DNA from: Blastobasis lacticolella
Lineage: Eukaryota > Arthropoda > Insecta > Lepidoptera > Blastobasidae
Reading direction: 5' to 3'
Length of the DNA: 64,000 nt
Assembly: GCA_905147135.1 (NCBI GenBank)
Contig: LR990068.1
Coordinates: forward strand, 3,988,001-4,052,000
Position numbers and translations under genes: made by a program
The notes under the pieces: generated by a model
What the model saw: only the letters and a program-made list of their open reading frames with translations
The model's database searches: none
What the model was told of the DNA's origin: nothing
Shown: in pieces, positions 1-64,000 of the stretch
How the letters are laid out: every line of letters begins with the position of its first letter
Position numbering within the stretch: position 1 is the stretch's first letter

Positions 1-162
1 TCCCTAGCCATAATGGGTAGATTTGCGGTCAACATCTCCTATAATATCGGCCTACAATACGCCGCAGAGCTCCTACCAACAGTGGTGAGGGCCCAAGGAG
101 TAGCCCTGATACATATAATGGGATACGTGGCCAGTATTGTGGCGCCTTTTGTCGTTTATTTG
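1..162 (+). CDS. SLC22-like organic cation transporter, internal exon (5' part outside window)
   Basis: The frame is open from base 1 to a GTGAGT donor at 163. It encodes about 54 residues with the hydrophobic, small-residue-rich pattern of late SLC22 / organic cation transporter helices, including YNIGLQYAAELLPTVVRAQG, in which the E-LLPT-VR-G signature of this major-facilitator family is clear. Proteins of this family move organic cations, anions or zwitterions across the plasma membrane; the substrate cannot be read here. The exon ends in phase 0 and is followed by exons at 943 and 1828. Only the C-terminal third of the protein is in the window. Confidence 0.85.
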
Positions 163-319
163 GTGAGTTTTGTGGTTTATTATATGCTGTAAACCTAGTT
201 CCTTTCAAAAACGATAAATTTAAAAAAAAGAAGTTGACTTCTAAATGTCAAAATTCTCGAGAGGTATTTCCGAAAGCGCGTAGATATCCGATTCCAGATG
301 GCGCTACTGCGATGTGAGG

Positions 320-545
320 TCAGTAGGCTAACGTAACTCTGTTGCCAACATTTATCTGGTTTCCATGATTAAAAGTGTTACTTTTGCGATTACGTATGAT
401 CGATTTAATAGTTTCAGTTCATTGCAATGGAACTTTATTAGCAACTTAACCCATGAAATCGATGATACGGAATCGCAAAAGTAACCATTTCAATCCTTGA
501 AATCAGAGAATTGTTGGCAACAGCGTTACGTAATTAGCCTACTGA
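320..545. mobile_element. Foldback MITE, family M1, copy 1
   Basis: Inverted ends (TCAGTAGGCTA... and ...TAGCCTACTGA) continue inwards as imperfect arms that both contain GTTGCCAACA and GTTACTTTTGCGATT-like sequence. There is no coding capacity. A second copy lies at 16268-16480. It sits in an intron of the SLC22-like gene. Confidence 0.75.
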
Positions 546-713
546 TGTCATAATAATGCAATGCCATTGGTTGGAATTTGTTTGCCATTTTACAGTAGTA
601 GTAGTTGTCCAATAGCACGGCAGTATTTTGACAACGGATCATACTTCAAACAAGCGCCATCTGTTGGATTTTGAAATCCCGAAAATCCCTAAACTTACCT
701 AATATTATTTGAC

Positions 714-942
714 GGGTGTTTTAGTTAACGCCAACAGCCCTACTATTGTTAAATGGGTGTTTTAGTTAACGCCAACAGCCCTACTATTGCTGAATGGGTG
801 TTTTAGTTAACGCCAACAGCCCTACTATCATTAAATGGATGTTTTTATAAACGCCAACATTCCGACTATGATTAAATGATTACTTTTGTAAAATCCAACA
901 AGACTACTATTACTAAATGGCTGTTTCTTTAAACCCCACCAG
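714..942 (+). repeat. 41-bp intronic minisatellite in register with the splice acceptor
   Basis: Six units start at 714, 755, 796, 837, 878 and 919, spaced exactly 41 bp. Units 1-3 are near-identical and contain GTTAACGCCAACAG; units 4-6 are increasingly diverged. The AG at offset 22 of the unit falls at 736-737, 777-778 and 818-819, and at the real acceptor 941-942 in unit 6. Units 4 and 5 have AT and AA there. Confidence 0.85.
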
Positions 943-1115
943 GCCAACGTATCCCCAGAGCTGCCCCTGTTAATCCTGGGCGTCCTGGGTATCCTCGGCG
1001 GCCTGTTGTGCCTGTTCCTGCCGGAGACCATGGACACAGAGATGCCGCAGACCCTGCAGGATGGAGAGAATTTCGGGAAGAACCAGCGGTTCTGGGAGTT
1101 CCCTTGTGGTGGCAG
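943..1115 (+). CDS. SLC22-like transporter, penultimate exon (last transmembrane helix)
   Basis: The acceptor AG is at 941-942 and the donor GT at 1116. The first codon is complete (phase 0 from the previous exon) and the exon ends two bases into a codon. It encodes a hydrophobic helix followed by LPETMDTEMPQTLQDGENFG, which matches the LPET...P.T..E/DGE motif that closes SLC22 transporters just after the last helix. The 3' splice site is the last, most diverged unit of a 41-bp tandem repeat that fills the upstream intron. Confidence 0.87.
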
Positions 1116-1388
1116 GTATGTTTGGGTGGGTGGGGGATGTGTTTCGTTTAATATAAGACTTATTTTTAACCTGGAACGTCTAATGGTGAAAGGAAAAGTA
1201 GAGGGACGAAGACGAATTCCAAAGCGATGGTCGGATCAGGCAACTGAATTGGACATTAGATAATTCAACACTACGTCATCTAAGTTGGCAACTGGCTATA
1301 GCGTCTACCAAATTAGAGTTCTGTAAGATTATTAAATGTCAAATTCAGTTGTCTACCAAGCCAGATCTTCGAAGAGTTGGATTTTGTT

Positions 1389-1506
1389 TTTTTTATACCA
1401 CTAAGGTGGCAATCCAGCTCACGGCCCGCCTGATGGTAAGCAGTCACTGCAGTCTATGGACGTTTGCAATACCAGAGGCATCACCCACGCGTTGCCGACC
1501 ACGTAA
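1389..1506 (-). mobile_element. LINE 3' tail, family L-A
   Basis: The minus strand matches the 3' end of the LINE fragment at 41545-41840: the ...GATGCCCCTGGTATTGCAAACG... segment and the CCACCTTAGTGGTATAAAA end. It lies in the last intron of the SLC22-like gene. Confidence 0.7.
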
Positions 1507-1509
1507 GAA

Positions 1510-1765
1510 TTTGGCAGATCAGGTATTTACAGTGGAGCGACTGCCATCTGACGTTGACCCTGTCAACATGGAACCTGACTAGATTGGATCATGGCTACAC
1601 ATTCAGTCGCCTGAATGTGCCGGTTTCATCACGATAATTTCAATTAATATTCAACTAACGTACATAACTCAGAAAAGAGTCATTGGTACATGGTGGCAGT
1701 GGGATTCGAACCCGGTACCTCTCGTATACGAGTCGGATACCGTCACCACTTGGCCACCGACGCTC
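1510..1765 (-). mobile_element. tRNA-headed SINE, family A, copy 1
   Basis: On the minus strand a tRNA-like head (box-A-like TGGCCAAGTGG, box B GGTTCGAATCC) is followed by the family body (CATGTACCAATGACTC..., TGATCCAATCTGGTCAGG-like). 3'-truncated. The head does not make a plausible functional tRNA and recurs with the same body elsewhere, so it is called a SINE, not a tRNA gene. Confidence 0.8.
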
Positions 1766-1827
1766 TTGACTGTACAATGGCTATAAGATACAACATAATA
1801 AGATGACAATGTCTCTCTTTTTTGCAG

Positions 1828-2026
1828 GAAATCTGTGGAAGACGATGAGGATCACCCAGGCAGATACACCAAGAGGCATTCAATACAAGAACCGCAAGAG
1901 TTCGTCAGGGCCTTGCCTACTGCTATGGGATCTAGGGCCTCAATAAGAGCCTCGGTTAGAGCCTCAATGAGGGCCTCTAGCAGGGCCCACAAAAGCGAGG
2001 CCCAAAAAAGCGAGTACATGGTCTGA
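1828..2026 (+). CDS. SLC22-like transporter, last coding exon with RAS-repeat tail
   Basis: A pyrimidine-rich acceptor (AG at 1826-1827) leads into 65 codons and a TGA at 2024-2026. The leading G completes an Arg codon from the previous exon. The tail is hydrophilic and presumably cytoplasmic. It carries an acidic stretch (SVEDDEDH), then a short degenerate repeat RASIRASVRASMRASSRA with Ser two residues after each Arg, and ends in EYMV. This repeat looks lineage-specific; phosphorylation is only an inference. The three exons together give 177 residues. Confidence 0.82.
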
Positions 2027-2340
2027 GTTTTTTTTGTACATGAAAAAATTTTTCGAAAATATTTGCAAAATTTTATGAAATTTGCTCTTCGAAAGAGTGT
2101 TTTTTTTTTCGGATTTAAATATGTGTGCAATGTTTTTTTATTTAATTTAGACGATTAAAGATTGATTTATATCTCTCGCTAGGGATGTCTGTAAATATAT
2201 TTTAATATTATTTTTGTAAAAATAAGTAAATTTAAATTATATTTACGAACTATAAAAACAACGTTGGATGATATTAATTTTACAAATTAATTATATTTAA
2301 AAAATCAGACCTGTTCCCAGGACGACTCCAGTTGAAAAGT

Positions 2341-2655
2341 AATAAAACAATTGTCTGCACATTAATTAATGTAATGTAAGAAGTACAAAATTATTTCAAT
2401 AATTGTCTTGTCGTAAGTAAACAATCTCAGTGGCTGTAATTTACTTTTTAATTTTTGAAATTTAATTTATATCAAAATCATGGTCACGCTAAGAAGTTTG
2501 TAGGGCGATAGTACTGTACATTCATTACTGTAGGGTGACCATACATTTTCTTGGACAATATTTTAGAATCGTTGTGTATATATTTGTATTATTTATTGTA
2601 ATTAGATTTGGCTGGGACCAAAAAGTTGTATAAAATTATGTAGGTACGAAATAAA
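2341..2655 (+). terminator. Candidate polyadenylation signals of the SLC22-like gene
   Basis: AATAAA hexamers lie at 2341-2346 and 2650-2655, about 315 and 625 bases after the stop codon, in an AT-rich 3' UTR-like stretch. Which one is used cannot be told from sequence. Confidence 0.4.
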
Positions 2656-3890
2656 ATGTGTACATGCTGGTTTTTTGGACGAGGAATCTCCTAAATTTGC
2701 TCATACTCAAATTACGGTATTAGTAAGTAAAGTAACTTAATTTTTACTGTAATTCTAAGATTGTAAATACAATAATTATTAGTTTTTTAGTCTATTTAAG
2801 ACGGAACAACATGGTGCTACAATATACTGTCTCCTTTTAATGAATCTCAACGATTTCCTTACAGAATTCATTTTAATATCTGTTTTATTTTTATTCACTG
2901 AACTACTTTTTTCTATTTCTTTTTTTCTTATATTGTAGCAAAAGATGCCATCACTATGCCTTTCATAAAATGTGATTATTTTATTGGAATAAAATTATTT
3001 TCTGTGATAATTATGAATAAAAAATGACACAAATAATTAAATAAATACATATGTTTATTTTTTATAATCCCTGATATTACAAACTTTAAAAATAATACAG
3101 CAAACATCCCATAAAAGAATTATTCACCGTCTAATAAAATATAAAAAATTAACAACATAATTCAAAACATTAATTGATTTATTTATTAAAATACAAAAAC
3201 AAGTAAACCGACTAAATTAATCCCACACTTTTTACTTAATTAATATAAAATTTCGACCTTTAACAAAAGATTTAACAACAGCTAAAAAAAAAAAATTTAA
3301 ATAGATGGCGTTGATACAACACGATTTACAAATTAAAATTAAAACAAGAGCATATAATTAATACAAAAATAGTTTTATTTTTTTGTTAGAATTATCATTA
3401 AACTTTACGTATCTTTAAAATTTCCAAGTTACTTTGACAAACCCAATCCAACCATACTGAATGCTTGACAATCGCTTGTAAGCAACGCCATCTTGTGAAA
3501 CAGGCCGAACCACATTTTTTTCTTATAAAACTAGCTGTCTAAAAATCGCCCATTCTTTAATAATGATATACCATCACGGTGTAGGGTTATCAGCTACCAA
3601 TATAGATCCTCACAAACTAGAATATAGCCAAGTGCCCCGAACTACTCAATATTTAAAAAACTGTCAAATGTCAAATTCCAAACTGCTCAAAATCGTTGAC
3701 TGTGCCTCTATTTAAAAGAAACTTTCTAACATATCCAGATTTTTACCTGCATATTTGGCTACCTCTAGTATGTATAAATTAGGAAACGTTAGGATGCGTA
3801 GTGACTGAAAGACAGTGGCGTTACTGTCATACAAGCCCAAAAGCCGGGCTTGCCTTATAAAAATAATTATCGATAAAAAATCAAAGATAA
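2656..3890. other. AT-rich intergenic stretch, nothing recognised
   Basis: Homopolymer-rich, strongly AT-biased sequence with no long ORF, recognisable exon or repeat shared with the rest of the window. Confidence 0.5.
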
Positions 3891-3893
3891 TGC

Positions 3894-3921
3894 GAGCGCG
3901 AACTATTTAAAGTTCGCGCTC
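3894..3921. repeat. Short perfect inverted repeat in a CpG-rich patch
   Basis: Two 11-base arms (GAGCGCGAACT / AGTTCGCGCTC) flank ATTTAA. The patch from 3890 to about 4080 is unusually CG-rich for this window and could be a promoter of an unseen transcript. No coding exon was found. Confidence 0.5.
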
Positions 3922-4857
3922 CTAATGCTTTTCAAACTGCCGCGCCGCACAGCAGCGCCATCGTGCGCCTAGGTTACGAAACACGATCCGTACGCACACG
4001 CAAGTTGAGGAAACTGAGACTCGGTCAGTCATCTCGCTCGCACGCGCTGGCTTGTAAGCGGGCTTTGATTCCGGCCGGTATGTCTCTTTCTTACATATGA
4101 AAACTGTCCTATAATGAGATATAACTATACGTTTGTTTATATGGTAAATTGTACGAGACTTTAAGCCCTGCATGCGTATGAAGTTGTACACGGATCTTTG
4201 AAAATGGTAACTTCGCGCATGCGCAGTAGGTACTATTGTTGAATGCTATAATACGTACCAACTTCACTATTGTTTTGTTTGAGCCGTTTGGGCGGATAAG
4301 TATTTAGTTTTTTGTTGTTTGTGTTGTGTTTTGTAGTAAAAGTGTGTGATTTAATTAGATTGATCAACAATAGACGAAGTAAAGTCCCTTGTGATGGTTT
4401 AAAACGTGCACAAGTTTTGATTTGCATGGAAAAGGTAAAGTTTTTAATCATTTCTCAGAAAATAACCAATTATTTCCTTATATGTATTCCTATTCTACCT
4501 ATTTCTATGATTAGTAAATCGCTTATAAGACAATTTCATAGATCGGTGTACCAAACTCATTGAATTGTTGGTTGTTCTCTCTCACAAGTTAGGTATATTG
4601 CTGGTATAAAACTAAAGATTGATAAGTGAGGATTGATCAGTAATGTGGCAAGGGGATGGATTTATTTTTAATAACCGTAAAAACTACACAAACTTCATCT
4701 CTCGGCTTGCCTTACTCTGAACCCCTAGGCACGCCACTGCTGAAAGAGTTCCAAATTAATTTGTCAATAACACGCATAATCTTTTCGATTTAAATATAAT
4801 GAATCGTTTGAATTTTTCATCCAATTGTAATACACCTTAACCACGCGATTTCATTGA

Positions 4858-4995
4858 TGACCAGGCTCAGGGTCCAGGGCCCACCTAACGAGTGGCGAGC
4901 TCGTTGCGATGCTGAACTTCGATTACCCTCAAAGTAAGGAACGGTCACCCATCCCTGAGCCTGGTCGAACAGTCTCGGGAGCCGATTGGCACCCC
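4858..4995 (-). mobile_element. 5S-rRNA-like SINE fragment, copy S1 (rearranged)
   Basis: The minus strand shows GGATGGGTGACC, matching the 5S rRNA C-box region, followed by CGCAACGAGCTCGCCACT, as in copies at 36771, 50477 and 62022. Directly to the right lies a piece of the family tail (CAGTCTCGGGAGCCGATTGG) in plus orientation, so this copy has an internal inversion or is two joined fragments. Confidence 0.65.
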
Positions 4996-5099
4996 GTTTG
5001 GCGGTGCAGGATAAGGTAGCCGCCAATGTTGGCAAGCGAATATGGAGAAGGTGGAAAAGGGTAATTGCCCACCTGGCCGGGTGTTGTGACCGGGGACCA

Positions 5100-5290
5100 A
5101 GGGTCCGACAGTTGATCGTCGGAAGTAGTATATATGCCGCGGAAGTTGGCACATTTCTCTAACGCGATGTAGGACTGTTAGCGCCATCTATGTGCGGATG
5201 CTTGCTAACCTTGTATTCGTGTACTCGTAATGTGAGTATTGTTGAGTTTCCCTAGCGGAGCGATAGATGTCGCTACACCCCGTGATGGTA
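5100..5290 (+). repeat. Dispersed repeat shared with 15685-15925
   Basis: It matches the reverse complement of 15685-15925, including AAGTTGGCACA, TCTCTAACGCGATGTA, AGCGCCATCTATGTGCGG and GATGTCGCTACACCC. A shorter related piece lies at 28940-29165. It is non-coding. The adjacent 5010-5100 segment (GCCAATGTTGGCAAGCGAA...) is also shared with 28940-29010. Confidence 0.6.
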
Positions 5291-5402
5291 TAAGTATGCC
5301 TATCATTGATGACTCACTATTTCCTTAACCCGAACGAACTGTAGTGTAATAGTGACTTAGGAACAAAACAGAACAATGTAGAGTACCTACATAATCTAAA
5401 AT

Positions 5403-5607
5403 CTGTCTAGACTGACTTGTCTTATTTGGTTATGGAAATAATGTATTTAAATGGATAACTTGCAGCAGTATTACTCGAACTTCACATTCTATGTGTTTCT
5501 TATGTAATCTAAGACATCTATACACAATGTACGTAGCGTGATTGATACGAAAAGTCGTGATTTTGGACATTGTTTGTTAACCAAATAAGACAAGTCAGTC
5601 TGGACAG
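5403..5607. mobile_element. MITE family M3, copy 1
   Basis: The terminal inverted repeats, about 29 bp each, contain CTGTC(T/C)AGACTGAC and CTTATTTGGTTA. A second full copy lies at 43095-43301. This copy ends 8 bases from the stop codon of the C2H2 exon at 5616, so it makes up the start of that gene's 3' UTR. Confidence 0.85.
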
Positions 5608-5615
5608 ATCATAGA

Positions 5616-7039
5616 TTAATTTTCTTCCACCGTTATCAACGACATCGTAGCGTACGGGTTCATTGGAAGAAGATGCTGACCCATCGATACATCTTGCATG
5701 ACAGTGTTACTGCCTTCAGACCTGTCATTTTGATGAACACCTCTATTCTCTATTGAGTACGCATGCACTGCATTCTCAAAATTATCACCTTCAATCTCGA
5801 CCTTCAGATACTTACCGCTGTGCTGTTTCAGCTTATGTCGCTTGACACTCTCGATTTTCTGATACTTCTTGTCACAGAGATCGCACTGAAACTTCTTCAG
5901 GTTCAAATGAACGAACTTCACGTGACGGTTCAGAGCGTTCTTCTCTGGATACCTCTTCTCGCATAAGTGGCACTGATGCGGCCTGTTCTCGTGGTTCGCC
6001 ATATGTTTCTCCATGTCGTAGACGTTCTGTTTACATAGATCGCATTTGACTTTCTTTGTGAATCTTGGCGGTATCGGGGCGCCGGTCGAATCGATGTTAT
6101 GCACGTTCCGTTTATGTCTGTACACTTGGGATTTCTGTTTATAAGCCACGCCACATATATCGCAAGCGAACGGCCTCTCGTCGCTGTGCTCCAATATGTG
6201 TCTCCTGAGCGAATATTTGCACGAGAAATCCTTGTCGCACTTGTGGCATTTGTGGGGCAAACTCCCGGTGTGGGACCTCACGTGCTTCCGGAATGCACCC
6301 CTGCCTTCAAGCTTTTCCCCGCAAACTATACACTTGTACTTCCGAATTGGAATCGCGTTTTTCTCCCCGTGTACCATATTGCGATGTTTCTTTAACACAG
6401 AGATGCTGACGTAATTTTTATCGCATTCGACGCATCTGTACGCTCTGTCACCAGTGTGGCGCTTCGTGTGCTCCTTCAGTATCTTCTTCGTTGAGAAAGC
6501 TTTGCCGCAGACTGTACACGTGTAGGGTTTCAGTTTCTCGTGGACGGCTCTTAAATGGCTCAAGAAGTTTGATTTGTCGTTGAATTTTAGGCCGCATATG
6601 TGGCATACGACCTTCTTTATCGTGCCCTCGTGGTCCAACCCGAGATGCCTCCGCAGAGACTGCTTGTATTTGAACCGCCTCTGACACAAATCGCAGGTAT
6701 AAGGTTTTTCATTTATATGCAACAATTCGTGGTCCTTAAGAGAGTGTCTGCTGAAGAAGGTCTTCGGACAAAACGTGCATCTGTATTTCTCCCTGCCGTG
6801 GACCTGTGAATGTTCCACATACGCGTTCTTATTGGTGAATATCTCCCTGCAGATAGAGCATACGTACTCTCGTTCAGCGTAATGCGTATCCCTGTTGTGT
6901 CGATTCAACTCCTTCACACCGTCAAAGGATTTGTGGCAATTTCGACATTTGATCGGCAAATTCTGCTCTGCACTCTGTTCAGATTTTACGGCAGGGCTTT
7001 CGTCGATGTCATCTTTTATGTGCTCGGGTTTTGTCACGA
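5616..7039 (-). CDS. C2H2 zinc-finger terminal exon (13 fingers) of the minus-strand ZAD gene
   Basis: A minus-strand acceptor (AG at 7041-7040, after ...TTTTCAATTTAC) opens 474 codons to TAA at 5618-5616. Upstream in-frame codons are intronic in character. After an acidic linker come 13 C2H2 fingers, beginning with IKCRNCHKSF, most joined by short TGEKP-like or degenerate linkers. Finger 11 (CDLCKQNVYDMEKHMANH) has only nine residues between the second Cys and first His instead of twelve. Such arrays bind DNA in the nucleus; target unknown. The exon starts with two bases of a codon (phase 1), matching the donor of the linker exon at 7446-7571. The 3' UTR starts inside a MITE. Confidence 0.88.
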
Positions 7040-7233
7040 CTGTAAATTGAAAAATAAATATGGTTATAAAAATTATACGTATTTTGTGATGTAGATGTTT
7101 TTGTTCATTAAGCTTGGCCAGAAATATAAGAGATCCAGATTCGTTTGAACCACAATTTGGCAAATAAGTTGCCAAGCAACAATGCTTGCATTGTTGTGTT
7201 CCGGTTTGAAGAATAAGGTAGCCAACTCAATTA

Positions 7234-7390
7234 CAGGCATGAGGCATTTCATCTTAGTCCTTACAGTGACAACGCACCTGCGGTTCTGTATTTTTGTTAC
7301 CTGCCATCTAAATGTAGGATGTTATGGACGACAGTTCCCGCTTACCATCAAGTGGGCTGTATGCTCGTTTGTCACTGAGTACCATAAAAA
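7234..7390 (+). mobile_element. LINE-like 3' tail, family R, copy 1
   Basis: Shares GAGGCATTTCATCTTAGTCC, CAACGCACCTGCGGTTCTG and the CACTTACCATCA(G)GTGGGCTGT-type end with copies at 35558, 52604 and 56604. Confidence 0.6.
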
Positions 7391-7445
7391 ATATGGCAAT
7401 TGAAAGACAGTTTACTGCACCGGAAACCAAGTGCCTAGTTCTTAC

Positions 7446-7571
7446 CGATTGCAGACTTCCTTTTCCTTTTTCTGCCTAATTTATTAACAGGCGCATTGCC
7501 TTTTGTTCTCGCCAGTCCTTTTCGTTTTGTCTTTGGTAGTATTTGTGGCTTTTTCTCTTTTTTTACGCCAC
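7446..7571 (-). CDS. Basic linker exon upstream of the C2H2 array
   Basis: A minus-strand acceptor TTTTGTTTCAG (AG at 7573-7572) and donor GTAAGA (7445) bound 126 bases with phase 1 at both ends. The in-frame translation GVKKEKKPQILPKTKRKG... is rich in Lys and Arg and ends RKRKRKSAI, a plausible nuclear-localisation segment. The phases fit both the C2H2 exon at 7039 and the last ZAD-side exon at 14769, giving a ZAD-linker-C2H2 protein of about 670 residues. Reading in either other frame hits a stop. Confidence 0.7.
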
Positions 7572-7630
7572 CTGAAACAAAAGAAATGTCACCTTTATTC
7601 AACTCCGAATCGTAACTCTTCTATACTTAC

Positions 7631-7681
7631 TTCGTCCTCTTCCGGAGATGCGAATTCAATCACATGGGGATTTTCAGACAT
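7631..7681 (-). CDS. Possible alternative first exon (MSENPHVIEFASPEEDE)
   Basis: An ATG at 7681 on the minus strand opens 17 codons ending at a strong donor (GAA/GTAAGT). The peptide is acidic and the site is 59 bases upstream of the linker exon. However, joining GAA directly to that exon at 7571 gives Val-Ala-stop. Only a weaker downstream donor (GTATAG, phase 1) or a later acceptor would keep the frame. It could be an alternative promoter for the C2H2 gene or chance. Confidence 0.35.
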
Positions 7682-7820
7682 ACTCTAACAACTAAAAAGT
7701 GTAGTTCGGCGTGCGTCACTAGATGGCGCTGACAGACAGACAGAATTCTCAAGTATTGAATTTAATTTGGTAACCGAAGTTACTCGAAAAAGTATTTCGT
7801 GAAGATACTTTGTTCTGAAG

Positions 7821-8074
7821 TGGCCGTGTGGTCTCCGGCAGAGTAGAATAGCACCAATCCCTTACGCTCATAGGTGTCGTACAAGGCGACTAATGTTTTC
7901 GAGGCAAAAGATCAAGAGTCTCCGTAGTCTGGAAAATGGGCAGCAGCATTTTCCATTGTATTATTTAAACACTGCGATCTCCAACCCGCCTGCCAAGCGT
8001 GGAGATCCCCTTTCGTGGGAGAGGCCCTAAGTCCTGCAGTGGACTGTTACGGGCTGTGATGATGATGATGATGA
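7821..8074 (+). mobile_element. SINE-like element, family B, copy 1
   Basis: Starts GGCCGTGTGGT, runs through the conserved middle (GGGCAGCAGC, CACTGCGATCTCCAACCCGCC) and ends in a (GAT)n tail after GGGCTGTGATGATG. Twelve copies or fragments occur in the window. I see no clear pol III boxes, so the class is uncertain. Confidence 0.75.
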
Positions 8075-8132
8075 CTTTATTCTAGTATATTTTCTTAGGG
8101 AAGAAAGCTAACGGTCTCGTTTTAATTTATTT

Positions 8133-8330
8133 TTGAAAATCGTATCTAATCAACGCCAGCTATTACATATATTTGAACTATTTGATCTTTTTAATCGGCT
8201 CTCGGAAAATCTGCCATTCCACAATGCGTTATACGAGGTCGTAGATTTCTACGAAGCGTCGTCGTGTCGCAGTATCGTGGCCGGGCGCTTACAGATGGAA
8301 ACCGTGGCTTCAGTAGTGCGCAACCAATAG
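8133..8330 (+). other. Unassigned coding-like segment
   Basis: A 65-codon open frame (KIVSNQRQLLHIFELFDLFN at its start) with mixed, protein-like composition and a CpG-richer second half. There is no splice context or known domain that I recognise, and it lies between two repeats. It may be part of a degraded transposon or chance. Confidence 0.2.
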
Positions 8331-8376
8331 ATACGTAGCGCTGGTTAACAGTATTAACAGTAATTTGTGGGTCGAA

Positions 8377-8550
8377 AACACTACCTTGCGGTACGCCTTG
8401 CCAACCACGCAAAATATAAAGGTACCATACAACATCTTATATCGACTTACTCGTTCAACTCTTGTGCAATTCCTGATTAAATTAGGTATACAATTGGTAT
8501 GGTACCATTATATTTTGTGTGGTTAGCCAGGCGTACCGCAAGGTAGTGTT
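8377..8550. mobile_element. Foldback element with arms encoding a reverse-transcriptase motif
   Basis: The arms, about 53 bp each, start AACACTACCTTGCGGTACGC and are near-identical in inverted orientation (8377-8430 and 8498-8550). Read inwards-to-outwards they encode GVPQGSV, the conserved motif of LINE reverse transcriptases. Confidence 0.7.
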
Positions 8551-8754
8551 ATTGACTCTTAAGCTAAATTCACCTCAACTGTCTATCTGCATTACTACAA
8601 ATCAAGGCGATATATCTGTTACCATGATCTGTCTTGTCTTTACATGCAGATTTTAGAAACCTATATCCGATTCAAGTCCTGTCGTCAATTGGAGTTAGTA
8701 GGTATAGTCGCCTCTCTTTCGTTTCATTATCCCTATCTCTTACTCTTATGGCGA

Positions 8755-8978
8755 CTATCTTGGCATTAGTTTCCCGTTTGTACTCTCGGGCTCGAAGATC
8801 CCGGGTCCGCCTTGACCATGATCCAGGATTTGTCAAATCAGATAATGACAGTGGAGCGACTGTCATCTGACCTCCGTGACCCTGCTACCAGGGGAACCAT
8901 GACCACATTGGATCATGGTTACACATTCAGTCGCCTGAATGTGCAGGTTTCATCACGATGTTCTCCCTCACCGTAGCA
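8755..8978 (-). mobile_element. SINE family A, copy 2 (head missing)
   Basis: Minus-strand body and tail of family A: GATCCAATGTGGTCATGG, TGGATCATGGTCAAGGCGGA and the final AACGCCAAGAT-like end (degenerate). 5'-truncated, so no tRNA head. Confidence 0.75.
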
Positions 8979-9435
8979 CGTAAATATCATTATGCCCATG
9001 TGTGCGGTTTGTGTACTCTTACGGGCTGTTGGTGTGATGATATATGGTAGGGTACCGAAGCTCCCAGAAAATAATAGGATGCATTGCATGGGATAGTTGA
9101 ATATTCACAGAGATCCAAAATGCACGCGGGGCACTGCTACTGATTATATACATAGTATACAACAAAGTCGCATCCCGCCATCTGTCCCTATGTATCTACG
9201 TACGCTTAGATATTTTAAACTACGCAACGGACTTTAATGCGGTTTTCAACAATACAGAGAGTGATTCAAGAGGAAGCTTTATAAGCAAGAAAGGTTATAA
9301 ATAAAAATACTAGCTAGTAGATAACAAATGTTCACAAGTATATTTAACAAACACAACGCTATAACATATTAAGTTACGGAACTAACAGAACGTAATAAGT
9401 TATTACTGCTACTTTATAAATAAATAATAAATATA

Positions 9436-9441
9436 TTTATT
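9436..9441 (-). terminator. Candidate poly(A) signal after the triple-domain exon
   Basis: AATAAA on the minus strand about 380 bases downstream of the stop at 9819. The 9050-9435 stretch beyond is AT-rich and unrecognised. Confidence 0.4.
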
Positions 9442-9818
9442 GATCAGATTATTACAGAATCCAAAAAAACATGTTAGTAACATAATATTATCTTACACCA
9501 CTATGTTAGTAATATAATCTTATAAAATTCTGGTAGTATAATTAGGTACTGCTTAAAACCCCCATCGTCAAACACCCCGCCCGACTGAGAGCAGAAAAGA
9601 ACGCACATTAATAAGTTGACATAGAGACTTTCAAAGCTAAAATAAAAAATCCTTGACGATAATCCGTGGGAGATCCTATTCTCTCTCGTTATATCAATTA
9701 TCTTATAACTAATGACTGTAAAATAGAATGTCTGATAAATAGGCAAGTGGATGTATACGTCTCTGTCAATCCTGTTTAGGAAAAGTACCGTGACGGTAAG
9801 TCATTATTCTCAAATCTC

Positions 9819-12664
9819 TTATATCTTCTTTTTTGAATGTTTACCACGCATATCGTCCAAATTGTCACATGCGTTCAACTTCGCAACTACAGTCCGAACT
9901 TGCCTTGAACTGATACCCAAAGTGTTTGTGAAAAACAACTTGCAAACTCTCACAGTTTCCCCATCCACATCGAAATGAAATGCACTGTTATACTTTCTAT
10001 TGCCGGATCTGTACTGATATTTTGGTATGACTTCAGTGATATGTTTGGCAATGTATTTCCTTTGCCCCAACAGAGAACCCATATTCCAGTAAAGTTCGAA
10101 AATCCTTTCTCGAGATTTCTGCGTAAACGTCTCCGAGCATTTCAGACGACAATTTTCGCAGGCGGCTAACATTTTTCTTTCAGGAATAACTTTCTTGGTA
10201 CGTGAGGAGACATAGCGCTGGCCAGAATTGCGGAGTTTCTTAGCCACATTTTGTTTTTGTGTGCTAATTCCAGAAGTATCTACGGAATTAGATTCTTCTG
10301 AGAGAACATGCTCATTTCCATCACTTTTTAAAACAATTTTCCCGTTAAACTCATTTAATACGTAAGTACCGTCAACCTCTTCATTACTTACGGTAATCTC
10401 GTCAATCTTAGTACAACCATAGCGTTTTGATTTAGTTTCTTTATCTAATGAAGGACTAACGACACCATTAGGTAGCAATGGTAAATCACCCACTCTTAAT
10501 CTGGATATTCCACTAGAATCTCTAGATTGTGTAATAGAATCTCTCGTTTTCATAACTGAACAAGGACTAATAACATTGTCTTGCAAAGAAGACACAAAAT
10601 TATTACAATGAGATAAATTTGAAGTATCATTTGTCACTATATATTTATCTGAGATCTTTGTTATTTTCTCTAAATCCCAATTATCTATGTTTAAATTATC
10701 ATCAAGATCGGATTCATTGTCATCGAAGTCATGTTGCGATGGTAAATCTGCTGCTCCTGCCTTACCAATAGAATCTCTCGATTCTGTTTTTGTTTCTTTG
10801 TCTGCAATCTCTATTTGTAACATGATATCATCTTTATATATTTTATTTTTCGTTTGTGTTCGGCATTCCCTCTCAAATATAATTTGTTTTTTATCTTTCT
10901 TTCTCTTAATACGTGGAAATTTCCCACGCAAATCATCTACATTGCCACATGAATTCAACTTCTGAACAACTGTACGAACTGTTCTCTCACTGATCCCTAA
11001 AGTGTTTATGAAGAACAACTTGCAAACTCTAACTGTGTGGCCATCTACATAGAAATAAAATGCGCTGTTATACTTTCTATCAGTATAGTTTCTCCTATAT
11101 TTGGGTACAACCAAAGACATATGTTTTACAATGTAGTTCCGTTGCCTCAACAGGGTACCCATATTCCAGTAGCTCTTGAAAATTTGCTCACGAGATGTCT
11201 CCGAAATCTTTTCCGCGCATTTCAGACGACAGTTTTCACATGGGGGTTGCAATTTTCTTGCAGGTATGAGCTTCTTTGATCGTGACGATACGTAGCACTG
11301 GCCAGAATCGCGGAGTCTTTTAGCTACAGTTTTTTTATTTCCCGAAGACCAGTCACGAAGACTTTGGCTATCTATAGCCACATCTATGTCATTTTCGGTG
11401 CTAATTCGAGAATCATCTATAGGCAGTGGATCAATATAATTCAAATTTAGAGAATCTTCCATTGAAAGATCTTGGTCATTGCTCTCAGTTTTAATAACAA
11501 AGTTCAATCCTAAACTATTTAACTCATCTAATACGCAAATACCCTCAACTTCTTTTGACTTTGAATATCTATGCCGTATTGATTCAACACCATCACATAG
11601 AGACGGTCAATCATCAGTTCTAGAGCTAGATATACCATACGAATCACTCGAGACTGCAACAGTTTCATTTTCTGTAAAATCTTTTTCTAACTTGTCATTC
11701 ACACACAAAGTCTTTTTCTTCTTATCTCTGTTTTTCTTTGAATGTTTACCACGCAAATCATCTACATTACCACACGATTTCAACTTCTCAACAACGGTAC
11801 GAATTGTTCTATCAGTAATGCCTAAAGTGTTTACGAAAAACAACTTGCAAACTCTCACTGTTTCGCCATCTACATCAAAATGAAATATGTTGTTATACTT
11901 TCTATCGCTGTATCTTCTATACCGATGTTTCGGTAAGAACTCGGTCATATGTTTGGCAATGTATCTACGTTGATCCAACAGAGAACCCATATCCCAGTAG
12001 AGTTTGAAAAGTTTCTCGCGAGACGCTTCCGTGATCTTTTCAGAACATTTCAAACGACAGTTTTCGCATGGGGGTAGCAATTTTCTTTCCGGCATAAGTC
12101 TCTTAGTTCGTGCGGATAAATAACACTGACCAGAATTGCGGAGTATTTTAGCTATAGAGGCAGCTCTTTTGTCAATTCTCACTTCGTTAGCTCGTCTTCT
12201 TTTTTTTATGTCTCTCGTATTGGAATTTTGGTTGTCATTTGATTTCGAGTCTGATTCATTTGTACAACTATCATTTTCGTTACACGAATCACTGTCATCG
12301 GTCGCATTCGAATTTTGGTTTTCATTTGATTTCGAATCTGATTCATTTGCAAAATAATTACTGTCATTATCGTTACCATAATCACTATCATCGGAGTTTA
12401 CACTGAACTCTCTTAGTGAGGATATATTGACGTTACATTCGTCGCTTTTTCGACGCGTTAAACGTTTGTCATAGTTTTGTTTTGTTGATGCTCCAGTAGA
12501 CAATGTTCTAGAGAGTGTAGCTGCCGCATTGTTCTTGCAAAATTCAGACTGATCTCCCGGGTGGCTGGTTTCCTTGCGAACGCTGTTTTCGGCAATATGA
12601 TCCGTCCCACGATCTTCGTCTGAAGGAGAAAAATCTTTGTCAAATCGTTCACCACCATGATTAG
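9819..12664 (-). CDS. Terminal exon with three tandem copies of an unrecognised Cys-rich domain, interrupted by one TGA
   Basis: One minus-strand frame is open from a TGA near 12740 to TAA at 9821-9819 except for a single TGA at 11609-11607. No in-frame ATG precedes the first domain, and a pyrimidine-rich run lies just upstream, so this is probably a 3' exon. The acceptor ending at 12665 gives phase 1, fitting the ZAD exon at 14769. Domain copies lie at about 12159-11722, 11330-10889 and 10249-9819. Each has an N-terminal (K)LR(N/D)SGQ.Y.S.R.KK..P.RK, CENCRLKC, a YW.MGSLL.QR.YI.KH segment, then RKYN..F.F.VDG.TVRVCK and a helical NTLGI..R.VRTVV.KL end with D(D/M)RGK. Acidic Ser/Asn-rich linkers separate them. 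I have seen similar sequence in insect proteins but cannot name the family; function unknown. An independent gene or pseudogene is the alternative. Confidence 0.65.
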
Positions 12665-12902
12665 CTTCAGGGCTTGAAAATGCGTCGATGACATTAAGGA
12701 GTAAGAAAGTTAGATTTACAGTAAAGGTAGATAGATATCAACGGTAATGTATTGAAACAAGTGGAGACATGGCCCGCACTGTCCACCATGACCATATCCA
12801 TACGTGGCTCACTTCAAGCCACGTAAGTCTATCTAAGTATTCACAATAAGTCAAAATACATAATAAGCTCTAAAAAACATTTTAAAATTTATCATTACTA
12901 CC

Positions 12903-13110
12903 TATAACAGTCCACCGCAGGACTTAGGACCTCTAACAGAGGACGTTATTGCCATAATGTCAACGCTTGGAAGGCAGGTTGGAGATCGCAGTGTTATAAA
13001 TATAAAAATGGAAAATGCTACTGCCCATTTCCAGCATACGGAGACTCCAGAGCTTTTGCACGACACCCACGAGTGTAACGGGTTCTACTCTGCCGCACAC
13101 AGCACGGCCA
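12903..13110 (-). mobile_element. SINE-like family B, copy 2
   Basis: Reverse-oriented copy (CAGTCCACCGCAGGACTTAG ... CACGGCCA) with internal deletions. Confidence 0.7.
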
Positions 13111-13446
13111 ATTTAAATTTATATTAAAGTTACTGAAAGGCAAATCTTGGGGTGTTTACACTATATACTTAAGTACATTTGCGATCGATTACGGCAGCTT
13201 CCTGTACGGTAGCAGAACTAAATATCATCTAATGGTATATTTCATACAAAATAGATATTTATTTGGAGGCCGTTCACTTGCTTTACACTGACACACGAAA
13301 CTGGAACGCGTTGCTCATAGAATAAGGGTCATTATTGTATCACGCATTTTTGAATGCGGAACGGAGCATACGTACGAAAAAGGGTTAGCCCATCAGATCG
13401 ATTTTCGCTTCTTATTGAAAACTAGCCACTAAATAAAATATCTGGC

Positions 13447-13510
13447 CTGCCACGCCAATCTAGACGTTTAAAAATCATTCGTTTCGATGGAATTGACGCC
13501 TTACGAGTAT
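13447..13510 (+). repeat. Dispersed repeat, 'empty' copy of the M13 target
   Basis: GGCCTGCCACGCCAATCT runs directly into AGACGTTTAAAAATCATTCG. The second copy at 53955-54250 has a 216-bp MITE inserted at this junction. The flanking 13110-13446 stretch is otherwise unrecognised. Confidence 0.65.
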
Positions 13511-13529
13511 GTTGATGTTTTATACGGAG

Positions 13530-13740
13530 TACTAATGCGCTGATTATTGAAGCAAAAAGCGTGAGAGCAAATCAATGTGGAATGTATTGCTCATTGAATA
13601 AGGTCCATTTTTGTCACGTGTCGCTCCGCTTTTCAAAAGCCGTGATACAAAAATGGACCTTATTCAATGAGCAATACATTCCACTTTGATTTGCTCTCAC
13701 TCTATTTGTTTCTGAATTTAGTCAAATGTAATCAGCGCAT
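13530..13740. mobile_element. Near-perfect hairpin (foldback element M6)
   Basis: Arms 13561-13618 and 13641-13700 pair over about 58 bp with one mismatch and a 2-base indel; the shared core is GGAATGTATTGCTCATTGAA. Weaker pairing (TGCGCTGATTA / TAATCAGCGCA) continues outside, and the loop contains GCTTTTCAAAAGC. A related half-copy is at 13312-13375. Confidence 0.8.
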
Positions 13741-14245
13741 AAGACGACAGCGATAAAGAGCGAGCTTTCCCTCCCTTCGCTACTGGGCTGCCCGTATAGG
13801 TGTGGTGTAAGATCGATATTCGATAATGCTATATGCAAATGATAAATGAAATGTGTAAAATTATTTGTCGAAGGTTCACATTTCCTAGGAACTGTATGTA
13901 CATCCTAGGCATTGTACACAATCTCTAAATATGTGTCTCTTATGTTGTTGACAATAAAACGGGAAAATTCCACTGTTTCGGCGCTCAAAAAACACTCGGA
14001 TTGTAGCCGCAAGTTATTACACAACAGCACCCTAAATTTTAAAATGCGACTCCTGAACATTGTAGATTTCGTTCTGGTACTCGGTGGACCCTGCTGCGGC
14101 ACACTCGCTTCACTCATCGCAACCTAACCCTCTGTGACTGAACAAAGTTTTCGATACATTCGGTTTTTTGATGTTACACAGCCACAGCTTTCCATCAGCT
14201 GGGCTGTCTGCTCGTCTATCATTGGGTAGCAGAAAATAACTTAAG

Positions 14246-14460
14246 CTGGGGGTATAAAAAGGGCCACATTAACGTTCCATAATATGATTCATATTAATTT
14301 GTCACAAACATATCTGCAGCGTCGCTGTTGTTGACATTGACATGACAATTCAAAATGGCGTCACTCAGTTCCAGTATTGGCCACCGGATCACATAAGTTT
14401 GTGGCACTCTAATATTAATCATAATATGACACGCTAATGTGGCCTTTTAGCCCCCCTGGT
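14246..14460. mobile_element. MITE family M4, copy 1
   Basis: Terminal inverted repeats include AAAAGGCCACATTAGCGT-like sequence extended by a C/G-run. The internal segment (CGTCGCTGTTGTTGACATTG) is nearly identical to the copy at 53428-53641. Confidence 0.85.
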
Positions 14461-14485
14461 CTCTTGCATGTCTCGAAGATTGTAG

Positions 14486-14752
14486 GTAGAGCTCGTCTTC
14501 TAAAATGACGCGCCCCACTATCGCATTAACGCACACAAGCAAGTTTAAAATATGGACGCAATACATATACAAATGCCGTTGTAATTGGTCATTCAGTTGC
14601 CGGTGAGACACCAACGTAGGAGCTCGCGTCGTTCGATTGGAGCAGTCGACGCTCCCACACAGATAAAGTGTCGTTATTAATATTTGCACTCACACATCGA
14701 AATCAACTAACTAAGTAGTGGGGCGCGTCATTTTAGACTAGACGAGCTCTAC
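14486..14752. mobile_element. MITE family M5, copy 1
   Basis: Terminal repeats of about 36 bp (GTAGAGCTCGTCT...AAAATGACGCGCCCCACTA). Copy 2, in opposite orientation, is at 63187-63437. This copy begins only 16 bases inside the intron from the donor of the ZAD-gene exon at 14769. Confidence 0.85.
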
Positions 14753-14768
14753 AAGAAATTCAACTTAC

Positions 14769-14918
14769 CTTCTTGTTTGATCACTAGATTTATCTTGACA
14801 ATGTCCGTAGGTTCTTTCCCATTCTCGACTTCTACATCTGGGTTGTCAGACAGCGCACCGTCATAATCATGTGTGTCATCGAATTTCAGTTCTGTCTGGC
14901 AATGCTCTTCTATATTAC
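14769..14918 (-). CDS. ZAD gene (minus), exon 4: acidic linker
   Basis: Acceptor CTTTCAG (14921-14919) and donor GTAAGT (14768) bound 150 bases, phase 1 at both ends. It encodes NIEEHCQTELKFDDTHDYDG... ending DIVKINLVIKQE, an acidic linker of the type between ZAD and zinc fingers. VIKQE fits a SUMO-attachment-like pattern (hydrophobic-K-x-E). Its phase-1 donor can join 12664 (triple-domain exon) or 7571 (linker to C2H2 array), so this exon is the branch point between two possible proteins. Confidence 0.75.
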
Positions 14919-14950
14919 CTGAAAGTATGAGGTGATGACAATTAAATAAT

Positions 14951-15288
14951 CATCTGGTAGTTAATGTCCCGGTTGTGCTCTCGAGCATGAGAGCCCGGGG
15001 TCCGCCTTGACCATGATCCAGGATTTGGCGTTCAGGTAACTACAGTAGGGCGACTACCATCTGATCTCCGTGACCCTGCTACCAGGGGAACCTGATCAGA
15101 TTGGATCATAGTTGCAAATTCAGTCGCCTGAATGAGCAGGTTTCATCTCGATATTTTCGCCTAACTGTAAGAGCATAGGTTAGAATTCAACTAATGGACA
15201 TTACTCAGAAACGAGTCATTGTTACATGCCCGCAGCGGGATTCGAACCCAATACCTCTCGCTTACGAGTCGGATACTAAACCGATCCC
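14951..15288 (-). mobile_element. SINE family A, copy 3 (near full length)
   Basis: Complete head-to-tail copy on the minus strand with box B GGTTCGAATCC-like (GGGTTCGAATCCCGCTGCGG region) and the AATGTCCCGGTTGTGCTCTC tail complement. Confidence 0.85.
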
Positions 15289-15380
15289 TCCTCCTCCGTG
15301 CGAGGTGATAACAATTAATATGATTAATATCCTCATCTTTCAATGTTTTCCAACTGATCACATCAATCACAGAATAACAG

Positions 15381-15530
15381 TGATCTTGGCGTCAATATCG
15401 CGGTTGTGCTCTCGCACGCAAGAGGCCGGGGTCCAGAAATTGGCAGAACAGGTAATTTACAGTAGAGGGACTGCCATCTGATCTCCGTGACCCTCTGACT
15501 GGGAATCTGACCAAATTGGATCATGGCTAC
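15381..15530 (-). mobile_element. SINE family A, copy 4 (3' half)
   Basis: Tail-half fragment beginning at TGATCTTGGCGTCAATAT. It lies 90 bases from copy 3 in the same orientation; the 5' half is missing. Confidence 0.75.
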
Positions 15531-15684
15531 GGTCCACAGCCACCGCTCAGGAATGGCCATAACTGTGGCTTTAAATATTAGTTGCACAATTTAGGATGGG
15601 GGATGAGGTGGCCAACCTCATCTGCACCTGGTCGACTGTTGACAGATGTAGGAGTCTCAGACGAATGAGCTTCTCCATAACTGG

Positions 15685-15925
15685 TTGTGCGGGTGTAGCG
15701 ACATCTGTCGCTCCATTAGGGAAGCTAAACAATACTCGCATTACGAGTACCTACACGAACACAAGGTTGGCAAGCATTCGCCGCACATAGATGGCGCTGA
15801 TCGTTCGTACATCGCGTTAGAGAAGTGTGCCAACTTCGGCGCCATAAGTACTACTTTTGTATTTGTGTTTGTGTACTCATAATATGAGATGATGAGATTG
15901 ATCCATGTCGCTACACGGCCAGGTG
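15685..15925 (-). repeat. Dispersed repeat shared with 5100-5290
   Basis: Inverted copy of the 5100-5290 element (see that entry). Between copies, GTAGCGACATCTGTCGCTCC and AGCGCCATCTATGTGCGG are conserved. Confidence 0.6.
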
Positions 15926-15958
15926 GCAGTCGCTGCACGTAAAAAGCCAAAACAACAA

Positions 15959-16019
15959 TTTTTTATGGATCCTGGAGAAAACCACGTCGTTTTTTATGGA
16001 TCCTGGAGAAAACCAAGTT
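15959..16019 (+). repeat. 31-bp tandem duplication
   Basis: TTTTATGGATCCTGGAGAAA occurs twice, 31 bases apart (ATGGATCC at 15965 and 15996), with near-identical units. Confidence 0.8.
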
Positions 16020-16134
16020 TCAGTCGGTATATCTGGACCCAGGCTGGCAGATTTACCTCCTGTTGCTGAGCCAGGATTTGGCTTTGGCAATAAAAATAAA
16101 TTTCAATTGTATAAATTATGAGAAGATAACTTAC

Positions 16135-16191
16135 CTTGTTCATCTACATTGACTTCTATTTTAACATTTTCCAGGTTGTAAGACAATTCAT
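16135..16191 (-). CDS. ZAD gene (minus), exon 3
   Basis: A short 57-base exon between TATTACAG (16193-16192) and GTAAGT (16134), phase 1 at both ends. It encodes ELSYNLENVKIEVNVDEQ. VKIEV matches the SUMO consensus pattern seen in many insect zinc-finger linkers. The call rests on two good splice sites and matching phases. Confidence 0.7.
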
Positions 16192-16267
16192 CTGTAATAG
16201 ATAAGTGCCATAAATTACTGTATGATTCTAGAGGAGGAGGCTAGCTGCGGAGGTTAGCTGTAGAACT

Positions 16268-16480
16268 CTAGGTTAGTTACATAACGCTGTTGTTAACAAT
16301 TATCCGATTTCAATGATTGAAATTGTTACTTTCGCGATTACGTATGATTGAATTCATAGTTTCTGTTTATTGCACAATGGAACTTTGTTAGCAGCTATAC
16401 CCATGAAATTGTAACATTGATTAATTACAAAAGTAACAATTTCAATAACTGAAATCCGAGTTACGTAATTAGCCTACTAG
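16268..16480. mobile_element. Foldback MITE, family M1, copy 2
   Basis: Matches 320-545 along its length, with the same GTTACTTTCGCGATTACGTA and ACGTAATTAGCCTACT ends. Confidence 0.75.
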
Positions 16481-16504
16481 TCTTCTTTAAGACCACTAAT
16501 CTAC

Positions 16505-16965
16505 TAGTTTTTATGCAACACAGTAGCAAAGGAGCATACAGCCTATACTGCTGTTGTTGTCCATTCCCATAATACAAAATACAAACTATACCATAAGATT
16601 CATACATCAACATATCAGCCAAGACACAGACTGCTGGACATATGCCTCCACCAGAGATCTCCCCAAATCCCAGTCCTGTGCCTTCCGCATCCAGCTGGTA
16701 CCTGAGATCTTTACCAGATTGTCGGTCCACCTTGTGAGAGGCATACCTATGCTGTATCTTCCGGTATGATGTCACCACTCGAGAACATTACTGGCGCATC
16801 GGGCATCTGTTATTCGAGCCTGGACACTGTCGTTGACTTTGGTTCACTTGCGGATGTTATTTCTGATTCAATTGTGCAACAAGACTCCGAGCATAGCCCT
16901 ATCCATTGCCCTTTGGGTGACAGTGATCTTTCTTAAGGCCCATAGTGAGCGGACCATAGTATGAA
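16505..16965 (-). mobile_element. LINE 3' coding fragment, degraded
   Basis: Minus-strand translation, over several frames, gives TRWTDNLVKISGTSWMRKAQ and flanking residues typical of the C-terminus of insect LINE polyproteins (RWTDDL.K.AG..W...AQ). Frameshifts and stops are present. A shorter relative is at 28690-28805. Confidence 0.65.
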
Positions 16966-16994
16966 CAGCTAAAAGTAGATAAAAAGAAACTTAC

Positions 16995-17121
16995 TTCTGC
17001 AATATTCATCAAACTTCACTTCGCAAGTGAGCACTTGGTTTTTAAATCGGTGTGCATCTTTCAATTGTTTAATGCAGGTATCACAAATGGAGTGGCTCAC
17101 TTCTATTGGAGGCTGGTTCAT
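16995..17121 (-). CDS. ZAD gene (minus), exon 2: second half of ZAD
   Basis: Acceptor TGCTTGCAG and donor GTAAGT; starts in phase 0 and ends one base into a codon. It encodes MNQPPIEVSHSICDTCIKQL followed by a long helix and ...CEVKFDEYCR. ICDTC supplies the second CxxC pair (residues 60 and 63) of the zinc-associated domain, which typically mediates dimerisation of insect C2H2 factors. Confidence 0.85.
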
Positions 17122-17242
17122 CTGCAAGCAGGGAGATGTATTATAATGTTAAGATCAAAGCATAACATACCACCAATCGGGTATCAAGACTGTTCAATTC
17201 AACCTGGAGAGTTTTGGACAGGAACTTGCACCTTTTTTACAT

Positions 17243-17400
17243 TTAACGGCTGACAAACAGGCAAGCGGGACACCTGATGGAAAGTGGTCATCGCCGCCTA
17301 TGGCGCAGCAACAACACCAGGGGAATTACCAATGCGCTGCCGGCCTCTGAACACACCTCCAAAGTCTCCAAGTCCAAAGGAAACAGATCTATTTCATATA
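17243..17400 (-). mobile_element. LINE 3' tail, family L-B
   Basis: Minus-strand match to 32165-32398: CCTTTGGACT, GGCCGGCAGCGCATTGGTAA-like and CACCTGATGGAAAGTGGTCA on plus. Non-coding remnant in ZAD intron 1. Confidence 0.65.
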
Positions 17401-17519
17401 AGTCTTTAGTGCGATCTCTTGATGATACAATGAGTGAGTAATAAACCTAAAACGTGTCATGTAAATACAACTTGACTGCGCCTTGCACCTAAGTAAACAG
17501 AAAAACCAAAGGTACTCAC

Positions 17520-17660
17520 AATAATGCCAAAAGTATCCCTCAAAATCTCGGAATATATCTCGCACACGTCTTTGACACAGTACTGCTCTTGCAGGCTTTT
17601 GAAATTGCCATCGCTGTGGCAGCATCGACACAAGGACGTTAGATTCCAAATCTCAGCCAT
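17520..17660 (-). CDS. ZAD gene (minus), exon 1: start and first half of ZAD
   Basis: ATG at 17660-17658 opens 47 codons to a GTGAGT donor in phase 0. The N-terminus has LCRCCHSDGNFKSL, the CxxC (C11, C14) that begins a ZAD, followed by the I.S.ILRDTFGI helix. Exon length (141 nt) and phase are the same as in the plus-strand paralogue at 22287. ZAD proteins are nuclear transcription regulators expanded in insects. The gene is divergent from the C2H2 gene at 18121. Confidence 0.88.
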
Positions 17661-18120
17661 TATTCTGGTAGAATAAGACTACTTTGCAGAGTCTCTACTT
17701 CTACTTTGGACTTGATGAACAGTTCAAGCAAAGTAATTTACCTACATAATAAAATGACACTAAACGTTTCATGAAATATTTGGTATTATCACAATGATTA
17801 AAATTAAAATAATTGATGAAAAATTCTAAATAATTTGCAAAATTTGTTGCAGCAATTTTATTTTGTTTGTTTTATAAAGTTTTTTTTATTTGTTTTACGG
17901 CTCTGGATTCAATTTATTTTGCACTGTGTTCGGATATTGATAGACCTACACATGCGTCACAGAGCGCTATGTTTGGTTTGGTTGGTGTGTGTTGACGTTA
18001 ACGTGCAGTTTCTAACCTCTTTGTTAACCCTCTGGTTTTGAAAACTTTTGTTATGTAAATAAACAAAATAGTTTGTTTGATTTATTTACGAAGAATTAAG
18101 TAAAAACAGTACCTAAAATA
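17661..18120. promoter_or_regulatory. Shared divergent promoter region
   Basis: 460 bases separate the ATG of the minus ZAD gene from the ATG of the plus C2H2 gene. Both 5' UTRs and start sites must lie here if the start exons are right. No TATA box was recognised. Confidence 0.5.
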
Positions 18121-18424
18121 ATGAACGAAGACCTAGAAGTGACAATAAAGGTGGAACCTTTGATGGAGAATACGGAGGAAGTTAATTCTTGCGTCAATTT
18201 ACGAAATTGTGATCTAGTTATAGAAGTGAAAATTGAACCTTGCCTAGAAGCAGTCCTAACAACAGCCTTTAACAACAACGTAGGCAAGAATAAAGAGAAA
18301 TCAGGCCAATGCATTAATAAACGAGCACACAATGTATTAGAAGAACTGTATGAAAACCATGAATACAAGGAAGAAATGGTTTTAGGGCCTGAACTTGTGC
18401 AAGAATGTAACCTAAAAAGTAATG
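18121..18424 (+). CDS. C2H2 gene (plus), exon 1: acidic N-terminus with SUMO-like motifs
   Basis: ATG at 18121 with an in-frame TAA 24 bases upstream; the exon ends at a GTGAGT donor one base into a codon. It encodes about 101 residues with VTIKVEPLME and VIEVKIEPCLE, two hydrophobic-K-x-E motifs common in insect transcription factors as SUMO sites. There is no ZAD. Reading through the donor continues open to 18537, so a retained-intron short form is possible. It joins the exon at 18844 in phase. Confidence 0.75.
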
Positions 18425-18475
18425 GTGAGTCAAATGTTCAACCCAAGATACTTAAAATACCTAATACTACTACTA

Positions 18476-18786
18476 GCAGTTCGGGTGGTGTCTTACCCGA
18501 ATTTAATACTTTGCCTCAAATGACGTTACCTCGATGATTATTGACTAATAAAATTTATATAACACACAGGATACAGGCTAATCAGTTGGTAAACTGCCTG
18601 CCTGATTAAAGATAATAATAATAATATTTATTAGCTTTATTTTTTAAGGTAACGACTAATCAGTGAAATGAACCCTCAATGGTTCTGACCTTTCGAGGTA
18701 ATGAATATATCATCAAGGTAGACTCATTGAGGTAACATTATTCGAGGTAAAGTATTTAACTCGTCTTACCTCTAGCACTTCCCTAT
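18476..18786. mobile_element. Foldback MITE M7 in the intron
   Basis: Left arm 18476-18538 and right arm 18722-18786 are imperfect inverted repeats sharing TTTAATACTTT(G/A)CCTC and GTTACCTC(G/A)ATGA. The intron of the plus C2H2 gene is mostly this element. Confidence 0.6.
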
Positions 18787-18843
18787 ACATATCAATATTC
18801 AATGGTGTTTTTAAACTAAGTATGTCATTGTTTCTATTTACAG

Positions 18844-19511
18844 ATGACACGGAAAACATACAAAATAAATTGGCAGACTCCAATAAAACATTACAGACAT
18901 TATTGGAGGAGAATAATCACGTTGAAAATAAACTGTGTCATCTATGCAACAAAAATTTCAATGACACTAGGGACTTCGAAAAACATATGATCAAACACAG
19001 TTATCAGAAAAAACTTACCTGCTGCCAGTGCAAGAAGAAATATTTATATGAAAAGAATTTGCTCTGGCATCTAATGAACAGACATACAGATCAGAACAAA
19101 TTATGCTGCCATCTCTGTAAGAAAATGTTGAAATCAATATCTTTACTGGAAAAACACATTCTAACACATTCAACGGAAATCTATTCTTGTGATCTATGCA
19201 ACAAAGAATTTGTTTACAAAACCAAGTTAGTCATGCACATGAGGCATCATGTCGGGGGCAGTGTGTATGTGTGCAAGTACTGTCAGAAAGAGTTTGAAGC
19301 TCCCAGCGGTCTTTTGTGTCATGAACGGACACATACAGGGCACAAACCGTTCTGTTGCGAATTTTGTGGTGCCTCGTTCAATAGAAGTTCTATATTACAC
19401 AGGCACATTAGACAACACACTGGTGAAAAACACAAGAAATGTAGACACTGTGAAAGAATGTTTATAAGGCAAACTGATTTGGATAGACATGAAAAGACAC
19501 ATAATAGTTAG
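18844..19511 (+). CDS. C2H2 gene (plus), exon 2: seven zinc fingers
   Basis: The acceptor TTTCTATTTACAG gives a two-base phase matching exon 1; the reading frame runs to TAG at 19509-19511. After a short acidic linker come seven C2H2 fingers, from LCHLCNKNFN to KKCRHCERMF, with a classic HTGHKP / HTGEKH linker near the end and a short tail. Exons 1 and 2 give a protein of about 320 residues, presumably a nuclear DNA-binding regulator. Fingers 1-3 have CC-rich, atypical starts. No finger is shortened, unlike in the neighbouring ZAD genes. Confidence 0.88.
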
Positions 19512-19599
19512 TCCATAAACCTTGGCGAAAATTATTATTTTCAGTTTAGGCCTACATCCTACACAGGACCTACATTCTAAACTGTTGATAAAGAGCCTG

Positions 19600-19605
19600 A
19601 ATAAA
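19600..19605 (+). terminator. Poly(A) signal of the plus C2H2 gene
   Basis: AATAAA 89 bases after the stop codon. Confidence 0.55.
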
Positions 19606-20343
19606 CTGTCTCTTTGAACATATTTTACCATTATTTTATTATTTTCTATCTCAAGCCATGAGCTCACATTGGTGTTCCTTATTACATGAGATGACACATC
19701 TCAAGGGGAAGACAAATTGTGATAAACGTTTGATTTTTTTAAATATACTCCCACATAACCACATTATCGGGTAATTAAAGGCTATAATCATTAAATTATA
19801 GCTACACCAAACGCCTTCTGACTGTAATATCCTAGATTATAACCACAGGAGTTGCAGCAGTGGGAATGAGTGTTGAGGCAAAGCCCTAAAAAAATCCTAG
19901 ATTCTAAAGTAAATAGTGCGAACACACACATACACACTCACACAATATTATTTTTTCTGTTTTAACTAGATTAAGCAGATATAATGATCTCATCTGTCAT
20001 GGGGAGGGGGGAGGGGCCTGGAGCTCTGTAGTACAGGTGTTCAGCCTTTTTCAGACTCCAGGTGCTCTCAAAGGCTGTTTATAGGTAATTGATTAGTACC
20101 TTTGTAATTGAATAATCAGGATTTGATTAAACCTTTGTGGGGGGAACAAATAAAGCAAATATTTATTCATTTTATTCTTTATCTTTTATTACTTTAGCAA
20201 AGGAAAGTATGGAATAAAGAGGAGTGTGGTGAGCTGAACTCACATACTGAAATCATCAGTGGCTGAAATCATCATTTTAGGTAGGTAAGTACAGTCAACA
20301 GTATATTGACCTACCCAAAACCAGTATAAGATGGCTAGCATCT

Positions 20344-20660
20344 TTTTTTTTATGACCTACGATAGGCAATCAGGCAAGCGGGCCACCTGATGAAAAGTGG
20401 TCACCACTGCCTATAGACATTAGCAACACCAAAAGTATCGCCAATGCGTTGCCCACCTCTATAACACGTTGCTCTGGCAGCAAAAAGGCAAATGCCCCTC
20501 CACTGCCAAAGCCACGGTTTCCCAAATCCCCACCCCATGGAGCACTGGAAACCTTACTCACCGGCAGAAACACAACACTATTTAAAAGAGTATTGTTTAG
20601 CTACGGTATTCTGTAAGGTGGAGGTACTTCCCCAGTCGGGCAGCTCCTATTCGAACGGGA
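20344..20660 (-). mobile_element. LINE 3' tail, family L-B, extended copy
   Basis: Plus-strand ACCTGATGAAAAGTGGTCAC and CAATGCGTTGCCCACCTCT identify the family; further into the element (to about 20660) is a CTTCCCCAGTCGGGCAGCTC stretch. The preceding 19606-20343 holds no recognised feature. Confidence 0.6.
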
Positions 20661-20719
20661 TACCCCGCTATGCCAAATTGTAATATTGCAAATGTCAAAA
20701 TTATAGGTATTATATCAAC

Positions 20720-21470
20720 TCAATGAGCGAGCGCCCTGAGTAAAAAATTTGCCCTTTTTAGTGGGGTGAATAATGAATGAATGAGCGAGCGGAGCGAGGT
20801 CGAACATTTTCGGTTTTTAAACATGGGGGAGAACAACGAATGTGTGAGCGAGCGGAGCAAGCTGGTAGTTTTTGACATTTTGGATCTTAAAAGCTGCGGT
20901 GATCAGTGATGAGCAACCGGTGAGAGCTCGAAATTTTGTACGTTTGAGGTCTTAAAAGCTGGAGTAAATTGAAAGAATGAGCGCGGAGTGAGCTTGTAAT
21001 TTGTGATAGTTTGGGTAATAAAAGTGGGTGGGTGGGTGTGTGGTGCCGCCACCTCAAAGAATAGCACCACCCCATCTCTTCCCGTGGGTGTCGTAAGAGG
21101 CGACTAAGGGACAAATCCGAAAGCTGGGCAGCAGCATCTTTCTGGGTAGATTTACATCAACTGCACTGCGATCTCCAACCCGCCTGCCAAGCGTGGAGAT
21201 TATGGCAATGACCTCCCCTTTCGTGGGAGAGGCCCGAAGTCCTGCAGTGGATTGTTATGGGCTGTGATGATGATCATAAATTAATGAACGAGCGAAGCGA
21301 GCTCGCTATTTTAGACATATTTGGTCTTAACAGCAATGGGTGATCCTCACAATAGTAAATTAAGGAAATCAATTAAATAAGTAACCGCAACGAGCTAGGT
21401 GAATGATAAGAAAAGTATCTGAAACCTATGAATGAGCGATCTCAGCGAGCTTGGGATTTTATACGGCGGT
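20720..21470 (+). repeat. Degenerate minisatellite (58-68 bp units), split by a SINE
   Basis: Units begin with forms of GAGCGAGCGGAGCGAG at 20725, 20783, 20846, 20911, 20979, 21286 and 21434. Each is followed by a T-rich segment and a (G)GTCTTAAAAGC-like block. A family B SINE at 21036-21274 interrupts it. Confidence 0.75.
21036..21274 (+). mobile_element. SINE-like family B, copy 3
   Basis: Inserted inside the minisatellite. It retains ACTGCGATCTCCAACCCGCC and the GGGCTGTGATGATGAT tail. Confidence 0.75.
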
Positions 21471-21696
21471 TACATAATCAGTGGGGGCCCGCGGTGCTCG
21501 AAGCAGAATAAAAAACTGTATCAGGAGTTTGGGCGTCGGTTGAGGCGTAAGGTCCCATGATGTGGACAAGTTTTGGGTCAGCAAATATCACTCGCCGTCC
21601 ATCGGGGAAACATTGAACATTACTGGTGGACTGAAAACTTTTCTCTTAAGTTTGTTTCCCGACTTTTGGAAAAATAACTCAATCTAGCTTTCATTG

Positions 21697-21711
21697 CCCC
21701 CCCCCCCCCCC
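21697..21711 (+). repeat. Poly-C tract
   Basis: Run of about 15 C. Downstream, 21795-21905 is rich in CCTCCG / CTCCGC direct repeats upstream of the ZAD gene at 22287. Confidence 0.8.
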
Positions 21712-22286
21712 TTCCTACGCCTATGCCTATCCTATGGTACAAGCCACATAGTCTAGGACCAAGCGCGGGCGCTGACACGATACGAAGTAGGGTTGCGACG
21801 TAACTTCGCTTTCACCTCCGTTACCGCGGAAAATCTGCATAAAATTATACCTCCGCCTCCGCAAAACCTTTGCGGAACCTCCGTTACAACTCCGCATAAG
21901 TTTTGCATCGTATTCGGCGACGCTCTCCGTCTCTTTCGTACCCGCTTTCTTACCGGTTATTCCTAACGGAACGGACCGGTCTAGTATGGCACAGCATATT
22001 ACGTTTACATTGAATTTGCACCTTCCGTTTTCATTCTATTCTCACTGGAACGAATGAAAAGGGCTATCACAGTAAGGCGCGGGCCTAAAGTGTAGTGTGG
22101 CTTCGTCCGAGCGTGTAGCTTATTGAAGTGTCAAACCACATTGACATTGGTGTTTCTATCGTCTTTGATTTCATTGACATTGACATGCATGACATGACTG
22201 TGTTGTGTTTTTGTACTTTTTGTAGTGGAAATTATTGATGAAAATGGTCAGAGTTCATTGAATTTTCATGGAAGAATATGTGAAAA

Positions 22287-22427
22287 ATGAGTGATACGTG
22301 GGTCGACAACGGCTTCTGTCGTTGCTGCCATTCCGAGGGACAATTCAGAAGTCTCGGAGTTGCCTTTTCCTTTGAAGGGAACCGTGAAATCTACTCTGTA
22401 CTTTTACGCGAAACTTTCGACATCGTT
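22287..22427 (+). CDS. ZAD-C2H2 gene (plus), exon 1: start and first half of ZAD
   Basis: ATG at 22287 is preceded two codons earlier by an in-frame TGA, so the start is well fixed. The 47 codons end in phase 0 at GTAAGT. FCRCCHSEGQFRSL gives the first CxxC (C11, C14) and REIYSVLLRETFDIV the helix after it, closely parallel to the minus-strand ZAD gene. The locus runs over five exons to 31480 and encodes about 574 residues. Confidence 0.88.
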
Positions 22428-22739
22428 GTAAGTACAACAAAACTTCCTATTCCACCTACGTATATATCGTTTTTAACACGGAATTTTAATCCTATAAGTA
22501 TTATTCTAAATGTGAAACTGTTAGAGTTTGTTTCGTTAGTCGAAACGTCTGATTGAATCTCTGAACTTTGAGGTTTTAATGAATTTTCGGTAGGGAAATA
22601 GGCAAACACAGCTGGCGTAGGATCAAGTAGTCACTTACTTCCCGGTCCCAAAAAACAGTCGGTTTCAGTCTTTAAGCATTAATTTTTTTGAATTTGAATG
22701 AAAGTTCAAATGCATATGAAGTTGTGTTCCACTTTTTTG

Positions 22740-22855
22740 TTATACAGTTGGCAAACAGGCAAGTGGGTCACCTGATGGAAAGTGGTCACCGCCATCTCAG
22801 GACATCAGCAACACCAGGGGTGTCAATCCTGGAGTGTTGCCCACCTGTAAAGAGA
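22740..22855 (-). mobile_element. LINE 3' tail, family L-B
   Basis: Contains CACCTGATGGAAAGTGGTCA and CAGCAACACCAGGGGTGTC; the head-proximal part is truncated. Abuts SINE A copy 5. Confidence 0.65.
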
Positions 22856-22883
22856 TTTCTTATAATTTATTTAAAAGCATTTA

Positions 22884-23172
22884 TTGTGGTAAAGGTATCC
22901 GACTCGCAAGCGAGAGGTATGGGGTTCAAATCCCACTGCAGCCATGTACCAATGACTCTATTGTGTGTTATGTACATTAGTTAAACACTCACCTATGCTG
23001 TTACGGTGAGGGAAAACATTGTGATAAACCCTTAACATTCAGGCGGCTGAATGTGTAATCGTCATCCAATCTGGTCAGGGCCCCTGGTAGCAGGGTCCCG
23101 GAGGTCAGATGGTAGTCGCTAGACTGTAGTTACCCCGGGCCCTCATGTGCAAGAGCACAACCAGGACATTAA
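22884..23172 (+). mobile_element. SINE family A, copy 5
   Basis: Head-proximal part with box B GGTTCAAATCC, body and shortened tail, with an internal deletion of the TGATCTGCC...GCGGA block. Confidence 0.8.
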
Positions 23173-23206
23173 TTTTACAATAAATCTAATCTTTACTTTT
23201 TAACAG

Positions 23207-23357
23207 ATAACTCCAATGGCAGACAATAGTAGCGAAACATACACCATATGCGAAGTGTGTGTGCCACGCCTGCGAGACGCAGCACGGTTCAGACAACAGG
23301 TTCAGCAGTGCGAAGCCACTTTAGGAGAGTACTATGCCCGATATTTGGCTAGAAAAG
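23207..23357 (+). CDS. ZAD-C2H2 gene (plus), exon 2: second half of ZAD
   Basis: Acceptor TTTTTAACAG, donor GTGAGG. It encodes ITPMADNSSETYTICEVCVP and a following helix. ICEVC provides the second CxxC (C62, C65). It starts in phase 0 and ends in phase 1, as in the minus paralogue, with a slightly longer exon (151 vs 127 nt). Confidence 0.86.
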
Positions 23358-23460
23358 GTGAGGTTCTGTTATAACAGCTTGTAATAAAAACCATGTTGGT
23401 CTTGGATTGTTATTATGAGGTGATATGTATTTAAGTATACCACTACCATAATGTACCAAT

Positions 23461-23479
23461 CTCTCTCTCTCTCTCTCTC
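23461..23479 (+). repeat. (CT)n microsatellite
   Basis: Uninterrupted CT run at the 5' edge of SINE A copy 6. Confidence 0.9.
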
Positions 23480-23483
23480 AAGG

Positions 23484-23723
23484 ACTCTTTTCTGAGCTGA
23501 GCACATCTGAATACTAATTGATGCTCTTACGATGAGGCAAAGCATTGTAGTGAAACCTACACATTCAGGCGATTCAATGTATAACCTTACGACTTATGAT
23601 CCAATCTGGCCAGGTTCCCTTGGTAACAGGGTCACAGAGGTCATATGGCAATCGTTCCACTGTAATTACCTGATCTGCCGAATCTTGGGCCCTCGCGCGC
23701 GAGATCACTACCGGGACATTAAC
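23484..23723 (+). mobile_element. SINE family A, copy 6 (headless)
   Basis: Body and tail only, starting at the TTTCTGAG block. The tRNA-like head is replaced by the CT run. Confidence 0.75.
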
Positions 23724-23778
23724 TTACGTGTAGAATCGGCAAATCGTGTTTGTATAGGCGTAAAACGATATAATCTTC

Positions 23779-24030
23779 ACAGCCCATAACAGTCCACTGC
23801 AGGTCTTAGGGCCTCTCCCACAAAAATAGGATGTTATTGCCATAATCTCCACGCTTGGCAAGCGGGTTGGAGATCGCAGTATTATAAACATAACAATGGA
23901 AAACGCTGCTACCCATTTTCCAGTCTACGGAGACTCTAGATCTTATGCCTCGAAAACATTAGTCGCCTTGTACGACACCCACGAGTGTTAGGGGTTGGTG
24001 CTATTCTACTCTGCCGGACACTAGACGGCC
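23779..24030 (-). mobile_element. SINE-like family B, copy 4
   Basis: Near full-length reverse copy from CACAGCCCATAACAGTCC to GACGGCC. Confidence 0.8.
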
Positions 24031-24054
24031 AACATATAATATTACCACGTTCTA

Positions 24055-24404
24055 GCGTCGGTGACCGAGCGGTTAGAGTATACGACTCGTAAGTCAGAGG
24101 TCCCGGTTTCCAATCCCGCTCCGGGCATGTACCAATGACTGTTTTCTGAGTTATGTACATTAGTTGAATACTAACCGATGCTCTTACGATGAGGGAAAAC
24201 ATCGTGATGAAACCTGCACATTCAGGTGACCGGATGTGTAACCATGATCCAATCTGGTCAGGTTCCCCTGGTAGCAGGGTCATGGAGGTCAGATGGCAGT
24301 CGCTCCACTGCAATTACCTGACCTGCCAAATCCTGGATCATGGTCAAGGCGGACCCCGGGCCCTCGTCCGTCGAGAGGACAACCGGGACATTAACGCCAA
24401 GACG
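24055..24404 (+). mobile_element. SINE family A, copy 7 (full length)
   Basis: The best full copy: GCGTCGGTGACCGAGCGGTT head (box A), CATGTACCAATGACTG, GTGAGGGAAAACATCGTGATG-type body, GGTCAAGGCGGACCCCGGG and the final GACATTAACGCCAAGA. Confidence 0.88.
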
Positions 24405-24443
24405 TTTTTTTTATAATATTACCACGTTAATTATAACAAAATA

Positions 24444-24521
24444 ATCATCTTGGCGCCAATATCCCGGTTGTACACCAGCGCGCGAGGGCCCGGGGTCCGC
24501 CTTGACCTTCATCCAATCTGG
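24444..24521 (-). mobile_element. SINE family A, copy 8 (tail fragment)
   Basis: Inverted tail fragment 40 bases beyond copy 7, possibly forming a hairpin with it. Confidence 0.7.
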
Positions 24522-25082
24522 TACATAAACTAAGTACAAAACAATACGTATCAAAACTATCAAAGCAATATCAGTTCTGTATGACAATACACGGCTGTTT
24601 TATTATGTACACGAGAGATGGCGCTGCGCGACATTTAAAACGCGCTATCGTTTGCTGCCTGACTCTTAAACAGTACCCTCACGAAATATGTTCTGGGTAA
24701 GAATAAAAATTAGGTTAATGAATTTTATGGGCTTTTTAAAGCTTTTTATAATATTTGATTGGTGATATAATGTACCCTGCGCGTCGCGACTTGTTCATTT
24801 ATCGTTCGCGTGGTAGGTGGGTGTCCTATCCGTACCCCTAGCTAGCCCTTTGTCCCTTTGACCTACCTTATTATATTACCCCTACCCTATTAGAGGTGCG
24901 CGGGTCCGTTATATTTATATAACATAACAGAACGTTATGCTATTATAAAATATTATGTTATTTGTAATTTTATAATGTATAACACCCTAATATAACTTTA
25001 CCTACCGTATAACGATCGCCTTTTTTCAGTTTGTATTATTATTTACTATTGATTTAGTACCTTGGGGAACACAAAATATTTA

Positions 25083-25230
25083 TTTTATTTATTTAACAGT
25101 TTATTGTGCACAATAACATTTATACAATATTGACATAAGGAAAACAACACAACAGGTACAGCTTATTTCATAAGAAATATCTTACAGCAGATCTACGGAA
25201 GAGACAGGGCATAATCAGAAAGGCAGACGG
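25083..25230 (-). mobile_element. LINE 3' UTR, family L-H
   Basis: The minus strand reads ...AAGCTGTACCTGTTGTGTTG...CACAATAAACTGTTAAATAA, also found at 27580-27700, 28195-28275 and 51675-51800. Confidence 0.6.
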
Positions 25231-25569
25231 CGTGCACCTTAAAATACCTAAACTACATAACACTACCACAAAAAAAAAAATACTACAATGAAATTATAAT
25301 ACCTAATTAAATACAAAGTTACATACAACATACATACTTAAATACATACATATATACATACATACATATATACTATGTATATTATGTATTATTTTTATTT
25401 TTTATTTATTTATTTGTATCAGGCTACAGAGGCCCATAGATATAATACATGTATCATACAAAATTATAAAAACAATAAATAATACATTATAGCCAAACCT
25501 ATAAAACAATACCACTTATAAAATTAACAATAGACTAATAGATAATATTATAATTTTCAATACTAAATT

Positions 25570-26634
25570 CTAACACTTTTCACTTTTCGTTTCGGCGGCA
25601 CCGGAAATTCTGGGTCGCCCACGGAATCGCCGGTACACCACACCCTTCGGCCAATAATCTTCCCTCATGAAGAAGTCCAAGTCTGCGGTGGGAACCAACA
25701 CCACGAACGAGTTGAACGTACGTTCATGGCTTGATTCCAAGAGCCGGACTCTCACGAGGTACTTTTTGGTTAAGCGGATATGCTCTTCCACGTCCTTTGC
25801 CGTCACTGTGTAATGAAGGCGGGACAGGTAAAGCGCCGTCGTCGGTGTCGCAGGGCGCAGTAGAAAGTTGGGACCAGTTACTGCAGTGCCGCGAAAATTC
25901 TGAGCAGCACGACGTCTACTCTTTTTCTGGACCGTGATAAATCCTTCCTCATCACAGTCCACGTCGGGGGCACATGGGGGCTTCAACACCCCCGTTTCTT
26001 GTGGAGCTGAAGCCACCACGGGCCTCGCGGTGACGCACCCGCAACGTGTACGCCGATGCGAGCCGCGTACGTATTGAGTTCCAGCGTGGACGGCGGCGGT
26101 GGCGGCGGTGTTAAAACTGCTGACTCGAAACTCGTGTCGCTCGCACCGCCGCGCAGAATTTTCATTGTGGCTGTGTCAGCAGGCGACCCGATGACTGGCA
26201 TAGAGTTGCGCAATGTATTCATTTGTTCACGCAACTCCAATACAGTTTTATGAGAGGCCTCGAATTTTGCCTCAACTTTCGCCAGGTTTTCCTTCAGGAG
26301 CACGATGTCCTTCAGCAATCTGGTGACGTCGACGTGGTCGAACGTAACGGGAGGGAGCTTATTCAAATCCCTCGCGACAAAGATTGGCACGTCGTCGGGA
26401 TCGGTCTCCTTCAGTAGCGTTATTATATCCTGAACGCTCCTCGGTGTCCCGTCACGTCTTCGAGACACCATCTTCTCCATCATGTTGAGTGATGAGAACA
26501 GCAGCACCTTGGCTAATGTCCTTCTCCGAGAAGCTGGACTTGCAGATCTGCACAGCACTGACTTCATCCATCACGTCCAACTTTTGCTGCAGAAACGCGA
26601 GGAGCTCGTTCACAACGATGTTACTATTAGCCAT
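25570..26634 (-). pseudogene. Retroelement ORF1-like gene, broken by two frameshifts
   Basis: The minus strand has three overlapping frames that together read as one protein. The start is MANSNIVVNELLAFLQQKLD. A shift near 26510 leads into SVQDIITLLKETDPDDVPIF and a coiled coil (LLKDIVLLKENLAKVEAKFE). A second shift near 26020 leads into EEGFITVQKKSRRRAAQNFR and an RRM-like end (ALYLSRLHYTV, FNSFVVLVP, YWPKGVVYRRFRGRPR). I recognise the type as a common insect ORF1-like protein, probably nucleic-acid-binding and of retroelement origin. It lies in intron 2 of the plus ZAD gene, in antisense. No neighbouring reverse transcriptase was seen. Confidence 0.65.
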
Positions 26635-27022
26635 CGCAGCGATGCACACGCGGCAGATTGCGCCGCCGCTTCAGTAATACGATATAAATATTACTAAATC
26701 GACAATACACGACCTACTCACATAGCGCATACTGAGATACTATTAATATTAGGTATTAGGGTATATTATAACGTTATAATAATAAGTATATTTTTATACC
26801 GTTATAATATACCCGTTATCTAATATAACGAACACCTCTAGTTTCTATCCTAACCCTGTACCTATTTTTTTTTTCTTTCATAAAAATCTTGTCTTGAATC
26901 TTCAGTATAGGTAAAGGTTCTTTCTTAGAGACAAAAATGGCCGATTTTTTGGCAAAGTTTTAAACTTAGTACCATTGGCACAATCGTTCCTTCAGTCAAA
27001 GTAAGCCTCAAAAGTCTGTCTT

Positions 27023-27190
27023 GGCCATGATCCAGGGAATTACTGTAGAACAACTGCCATTTGACCTCCGGCACTCTGTTACCAGGGGAACCTGACCAGA
27101 TTGGGTCACGGGTTTCTCATCTCAGGAATCTCGGTACCTCTCGCTTACAAGCCTGACACAACACAACGCCACCGATCGCTTCTATATGCT
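27023..27190 (-). mobile_element. SINE family A, copy 9 (degraded)
   Basis: Retains GACCTCCGGCACTCTGTTAC, CAGGGGAACCTGACCAGATT and part of the head. Confidence 0.65.
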
Positions 27191-27210
27191 CTTGACAATA
27201 TTAAAATTAT

Positions 27211-27395
27211 TTTTATACCACAAAGCTTGCGGCCTGCCTGATGGTAAGCAGTCACCGTAGCCTATGGACGTTTGCAATGCCAGGGGCATCACCCACGCGT
27301 TGCCGACCCCGTAAAAACCTTTTCACCCCTTTCTTGAAGAACTCCATGTTGTACTCTCCAGGGAAAACGTCTCCTCCCTGGAGAGAACCGCTCAT
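27211..27395 (-). mobile_element. LINE 3' end, family L-A
   Basis: Includes the end of the coding region (minus-strand ...GGAGAGTACAACATGGAGTT) and the 3' tail to TTTTATACCAC. Confidence 0.7.
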
Positions 27396-27450
27396 AAACC
27401 TGGTTCGTGAAACTGGACATCTTAATTGAATTTAATCGATTTATTTCCAG

Positions 27451-27543
27451 AAAACAGAGCAAGCGGGTCAGAAATAAAGAGAGAAAATGAAGCTTGTCCG
27501 GGAGATACCAATCAAGGTGATAGAAGCGGTGACGAGGATAATG
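27451..27543 (+). CDS. ZAD-C2H2 gene (plus), exon 3: linker
   Basis: Acceptor TTATTTCCAG, donor GTAGGT, phase 1 at both ends. It encodes NRASGSEIKRENEACPGDTN followed by GDRSGDEDN. EIKRE resembles the SUMO consensus. Consistent phases support it despite the short length. Confidence 0.72.
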
Positions 27544-27579
27544 GTAGGTATTATTATTAACAACATTTCGTATTCGTCA

Positions 27580-28045
27580 AATATTTATTTATTTAACAAT
27601 TTATTGCACACAGTATATTGAAATTACAACATTAAAGACGACACAACCTAGTACCAATAGTGACTCTATTTATTTCTAAGAAGATTATCTTCCAGCAGGC
27701 CTATAGAAAAAAGACTTATATTTTTTATATTATTTAAAAAAATATCGAGGTTGCATGTCACCCGAATCCCGATGGCAGGTGATCACCGTCGCCCATGGAC
27801 ACTCGCATCGCACCAAGGCCTCTATTTCGTACTATGGTTTCACGAATGGACCGTATGGATGGAGGATGGGACGCACCCTGTATATCTTGTACGCATGCAG
27901 GAACACCATTACGCCGTAAATTAAAGTTCCATCCGTACTGCCTGGATGAGTGGTGGTCATCTACACTAGGTACGATTTTCAAGAAACTTCTTGCCGCGCT
28001 CGATCTTCTGTGGAATTATGTTCCGGCAGCAGAATTCCATTAGGT
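27580..28045 (-). mobile_element. LINE remnants: L-H tail plus a second LINE C-terminal fragment
   Basis: 27580-27700 is the L-H tail. From 27740 to 28045 a minus-strand frame includes YGWNFNLRRNGVPACVQDIQ and GASHPPSIRS, of the kind seen just before the 3' tails of other lepidopteran LINE fragments. Not host coding. Confidence 0.5.
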
Positions 28046-28194
28046 ATTAGGTAGGTTAGTACGACATTGGAACCTTCAAGGAACATTATGATTATGACCG
28101 GTATAAGTAGTATATTTAGTGTATATTTGTATTTCATACATGTTATGTACATTTGTCCGTGCCTCGCTCAGCAGGTCTCACTGAAAACCATTTT

Positions 28195-28275
28195 TTATTT
28201 AACTATTTATTGTACACAGTAAAACATACAGGTAAAAACACAATTATAAATGACACAACGGGCACAACTTATTTA
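28195..28275 (-). mobile_element. LINE 3' UTR, family L-H
   Basis: Short copy of the family tail (TTATTTAACTATTTATTGTA ... GACACAACGGGCACAACTTA). Confidence 0.5.
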
Positions 28276-28455
28276 TGTTGTAATAATTGTGTTCTTTTTG
28301 GTTTATTGCTTTTTTTATGTTGTGGTGTTGTTTGTGTCAATAAATGTTCTTTCTTTCTTTCATTAATAACAGTAGCAGAATACTTAAAACGTGTCAAACT
28401 TCCATTGAGTTGCATTTGCGATCCAATTACAACTCGATCGAACCATTAGTGGATT

Positions 28456-28805
28456 AGCGGACTTGAGGCCCTGATTATTTTAATCTGGACCCCTGAAGAC
28501 TAGAGTGAATAGGCTGTTTCTAGACAGGCATGCTTCATCATCGTACGCATCGTCACTTACCACCAAGTGAGATGGCGGTCAGTGCCGAGTGCCGTTTTTT
28601 TATTCTACGCTGTGACAAACGAGCAGACAGCCCACCTGATGGTAAGCGGTAACTGTCGCCCATAACATCTACATCTGCCGAAAGACGTTCACTGTACGGC
28701 ATAGGCCTCCCCCAGAGATCTTCACAAAGGCCGCTCCTGTGCCTTCCGCATCCAGCTGGTACCTGCGATCTTTACCAAGTCATCGGTCTACCTTGTGGGA
28801 GGGCT
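28456..28805. mobile_element. Mosaic of LINE tails
   Basis: 28456-28580 (+) is the L-F tail (CTAGAGTGAATAGGCTGTTT, GACAGGCATGCT). 28603-28680 (-) is an R-family tail. 28690-28805 (-) encodes a fragment like RWTDDLVKIAGTSWMRKAQ. Nothing is intact. Confidence 0.6.
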
Positions 28806-28939
28806 ACCCACGTTGCGTAGGTACCCTACCCATTACATCTACGATTCATGCATCTAGCAAAATGCAGAACCACAGGTGCGTTGTCACCGTAAGGACTAAG
28901 ATATTTGGCGTTAATGTGGAGGACAGAATTCCAACCGCC

Positions 28940-29165
28940 AATGTTGGCAAGCGAAGATGGAGAAGGTGGAAAAGGGTAATTACCCACCTGGCCGAGTTGC
29001 TGTGACCAGGGGACCGAAGTCCAATGGACCCTCTTTGGATCTTGTATATAAGCGTTGTAGATGAAACACTCCGTTAGCGCGATGTAGATTTGACAGTTGC
29101 TGTCATGCTGATTGTCTTGCCAACTCGTGTGTGCGAGCTCTCTTTGATTCACTATGGAGATCGCT
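28940..29165 (+). repeat. Dispersed repeat related to 5010-5290
   Basis: GCCAATGTTGGCAAGCGAAG and GGAGAAGGTGGAAAAGGGTA match 5014-5070; the following part resembles 5110-5290 only loosely. Confidence 0.55.
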
Positions 29166-29259
29166 ACAGATACAATACTTTGTAAAAAGAAAATTGCGTT
29201 ACTAGACCTAAGACCGCACGCTTCTTTACTAATATGCCTTTTTGTCTTTTCTATTTCAG

Positions 29260-29391
29260 AAGGCCAGAGTTCACCTATGGGAATGTACATGCAACCGGAT
29301 GACCTAGACGACCAGCCTTTGTCGGTACTGGTGGGTCAGAAGCGAGGTGATGATGAGGAGCAGGAATCGGTGGATTGGGCTGATCAAGCAG
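29260..29391 (+). CDS. ZAD-C2H2 gene (plus), exon 4: acidic linker
   Basis: Acceptor TTTCTATTTCAG, donor GTGCGT, phase 1 at both ends. It encodes GQSSPMGMYMQPDDLDDQPL ... DDEEQESVDWADQA, strongly acidic. In the mature protein this segment separates ZAD from the fingers. Confidence 0.78.
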
Positions 29392-29703
29392 GTGCGTGGA
29401 GGTTACTTTTTTACTTGTTTTAAACTAAACTCGCGTTCCTTACACATATTATTGTACTAAACCTCTCCACTGAGGTCTTCTCGTGACCACGGTGGGTGTA
29501 ACCCTACCGAAATGGCGGGAAAACAAATCGTTAAGGTACGTCGCGTGTGAGTCCCGTTCGGTACAATAATATGTTACTATTTTTGCCTGGAGCTGGAGAG
29601 GCAGATAGACGGCAAACCTGGGCGCCGAGTCCGCTAATTTACTATATCGATTGAATTGCAATTGGATCGCAATAGCAGCTCAACGGCAGTTTAAATTTCT
29701 TTA

Positions 29704-29750
29704 TTTTTTTATACCACTAAGGTGGCAAACAAGCTTGCGGCCTGCTTGAT
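29704..29750 (-). mobile_element. LINE 3' tail, family L-A (short)
   Basis: TTATACCACTAAGGTGGCAA and the GCCTGCTTGAT stub only. Confidence 0.55.
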
Positions 29751-29772
29751 AATTGCAGCAGAATACCTAAAA

Positions 29773-30111
29773 CGTCGGTGGCCGAGCGGTTAGGGTATCC
29801 GACTCCTAAGCGAGAGGTACAGGGTTTGAATCCGGCCATGTACCAATGACTCTTTTCTGAGTTACGTACATTAGTTGAATATTAACCGTTGCTCTTACGG
29901 TGAGGGAAAATATCGTGATGAAACCTGCACATTCAGGCTGATCATGTAATCATGATCCAATCTGGTCAGGTTCCTCTGGTAGCAGGGTCACGGAGATCAG
30001 ATGGTACTCGCTCCACTGTAATTACCTGATCGACAAATCCTGAATCATGGTCAAGGCGGACCCCGGACCCTCGTTCTCGAGAGCTCAACCGGGACATTAA
30101 CGCCAAGATGA
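29773..30111 (+). mobile_element. SINE family A, copy 10 (full length)
   Basis: Complete from CGTCGGTGGCCGAGCGGTTA to ACGCCAAGATGA. It ends 160 bases before the C2H2 exon. Confidence 0.87.
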
Positions 30112-30272
30112 TTTTTTTTACCAAATATGCGTAAAACTGCCATGGATCTGCGATTGTGACCACTGTACATCAGGTGACAGGCTTGCCTTTTTGTCTACCG
30201 TATAACATAAAAAAAAACAGTTTCCACGCGAAGAAAAGCTAGTATCTTCACCATTATTTCCTATGCTTTCAG

Positions 30273-31480
30273 ACGAGCCTGAACGCAAGCCTCGAACCAA
30301 GAAGTTCTCCTGCGAGATCTGTTCAAAGAAATTCTCTTACAACGGCTCCCTGGAAGTCCACATGAAGGTACATACTGGTGAGAAAACCTACCCATGTCTC
30401 CTTTGCAACATAAAGTACGCCAGGAACAAGGATTTGACGAAACACATAGCGGATAACCATTCTGACGGCGACAAGTATCCTTGCAAAATCTGCAACAACT
30501 CCTTCGAAAAACCCAGGCAGTTGAAGACGCATCTTGTGACCCATTTCGTCGAATTCAAATGCAGCCACTGCGACAAACTCTTCCAGAGAAAGAAGGGCTT
30601 GAAAGAACATATGAAAACTCATACAGGGGAGAGGAAATATACTTGTGATATATGTCAGAAGTCCTTCGGCCACAACCAGACGTTGAAGAGTCATATATTG
30701 ACGCATACAGGAGAACGTCCCTACGTGTGCGATGTGTGTGGTCGCAGATTCCCGCAACGAACCCATTTGAAGCGCCACATATTCATTATCCATACAGGTG
30801 TCAAGCCGTACTCTTGTAATATATGTCAGAAACACTTCTCCAGTAAAAGTTACCTGGCAATACATGAGAGACAGCATACGGGCGAGAAACCTTTCTCTTG
30901 CGAGGTTTGCAAGAAGAATTTCACAGCGTATACTACTTTGAAAGTCCATATGCGGGTGCATACTGGTTTCAAGCCGTACTCGTGCAGTTTTTGTGACAGG
31001 CAATTCGCTCAAATGGCCAGCTTTAAGCTCCATGAGCGTACTCATACCGGGGAACGTCCGTTTTCGTGTACAGTGTGCAAGAAACCGTTCTCGGATAATG
31101 GTTACTTGAAGATTCATATGCGGGTCCATTCCGGGGAAAAGCCCTATGAGTGTGAGACCTGCAAACGTAGTTTCAGGGAAAGTGGACAACTCAAACGTCA
31201 TATGAGAGTCCATACGGGCATCAAACCGTATTCCTGCAAGATTTGTAATAAGCAAATCGGGAATCTGTCAAAACATATGAGGGTACATTCCGAAGAGAAA
31301 TATCATTGTAGCGTCTGTAATAAACAGTTTTCTGTCAATGGGAACCTGAAATTGCATATGAGAATCCATTCCAGTGATAAAGCCCTGACTTGTGATCAAT
31401 GTAATGCAAATTTCTCTCAGAGCAGTGGTCTAAAGAAGCATAGGTGTAATATTGGCGGTAAAAATGCAAATCCGTTATGA
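30273..31480 (+). CDS. ZAD-C2H2 gene (plus), exon 5: 13-14 zinc fingers
   Basis: The acceptor CTATGCTTTCAG starts a 402-codon frame to TGA at 31478-31480. Thirteen clear C2H2 fingers run from [10 protein letters not shown] onward, mostly with H(T/S)GE(K/R)P linkers. A last one ([10 protein letters not shown]) ends KKHRC, so its second His is replaced. Finger 12 ([18 protein letters not shown]) has only nine residues between Cys and His. It is third from the end, like the short finger in the minus-strand paralogue. The protein is a presumed sequence-specific DNA-binding regulator dimerising through ZAD. The antisense 310-codon frame here is a codon-usage shadow. Confidence 0.92.
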
Positions 31481-31757
31481 AGAATCGAAGATGGATTGGC
31501 GGGAGCGCCATCTTTGCGTAGGTGTTTTATCGTAGGTACAATTTGTATTTTTTCGTTTAAATGATTAACGATTCAGTGTCATGAAATGGCGTAAGATATA
31601 AATATTGAAGAAGTATTACTGTAATTGGGTACCTATTTTATTTATTACGTCTTAAGATAGTATATTTAAATTATTTTATAAACGAGATTTTCCATATTTT
31701 TAATAAATAAACATTTTTTATTTTATTATGCATCTTTCATTGACCTGTTGACCTTTT

Positions 31758-32008
31758 AGCCGTGTGGTGTCCGGCAGAGCAAAATAGCAGCAACCCCCTA
31801 TACCAGTTAGTAAGGCGACGAATATTTTCGAAACTAAAGATCTAGAGTCTCCGGGGCCTGGAATATGGGCAGCAGCGTTGTCCATTGTTATATTTATAAC
31901 ACTGCGATCTCCAACTCGCCTGCCAAGCGTGGCGATTATGGCAATAACCTACCCAGTCATGGGAGAGGCCTTGAGTCCTGCAGTGGTATGTTAAAGGCTG
32001 TGATGAGG
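31758..32008 (+). mobile_element. SINE-like family B, copy 5
   Basis: Plus-oriented copy with GCCGTGTGGTGTCCGGCAGA head and degraded GAT tail, 280 bases beyond the stop of the ZAD-C2H2 gene. Confidence 0.75.
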
Positions 32009-32164
32009 ATTGACCTGTATATTCTCATGCGATACCCAGACATTCTAATTACAACACTTGTAAATGTTACGCGCATATTATGTCGTGTCGCAGCGGGGCG
32101 GAGCGGGCCGCATCGCAGCTCAAAATGCGAACTTCAGTGACGTGCCCATTTTACCGCTTGGTAT

Positions 32165-32398
32165 AGTATAGTATTTTACCGTTTCTCGCTCGTACGATTC
32201 GGATGTGGAATGAGCTCCCAGCCACAGTGTTTCCTTTGGACTATGACATGGGATCGTTCAAGAGGTATATTAGAGGTCTCTTCAGAGGCGGGCAACGCAT
32301 TAGTGACTCCCCTGGTGTTGCTGATGTCCATGGGCGGCGGTGACCACTTTCCATCAGGTGGCCCGCTTGCAGTTTGTCTGCCGTATAACATAAAAAAA
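32165..32398 (+). mobile_element. LINE 3' end, family L-B (reference copy)
   Basis: The coding end translates to RMWNELPATVFPLDYDMGSF then KRYIRGLFRGG, the end of a LINE reverse-transcriptase protein, followed by the non-coding tail and an A-run. It defines the family whose tails occur at six other places. Confidence 0.75.
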
Positions 32399-32942
32399 AG
32401 CGCACTGCTGACGGGGCGCAACGGGGCGCGGCGGACCACAGCGCAGTCACCAAAATTATACATACAATTTGAACGAATTTTTGAGTAAGTATGCTCGTAC
32501 CTAGACGGATTAATCGTGGTTTATATTTATAATTTTTTTTCTTCTAAGGCTTCACTTTACAGCATGGTCACTCGGGAGCATCAGAATGACTGGTCATGTT
32601 AGGTTCTTGTCTATGAAATGTATGTTTCTTATGATGAAAATGACGGAAACTGGAATTTTCATACAAGCAATTGCTTTAATTTCGTGGAAATGGCCAATCC
32701 GATTACGATATAGCTTTGTAGGAATAATCAGATAACATAACGTAACTGGTGCATTTTACTTCATTTTAATAACTACCCTTTTCATAAAATTTTATCTTAC
32801 TGTAGAGGCAAAACTGGCGACAAATGAAAGGGATATTTTCAAACCCTTACAAAAAGTTGAGACTTATTCAAGTTAAGGAACTTACTGGCATCTAAACAAT
32901 ATATTTTCACAATTTTCGAAGCTATTATTTTTGTATGTTTAG

Positions 32943-33290
32943 TTTAGAAGATAGCAAATGCGGTGGATGTGCGGAGTTTCGCGAATCGATGGAACATAAC
33001 GATGGCATCCGAGGCAGCCTCAGCGTGAGGGATATCGCGGATAAGATCGGTGAGGCTCGTCTGGGCCAGTTTGGTCACGTGTTGCGTGTGCCTCAGAGAT
33101 ACGTGGGAAATAGGTGCCTGAACCTGCCTGTAACAGGAATGAGGTCCCGCGGGAGACCTAAGAAGCGATGGATTGACTGCGCCAAGAAGAATGCGAGAGC
33201 TAGCGGCAGCGAGCCGGTGGGAAGAAAGAGCAGGAAAGCGGATCCAGGCAGAGGCCGGGATAAGGGCTAGGACGATGATGCAGAGTTTAG
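32943..33290 (+). mobile_element. RTE-like LINE C-terminal fragment
   Basis: The plus frame has ARLGQFGHVLRVPQRYVGNR then SRGRPKKRWIDC, a typical insect LINE C-terminus. The frame shifts afterwards, and the end ADPGRGRDKG is followed by a GATGATG run. Confidence 0.75.
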
Positions 33291-33444
33291 AAAATAGCAA
33301 AACCTTAGATTAGAGTTACCGTTCATTCTGACGTCAGGTTGATTGGGCATCTGACCGTAATCGCTACTCTGCGTAATTATATACCTAGTGATATTAATAT
33401 GGCAATAATTGCTTACTACACTTATTTCAAACTCTTTAATAATA

Positions 33445-33660
33445 TTAACCTTTTCAGCGCCAAAGTCTGATATATCAGACGTTTAAGTTTCGTGCCCTCG
33501 CCGCCAATGTCGATATTATCAGACAAATAAATCGTACCAATTTAACTCTATTTTTTCTTATCGTTATAGTACCTGACGACACATGCATACAGTTTATACT
33601 TTATTGTCGTGGCGTGTGCTGAACGTTTTTGACGAAAACTCTTGGCGGGGAAAGGGTTAA
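33445..33660. mobile_element. TTAA-flanked MITE (piggyBac-like ends)
   Basis: TTAA precedes CCTTTTCAGCGCCAA and follows TTGGCGGGGAAAGGG; the ends are imperfect inverted repeats. TTAA duplication is the piggyBac hallmark. No transposase ORF. Confidence 0.55.
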
Positions 33661-34860
33661 TAATAATAATAATTATTATTATTAAGCAGGCAAGCAGTTG
33701 TCAAACAACTGATAGATGCCTGTATCTAGCTCTTCTCTACTCATTTTGAAGCTGTATTTAAAAATTTGTCGATTGCTGTAGGTATCAAGGAAAGGAAGAT
33801 ATCGATCTAAGTAAAATTTTTGCCTATTGGAATTAAGAGCGCAAATTTACTTAATCTAAATTACTACGATTCCGGTAAGCAGTCACAGTTGATTCTTCTG
33901 ACCATGTTTCAAATGAATTCGCTGCTGCTTTTTAAATTTTTATGTTTTGTAGTCTCCAGACCATAGGTACAATACTGACACGTACACGACCTGACTTATG
34001 ATTGGTACTACAACTACAAATAGAGAAGTTGTCCCGGCGTGAAGTACTTAATTCCTCACCTTAGCGAGGATCCTACGTTTTATAGCAGCCAATAGGGCTC
34101 TTGGGTCAATATAAGGTCCGAAGTTTAGGTTTCATTATGTTACTTACCCGGAAAGACGGGGTAAATGTTCGAAAAAGAGTGGTAATACACAGATATGTAC
34201 ACTTCTATATTTGAATAACGAAGGCGTTATTTATATATATGAGGAGTAAGATTGGTCTGAGATATATCTGTAGGTCAGGGTACCCTGGGGAACACCCGAT
34301 GACCTAATTTGTACTTACGTTAGTATAGAAAAATGGAAAAAGGAATCGTTTATTGCCTTAATTTAGCAAAATATCACGACTAGATACCTATTCTGCGTCT
34401 AAATCAATTGGGACTGGCAACGGCCAGAGACAGTTGCCAGCGCAAGTTATAGGGCATACAAAATATTATCCTATCCAATACTTCTTTGATTGTGTCGCGA
34501 TCAGTTCTATCCAATAATAAACATTACAATTCTGAAACCATCAAATTACAGTAAGTAGGTAGTCCGTACCCGCGCAAGATTGTGCAAGAAAGAAGATCTA
34601 GCAACTCATAAAAATATTGCATTCTTTTAACTTAGACATACGTTGCCTGCATGCAGAGGAAATTACGCTCTATAGTTTCTTTACTATGAAACAGAGTTAT
34701 TTGAAAGTCAATCTGTGCGTTTGCTTGGATGCGGCTAAAGATTGGAAAGTGGTCAAGCAACAGTTGCTCGAGCGGCGTACAGCGCGGTGCGCGCCCCATA
34801 AAATACCCAATTTAAAAAGTTAATTCAAAATCGAACTGGCACGAAAAGGAAAAAACGAAG
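33661..34860. other. Unrecognised stretch
   Basis: No exon or repeat shared with the rest of the window was recognised, apart from short AT-rich palindromic sequence at its start. Confidence 0.4.
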
Positions 34861-35131
34861 AAACACTCGTCGTTTTTGGCGGGAACCTTTGACGTTTAAC
34901 TGTCAAGGCGTTTGAGTGTTGTTTTGACTGTGACCAAATTTGTTGTGTTTATCGGCGTAAATATCGAAAACAATAATTAAATTGTGTACGGATTACGTTG
35001 TGATTGGATATAAAACGGGCGATTGTATCGGCAGATTCGACTTAGACTAAACTAAGTGTTGTTGCTGTTTGAAGAAGTTGTGTATTTCGTGTATCCGAGA
35101 AGATTTTCGAGGACATCGAGTTGCCAACGGG
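34861..35131 (+). promoter_or_regulatory. Possible promoter and non-coding first exon
   Basis: A non-repetitive, moderately CpG-containing stretch ends in a strong donor (CCAACGG/GTAAGTAAAT). No downstream coding exon was found in the window, so this is only a candidate 5' UTR of a gene with a very long first intron. Confidence 0.3.
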
Positions 35132-35557
35132 TAAGTAAATAGAGAGTACGTTTATTTACTTAAATAAATACCTTCTTCTCTTCGCAAATAAGTCCGGCGA
35201 AGTGTACGGGCGGCGTCTACTCAATTCCGAAAGTGATTGCCTTATCTAATAGTCAATAAAAATTGTTTTACGGCACCGTTTAATTCATAACATTTAGTTT
35301 TCCGTTGTAAAGTCGACGAGACTAATTGCTGCTACGGTCTGAAAACCTCGTATCTACGCCACATACTAAGCCTACTCATTGGAATTGGGTCAGGTGTGGT
35401 GGGTTGTATTGTAAGAAGTAAGTAGATTTACTTTTTAAATTGTACAAATTAGGCTAGCAACAAATATATTACCACCTTTATGTACCTGTGATGACTGAAT
35501 AAATGATTATGATTAACAACATCGTTAAAATACCAGTAAAGTATCATTTATATAATA

Positions 35558-35715
35558 CAGGCACGAGGCATTTCATCTTAAGCCTCACAGTGACAACGCA
35601 CCTGCGGTTTAGCATCTTTGTTACGTGCAACCTAAATGTAAGAATCGTAGATGTTATGGGCGACAGTTACCACTTACCATCAGGTGGCTGTCTGCTCGCT
35701 TGTCCCTGAAAAGCA
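35558..35715 (+). mobile_element. LINE-like tail, family R
   Basis: CACGAGGCATTTCATCTTAA to CTTGTCCCTGAAAAGCACA; it matches 7234 and 52604. Confidence 0.65.
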
Positions 35716-35752
35716 CAAAAAAAATAGTTTGGAACAACGTTTATATTTACTT

Positions 35753-35808
35753 AGGTGCCGCAAGGTAGCATATTTAATATGATCCGAGTATGCTACCTTG
35801 CGGCACCC
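35753..35808. repeat. Short palindrome with VPQGS-coding arms
   Basis: GGTGCCGCAAGGTAGCATA and its inverted match (TATGCTACCTTGCGGCACC) around a 16-base centre. Confidence 0.75.
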
Positions 35809-36077
35809 GTAATGTAAACGAGTGTACTACCTACAAATGTAAACAAAAACCATCTGTATCGGGTTGGGCCACATTTCGCTTAAGATTCCGTCGTTATCTG
35901 TCATCTGCCTGCCTTTGCTACTATATGCAGGAATCCAGCACCCACCGATAGCCTTTCGCAAAACGTCACTGGCAGGCCGGGTCCCGGTCTCTATACAAGA
36001 ATTCGTTTACCCCAGCGTTTGTCGATTCTTTGGCAGATGTGGCCAGCACACTGTCCTTCAGCTTATTTACTATCTAA

Positions 36078-36542
36078 TGAGCAGTTTTCCAATAGGTATC
36101 TAAAGCATTCCTAACCACTCCCTAGATGGCGCCCCGACAATTTTGGTAATGAGCAGTTTTCCAATAGGTATCTAAAGCATTCCTAACCACTCACTAGATG
36201 GCGCCCCGACAATTTTGGTAATTGATAATCGCTTGAAATAGGTTCTTAGCAAACAGGATATAAACACTGGGTACGTTGCTTTAGATAATATTGTATTTAT
36301 CAATAGTTTTCAACCGTTTTAGAGGTTGTAATAAATTATTACAAACAAAACAAACATCAATTTGACTGAGTCAATTCGTTTCACGGACACTAGGATCAAG
36401 AATGGACGCAATACAAATATGAAAGGTTTGTATTAAAATACATTTCTTTGAACCTTTTGGTAAAAAATTACCAAAATTGTAGGAGCGCCATCTAATGATG
36501 CTTTTTGAAACCAATTGACAATACCTACTGGAAAACTCCTCA
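36078..36542. mobile_element. MITE M10 with tandemly duplicated left end
   Basis: The left end is present twice in tandem (36078-36149, 36150-36221; 72-bp units differing at one base). The right end (36468-36542) is its diverged inverted repeat, sharing ACCAAAATTGT and GCGCCATCTA. Confidence 0.75.
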
Positions 36543-36770
36543 TTGTATGCGTTATATGCGATAACTTCAGTTCTCTGCCGGATTACTACGTTGCAAATGT
36601 TACCGCCGGACCATGTGCGTCACAAGGCAATAACAAAACAACAGGTTGTTCCATAAGCAATTAACCTAGAGTTTGGCTCTCCATATGGCTTACAAAATAG
36701 TCGGCCTAAATTGCAAATTGCCTGCGGATTGCAAATTTCTTCACACGTAAATCGTAATGCCATAGCGGCA

Positions 36771-37010
36771 CTGGTCTTGTGGCGGCGTGCTTGCGAGACC
36801 TATAACCGAAGTTAAGCAACGCTCGCTGTATCCGGGAACTGGATGGGTGACCCTGTATTTTGAGGCTAGTCGGGATTTAGAACCGCAACGAGCTCGCCAC
36901 TTAAGCCTAATAGGCTCACCTTATACCGCTGGCGAAGCGAGGTTGGCCAAGGCTTTTCGCTGTAGACTCTTGAGACTGGTTTAAAAGTCACGGGAGACAC
37001 TTCGTGACGG
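36771..37010 (+). mobile_element. 5S-rRNA-like SINE, copy S2
   Basis: GAAGTTAAGCAACGCTCG and ACTGGATGGGTGACC align with the internal promoter region of 5S rRNA. They are followed by CGCAACGAGCTCGCCACTTA and a non-5S tail (GGCGAAGCGAGGTTGGCCAA). The 5' third of 5S and its 3' end are missing or changed, so it is not a functional 5S gene. Confidence 0.8.
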
Positions 37011-37105
37011 TATATTATTTATTATTACTATTATTACACACCTAATGATATAGTTCGAACTATAGTTGTGAGTAACAGGATTATGTGGATCAATCCTAAC
37101 ACTAA

Positions 37106-37207
37106 GACGCTGTCCCAATTGGCAACGGTCGTACGACGGACATCGCCCGACCAAAAGAAGACCACTAAACCGCCCGTGGCACGATCGTTGCCAATTAGGA
37201 CAGCGCC
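37106..37207. mobile_element. Small hairpin MITE M11, copy 1
   Basis: CTGTCCCAATTGGCAACGGT pairs with the inverted ACGATCGTTGCCAATTAGGA CAG arm. Confidence 0.7.
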
Positions 37208-37330
37208 TGACTAATTAGGTTTGGCGCTTTTAGTTTGTGCAGAAAAGCGCAATTATTGCTTTATGTTATGATTTTAATTGCCGAGACTCGGTGAAGCAGC
37301 CGAGTCCGCAAACACGAAAATGGCGCGTAG

Positions 37331-37418
37331 GGCGCTCTAATTGGCAACGGTCGTACGACGGACGTCGCCCGACCAATGGGAGACGTCAAACCCCACTGTT
37401 TCCAATAAGGACAGCGCC
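37331..37418. mobile_element. Small hairpin MITE M11, copy 2
   Basis: Shares TTGGCAACGGTCGTACGACG with copy 1; the right arm (AATAAGGACAGCGCC) is degraded. Confidence 0.65.
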
Positions 37419-37491
37419 TAGATATGCAACAACGAGATATTTTCGCCGCACTAGGATACGAACTCGAATCGGATTTTATCAATATCATCCT

Positions 37492-37822
37492 GGACACAGT
37501 GGCCTAATGGTTAAGGTGTCCGACTCGTAACGCGAGGTACCGGGTTCGAACCCCAGTGCCACCATGTACAAATGACTCTTCTGAGTTGTGTACCCACATT
37601 AGTTAAACACATACCGATGCTGTTACGGTGAAGAAAACATCGCGAAGAAATTTCAGGCGACTGAATCTGTAACCATGAACAAATCTGGTCAGGTTCCCCT
37701 GTTAGCAGAGTTGTCAGTCGCTCCACTGTAATCACCCGATCTGCCAAATCCTGAATCATAGCCAACTCGGACCCCTAGCCCTCGTGCACGAGAGTACAAC
37801 CGGGACATTAACGCCAAGATGA
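37492..37822 (+). mobile_element. SINE family A, copy 11
   Basis: Good head with GTGGCCTAATGG box A and GGGTTCGAACCCC box B; body shortened; ends ACGCCAAGATGA. Confidence 0.85.
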
Positions 37823-37896
37823 CCATGCCGTAAACACGGCACTACCCACCCCTCTGGTAACTATCATTCCATGTCAAACGATCATACTACCCCACT

Positions 37897-38105
37897 TGCA
37901 ACTCATCATCATCGTCTTTACTTATCCCGACCTCTGCCAGGGTCCGTTTTCCTACTCATTCTTCTCCACTTCGCCCGATCTTCGGCATCCTCGCGCCGTT
38001 GGCTCTCGCATCCGACTCAGCGATGTCAATCCATGGCTTCTTGGGTCGCCCACGGGACCTCTTTCAGGCACCTATTCCCAACGTATCCCCTCTAGCAACT
38101 AACAG
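37897..38105 (-). mobile_element. RTE-like LINE 3' end
   Basis: The minus strand carries the same end as 32943-33290 (TGGATTGACATCGCTGAGTC, GGACCCTGGCAGAGGTCGGG) with frameshifts. Confidence 0.6.
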
Positions 38106-39580
38106 GTATGACACCTTACGCCAGTAAACGGAAGTGGCGACTCTGTGCCAACGCGTGACGTGACGTAAACGGCCATGTCGAGTGTTCGCGGAGTGACGCG
38201 ATATAATTTATGTTATTACAAAAGAGAAATTCTCGTTAACTCGGTCAGTGGTTGTAGGTAATGCGCGAAAATGCAGAACGCACACAATATTCACATGTAG
38301 GCGGAACTGCGTAGAGCTCAAGTGTGTAAATACTAAGACTAGGCTTTCCACTGCCTGCCTGCGAAGGATCCTAGACCGGCTAATTTAACCATTTGGCTGC
38401 GACAGACACAAATACAGGATACGGTCGGTGCATATCGGTATAATCTGCGTCATGGTAGAAGAGACTTGTCAAATGGCAGTAGAGGGGATTTCGCGCAGGT
38501 AATCGTATGCAGCGCAAGTCGATCCACGTGACCCGCCAATGATGTATTCCATGGCTCCACACTTCCACTTGTCACGCAAGTCTCTAAGGTAGGTAGTAGG
38601 TATCGTAGGTTCGATTCTTCTAAATTCTGTAAGCGACTCTCTTTACTATTTATGCATGTTATAGATAAACGTCCTTGAAAATGTAAGATATACTTGTGTA
38701 GGTATTGTCATTAGTCACTGAACAGGCAGGAAAACTCCAGTGTTTGTTCTGGACAAGAGGCCGGCAACCTTTCGGGGACAATGTTGAGTGCTCTCTGCCA
38801 ACAGGGTTATTTTTTAAATACCTAGATAGGTATAATATTGATTGCTTCTTCACACTTACGTGTTTATTTTTTAAAGGTTCACCAGAGACTCAAGTTACTA
38901 TACCAAATTTATTTCACTGGCAATAATATATTAAAGAGAGGAAATATATCTCGACGCTATTGAGTAGTCCAGCAGTTCCACTTGCTACGGTCCTAACGAA
39001 TCTCTCGCTTCTTCCACATTCATCAACCTTATCATAAATGCTTTCACATTGTAATGTTGACATTACGAAATCGTGGTAGGCTGTTGCAACCGTTAGGTAC
39101 TTGAGCAGAGGTTCGCTAGTCAGCCACATTAAAGGCACCAAAAAGAAAAATGACTTTAATGTAGCTGACTAGCAGAAATGCTAACAGAATCTGAGGCGCT
39201 TCGGTTATTTTTACATCTAGAACCCACAAAAGAGGATTAGTGGTGGAAATAACAATTTCTCGTACGTTGTGTTATCTTTATTGTCGTGTTTCTTTTTCTT
39301 CCGATATTTTCTGTTACTGTCAGTCTTGGTTGCTGAATATATGTCAAATTTGCTTTAACATAAGTACTTAGATTTAATATGTTCACCAATATTTGTGTCA
39401 ATCATGTTGCACCGCCCTGTAATTTTTGTACTATCGCTTCAAAGTGGAATTTTGTACTCGACGACGACGCAGGATAATCAACGGTGCACTCACAGTCTAA
39501 TATGATAATTTATAGAGTTTTTACAAACTTCTATGCAGTGTGGCTTCCATATTAGTCCACTATCTACGCCAGATGCCAAG
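38106..39580. other. Mostly unrecognised stretch
   Basis: Only a lone terminus of the foldback family M12 (GGCTAATTTAACCATTTGGC at 38378) is recognised. No exon is supported. Confidence 0.4.
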
Positions 39581-39589
39581 AAACTTTAG

Positions 39590-40012
39590 TGACGTCCATT
39601 GTATCTATAGTCTTTCGTTCATATCCAATTTTAGTTTTGAGGTGGATATATCCGTTGTTTGAAATCCATGAGCTTCGTTTTGTCAAGGTTAATATGTACA
39701 TTATTTTGCTCAAGCCATGTTATTACATTTTATTTTTTAATATTAGACAAGACAGGCATTTGACCGCAATCTCTACTGTTGGTAAATGACGATCCGGCCG
39801 AAGATGGAGCAAGTCCATCTTTTTTACATTCCCGTCATGTACATTATTAATTTTACTTTCATAAGTCCATGTCTTCATTATCTATCATTATTGATTAGTC
39901 ATCTTCAAAACGATTATTGGATATTTGATAGATTTTATAATGTCATTTATCTATATCAGGAAGAGCAGTGACCCCAATACACTTCCTTGTGGCACGCCGT
40001 ATGGAATTTTTC
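39590..40012 (-). mobile_element. LINE reverse-transcriptase fragment, degraded
   Basis: The minus strand gives PYGVPQGSVLGSLLFLI then an IND block, and, after a stretch with stops and an L-F tail-like piece, LEQNNVHINLDKTKLMDF. These are two conserved RT neighbourhoods in the right order. Confidence 0.65.
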
Positions 40013-40188
40013 TCCAGATCTGATCGGTATTTTCGCTCTTCGTTACCAATTATCGTGAAAATTTTAAAGTACTTCTCTGTCTTCCCCTTTCAACGTAAAT
40101 AAACATATTGAAAATAATCCACTCCACAGCCAGAGCCACCCCGGTCACCGCTGGCGTAACAGTCGCCCGATTAAAACTGCGATTACGC

Positions 40189-40211
40189 GTTGCGTCACGA
40201 CGTGACGCAAC
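40189..40211. repeat. Perfect 23-base palindrome
   Basis: Arms GTTGCGTCACG / CGTGACGCAAC around one A, in a GC-rich patch with further TGACG motifs at about 40140-40230. Confidence 0.7.
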
Positions 40212-40441
40212 GTGACGCGTAACGGCTCCGCGGCTGTCTTCGCGGGGTGCTGTGGGCTTGCAGTGCGTTAATAACTACGATATAATCTCGGGGCTACTTT
40301 TAGGCCTGTGATTCTTTAGGGCAAGTGTTTGCCGAGCGTGATCCAGTGCGCTCCATACAAACGTAGGTCGATAACATTTTCAATATTACGCTATCAACGT
40401 CAATGAAAATGTTGTAGAAGTTATCCAGAAAGCTGTTTTTT

Positions 40442-40535
40442 TTATATATAATACGGCTGACAAACAGGCAGGCGGGTCTTGATGGAAAGTGGTCACCGCC
40501 GACTATGGTCACGAGCAACACCAGGGCTTCGATTC
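40442..40535 (-). mobile_element. LINE 3' tail, family L-B
   Basis: ACGGCTGACAAACAGGCAGG and GATGGAAAGTGGTCACCGCC. 40536-41400 beyond it holds nothing recognised. Confidence 0.6.
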
Positions 40536-41544
40536 TGGTACGGATATCGGCTCAGTTGCAGTAACATTACAATTGCATTGCATGTCAAACGTGTGATTGT
40601 TATTCAAATGACAGATGTTGAGTTGCAACTTTCATGAGTTCGAACTTTTCCACAATTCGTTTTCTGGTACTTTAGTTGCATTATGATTTTTAATGGCTAT
40701 TGGTACTCCAATTAATAAATAAATTACTAAGTAGCATCTTTCTTAGTGTTCAAAGTGCCTTTAATTCTGTCAACGAAAACGTGTCAAAGGTCGAACATTG
40801 ATTTAACTGCAATTTAACTGGGATGATGCTGGGACTAACTCGATACCTCGACGTAGTTATAGTAACATCACAGGTACATTGCAACATAATAACAACTGCA
40901 TTGCACACCAGAATCGGTACCCAGGGGCGCGATTACAGTATTTAAAATTGGTGTGAAAATCTTAAATCCCGTGTAACTTTGAAATGATACATTTTAACGG
41001 AAATCTGACAAATTACAAGCATATTGGTTTCTGGATCACGACAACAAAAATTTATTGACTTTTATAACATTGTAAATATGATCAAACTTTATATGGAGTG
41101 CCCTCGGGGGGGATACTCTTTTTAACCTACATACATTCATAGGCACAACGATGGTAACCGAAGGAAAGGGTTACAATGTTGACATCAAATAGCCACCTGC
41201 ACTTATAGCAAAATTACTACACACTTATAGCAAAACACCTAAAACAATCCAACGATACAAACAGTCAGTGTAGCAGATAATTGCGTTAACGCACACTCGG
41301 ACTGCTTGTGAGTCGTTATAAAATCTCGCAATTTTCCTGTTAGACATCCTTTTAAAGCGGTAGTTACATTGCGTGTTTTCTTGCGAAGTGGTGGGGTGGA
41401 ATTGTGTACGAAATATCGGGGGGCGTCTTCGATCGACTGTTAATGGGTGATAAGTGGGGTGTACCTACACTAGATTCTAGCATGTATAACGTCACCATTA
41501 ATAAAAATTTAAATTTTGAAAAACCATCGTGCCTACAGCTAGAT

Positions 41545-41840
41545 TCTATCATCGCACCGCTCGCAACCGACACGGAGTTCATCCTCACACCTTGGAGCCA
41601 AATTGGTCGCGAACTGTGCGGTTCCAAAGGAACTTTCTCCCACGCACAATAAGGTTGTGGAATGAACTGCCTGGAGAGTACAACATGGAGTTCTTCAAGA
41701 AAGGGTTTAAAAAGATTTACAGGGTCGGCAACGCGCGGGTGATGCCCCTGGTATTGCAAACGTCCATTGGCTGCGGTGACTGCTTACCATCAGGCAGTTC
41801 GTAAGCTTGTTTGCCACCTTGGTGGCATAAAATAAAAACC
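41545..41840 (+). mobile_element. LINE 3' end, family L-A (reference copy)
   Basis: The plus frame ends FQRNFLPRTIRLWNELPGEY then NMEFFKKGFKKIYRVGNARV, a LINE RT C-terminus, followed by the GGCAGTTCGTAAGCTTGTTT tail and an AAAATAAAAA end. Confidence 0.75.
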
Positions 41841-43094
41841 AATACCCACGAGGAAACAGGTTTAAAAATATATGTATATATGTTTCCCGACTGGGGGGCT
41901 GTCATTCCCAGCCCTGTCGACAGTCATTGGCAGCCCCCCACGGATTTTTCGAGCGATCTGCTCCTCCTCCTTCTCCATTCGTGTTCCTCATATCTGAGGG
42001 TCGTGACCTCTCTCCCCCATAATCCTGTCACGGACAAAGGCACGCCATCTTCCGCATCGAGCGATCTGCTAGTGGGGATTAATAATATGATTGTGTCATG
42101 TCGTGGATTTTTTGAAAATATTAATTTTTTTGTTTTTATTTGATTACTTTCGATTGCAATGACAGATTTTGAATGTAAAAAACCGCTTCAAAATCGGTTT
42201 AGTAGTTTGTGATAAGTTTGTTATGTTAAAAATTTGGACTTATCAGGCTGCTGCAGCCCCCCTGATGGTATACTGCCATAAAACATGCCTAAGAAATTGC
42301 TTTGAATTGATACCTTTTGAATGCAAAAAACTGCATCGAAATCGGCCCATCAGTTTTCTAGAAAAATTTAACCTGCCTGTAAAAATGTAGCCTGGCATTG
42401 CCGGGCACGGTCCAGTCGTGACTGGCGTGGGGTAAGTTTGCTGCTGCCATGGGGCGGCCAGCGTGTCGCTGTGTGCTTCCTTCCTACTTTCCTACCCCCC
42501 TCCTTTTTGACGATTGAAAGAGATATTTAATGTCCTAATCAATAAATAAATTTTGAATTTTAACAAACAACCTGTACCTCTCTAACTTCTTAAAAATCTT
42601 TACTCACTATATATAATCTAACTTCTTAAAAGTCTTCACTCACTTTAACCACAGTACCTACAAAAACAACCGGCATGTCATCTACGTAGAATTTCAATTT
42701 AATCGAATACCACGAAGTGGATCAAATACTGTGAACGTTATATCATAATATTGAGTGAAGTAAGTCACTTGGAACCTTGGCCTATTACCATACACAGTAT
42801 TTAACCCACTTCCTGTTAATTTGAACTGAAGTTTAGCATATACATACAAGTCAGGTGGCAATTAAGGTATCAGCGACCTGATCTGATGATGGAGACAGGA
42901 AGTGGTCTAATAAACCTCTTAAGGCTACTTTCCCCTGACTGATTTAAACGTAGTTTAATCATATTTTGCTATCAAAACTAATGAAATTTTTATGCGTCCA
43001 ATATTTATGCGTCTGGTTTGACAGATTTTTGTAAAAGTATATTGTTTCAAACTTACACAAAATATAAAATTTGTTTTGAAATCTTTGCTAAAAT
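41841..43094. other. Unrecognised, with a low-copy repeat trace
   Basis: 42290-42390 contains GCATCGAAATCGGCCCATCA-type sequence, a widespread insect repeat motif also near 46000 and 53700. Otherwise nothing was recognised. Confidence 0.35.
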
Positions 43095-43301
43095 CTGTCC
43101 AGACTGACTAGTCTTATTTGGTTATATAAATTATGTATTTAAATGAATAATTTGCAGCAGTATTCGTTGAAATTCACATTCTATGTGTTTTTTATATAAT
43201 TCGAGATATCTATATACACAGTGTACGTAGCGTGATTGATACGAGAAGTCGATATTTTGGATATTGTTTGTTTACCAAATAAGACAAGTCAGTCTGGACA
43301 G
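43095..43301. mobile_element. MITE family M3, copy 2
   Basis: Collinear with 5403-5607, including TGCAGCAGTATT and GTACGTAGCGTGATTGATAC. Confidence 0.85.
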
Positions 43302-43370
43302 TTTTCATTAGGTGGCCTGCTTGCTTGTTTAATAATTAATAATAATAATAATAAATAATCGTGGACAAAT

Positions 43371-43606
43371 TCACACAGCGCCATCTAGCCCCAAAGTAAG
43401 CAAAGCTTGTGTTATGGGTGCTAGATAACTGATAAACTACTTATATACTTTTTTTTTTTTAAATACATACTTATTATACATAGAACACCCAGACCCGTAA
43501 CAGAATTTAAAATTCATCATTTCAATTTCTGCCCGGCCGGGAATCGAACCCGGGACCTCTTGCGTGGCAGACCGGCATGTTGACCACTGAACCACTCAGG
43601 TCGTCA
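43371..43606 (-). mobile_element. tRNA-headed SINE, family C, copy 1
   Basis: Minus-strand head GGTTCAGTGGTCAAC ... GGGTTCGATTCCCGG resembles tRNA-Gly(GCC), but the acceptor and D-stem pairings do not hold. The same head and body (AATTGAAATGATGAATTT, GGTGCTAGATGG) recur at 48735 and 57655. Confidence 0.8.
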
Positions 43607-43895
43607 AATGTCTGTCGCATAACATAAAAAGCTATAGTTAGTCCATTCGGGAGTGTGTTCATGTAGGTTAGGTTACATTAGTGTACCTACAGCCTCACAA
43701 CGCGACATCTACGACGCGTGCGCAAGAAATCGTCTAATGTAACAGATTCTTTAGTAGAAGGATCGCGTGCATGTGATTGCGAAGCCTTTAGCGTCATAAT
43801 TGTACGTATCGAGGCCGCCTATGAGGAGATCACGGGGTCAGTTTAGTATTTATAACTTCGCTATAAGTAGGTACAGTACAAGAGCAAAGTGCATA

Positions 43896-44290
43896 TGTCG
43901 CAGCCGGATGGTTAAATTAGCTGGTTAATTAAATGGCTAGCTTTTTAAGCAGTTATTTAATTGAATATTTGCCAAATTCATGAACTTTGAAATTTACGTC
44001 TAACGAACGATATTGCCCCGAGTTTACGGAGCTCCTCCATACATTGTCACAACATTAACCTAACCCAACCGAACTAAAACCTAATGCAAACTATTAACTA
44101 TTATTGTTTGAGATTATTGTGATTAAGTTAGCATTGTGACAATATTTGGAGGAGCTCCGTAAACTCGGGTCAATTTCTTTCTTTAAACATTACTTTAAAA
44201 ATTCTTGAAATTGGCAAATTTTCAATTAAATAATAGCATAAGAAGCTAGCCGTTTCATTAACTGGCTAATTTAACCATCCAGCTGCGACA
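43896..44290. mobile_element. Large foldback element M12
   Basis: Arms of about 170 bp start TGTCGCAGC(C/T)GGATGGTTAA and include GAGTTTACGGAGCTCCTCCA in inverted copies; central spacer about 60 bp. 43607-43895 to its left is unrecognised. Confidence 0.8.
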
Positions 44291-44299
44291 CATACATAA

Positions 44300-44440
44300 A
44301 CATACATAAAGCTCACGCCCACAGGTGGGGTGGGCAGAGACTATGGACCGCCACTTTGCTCTATCCTGACACAATTCCCTAGCCTCGCATATATCCACAA
44401 CTCTTTTCATAAATCCCCTTTTATTCATATTTCTGTGCAA
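44300..44440 (-). mobile_element. Possible LINE C-terminal fragment
   Basis: The minus frame GFMKRVVDICEARELCQDRA then KWRS resembles the end of LINE polyproteins. Short and weak. 44441-45232 is otherwise unrecognised. Confidence 0.35.
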
Positions 44441-45232
44441 CTGTTTTTAGGGTTTTATAGCATTTTATAAAACCTTTTAAGAGCGAAGGGAATAAAGTAG
44501 AAAACATTTTAAAATGAAAATAATATCAAAATCGATTGTAGTTATTTTTATTTAATAAAAACATAAAGTACAAATATTTTTCAATTTATTCATATTTAAT
44601 CAATTAAAAAAAACCTGCGGCTGTAGGCAAAAATATTTAAATTCAAATTTGAAAAACGAGCTGTAGATATTCATAGCAATTACCATTTATTTAATTGTAA
44701 ATAACCTGCAGTTTAAGAATGAGTTATTGGTGCCTAAGGGACAGCAAAATAGCCCTTCTTTGACCCAATTCCATTTGTTTAACAATGCACCTAATATCCT
44801 ATATGTGGCAGTAGCTACAAAATATTTTTCTCTAAAACTGGTTATGCAGTTATGAACGCGACTGTACCTACTTATGTAACTTGGATGACAATGCATTAAT
44901 TTGGTATCATGGAGCTGGTCTGATAATGTAGTGGGAAGGTGGCCATAGGAACTGTGAACAAGATAAACCTAGATAAACCGCTTTATAGGCTCTTTGGATT
45001 GGTCTGGATGAGTACCACGGAAGAAAAGCTTGTTACAAAATCTTATAATAGTACCCTTGACGAAAAAAGAGGGGTGAAAAAGTTTGACATGTGTCAGTAG
45101 CTGTGGCTTTGTGTGTCAGTGGCATCGTAATTCGCGAATGGATGGACCGATTAGGATGCGGTTTTCTCTTTTTGAAAGTCAGTTTAATCGAGATTGTTCG
45201 TAGTCTTCTTCTTTCTTTATGCTATTCTAATC

Positions 45233-45495
45233 TGCCGTGTGGTACCCGGCTGAGTAGAATAGAACCAACCCTTTTCACTCGTGGGTGTCGTACAAGGCGA
45301 TTCATATTTTCGAGACAAAAGATCTTAAAGCCTCCGTAGCTTGAAAAAGGGGCAGCAGCGTTTTCCATTGTTATATTTATAATACTGCGATCTCCAACCC
45401 GCCTGCCAAGCGTGGAGATGATGGCAATAGCCTCCTCTTTCATGGGAGAGGCCCTAAGTCCTGCAGTGGACTATTATGGCTTGTGATGATGATGA
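45233..45495 (+). mobile_element. SINE-like family B, copy 6
   Basis: Full-length plus copy ending TTGTGATGATGATG. Confidence 0.8.
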
Positions 45496-45878
45496 AACTT
45501 AGTCGGGTGATATCCGTCTTTTTCTGTCGGTTAAGGATCGTAGTTTCTGGAACTCGTTACTCGATGAAAATGAAAAAGTATTTATTGAATTAGGATTACG
45601 TTAATTAATCTCTTTTCAAAAGTCAAAAATCTAACGGAAAACAAAGGGAATAAAGGATAAAAAGGGATAGTCTCTGCGTATCCCTATCTAGTATGTAGGT
45701 ACTGTGGGTACCTAGTTCGTTACAATCTGATGGTAACACCGTTAAGCCCGCATGCGTCGCACGCGCAGAGGTCACGACGTGCAGCCTCGGAGACTTGGAC
45801 GGTTGCGTAAGCGCACGTTGCCATGATCGCCCGTTACCGGACAGGGTCAGTGCGGGTGGTGTCCGGCATTTGTTTATG

Positions 45879-46482
45879 TCATCATCATCACAGCCCATAA
45901 CAGTCCACTGCAGGACTTAGGACCGCGAAAGGGCAGGTTTTTACCATAATCTTTACGCTTGGCAGGCGGGTTGGATTTACATTTATTCAAATATTTTCCA
46001 AACTACTGTACCGATTTTATTGAAAGCTAGGTATCATCTCGATCAAACTGGCTTTCAAATAGAGAAAACCGCACCGAAATCGGTCCATTCGTTCTGAAGC
46101 TACGATGCCGCATACAGATGCACCCCGCCACAGAGTTACAGATATCATCATCACAACCCATAACAGTCCACTGCAGGTTCCGAAAGAAGAAGTTATTCCC
46201 ATAATCTCCACGCTTGGCAGGCGGGTTGGAGATCGCAGTGTTATAAATATGACAATGGAAAACGCTGCTGCCCATTTTCCAATCTACGGAGACTAGATCT
46301 TTTGCCTCGAAAACATTAGTCGCCTTGTACGACACCCACGAGTGTAAGGGGTTGGTGCTATTCTACTCTGCCGGACACCACGCGGCCGAGTGCGGTATAT
46401 TGCTATAATCTCCACGCTTGGCAGGCGAGTTGGAGATCGCAGTGTTGGTAATACTCAACAGAAAACGCCTTTGCCCATTTTC
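45879..46482 (-). mobile_element. SINE-like family B cluster: copies 7, 8 and 9
   Basis: Copy 7 is 45879-45974 (tail half), copy 8 is 46145-46387 (nearly complete) and copy 9 is 46399-46482 (middle fragment). All are minus. Between 7 and 8 lies a short repeat with CCGAAATCGGTCCATTCGTT. Confidence 0.7.
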
Positions 46483-47090
46483 TATTATATTGAGGTTAAT
46501 ATAGGTAATCTAATTAATATCTAGTCGGACTCTATGGAGCTAGCCACACGAGCCGCTTTGGTCTAACCTTTATAATACGTACGGTTGTAAGATTATTTTA
46601 TGTCAAATTCAGTTGTCTAAGGTTCAGGTTAAGGTGTCAGGGGTCTAAGGCTGGCTGGAAGAAATCCCATTGTGGGATAAGACCGCCTTTGCTTTGTAAA
46701 AATGTATTTTTCCCATTTCTGTATTTAATTCTTATGCAATAAAGAGTTTACATACATACATTGTCCACTGAGATAGAATAACCCCGTAGCTGGCCATTAC
46801 ACCACCGACGCTGCAAACACCAAATTCTCTTCCAGCTAAATTATCCATCATAACACAACGATCGGACCACCAGTCGAATTCCTAACACATTGCCGGCTCA
46901 CTTTAATTAGTGCGCGAGACAACGGATCACAAATCAGCCTCGGAAAGCGGGCTGGCAAAAAATTCGTCGGGAGAAAGCGGTCCGGCGGACCGGCGTTTGG
47001 GACGAGGCACAGGCGACTGGATGGGAGATGCGTTGTGTTTTTAGAATCCCAAAGAAAGAAGAGGTTTACGTTTGATGTGTGTATGTGCCT

Positions 47091-47399
47091 ATCTTGGCGT
47101 TAATGTCCCGGTTGTGCTCTCACGCACGAGGGCCCGGGGTCCGCCTTGACCATGATCCAGGATTTGGCAGGTCCCTGCTACCAGGGGAACCTGACCAGAT
47201 TGGATCATGGTTACACATCCAGTCGCCTGAATGTGCAGGTTTCATCACGATGTTTTGCCTCACCGTAAGAACATCGTTTAGTATTCAACTAATGTACATA
47301 ACTCAGAAAACAGTCATTGGTACATGGCCGGAGCGGGATTCGAACCCGGGACCTCTGGATTACGAGTCGTATACTCTAACCGCACGGCCACCGACGCTC
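47091..47399 (-). mobile_element. SINE family A, copy 12
   Basis: Complete head (minus: CGTCGGTGGCCGTGCGGTTA) and tail, with a deletion around the GTCAGATGGCAGTCGC block. Confidence 0.85.
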
Positions 47400-48017
47400 A
47401 CACCGTGTGTATGTGCCTACACAGCCCACTATGTGTGGGTGCCTATATGTGTGTGTGCTAGGTAGCTGTGAAGTCAGACCAGAATTATATATAATAATTT
47501 ATTGTGAACTAGCCACAACACGGCATTTAAACAAAAAATTACACAAACACGACTTACATAATCATACAAAAAGAAACAAAATATAATTACTTGATTACAA
47601 CAAAAACAACTTGGCATTGCCGTGCTGTGGCCTTTACGGTCGATAAAAGGACCTCACGAAGCCGTGGCCCTGGTCTTCCGCGTGTCCCGCGGAGTGAGGT
47701 CCGGACCGCTACCACTACTTCGTGTGTTTTTATCTATTTGGAAATGAATACCGTACATTTTAATAAAGTAGTATTAATACTATTTTAAAATTATATAATG
47801 TTATAAGAAATATATAAGTTGTGTAGTGAATTGCTTAATTATGATAAACACTTCCGTTACATTCCAGCCAGTCACTTGCTCGTTGCTCGCGAGCGATTTC
47901 TTTTCTAATTTTTTCTGTTTGCTTCAAAATACAAAGATCATACGATCTTTGTTGTGTACTCCGGTTAAAAGTGGCAAGGGAGCTACTGTTGCTGTTACTT
48001 ACTGTTGCCAGTAAGAA

Positions 48018-48356
48018 ATGAGTTCCGAAACAATCCGCGATATGGGGGCTTTTTTTTTATTGCGCCCAACGCAAAGGAAATGGGCACCCTCCGGTATTGC
48101 GGTTGGGAGGGAGGAGGTGAACTCTAATGAGTACCAGTCGGCCTGCCGGACTGGTTATGCGCGACTCGCCAAAAAAAAGGGGCCTAGGCGCATACGTGCT
48201 AAACACCCCCTGGGAGCACCTGTAGCCGGAAGGGCTTTTCAGGTTTCATCGGATGCGATACCCCGTAGGGACTCGCGCGCTCGATATGGAGGCACAATAT
48301 TCCGCACAATGTACGCGAGCGCTCTTGTGCGCTACCTATCTCTTTCATACTCGTAG
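48018..48356 (+). other. Unassigned 112-codon open frame in a GC-rich patch
   Basis: Open frame beginning MSSETIRDMGAFFLLRPTQR. Arg-rich, no recognised domain or splice context; a T9 run and an A8 run inside it suggest non-coding or degraded sequence. Confidence 0.15.
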
Positions 48357-48734
48357 TAAGTTGCTAGAGATAGAAAAGACAAGCATTAAAAGGCAAGCGC
48401 GTGAATGCGAGCGGTTTCCAAAATTTACCCTGTACTTGAAAACTTTTGTGGAAACTCTCTCAAAACTTGAACCATACCCGAATTACGGAGCCATGTTGTT
48501 TTTAAGTTAGCGGTCGCTGGGTACACTTAAAGTAAAGTAAAGTAAATACAACACTTTTATTTCATGAAACACTTCGACTGCAGTTTCTCATAGCTGATGC
48601 AGACTGAAGGTATGCTGGACCTCTGTGCTAAGAAACCTCATGTCACTTTGCTCTAAGCACTAGGATTAACCTTCAGGTCTTGAGATACCTGTTTCCTACA
48701 GCGAGTCACAGACGAGTTTAGCGGTTCAAATGGT

Positions 48735-49103
48735 GACGGACAACCTGATTGGTTCAGTTGGTTAACGTGTTGGTCTGCCACGCAGAGGTCCGGGGTTCGA
48801 TTCCCGGCCGAGCAGAAATTGAAATGATTAATTTAGTATTAATTAGTACTGGGTGTAGTATATGTAATAAAAAAGTATTTAAGTAAAAAAAGAATATTTA
48901 TTCAAATAAAATTAATCAAAAATTACAAGTTAATTAAAAATTACAACATACCTACTTATAGTAAATGGATACAAATAAAATAAAGGCTACATATTTAAGT
49001 AGTTTACTTATGTATATAATTTTTTTTTCTCTATGGTAGTTTGTCAGTTATCTAACACCCATAACACTAGCTTTGCTTACTTTGGTGCTAGATGGCGCTG
49101 TCC
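48735..49103 (+). mobile_element. SINE family C, copy 2 (interrupted)
   Basis: Head GGTTCAGTTGGTTAACGTGT ... GGTTCGATTCCCGGCCGAGC and the end GCTAGATGGCGCTGTC are present. An AT-rich insertion (about 48875-49030) separates them. Confidence 0.75.
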
Positions 49104-49527
49104 AAGCATATTTATTTATTTATTTGACCTGAATACCTACAGCATGACCACACAAAAGTAGATACTGATATCATAATGTTCCTCGGAAAATGATTCATTG
49201 TATACTACTTATTGAAAAGTGTGTTTGTCTGATTTGATTGAAATGATTCATTGTATACTACTTATTGAAAAGTAGGTACCATCCGTCCCGCACAACCCGT
49301 TAGGGTGCAGCCGGTTTGCCAGAGCCCCGTCCGTCTGCCACCAGGGGGACCGCGGGCAGGTGAGGTTGGCTTGATCCTGGAGCTCCCATAATCTTTCCGA
49401 TGTTTCGATATCTCTAACGCTCACAAAGTTCCAAGAGAATGCTAGAGTTATCCGGTTTGCAGTGCAATTATTCGCAATTAAAAAACACAAACCATCATAA
49501 TTCGTACGGCTAAAGCGGTTAACACGT

Positions 49528-49548
49528 TGAAAGAAAGAAAGAAAGAAA
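49528..49548 (+). repeat. (GAAA)n microsatellite
   Basis: Five GAAA repeats. Confidence 0.85.
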
Positions 49549-49599
49549 CATTTGTTACCCATAAATTTATTACGCCACGACACAGTAATTTTATGAAAA

Positions 49600-49780
49600 A
49601 CTAGCAGTCGCACGGGTACCACTACGGGTACACGGGTATATAGCCTATGTCACCCGGGGATAGTGTAGCTTCCCAACGGTGAAAGAATTTTTGAAATCGG
49701 TCCAGTAGTTTCGAAGCCTATTCAATACAAACAAACAAACAAAAAATCAAACCTTTCCTCTTTATAATATTAGTATAGAT
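49600..49780 (+). mobile_element. Short RTE-type non-autonomous element
   Basis: Contains AGTCGCACGGGT, TATGTCACCCGGGGATAGTG and AAATCGGTCCAGTAGTTTCG with a TTATAATATTAGTATAGAT end, a pattern very common across insect genomes. Confidence 0.6.
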
Positions 49781-49854
49781 AAACTAAAGAACACTGAGAC
49801 TATTGTTAGGTTCCCAGTGGCATTGTTCGTAGGCTGCGAGTGTATTCTCTGATC

Positions 49855-49965
49855 ATTGTTATCTGGACGCCTTCAAGACTAGAGTGAATAGGCTACCAAT
49901 AGGCAGTTCCTAGACAGGCATGCTCCTTCGGCCGATCGTCACTTACCACTAGCTGAGACAGTTAA
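49855..49965 (+). mobile_element. LINE 3' tail, family L-F
   Basis: GACTAGAGTGAATAGGCTAC and GATCGTCACTTACCAC; the coding end would read LDAFK-RVNR. Confidence 0.55.
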
Positions 49966-49970
49966 ATGTC

Positions 49971-50233
49971 TCATCATCATCATCATAGCCCATAACAGTC
50001 CACTGCAAGACTTAGGGCCTCTCCCACGAAAGGGGACGTCGTTCTCATAATCTTCACGCTTGGCAGGCGGGTTGGAGATCGCACTGTTATAAATATAACA
50101 ATGGAAAACGCTGCTGCCCCTTCCCAGCCTACAGAGACTTCTAGATCGTCTGCCTCGAAAACATTCGTCGTCTTGTACGACACGACACCCACGAGTGTAA
50201 GGGGTGCTATTCTACACTGCCGGACACCACACG
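49971..50233 (-). mobile_element. SINE-like family B, copy 10
   Basis: Begins in a (TCA)n run and ends at CGGACACCACACG. Confidence 0.8.
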
Positions 50234-50476
50234 TTCTGCCTGACTAGTCTATATTTGATAAAAAACTAAAACAAACCTGTCTACTTAAGTCTAAATCTGA
50301 CCCAGAACAACCTCGCCAGTTTTATGTCTCCCTCGCACACTCTATGCAGCGATATAGCGGCTTCACTCTCACACAGTTGCATAAGTCATTGGGCAACTAT
50401 CAACTATTCGTTGGCTTGAGATCTAGCCGTAGTCTAATCGTGTTTTTGCTAAATAGTGGCAGCTATGTTAGTAGGT

Positions 50477-51285
50477 GAGCGGCACTGGTCAACGTGCTTG
50501 CGAGACCGATAAACAAGGTCAAGCAACGTTCGTAGTGTTCGGGATTTGGATGGGTGACCGTTTCGTAGTTTGGAGGCTAGTGGAGGTTTAGCACCGCAAT
50601 GAGTTTGTTTGTTTTTTTTTGTTTTTTATTTAGTAAATATTTTACACCGTCATATAATTATTATGTAATTATTATTAATATTAATAATGATTTAAGAAAT
50701 CAATTAACATAAATTAACAAGTATGTCAATATAAAACTGAAAACTATCACAATATAAATAAACGTAGTAACTATATAAGTGCGTAGCTAAATCAATGTTA
50801 TCCATAATAAAATTGTCCAAATAAGTATAATAGAATTACAATGTCAACTAAATAATTAAATTGTCAAATACAAATTTGTAATTATATATCAATAGGTAGG
50901 TACATATTGTACCAACTAGGCTTAGTTTTTAATAAATTTAATAAATGCAACTTGTTAGGTGTTATTCCTAATACTGTTGGCGAAGCGTGGTTGACCAAGG
51001 TCTTCCGCTTGGACTCTGAGGCTGGTTGAACATTCTCGGAAGCCGAGTGAGTCAGCTGCAGAGTGAATGGACCTAGCATACGGTAACGTACGGTAAGGGG
51101 GTCAGTTCTCTCTGCAGTTGACTGTACCTCGTGACGGTACTTATACTTTAAACTGTATTTAATTGTGGCTGCTACGTTAGTCGGTGCCAACGGCTTATGA
51201 CGCAGGATACCGAAGACCGGGCGAAGTGGAGAAGAATGAGAAGGAAAGCGGACTCTGGCAGAGGTCGGGTTATGCGCTAATAATT
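50477..51285 (+). mobile_element. 5S-rRNA-like SINE, copy S3, interrupted, with LINE-like tail
   Basis: The head (GCGGCACTGGTCAACGTGCT ... GGATGGGTGACCG) runs to about 50605 and resumes at 50964 (GGCGAAGCGTGGTTGACCAA). The AT-rich 358-bp piece between is an insertion. The 3' end (51195-51285) encodes DTEDRAKWRRMRRKADSGRG, matching the end of the RTE-like LINE at 32943. Confidence 0.7.
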
Positions 51286-51674
51286 TAGATTTATATTTAT
51301 TTATTATCTCATTTTACAGCCTATATTTCATTATCAATATCCTAGTAATTTATATAAATCTATGAAAGAGATCGTCAATTTTGGTTATAAAACAATTTCA
51401 AATATGTATACCTACAATCGGAACAGGCGTATATTTACTTTCATCGTGTAAAGTTAACTTAATAAATAATAATATTAGGTACAATAATAATAATGTCATA
51501 AGATTATAATAAAATACAATATTTATTATAATCATTCGTGAATACTCGTATAACTGCATTCCTACATTTATTCGTTCTAATACCTCGTCGTTTTTAAATG
51601 ATTTGGAATTTGTACACTTTACAAGCACTACCTGACTCATTACACATTATGACATGTTGATAGTGAATTACTAA

Positions 51675-51800
51675 TAAAATGTTTATTTATTTATTTAACA
51701 TAAAACAATAAATAGTATACAAAATAGACATCCAGAAAAAATCACAACAGGTACAGCTTATTTCTGAAATATCTTCCAGCCACCGGAAGAGAGAGGGCAA
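51675..51800 (-). mobile_element. LINE 3' UTR, family L-H
   Basis: CACAACAGGTACAGCTTATT on plus matches 25150-25170. Confidence 0.55.
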
Positions 51801-51874
51801 AATAGTTATTGACTCTGGCTTTTTATTAACCTCCGATGTAAAAAGATGGGTGTTATACGTTTGATTGTGTATGT

Positions 51875-52080
51875 GTGGAGGTGTGTGTACACACACACAC
51901 ACACACCTCCACACATACACTGTCTGTGGCATCGTAGCACCCGAACAGATGGACCGATTTCGATGAGGGTTTCTTTATTCGAAGGCCAGTTTCAACAAGA
52001 TGCTCAGACATACACACCTCACACATACACACACAAACACACACACACACACATACACAGACACTCATAGACACACAGAC
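51875..52080. repeat. CA/TG microsatellites, one palindromic
   Basis: 51875-51909 reads GGAGGTGTGTGTACACACAC... to CCTCC, a self-complementary TG/CA block; 52018-52080 is a second CA-rich run. Between is a repeat with ACAGATGGACCGATTTCGAT. Confidence 0.8.
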
Positions 52081-52385
52081 ATGCTATTTAATAAAAAGCG
52101 AATAGTATTAAATAATTTTCCTTGAAATTACTAGTATAAGTCCTTGTCAATGTTTTCTTTTTATTTTTGTAGTTTTTATTCTGTATTTTTTTTTTCTAGC
52201 TTTTTGCATTTTTTTCCACTGTGTTCGCACCGCGGATAATACAAATTGTGATGTTATTTTCTTGTGACATCAGGCTTCTGCGATACAAGATATTATCTTA
52301 GTGCAGAGCCTACTGATAATTGTACTGAAATTGTGATTTTTGTGGAAATTGTGATTTTTATTATTATTATTTATTATTAGATTTG

Positions 52386-52745
52386 TTTTTAATACCGCCT
52401 AGGTGGCAAACAAGCTTACGGCCTGCCCGATGGCAAGCAATCACCGCAGCATATGGACGTTTGCAATACCAGGGACACCACCCACGCGTTTCCGACCCCG
52501 TAAAAACCTTTTAACCCCTTAAAGAACTCCATGTTGTACTCTCCAGGGAAAACCTCTCCAGGCAGTTAATTCCACAACCTTAGTGTGCTTAGCTTTGTTC
52601 CATTAGTCCTCACAGTGACAACGCACCTGTGCTTCTACATTTTTGTTGCCTGCTACCTAAATGTATTAATTGTAGATGCTATGGGCGACAGTTACCACTT
52701 ACCATCAGGTGGACTGTCTGCTCGTTTATCACTGAGTAGAATAAA
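52386..52745. mobile_element. Two LINE tails: L-A (minus) then R (plus)
   Basis: 52386-52581 is an L-A 3' end (AGGTGGCAAACAAGCTTACG ... CTCTCCAGGCAGTT). 52604-52745 is an R tail (CCTCACAGTGACAACGCACC ... TATCACTGAGTA). Confidence 0.65.
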
Positions 52746-53128
52746 AAATATCGGTTTAGTATCTTAGAAAATATTTGAGTATATGTAAGCTTGATCGATG
52801 TTTTTCGACGTTTTTTGTCGTGTGTTTTGGTTTGGGACAGCCAAACACAACATAATCATTTATATACCTTACAGACTGCTTATTTGCAATCGTCTAACCA
52901 TAGGCGTGTGATTTACACACAATAGCGAGTACGGTTGTTGGTCCCAGGTATAGACACTGACAATTATTAGTCATAGACCGCAGAGCTTCGGCGAAGCCGC
53001 GAAGCGAATTCCAAGCTAACGTAATCATGATTTCTTCACGCCTCATTGTTGTGTGATTGAGTCAGCATCTTGTTATTTACTGGCTAATATATTACTAATA
53101 ATTATTTTGTAATGTCTCAACGCTGTGG

Positions 53129-53381
53129 GCCGTGTGGTGTCCGACAGAGTAGAATAGCACCAACTCCTTACACTCGTGGGTGTCGTACGAGGCGACTAAT
53201 GTTTTCGAGGCAAAAGATCTAGTCCCCGTAGGCTGGAAAATGGGCAGCAGCGTTTTCCATTGTTATATTTAAAACACTGCGATCTCCAAGCACGGAGATT
53301 ATGGCTATAACCTGCTCTTTCATGGGAGAGGCCCTTAGTCCTGAAATGGACTGTTATGGGCTGTGATGATGATGATGATGA
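53129..53381 (+). mobile_element. SINE-like family B, copy 11
   Basis: Full copy ending in a five-unit GAT tail. Confidence 0.8.
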
Positions 53382-53427
53382 ATGTATTTTACGGTGAGAG
53401 AAAACATCGTGAGGAAGCTTAAGATCC

Positions 53428-53641
53428 AGTCAAGGGTCTAAAAGGCCACAATAGCGTTTCATAATGATTAATATTACTTTGTTACAAACTTACAGCGTCG
53501 CTGTTGTTGACATTGACATGACAATTCAAAATGGCGTCACTTAGTTCCAGTATTGGCCACCGGATCACATAAGTTTGTGGCACTCTAATATTAATCATGA
53601 TATATAACGCTAATGTGGCCTTTTGAGATCCCTTAGTCAGG
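53428..53641. mobile_element. MITE family M4, copy 2
   Basis: See 14246-14460; the central 100 bases are almost identical. Confidence 0.85.
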
Positions 53642-53982
53642 TTCCTCTGTTAACAACATATATTTCCCGAAGTACTGAACTGGTTTTAATTAAACACAAC
53701 AACGAAGCTAGCGATCATCTTCATTAAACTGGTTTTCGAAAAAACCGCTTCGAAATCGGTCCAAATTTGCATAAAATAAACATATTTGTATTAAATAAAC
53801 TGTAGTCGTGACTGTAAATCCTAAGATCTAAGCGATTGAAACTAATTATATTGAGTAGTTCTTGATTTTTTTCCAATACAAAAACAATATATCAAAAATT
53901 TATTCGGCGATACTTGTAGTTTGGTTCTTCAGGTATCCTCTGTATGTTTTAGATTGGAATTGAGGCCTGCCACGCCAATCTG

Positions 53983-54198
53983 GGGTTCTATTTTTGAAGC
54001 CTTGATTCGAACGGCTTTCAATTTGAATTTTCGGCATTATAAATTCAATATTTTTTAAATCATATTGGCAACAATGAGAGAGTACGGTTCAACAATAGGG
54101 AAAATCTGCATAATGTATTAAAATATCAAATTTTTCATGACGTAAATCAAAATTGAAAACCGTTCGCTCGAGCCGAGCGATTCAAGAATAGAGCCACT
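53983..54198. mobile_element. MITE M13 inserted in a dispersed repeat
   Basis: Ends GGTTCTATTTTTGAA and TTCAAGAATAGAGCC are inverted repeats. CTGG flanks both sides. The interrupted repeat (53955-54250) matches the uninterrupted copy at 13447. Confidence 0.78.
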
Positions 54199-54463
54199 GG
54201 ACGTTTAAAAATCGTTTGTTTCGATGATATGGACGCAAAGCCCGCCTTAATAGAATAAAAATAATAACACTGTTTTGCATTTTTTAATTAGAGTTGGTAC
54301 TTATTTGTCAGCTGTTCAATGATAATGTTAAAATGTCAAAGGTTTTTTACTCGCTCGTCAAGTTTTTAATGATCTTTTTTAATGATAAACAACCGATCAC
54401 GTGTGTTGAAGCGCAGCGGGTTGGGTTAATTTTGATGATATTTCAATAGCAAATTTTTCATTT

Positions 54464-54625
54464 TATTTTATACGGCAGACAAACAAGCTAGCGGGTCATT
54501 TAATTAAATGGGCAGCAACACCAGAGGCGCTACCAATGTGTTGCCCGCCTCTGAAGAGACCTCTATAATATACCTCTTGAACGATCCCATGTCATAGTCC
54601 AAAGGAAACGCTAGCTAATTCTTTA
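54464..54625 (-). mobile_element. LINE 3' end, family L-B
   Basis: ACGGCAGACAAACAAGCTAG to ATCCCATGTCATAGTCCAAA, including the coding end on the minus strand. Confidence 0.65.
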
Positions 54626-54706
54626 TTTACAATATTTAGCTATTTGTACTTCGTTCTTGTACTCGTGTGTACTTGTATTGTTATTATCGGCGCGCAATCA
54701 GAATTT

Positions 54707-55160
54707 TTAGTTATGTACATTAGTTGAATACTAACCAATGCTCTTTCGGTGAGGGAAAACATCATTCAGGCGACTGTATGTGTAACCAATTATCCAATCT
54801 GTAGCAGCATTCACAATGGCTCGGAAATCGGATTCGGATACGGGATCGACAAAGGACCCCGCAAAAGTTCTTAGGAAAATGTGGTTTCAGTTAATTTTGA
54901 TGAAATTTTCATATCTTATAGAGAGTAGAGCTTCCGTGGAATCTATCGGGATTCTGAATAACAGTTTTCGAATCGATCAATACGGATTCGCCGCTCACGA
55001 ATTTTGTGTCGAAGCGTTCGGAAACGGTTTCGAATCATTGTGAATACGGCTACTGGTCAGGTACCCCTGTTAACAGGGTTACGGAGGTAGATGGCAGTCG
55101 CTCCACTGTAACCACCTCACCAAATCTTCGCTTGCGTTAGCACAACCGGGATATTTTAAC
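54707..55160 (+). mobile_element. SINE family A, copy 13, split by a MITE
   Basis: The SINE body reads up to TATCCAATCT at 54800 and resumes with GGTCAGGTACCCCTGTTAAC at 55055. The 253-bp insert is M14. Confidence 0.8.
54801..55053. mobile_element. MITE M14 nested in SINE A
   Basis: Inverted ends GTAGCAGCATTCACAATGGC and, inverted, GTAGCCGTATTCACAATGAT, both followed by TTCGGAA/TCGAAAC blocks. The 75-codon frame inside is not a recognisable protein. Confidence 0.75.
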
Positions 55161-55490
55161 TCAACACAGCTAGCACATGGCATTCCATGGTCTCATTTGG
55201 CATTTAATTCTTGACAATTTCGAATCATGATAATTTGATACTATTGAATTAATTGTTTTTTAACATTGACATCTTGACTATTAGTACTTAATTCTATTCA
55301 TGAAACTATTTTAAATGACAATGTATGATTATTACTACGAATGAATATGAATGTGAATATAAACTATATCGGTAACTATAACTTTCACAATTTTTATGGA
55401 GAATTGTTTCTGGTATGTTTTTGCCAAACGTTGAGACCATACGAAATCCCTCCACTAATTTGCAAGAGGCTACAGTTTGCTGTAGATATA

Positions 55491-56206
55491 CAGGGTGTCC
55501 CAAAACTAGACGTCAACCCGGAATCGGGTGAAAAGGCAAGTCATGCTGGTTGGCAGAAAAATATTTAAAAAAATCTAAGTTGCATGATTTCAAAATTTTA
55601 GGCATTTAAAAAAACGTAATATTCCACACCCTGCGACAGACTTTTCAGTCCTGTTGCCACAAATCTTTACTTTTTCCTATTTTTTTTGCTGTGTAACCCT
55701 GAATAATGCTTCTCTAAAACTGTAATCAAAATTTTGAAACCAGCTGCTTGAGCTTGCATAAAAATAGGACTTATCTCATAGAAAAAATTCAAAATAAAAA
55801 ATTGCCTAGGCTTAACTGACTGTATTGAAAAAAAAAGTACTTCGCGAGTTTGGCAAGTTATGTCAAAAGCTGGCGCATTTAGTAAGGATTCCAGAATGGT
55901 ATGATACTTGGTAAATTGTAGCTGCTATCGTTGACAAAAATTTTTTTTTCCTTTAAAACCCACTTTTTAACAAGTTTTTGTTACTTGGTTAAAAATTATT
56001 CTAACGGGCGCAAGGATTTCCAAACAGTTGTAAATTGTTGCTTGAGATGAAGGAGTCATTCTAAGAAGTGTGAGCGAGATAGATATTAAATAATTATAAT
56101 AATAATAATTTACTGTACTTACCTTAGGTTAAGGATGTAATGAAGATCCGAATAAAATACTGTCCATGTCTATGTCTATATTGACGCTTAGTTTTGGGAC
56201 ACTCTG
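55491..56206. mobile_element. Non-autonomous DNA transposon, Tc1/mariner-type ends
   Basis: CAGGGTGTCCCAAAACTAGA and its inverted match (CAGAGTGTCCCAAAACTAAG) are flanked by TA on both sides (55489-55490, 56207-56208). 716 bp, no transposase ORF. Confidence 0.75.
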
Positions 56207-56603
56207 TATACGTATATGCTTTCTGTAACATATATTACGTCCATGGTCAGTAATGATTGAGGATTTTGAGGTCAGTCAGTGTGCTGAGTGCGAATGCATT
56301 CGTGTAACTACTGTAAACGGTCACGTCAGATTCCAGTTAAATTTTACCTCAGCTAGGTACTGTGCGAAATACAGCATTGACCACAAGTAGTATTACTTAC
56401 CCTTGAATTAATTAAAAATTATTTATTGCTTATACATAGAATAAAACAAAAACAGAGGAAAAAAAGAAAAGCAACCGGCGGCCTTATCGCTCAAAGCGAT
56501 TTCTTCCAGGCAACCCTAGACACCTAGAAACAGAATATACTCTATCCTTCATACATGCTAGGTACTGCCGATACTGGAAAACCTTGCGATTCAACTATCT
56601 TAC

Positions 56604-56995
56604 AGGCGTGAGGCATTTCATCTTAGTCCTCACAGTTACAACGCATCTGTGGTTCTGCATTTTTGTTGCTTCATCATCACAGCCCGTAACAGTCCACTGC
56701 AGGACTTAGGGCCTCTCCCACGAAAGGGGGGTTATTGCCATAATCTTCACGCATGGCAGGCGGGTTGGAGATCGCAGTGTTTAAATATAACAATGGAAAA
56801 TGCTGCTGCCCATTTTCCAGACTACGGAGACTCTTGATCTTTTGTCTCGAAAACATTAGTTGCCTTGTACGACACCCATGAGTGTAAGGGGTTGGTGCTA
56901 TTCTACTCTGACGGACACCACACGGCCAACTTACGTACAACCTAAATGCATAAATCGTAGATGTTATGGGCGACAGTTACCGCTCACCATCAGTA
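56604..56995 (+). mobile_element. Family R tail split by SINE-like B copy 12
   Basis: GGCGTGAGGCATTTCATCTT runs to TTTTTGTTG at about 56668 and resumes at TTACGTACAACCTAAATGCA (56930). The insert 56671-56928 is a minus-strand family B copy. Confidence 0.75.
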
Positions 56996-57001
56996 GGGCG
57001 T

Positions 57002-57175
57002 TTTTTTATTACACTACCCAGGCATTTGACCACTATCTTACCTGGTGATAAGTGACGATGCGGCCGAAGATGGAGCATGCCTGTCTAGGAACAGCCTATT
57101 CACTCCAGCCTTGAAGGCGTCCAGATTATATTGATCAGGAAACACACTGGCAGGCAATTTTCTGTCATTGCGTAG
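57002..57175 (-). mobile_element. LINE 3' end, family L-F (reference copy)
   Basis: The minus strand encodes LDAFKAGVNRLFLDRHAPSA then an ASSLITR-type end, and a short tail. Confidence 0.6.
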
Positions 57176-57654
57176 CAAAAAGAATCGGTTCGAAACACAG
57201 CATTGCCAACAAGCCGTGTCACTTACCCTTCAAACATGCTAGGTATTGCCAGTAAACTGGAAAACCTCGAGATAACATCATTTCTGGGTCCGCAAACTCG
57301 GATTTGCAACGCATTTAACGTTCACCCGCTAACTTTTGCACGGTTCAGTGTTAAATACAAAACTTGGCTATTGCGTCCGCAATGATTTTGTGCTGGTAAT
57401 TTAATTGTTGGGTATTTCGCGTGTTATTGCCTGGTTTAGAAATAAGGATGTGCTTAGGTTCCTAAACGGTTTATGATGATGTTGTGTGCATTTAAAGCGC
57501 ACTGCGACGTTATTGGGCGTTATAAGTTGCGTGACGATATTATCGTGGACTTCCACGATATAGGGGAAAGGTGGCTTAAAAAGGAACTCATATTGAAAGG
57601 GATAAGTCAAACAATCGGTAAAATAAGAGACGTCTCGAGTAAAATAGAATGCTT

Positions 57655-57887
57655 TGACAATTCAAACAGCGCCGTCTTACCCCAAAGTAAGCAAAAGTTC
57701 TGTTATGGGTGCTAGATAACTGATAAATTATTTATTCACTTTCAAATACATGCTTATACAAATAACACCCATACCCGAAACAGAAATTTAAATTCATCAT
57801 TTCAATTTCTGCTCGGCCAGGAATCCAATCAGGGACCTCTGCGTGTCAGACCGCCATGTTAAACGAATGAACCACTCAGGTCGTCAC
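57655..57887 (-). mobile_element. SINE family C, copy 3
   Basis: Minus-strand head with degraded box B (GATTGGATTCCTGGCC) and the same body as 43371. Confidence 0.75.
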
Positions 57888-58203
57888 TCTCAAATAGCAT
57901 TGCTCAACTAAAAGTCAAGAACTGTTGTCGTGGTCGTGCTTTCTAATAGACTTTGTTTATTTATAGGAGAGGTTTGTTTTAAAAAACAATCTGCAATAAA
58001 AATCCATTAATTACTTCCGGATCAAACCGTTACTTGCCTGGACTACCTCAACAACAAGTGGACAGTTGAATGAATGAAAATTCTTTTTTGGTTATACACA
58101 AATAATACATAGCAAAAAAAGGCAAAAAAGAAAAAGCAACCAGAGGCATATCAGTCAGACAGTTATGTTCTGTTCTTGGCGATGATGGTGCACTTTCGTC
58201 GAA

Positions 58204-58547
58204 TGTGATTCGTAAGCGTGTTGTACCGAATTCGATATCCAGTGCCGTCATGTATCTACCAATGACTTTTTCTTAGTTATGTAAGTACAAAGCTGAACAC
58301 CAACCGATGCTCTTACTGTGAGAAACATCGTGCTGAACTCTGCTCGTTCAGACTAAATGTCTAACAATGATCCAATCTGCAGCGGCACCGCCGATCTGGT
58401 CAGGCTCACCTGGTAGCAGGATCACGGAGGTCAGATGGCAGTTGCTCCACCGTAATTACCTGATCTGCCATATCCTGGATCATGGTCAAGGCGGCCCCCG
58501 GGCCCTCTTGCGCGAAAGCACAAACGTGACGTTAACGCCAAGATGAT
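58204..58547 (+). mobile_element. SINE family A, copy 14
   Basis: Degraded head, full body and tail. A 19-base insertion (GCAGCGGCACCGCCGATCT region) lies near 58379. Confidence 0.75.
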
Positions 58548-58867
58548 TATTATTATCTAAGCAACGAAAACAAACATTTTCATTTCACCTGGATATTGAC
58601 GCCAAGACGGTGCATTATTGTGCAGAATTTTCGACGCAAACACTCTCAAAAGTGTAGCCAAACTGGCCCGCGCGTGGGAGCGCGTGCGCATGTGAACGGC
58701 TCAATTGTTTACACTCTTTGTTACACTCTATCTGTCCGTTCCCAAGCGGTATGCTGTAACGAGGCACAGGGTGTCTTGCGACATAGGTTTGCTGTTCGAT
58801 TGATTGACTGATATTGTACTGAGGCTTATAGATGGTGAGGGTGTCATAGGTGTCATACGTTGACAGA

Positions 58868-58925
58868 ATAACCTGCCATCAGGCAGGCCGTAAGGTTGTT
58901 TGCCGCCTTAGTGGTATAAAAAAAG
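58868..58925 (+). mobile_element. LINE 3' tail, family L-A (short)
   Basis: AACCTGCCATCAGGCAGGCC to GTGGTATAAAAAAAG. Confidence 0.55.
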
Positions 58926-59099
58926 TAAAAAAAGAATACCAGCGGGTGTGGGTTTCACCCTCGTCCATACGCTGAGGACCATTTTGTCTACATAAGTCTT
59001 ATGTTTTATACAACTAGTGTAATTATCAATTGTAAACTATAGGGAAATAAAATATTTCTGTTTCTGTTTCTACGTACAAGAAAAATTCCACTTTGTAGC

Positions 59100-61255
59100 G
59101 ATTTATTTATTAATTATTTATTTAAAACAACTTTACAGTATTACAGTAAAAACCAATTCACTGAAAGCTAAATATATATCAGTATCTATTACAAAAAAAT
59201 ATCATTCATTAATCCTCTCGCAGTACTTCAGGCATTCCTTGCACACATTCATCCATGGCCAGTCAAATAAGTCACACTCGGGTGCCGATGCCAGAAGCGC
59301 GTTGAGCAAACCCAAGGCTCGAATAATGGGTGAATTGGCGTGCGAAACGGTTCGGACCGCGGGAGTAGCGAGTAGTCTAGGCTGGCGTGGTCTGAGTTGA
59401 ACCCTGGGAACCGGAGGTACAAATAGTCGTACCGCTCTAGACACCAGGTCAAGACAGTCTGACTCACCACGCAAAATACGACAAACCATTACCAAAAGGT
59501 AGTAATTACGCCTTACCTCTAGAGAATTAAAGCCTAGGAACCCCTGTAGAAATTTAGTCGGGTACAAAAAAGGGTAATACCCATAATTTTTTTTGTAGAG
59601 AAAACGAAGGAATGCCTTTTGAATCTTCTCCAGAAGCAAGGCGTAAGTACATTGGTAAGGGTTCCACACTATCGATGACGATTCCAGCTTTGAACTTACC
59701 AAGGCAGTATAAACCAGCTTGATTGCTGCGGGATCGCGAAATTCTCTGGCATTCCTGATTACAAAACCTAACCTTTTGTAACACCCCACTGCAAGGTCCC
59801 TAATATGTCCGTGGAAGTTCAAGGCTGAGTCGAATGTGACGCCCAAATCCTTGACCGTCGTGAAGCGCCTAATTACTTCATGGCCAAGCTTGTACTGAGC
59901 AATTATTGGGTTTTTAGATCTGCTGAATGATATCACACAGCACTTATCAGGATTGAAGAGAAGTTTGTTTTCAACGCTCCATTCCAGTACCGTGTCGATA
60001 TCATTCTGCAAGGAATTACAATCTGACACTGTATCTACGAGATGAACGTGTTTGAGGTCATCCGCATAGAGCAGACCTTCAGCTGAGCTAAGAACAGATG
60101 TCAGGTTATTAATCATGATGTTAAATAAAAGCGGACCCAGCACAGAGCCCTGGCTTACACCTGAACGTGTATGATAGAGATCCGACAGGAAACAACCATG
60201 GCGTACATACTGCTGCCTATCAGACATGTAGCTGGCAAAGAGCTGCAGCAACTGTGGTGATAAACCAATGGCACAGAGCCTACATCAACTTGAGCCCCTC
60301 GATCCAGATTTTCGGATATCATGTTGACCAATGTCACTAAATTGGTATTAACAGATCTATTTGACCTAAACCCATGCTGAGCCTCGCACAAATAAGGTTT
60401 AATCTGCGAAGATATACGATTATGAAGAATGCACTCGTATAGCTTGGCCGAAGACGACTGAATCGCTATGGGTCTGCAATTCGTAACATCGGAAGAGTCA
60501 CCAGACTTAGGAATCGGCGTGACACGGGTAGTTTTCCAACGTTGTGGGTAAACACTTGTGGACAACGAAAAATTAAGAATATGGCAAATAGGACCCACGA
60601 GCACATCTTTGCTGCCCTTTATTATAAACGCAGGTACATGATCGGGACCAACCGAAAGTTTGCGTTTATTTATGCCCCTTTCAACTTCCCTGGCTGTAAT
60701 TTCCGTAATACTAATATAATTGGCAGATGCAGTTTTGTCATTTGAGCAGATCTTTTCGCAATCGAGAAGTGGAACATCGAGTAGAAATACGCTAGCAAAG
60801 AATGAAGCAAATACCTGCGCTGCCCCACTGTCAGTAAAGCATTTGCCTTCATAGGTGACTTTAGCTTCGAAGCCAGCCTTGGTTTTGAGACTGCTTATGT
60901 GTTGCCAAAACGCACGGGGGTTGTCCTTAATCCCATTCTCAATGTGTCGAATATAAGTATTATACGCTAGTAGGGAACGTTTTTTTTATATCAGTTCGAA
61001 GATAAGCGAACTGAGCATAAGAATCTTTACACCCATGAGCCTTCCATTGGCGATGAAAGACTGCTTTGCGTTTGATGTCCCTAATTAGGTCAGATGTAAA
61101 CCAAACCGGATACGTCCTATTTGCAGAAGTAGATCTAGCCTTTTTAGGTATACATTTGTCAAAGATGTCATAGAGAATGCAGTAGAATGAGTCTAAAGCG
61201 TCATCAACATTAGGAGCTGTATATACCGATACTAGACGTATGAATAGACGATAGA
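59100..61255 (-). mobile_element. Defective LINE with reverse transcriptase lacking the motif A block
   Basis: The minus strand reads, 5' to 3': an endonuclease-RT linker (TYPVWFTSDLIRDIKRKAVF), a frameshift near the T8 run at 60985, RHIENGIKDNPRAFWQHISS, RT start (RWKTTRVTPIPKSGDSSDVT, GFRSNRSVNTNLV) up to GAQVDV at about 60290. Then comes a junction into GLSPQLLQLFASYMSDRQQY, QGSVLGPLLFNIMINNL, the YADD catalytic box at about 60070, and the C-terminal part to 59202. The segment between QVDV and GLSP, about 20-25 residues in related LINEs and holding the first catalytic Asp, is absent and the frame shifts there. 5'-truncated: no endonuclease domain. Jockey-like by eye. Confidence 0.85.
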
Positions 61256-61699
61256 AGACCGTCTTTTAACCGTCGGTTTTTAGTGACACAAACCTATGTG
61301 GCCTACTGGTAGACTGGTAGATAAAGCCTTGATGGCTTGCAGTCCGCCAATTGTATTGTTTTTAGTGTTGTATTGTTTTAAATAAATAAATAAAGTGTCT
61401 TTAGTCTGTCTGCCCTTTCCAACACATCCATTCACTCCCGCCATATACTTAAGTATAATAATTTACATAAACTTACATTTTAAAATCCACCTGTATTTTC
61501 AACCGAGACCTTAAAAAGTGAACGGAGATTACAATCTGTAAAGCTTTTATTTTCTAAAATTATGTGATCACGTCAGCACCGACATTTTTAAAATCTGTTC
61601 TGTTTAATAAATCCGGAAATGTCTTATTTTACACTAAATGAGTAATGCCGTTACAGGGTGAGAAAAATAAATAACGATTTTATTAAATTATACTTAACT
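61256..61699. other. Unrecognised, with a possible 3' tail
   Basis: 61370-61400 ends in (AAAT)n with AATAAA-like signals, resembling an element or transcript tail on the plus strand. Nothing else was recognised. Confidence 0.3.
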
Positions 61700-61900
61700 A
61701 GTGGACCCGGCGCGACTTCGTTCGCGTATACCTACTTTAGACCTGCCTGCCTAAAAAGGGTAACCTTTTTTCAAGCTCATAAACTTTCCTCTTGAATCCC
61801 TCTATCTATTATTGTAAACCGCATCAAAATCCGTTGCGTAGTTTAAAAAATCTAAGCGTACAAATATACATAGGGACAGACGGCGGGAGGCGACTTTTGC
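61700..61900 (+). mobile_element. Short non-autonomous repeat (GGCGCGACTTCGTTCGCG family), copy 1
   Basis: Shares CGGCGCGACTTCGTTCGCGT, AAAATCCGTTGCGTAGTTTA and GGGACAGACGGCGGGA with 62975-63165. Confidence 0.7.
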
Positions 61901-62021
61901 GAGTGGTTGGATTTTTTCTGCGGTCTGTTTAAAACCAATGTGGCGACTTTGCACATTGTCATGTTATTTTTACTTTTTGGTGAGTTCCTCAACCATACCA
62001 ATCAGCTCCCGAGACTGTGCA

Positions 62022-62216
62022 ACCAATCTGAGGGTCCCAGCGGAAGACCTTGGCCAACCTCGCTTCGTCAACGGCATTAGGAGGCACACCTAATGAGTGG
62101 CGAGCTCGTTGCGGTGCCAAAGATCGAGCCTCAAAGTACGAAACAATCACCTATCCAGTTCCCGGACTCTGCGAGAGTTGCTTAACCTTGGTTATCAGCC
62201 TCATAAGCACGCTGCC
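62022..62216 (-). mobile_element. 5S-rRNA-like SINE, copy S4
   Basis: The minus strand has GCAGCGTGCTTATGAGGCTG, AAGGTTAAGCAACTCTCG, GGAACTGGATAGGTGA, CGCAACGAGCTCGCCACTCA and the GACGAAGCGAGGTTGGCCAA tail. Confidence 0.78.
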
Positions 62217-62974
62217 ACTAGACCAGCAGCGGTACCGCCTATCTCCAATTGAAAGCGGACATTTTGATCCCAACCTCTGGAATGACGTCATGGACGTCGT
62301 ACAGAACTCAGTATTGGTCAGAATGAACGATATGAATGCCATTGGGGAGTATACAGTAACGATCCATTTCACATTTTGATTATGAAACATCGTAATTTTA
62401 AATTGAATAAAATGCTAGAAAATTTGACTTTGCAATAGAATATTTTCAGCTTCTTTTCGTATTTTTTTTATTTTAAGTGCATCCTAAGTATTCTGCAATG
62501 TTAAATTTATTTATAAAACGAGATCAAATGAAAACTAAAAAGCTTGAGCATTATGTTGGTAGATGGAACATAAAATTCATTCCCATGAAGTTATAACCAT
62601 ATACTATGAGTATAACCAACTTTATGACATTAAAAATCGTACATTTCAGTCGCAGGAAAGAGAGCAGAGCCTATCCGAAATTTATGTTGTAACGTCATTT
62701 TACAGGGCGGCGTTCAATTGGAGATACCACTGCAGAGCCGATTCTTTTTTTTAAATGGTTCTTGCTGTTATAAATCGACGTGCGTTCGTAATAATCACTA
62801 AATCAATCTGTCGATACTGATCACTAGATGTGTATCAAGAACAATATGGATGCGTTTATGCGCCGGCGCAGTGGCGCGTTCCGCTCCAGAGAGCGCGTTC
62901 CAAATTGGAACGGCTGCGCTTCAGTTGTTTCGGAGATCCGTCTTCGGTTGGCTTCAATATCATACATAATATAC

Positions 62975-63165
62975 TAGTGGTCTCGGCGCGACTTCGTTCG
63001 CGTACACCTACATTACCCCCTTTTTTCTTGCATATAACCCTTCCTCATGAATCACTCTATCTATTGTTGAAAACCGCATTAAAATCCGTTGCTTAGTTTA
63101 AAAGATTTAAGCGTACTTAGATGCGTAGGGACAGACGGCGGGAAGCGACTTTGTTTTTACTATAT
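62975..63165 (+). mobile_element. Short non-autonomous repeat, copy 2
   Basis: See 61700-61900; about 80 percent alike by eye. 62217-62974 between holds nothing recognised. Confidence 0.7.
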
Positions 63166-63177
63166 ATAGAAGTTTAT

Positions 63178-63730
63178 CAGCGAGAGGTAGAGCTCGTCTA
63201 GTCTAAAATGACGCGCCCCACTACTTAGTTCGTTGATTTCGATGTGTGAGTGCAAATATTGATAACGACACTTCATCTGTGTGGGAGCCAATGAACGACG
63301 CGTGCTCCTACGTTTGAATCTTACCGGCAACTGAATGACCAATTACAACGGCATTTGTATATGTATTGCGTCCATATTTTAAATTTGCTTGTGTATGCGA
63401 TAGTGGGGCGCGTCATTTTAGATTAGACGAGCTCTACCGGCTTCTAATCTCACTGCGACCATGTACCAATGACTTTTTTCTGAGTTATGTACATTAGTTG
63501 AATGCTAACCGATGCTCTTACGGTGAGGGAAAACATCGTGATGGAACCTGCACATTCAGGCGACTGCGTAACCGTGATCAAATCTAGTCAGGTTCCCCTG
63601 GTATCGGAGCGGAGGTCAGATGGTAGTCGCTTCACTGTAATTACCTAATCTGCATAATCCTGGACCCTGGTCAATGCCAACCCCGGGCCCTCATGCGCGA
63701 GACCACAACCGGGACATTAACGCCAAGATC
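63178..63730 (+). mobile_element. SINE family A, copy 15, head split by MITE M5
   Basis: Only TCAGCGAGAG of the SINE head remains left of the MITE (63187-63437). GGCTTCTAATCTCACTGCGA continues to the right and runs to ACGCCAAGATC. Confidence 0.7.
63187..63437. mobile_element. MITE family M5, copy 2, nested in SINE A
   Basis: Inverted relative to copy 1 at 14486. Terminal repeats almost perfect. Confidence 0.85.
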
Positions 63731-63739
63731 TTTTTTTAA

Positions 63740-63928
63740 ATTATCCGGCAGACAAACAGGCATGCGGGTCACCTGATGGAAGGCCACTTTCCGCATTGAC
63801 AAGATTATTTTTTTACTCAATTTAGCTCCACTGTAATTATCTGATTTGCTAAGTCCTGGATTATGGTCAAGGCGGAGCCCGGGCCATCGTGCGCGAGAGC
63901 ACAACCGGGTCATTAACGCTCAAGATGA
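63740..63928. mobile_element. L-B tail stub and SINE A copy 16 (tail half)
   Basis: 63740-63795 is a minus L-B tail (GACAAACAGGCATGCGGGTC). 63832-63928 is the last third of SINE A in plus orientation. Confidence 0.65.
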
Positions 63929-64000
63929 TAATTTTGTAAATATAGTATATATTTACTTTGTATATTAAATCATACATACTTTGTATATTAAACTAGCATT

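Follow-up and report, generated by a model that had tools for sequence, protein, structure and literature searches.

Within the window, the 64,000-nucleotide stretch of Blastobasis lacticolella DNA that was analysed (contig LR990068.1, positions 3,988,001 to 4,052,000), the minus strand from 17660 to 5616 is, as judged from its sequence, an ordinary ZAD-C2H2 gene with predicted splicing (Table 1). The ZAD is a dimerisation domain, and ZAD-C2H2 genes in insects have a role akin to that of the KRAB-C2H2 genes in mammals. All exons of this gene are bounded by GT/AG, and the predicted joins are in frame, giving a product of 674 aa. A preliminary description of the window had the ZAD exons (17660–14769) ending in phase 1, which holds for the last three of the four, all with GT/AG ends, whereas exon 1 ends in phase 0. 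It also had the final phase-1 donor fitting a linker exon and a 13-finger array (7571–5616), and this is borne out by the in-frame product, in which 12 fingers match the strict pattern and one, recognised by eye, is shortened, so that 13 is a fair count. On a rough score, the exon 4 donor at 14769 ties for top among the 826 GT sites of the locus.

Table 1. Features of the ZAD-C2H2 gene and of the three-module block in its fourth intron (positions in the window).
Feature	Position	Strand	Remarks
ZAD gene exon 1	17520..17660	-	ATG and first half of ZAD; phase 0 end
ZAD gene exon 2	16995..17121	-	second half of ZAD; phase 1 end
ZAD gene exon 3	16135..16191	-	phase 1 end
ZAD gene exon 4	14769..14918	-	phase 1 end; donor AAG/GTAAGT (slash, predicted exon boundary)
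ZAD gene intron 4	14768-7572	-	7.2 kb; contains the three-module block, same strand
Highest-scoring phase-1 acceptor candidate upstream of module 1, within the open frame	12619 (first exon base)	-	rank 29 of 867 AG sites
Module 1	11745..12152	-	136 aa; C-x2-C-x3-C ... C; helix-turn-helix-like end
In-frame TGA (next base C)	11607..11609	-	linker between modules 1 and 2
Module 2	10920..11324	-	135 aa; Cys-rich, same frame as module 1
Module 3	9840..10244	-	135 aa; the copy modelled; frame stops at 9819
Candidate poly(A) signal AATAAA	9436..9441	-	about 380 nt past block end
ZAD gene linker exon	7446..7571	-	phase 1 in and out
ZAD gene terminal exon, C2H2 array	5616..7039	-	12 strict fingers and one shortened, by eye

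The N-terminal 158 residues of the predicted protein match Pfam zf-AD at positions 1–74/75 (E 2.9e-6) with 27.9 bits, 0.1 bit below its curated cut-off of 28, and the paired cysteines of the ZAD are present (CRCC, ICDTC). The single database match for the ZAD part, from a limited candidate set, was P0024, a ZAD-C2H2 protein of Euphydryas editha that lacks the module described below and is 36% identical to the 674-aa product over residues 1–608. Two further features of intron 4 lie upstream of the block, at 13549–13712 and 12888–13111: a palindromic element with 66-nt arms and a dispersed repeat, of which at least several other copies were listed elsewhere in the window. Just before the linker exon, a short ATG frame (7681–7631, minus strand; MSENPHVIEFASPEEDE) was seen by eye to end in GTAAGT; the C2H2 part might use it as an alternative first exon, although its phase misfits the linker exon.

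The block within intron 4 (12664–9819) holds the triplicated cysteine-rich module of the preliminary description, confirmed here as three copies in one frame. The module is no orphan: sequence matches identify it as the N-terminal domain of the DUF7869 (PF25273) proteins, a transposase-like family of arthropods, which had gone unrecognised. Matching proteins include some from Lepidoptera, and identity to relatives reaches 55% for module 3. Whereas all 23 of the relatives carry one module each, the block has three in tandem; the N-terminal, Cys/helix-turn-helix-like module of the family is present, and a search with the post-module parts of nine relatives found no DUF7869 catalytic part in the window (best E 0.35). 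The module probably binds zinc and DNA. Modelling of P0001 and relatives predicts an RNase H-like fold for DUF7869, a domain carried in Pfam as of unknown function, and suggests a structural identity for it as a DDE transposase/integrase domain, presumably with DDE chemistry. The name DUF7869 is absent from the open-licence literature searched. In one family protein, P0020 (Chilo suppressalis, 1185 aa), the first 400 residues resemble by eye the remnant of a BED/hAT-type transposase, here joined to a DUF7869 protein, which may be an annotation artefact.

The frame of the block contains one stop in 947 codons. Each of the other five frames has between 26 and 116, and 500 mononucleotide shuffles gave 71 on average and never fewer than 50; the block is therefore genuine coding sequence by origin. 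That one stop, a TGA at 11609–11607, follows module 1, so the supposed 2.8-kb open frame (12664–9819) does not stand as such, and is split into ORFs at 12737–11607 and 11606–9819. Modules 1 and 2 are joined by a linker homologous, on either side of the TGA, to that between modules 2 and 3 (blastp E 4e-7), and the second linker has a sense codon at the matching position; the homology running through the stop indicates that the TGA probably arose late, within a linker that had been repeated, rather than being the original terminator of a single-module gene. Under a neutral model, the 595 codons past the TGA would stay free of stops with a 50% chance at 0.007 substitutions per site and a 5% chance at 0.031, and the TGA is accordingly either young or tolerated. 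A UGA with C as the next base is a leaky stop context; RNA structure 3′ of the TGA has a z of -1.17, with 24 of 200 shuffles equally stable. Production of modules 2 and 3 would need readthrough or another allele, or else they have recently been lost. Hexamers of the AATAAA/ATTAAA type are common nearby, with six in 9822–7600 and four within 11606–9822.

Past selection on the modules is evident. They are pairwise 69–72% identical, with dS of 0.59–0.86 and dN/dS of 0.269, 0.208 and 0.211, values in which selection in a fused state is inseparable from selection before fusion. The four conserved cysteines are retained in all three, and at 33 of the 37 positions that are at least 80% conserved among relatives (the exceptions being 10, 68, 120 and 140) every module has the conserved residue. 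Coding constraint is kept in modules 2 and 3, past the TGA: where a single module differs at a codon, silent and amino-acid-changing differences number 6:7 for module 1, 6:8 for module 2 and 13:9 for module 3 (36 further codons differ in all three), and these counts give no sign of faster decay past the stop. It is rather unlikely that the block is a dying remnant, a once functional multi-module gene or fusion end, spliced or not, on its way to a pseudogene with the TGA as its first lesion. A lone in-frame stop in a linker whose sibling has a sense codon would suit such a history, as would the neutral odds if the loss were young, but 946 of the 947 codons are open, there is no frameshift, and the TGA may itself be an assembly error or a polymorphic stop.

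The three copies probably derive from one captured copy, since C-x2-C at the first cysteine pair is common to all of them and occurs in none of the 19 relatives whose motif could be read (four of the 23 had none). Three separate truncated transposon insertions, lying side by side, would be very improbable. The grouping of the modules as one clade is admittedly weak (support 79/14; 74% of 200 bootstrap trees), but modules 1 and 2 group together with support of 96/81, the frame is kept across all three, and the two linkers are homologous. Nor were inverted repeats recognised as transposon ends around the modules: 22 inverted-repeat pairs occur in 9000–15000, none of them convincingly bracketing the block.

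A splice from the ZAD exons into the block is what we infer from its position, as it lies in a host intron, on the same strand, in a phase compatible with the donor at 14769, this phase agreement being a one-in-three coincidence. The acceptor originally named, at 12664, is poor, ranking 386th of the 867 AG sites of the locus by rough scoring, and gives way to 12619, which is also in phase 1. AG sites that score at least as well as 12619 are met about once per 470 bases (29 of 867 in 13.7 kb); those that outscore it include one at 13539, further up the intron, and several others within intron 4. The pyrimidines ahead of 12619 also encode a DFSP.SD motif, which 4 of the 24 proteins retrieved share; rather than having evolved as an acceptor, this tract may be a leftover of ancestral coding sequence. 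As described earlier for this frame, no ATG precedes module 1. The stretch before that module, which includes KDFSPSDED, resembles the pre-module parts of 3 of 14 relatives at a shuffle p below 0.05 (P0014, 0.013; P0001, 0.023; P0004, 0.030), where 0.7 would be expected by chance; together with the shared motif, this likeness implies that the coding sequence may formerly have extended further upstream.

An ancestral frame reaching further up, with its own start, is what would be expected if the block were a nested gene in its own right, a domesticated array of DUF7869-type modules under a promoter of its own and with a small 5′ exon in intron 4, apart from the ZAD. A peptide following the ATG at 14060 (minus strand) is vaguely like the N-termini of relatives, but it is only 15th among the 1134 ATG starts of the window on the same score, a rank that marks the likeness as chance. 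Moreover, no GT site in 14768–12700 scores above 3, against 3.2 to 9.2 for the five accepted donors, and the first 120 residues of 11 relatives match the window no better than E 0.29. Inspection of translations, the window search with relatives' N-termini and the scoring of ATG peptides all recognised no other 5′ exon for the block, and an independent nested gene appears unlikely.

Some support for a ZAD-to-block join comes from P0017 (427 aa, source tag lgn), which looks like an independent ZAD-plus-module frame, albeit in a single sequence. Its N-terminus is the latter half of a ZAD (zf-AD positions 46–72; E 8.5e-4, 20 bits against the cut-off of 28, for half a domain only), and the protein continues in one frame into the module and then more of a DUF7869-type protein. 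Its ZAD half matches that of the window weakly (E 0.15), and the contig may be an artefact; in our judgement, however, an ICEQC-type ZAD sequence just before the module is hard to credit to chance. Protein searches with set length windows, two of them over at most about 8000 scored candidates, returned no ZAD-headed protein with several modules, although the absence of multi-module proteins, ZAD-headed or otherwise, is weak evidence because the candidate sets were limited. The proposal that the block is a terminal exon of the ZAD gene is therefore upheld in part: the shared phase-1 donor, the orientation, the missing start codon, the failure to recognise another 5′ exon, the AATAAA beyond the block and P0017 speak for it, whereas the weakness of the acceptor first named, the stop after module 1 and the modest value of a phase match speak against it.

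The reading we prefer, with a confidence just short of even, is that the block is a captured and triplicated DUF7869-type N-terminal module that is, or recently was, an alternative terminal exon of the ZAD gene. The N-terminal module of a DUF7869-family, DDE-type transposase would have been captured in intron 4 without its catalytic domain, and then multiplied to give three tandem copies. If the donor at 14769 were spliced to an acceptor near 12619, the protein would consist of the ZAD head and module 1 and end at the TGA; readthrough of the TGA, or an allele without it, would yield the ZAD head with all three modules; and skipping of the block, with splicing to 7571, would give the ordinary ZAD protein with 13 fingers. 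A fuller version, in which one locus makes two DNA-binding proteins from one ZAD head, a C2H2-finger protein and a transposase-module fusion, with modules 2 and 3 reached by UGA readthrough or in some alleles, and in which ZADs have captured DUF7869-type modules more than once (P0017), is distinctly more doubtful. The two products would be expected to share dimer partners.

Such an arrangement would resemble KRABINER in combining part of a C2H2 gene with a transposase-derived DNA-binding part, the splice here being predicted; the KRAB head of ZNF112 is reportedly shared there through alternative splicing. KRABINER is a bat fusion of ZNF112 with a mariner transposase (PMC10799480, PMC12062965). 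It differs in that the head here is a ZAD rather than a KRAB, and that the element is of DUF7869 type, represented by its N-terminal domain only, triplicated, and known from genomic sequence. Excerpts from the tetrapod literature count 106 host-transposase fusion genes from 106 events (PMC8290160, PMC10799480, PMC12062965), such genes originating from the insertion of an element into an intron, followed by its capture through splicing (PMC8290160, in part).

Among ZAD genes, alternative 3′ ends and the gain of a transposase-related domain both have parallels in the available text of PMC9810180: cucoid has isoforms with alternative 3′ ends, and CG6689 combines a ZAD-ZNF with a THAP domain, a relative of the DNA-binding domain of the P-element transposase. 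A predicted Cucoid homodimer is drawn in a figure of the same paper. The short isoforms of cucoid lose some fingers, not all, as far as that text goes, whereas the ending provided by the block would have no C2H2 finger. Mod(mdg4) likewise joins one head to many ends, with more than 30 isoforms differing in their C-terminal domain (PMC5666082, in part), although its head is a BTB domain and its ends are many, against two here. The open-licence literature searched, including the accessible parts of PMC12062965, PMC9810180 and PMC8576890, yielded no report of a ZAD combined with DUF7869, nor of one with any transposase-derived end apart from THAP. Host-transposase fusion and unusual ZAD endings are thus already known; if the block is spliced, the combination of ZAD with DUF7869 would be new.

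Should a ZAD gene indeed have taken a transposase DNA-binding domain as a second ending, the fusion route known from tetrapods would also work in insects, and would extend to the other great zinc-finger family, the ZAD-C2H2 genes. Products with a common head could then form mixed dimers, joining a C2H2 target site to transposon ends.

The window has other features. A second ZAD is present on the plus strand, in two exon-like pieces at 22314–22427 and 23237–23332 that are 44–50% identical to the ZAD of the first gene, and a large C2H2 array downstream of it (30206–31480, plus strand) may belong to it. A C2H2 gene at 18121–19511 (plus strand) stands head to head with the ZAD gene; no ZAD was found near it, and by eye it has acidic sequence like a ZAD linker. 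Finally, long frames at 60985–59202 (minus strand) resemble, by eye, the reverse transcriptase of a non-LTR retrotransposon.
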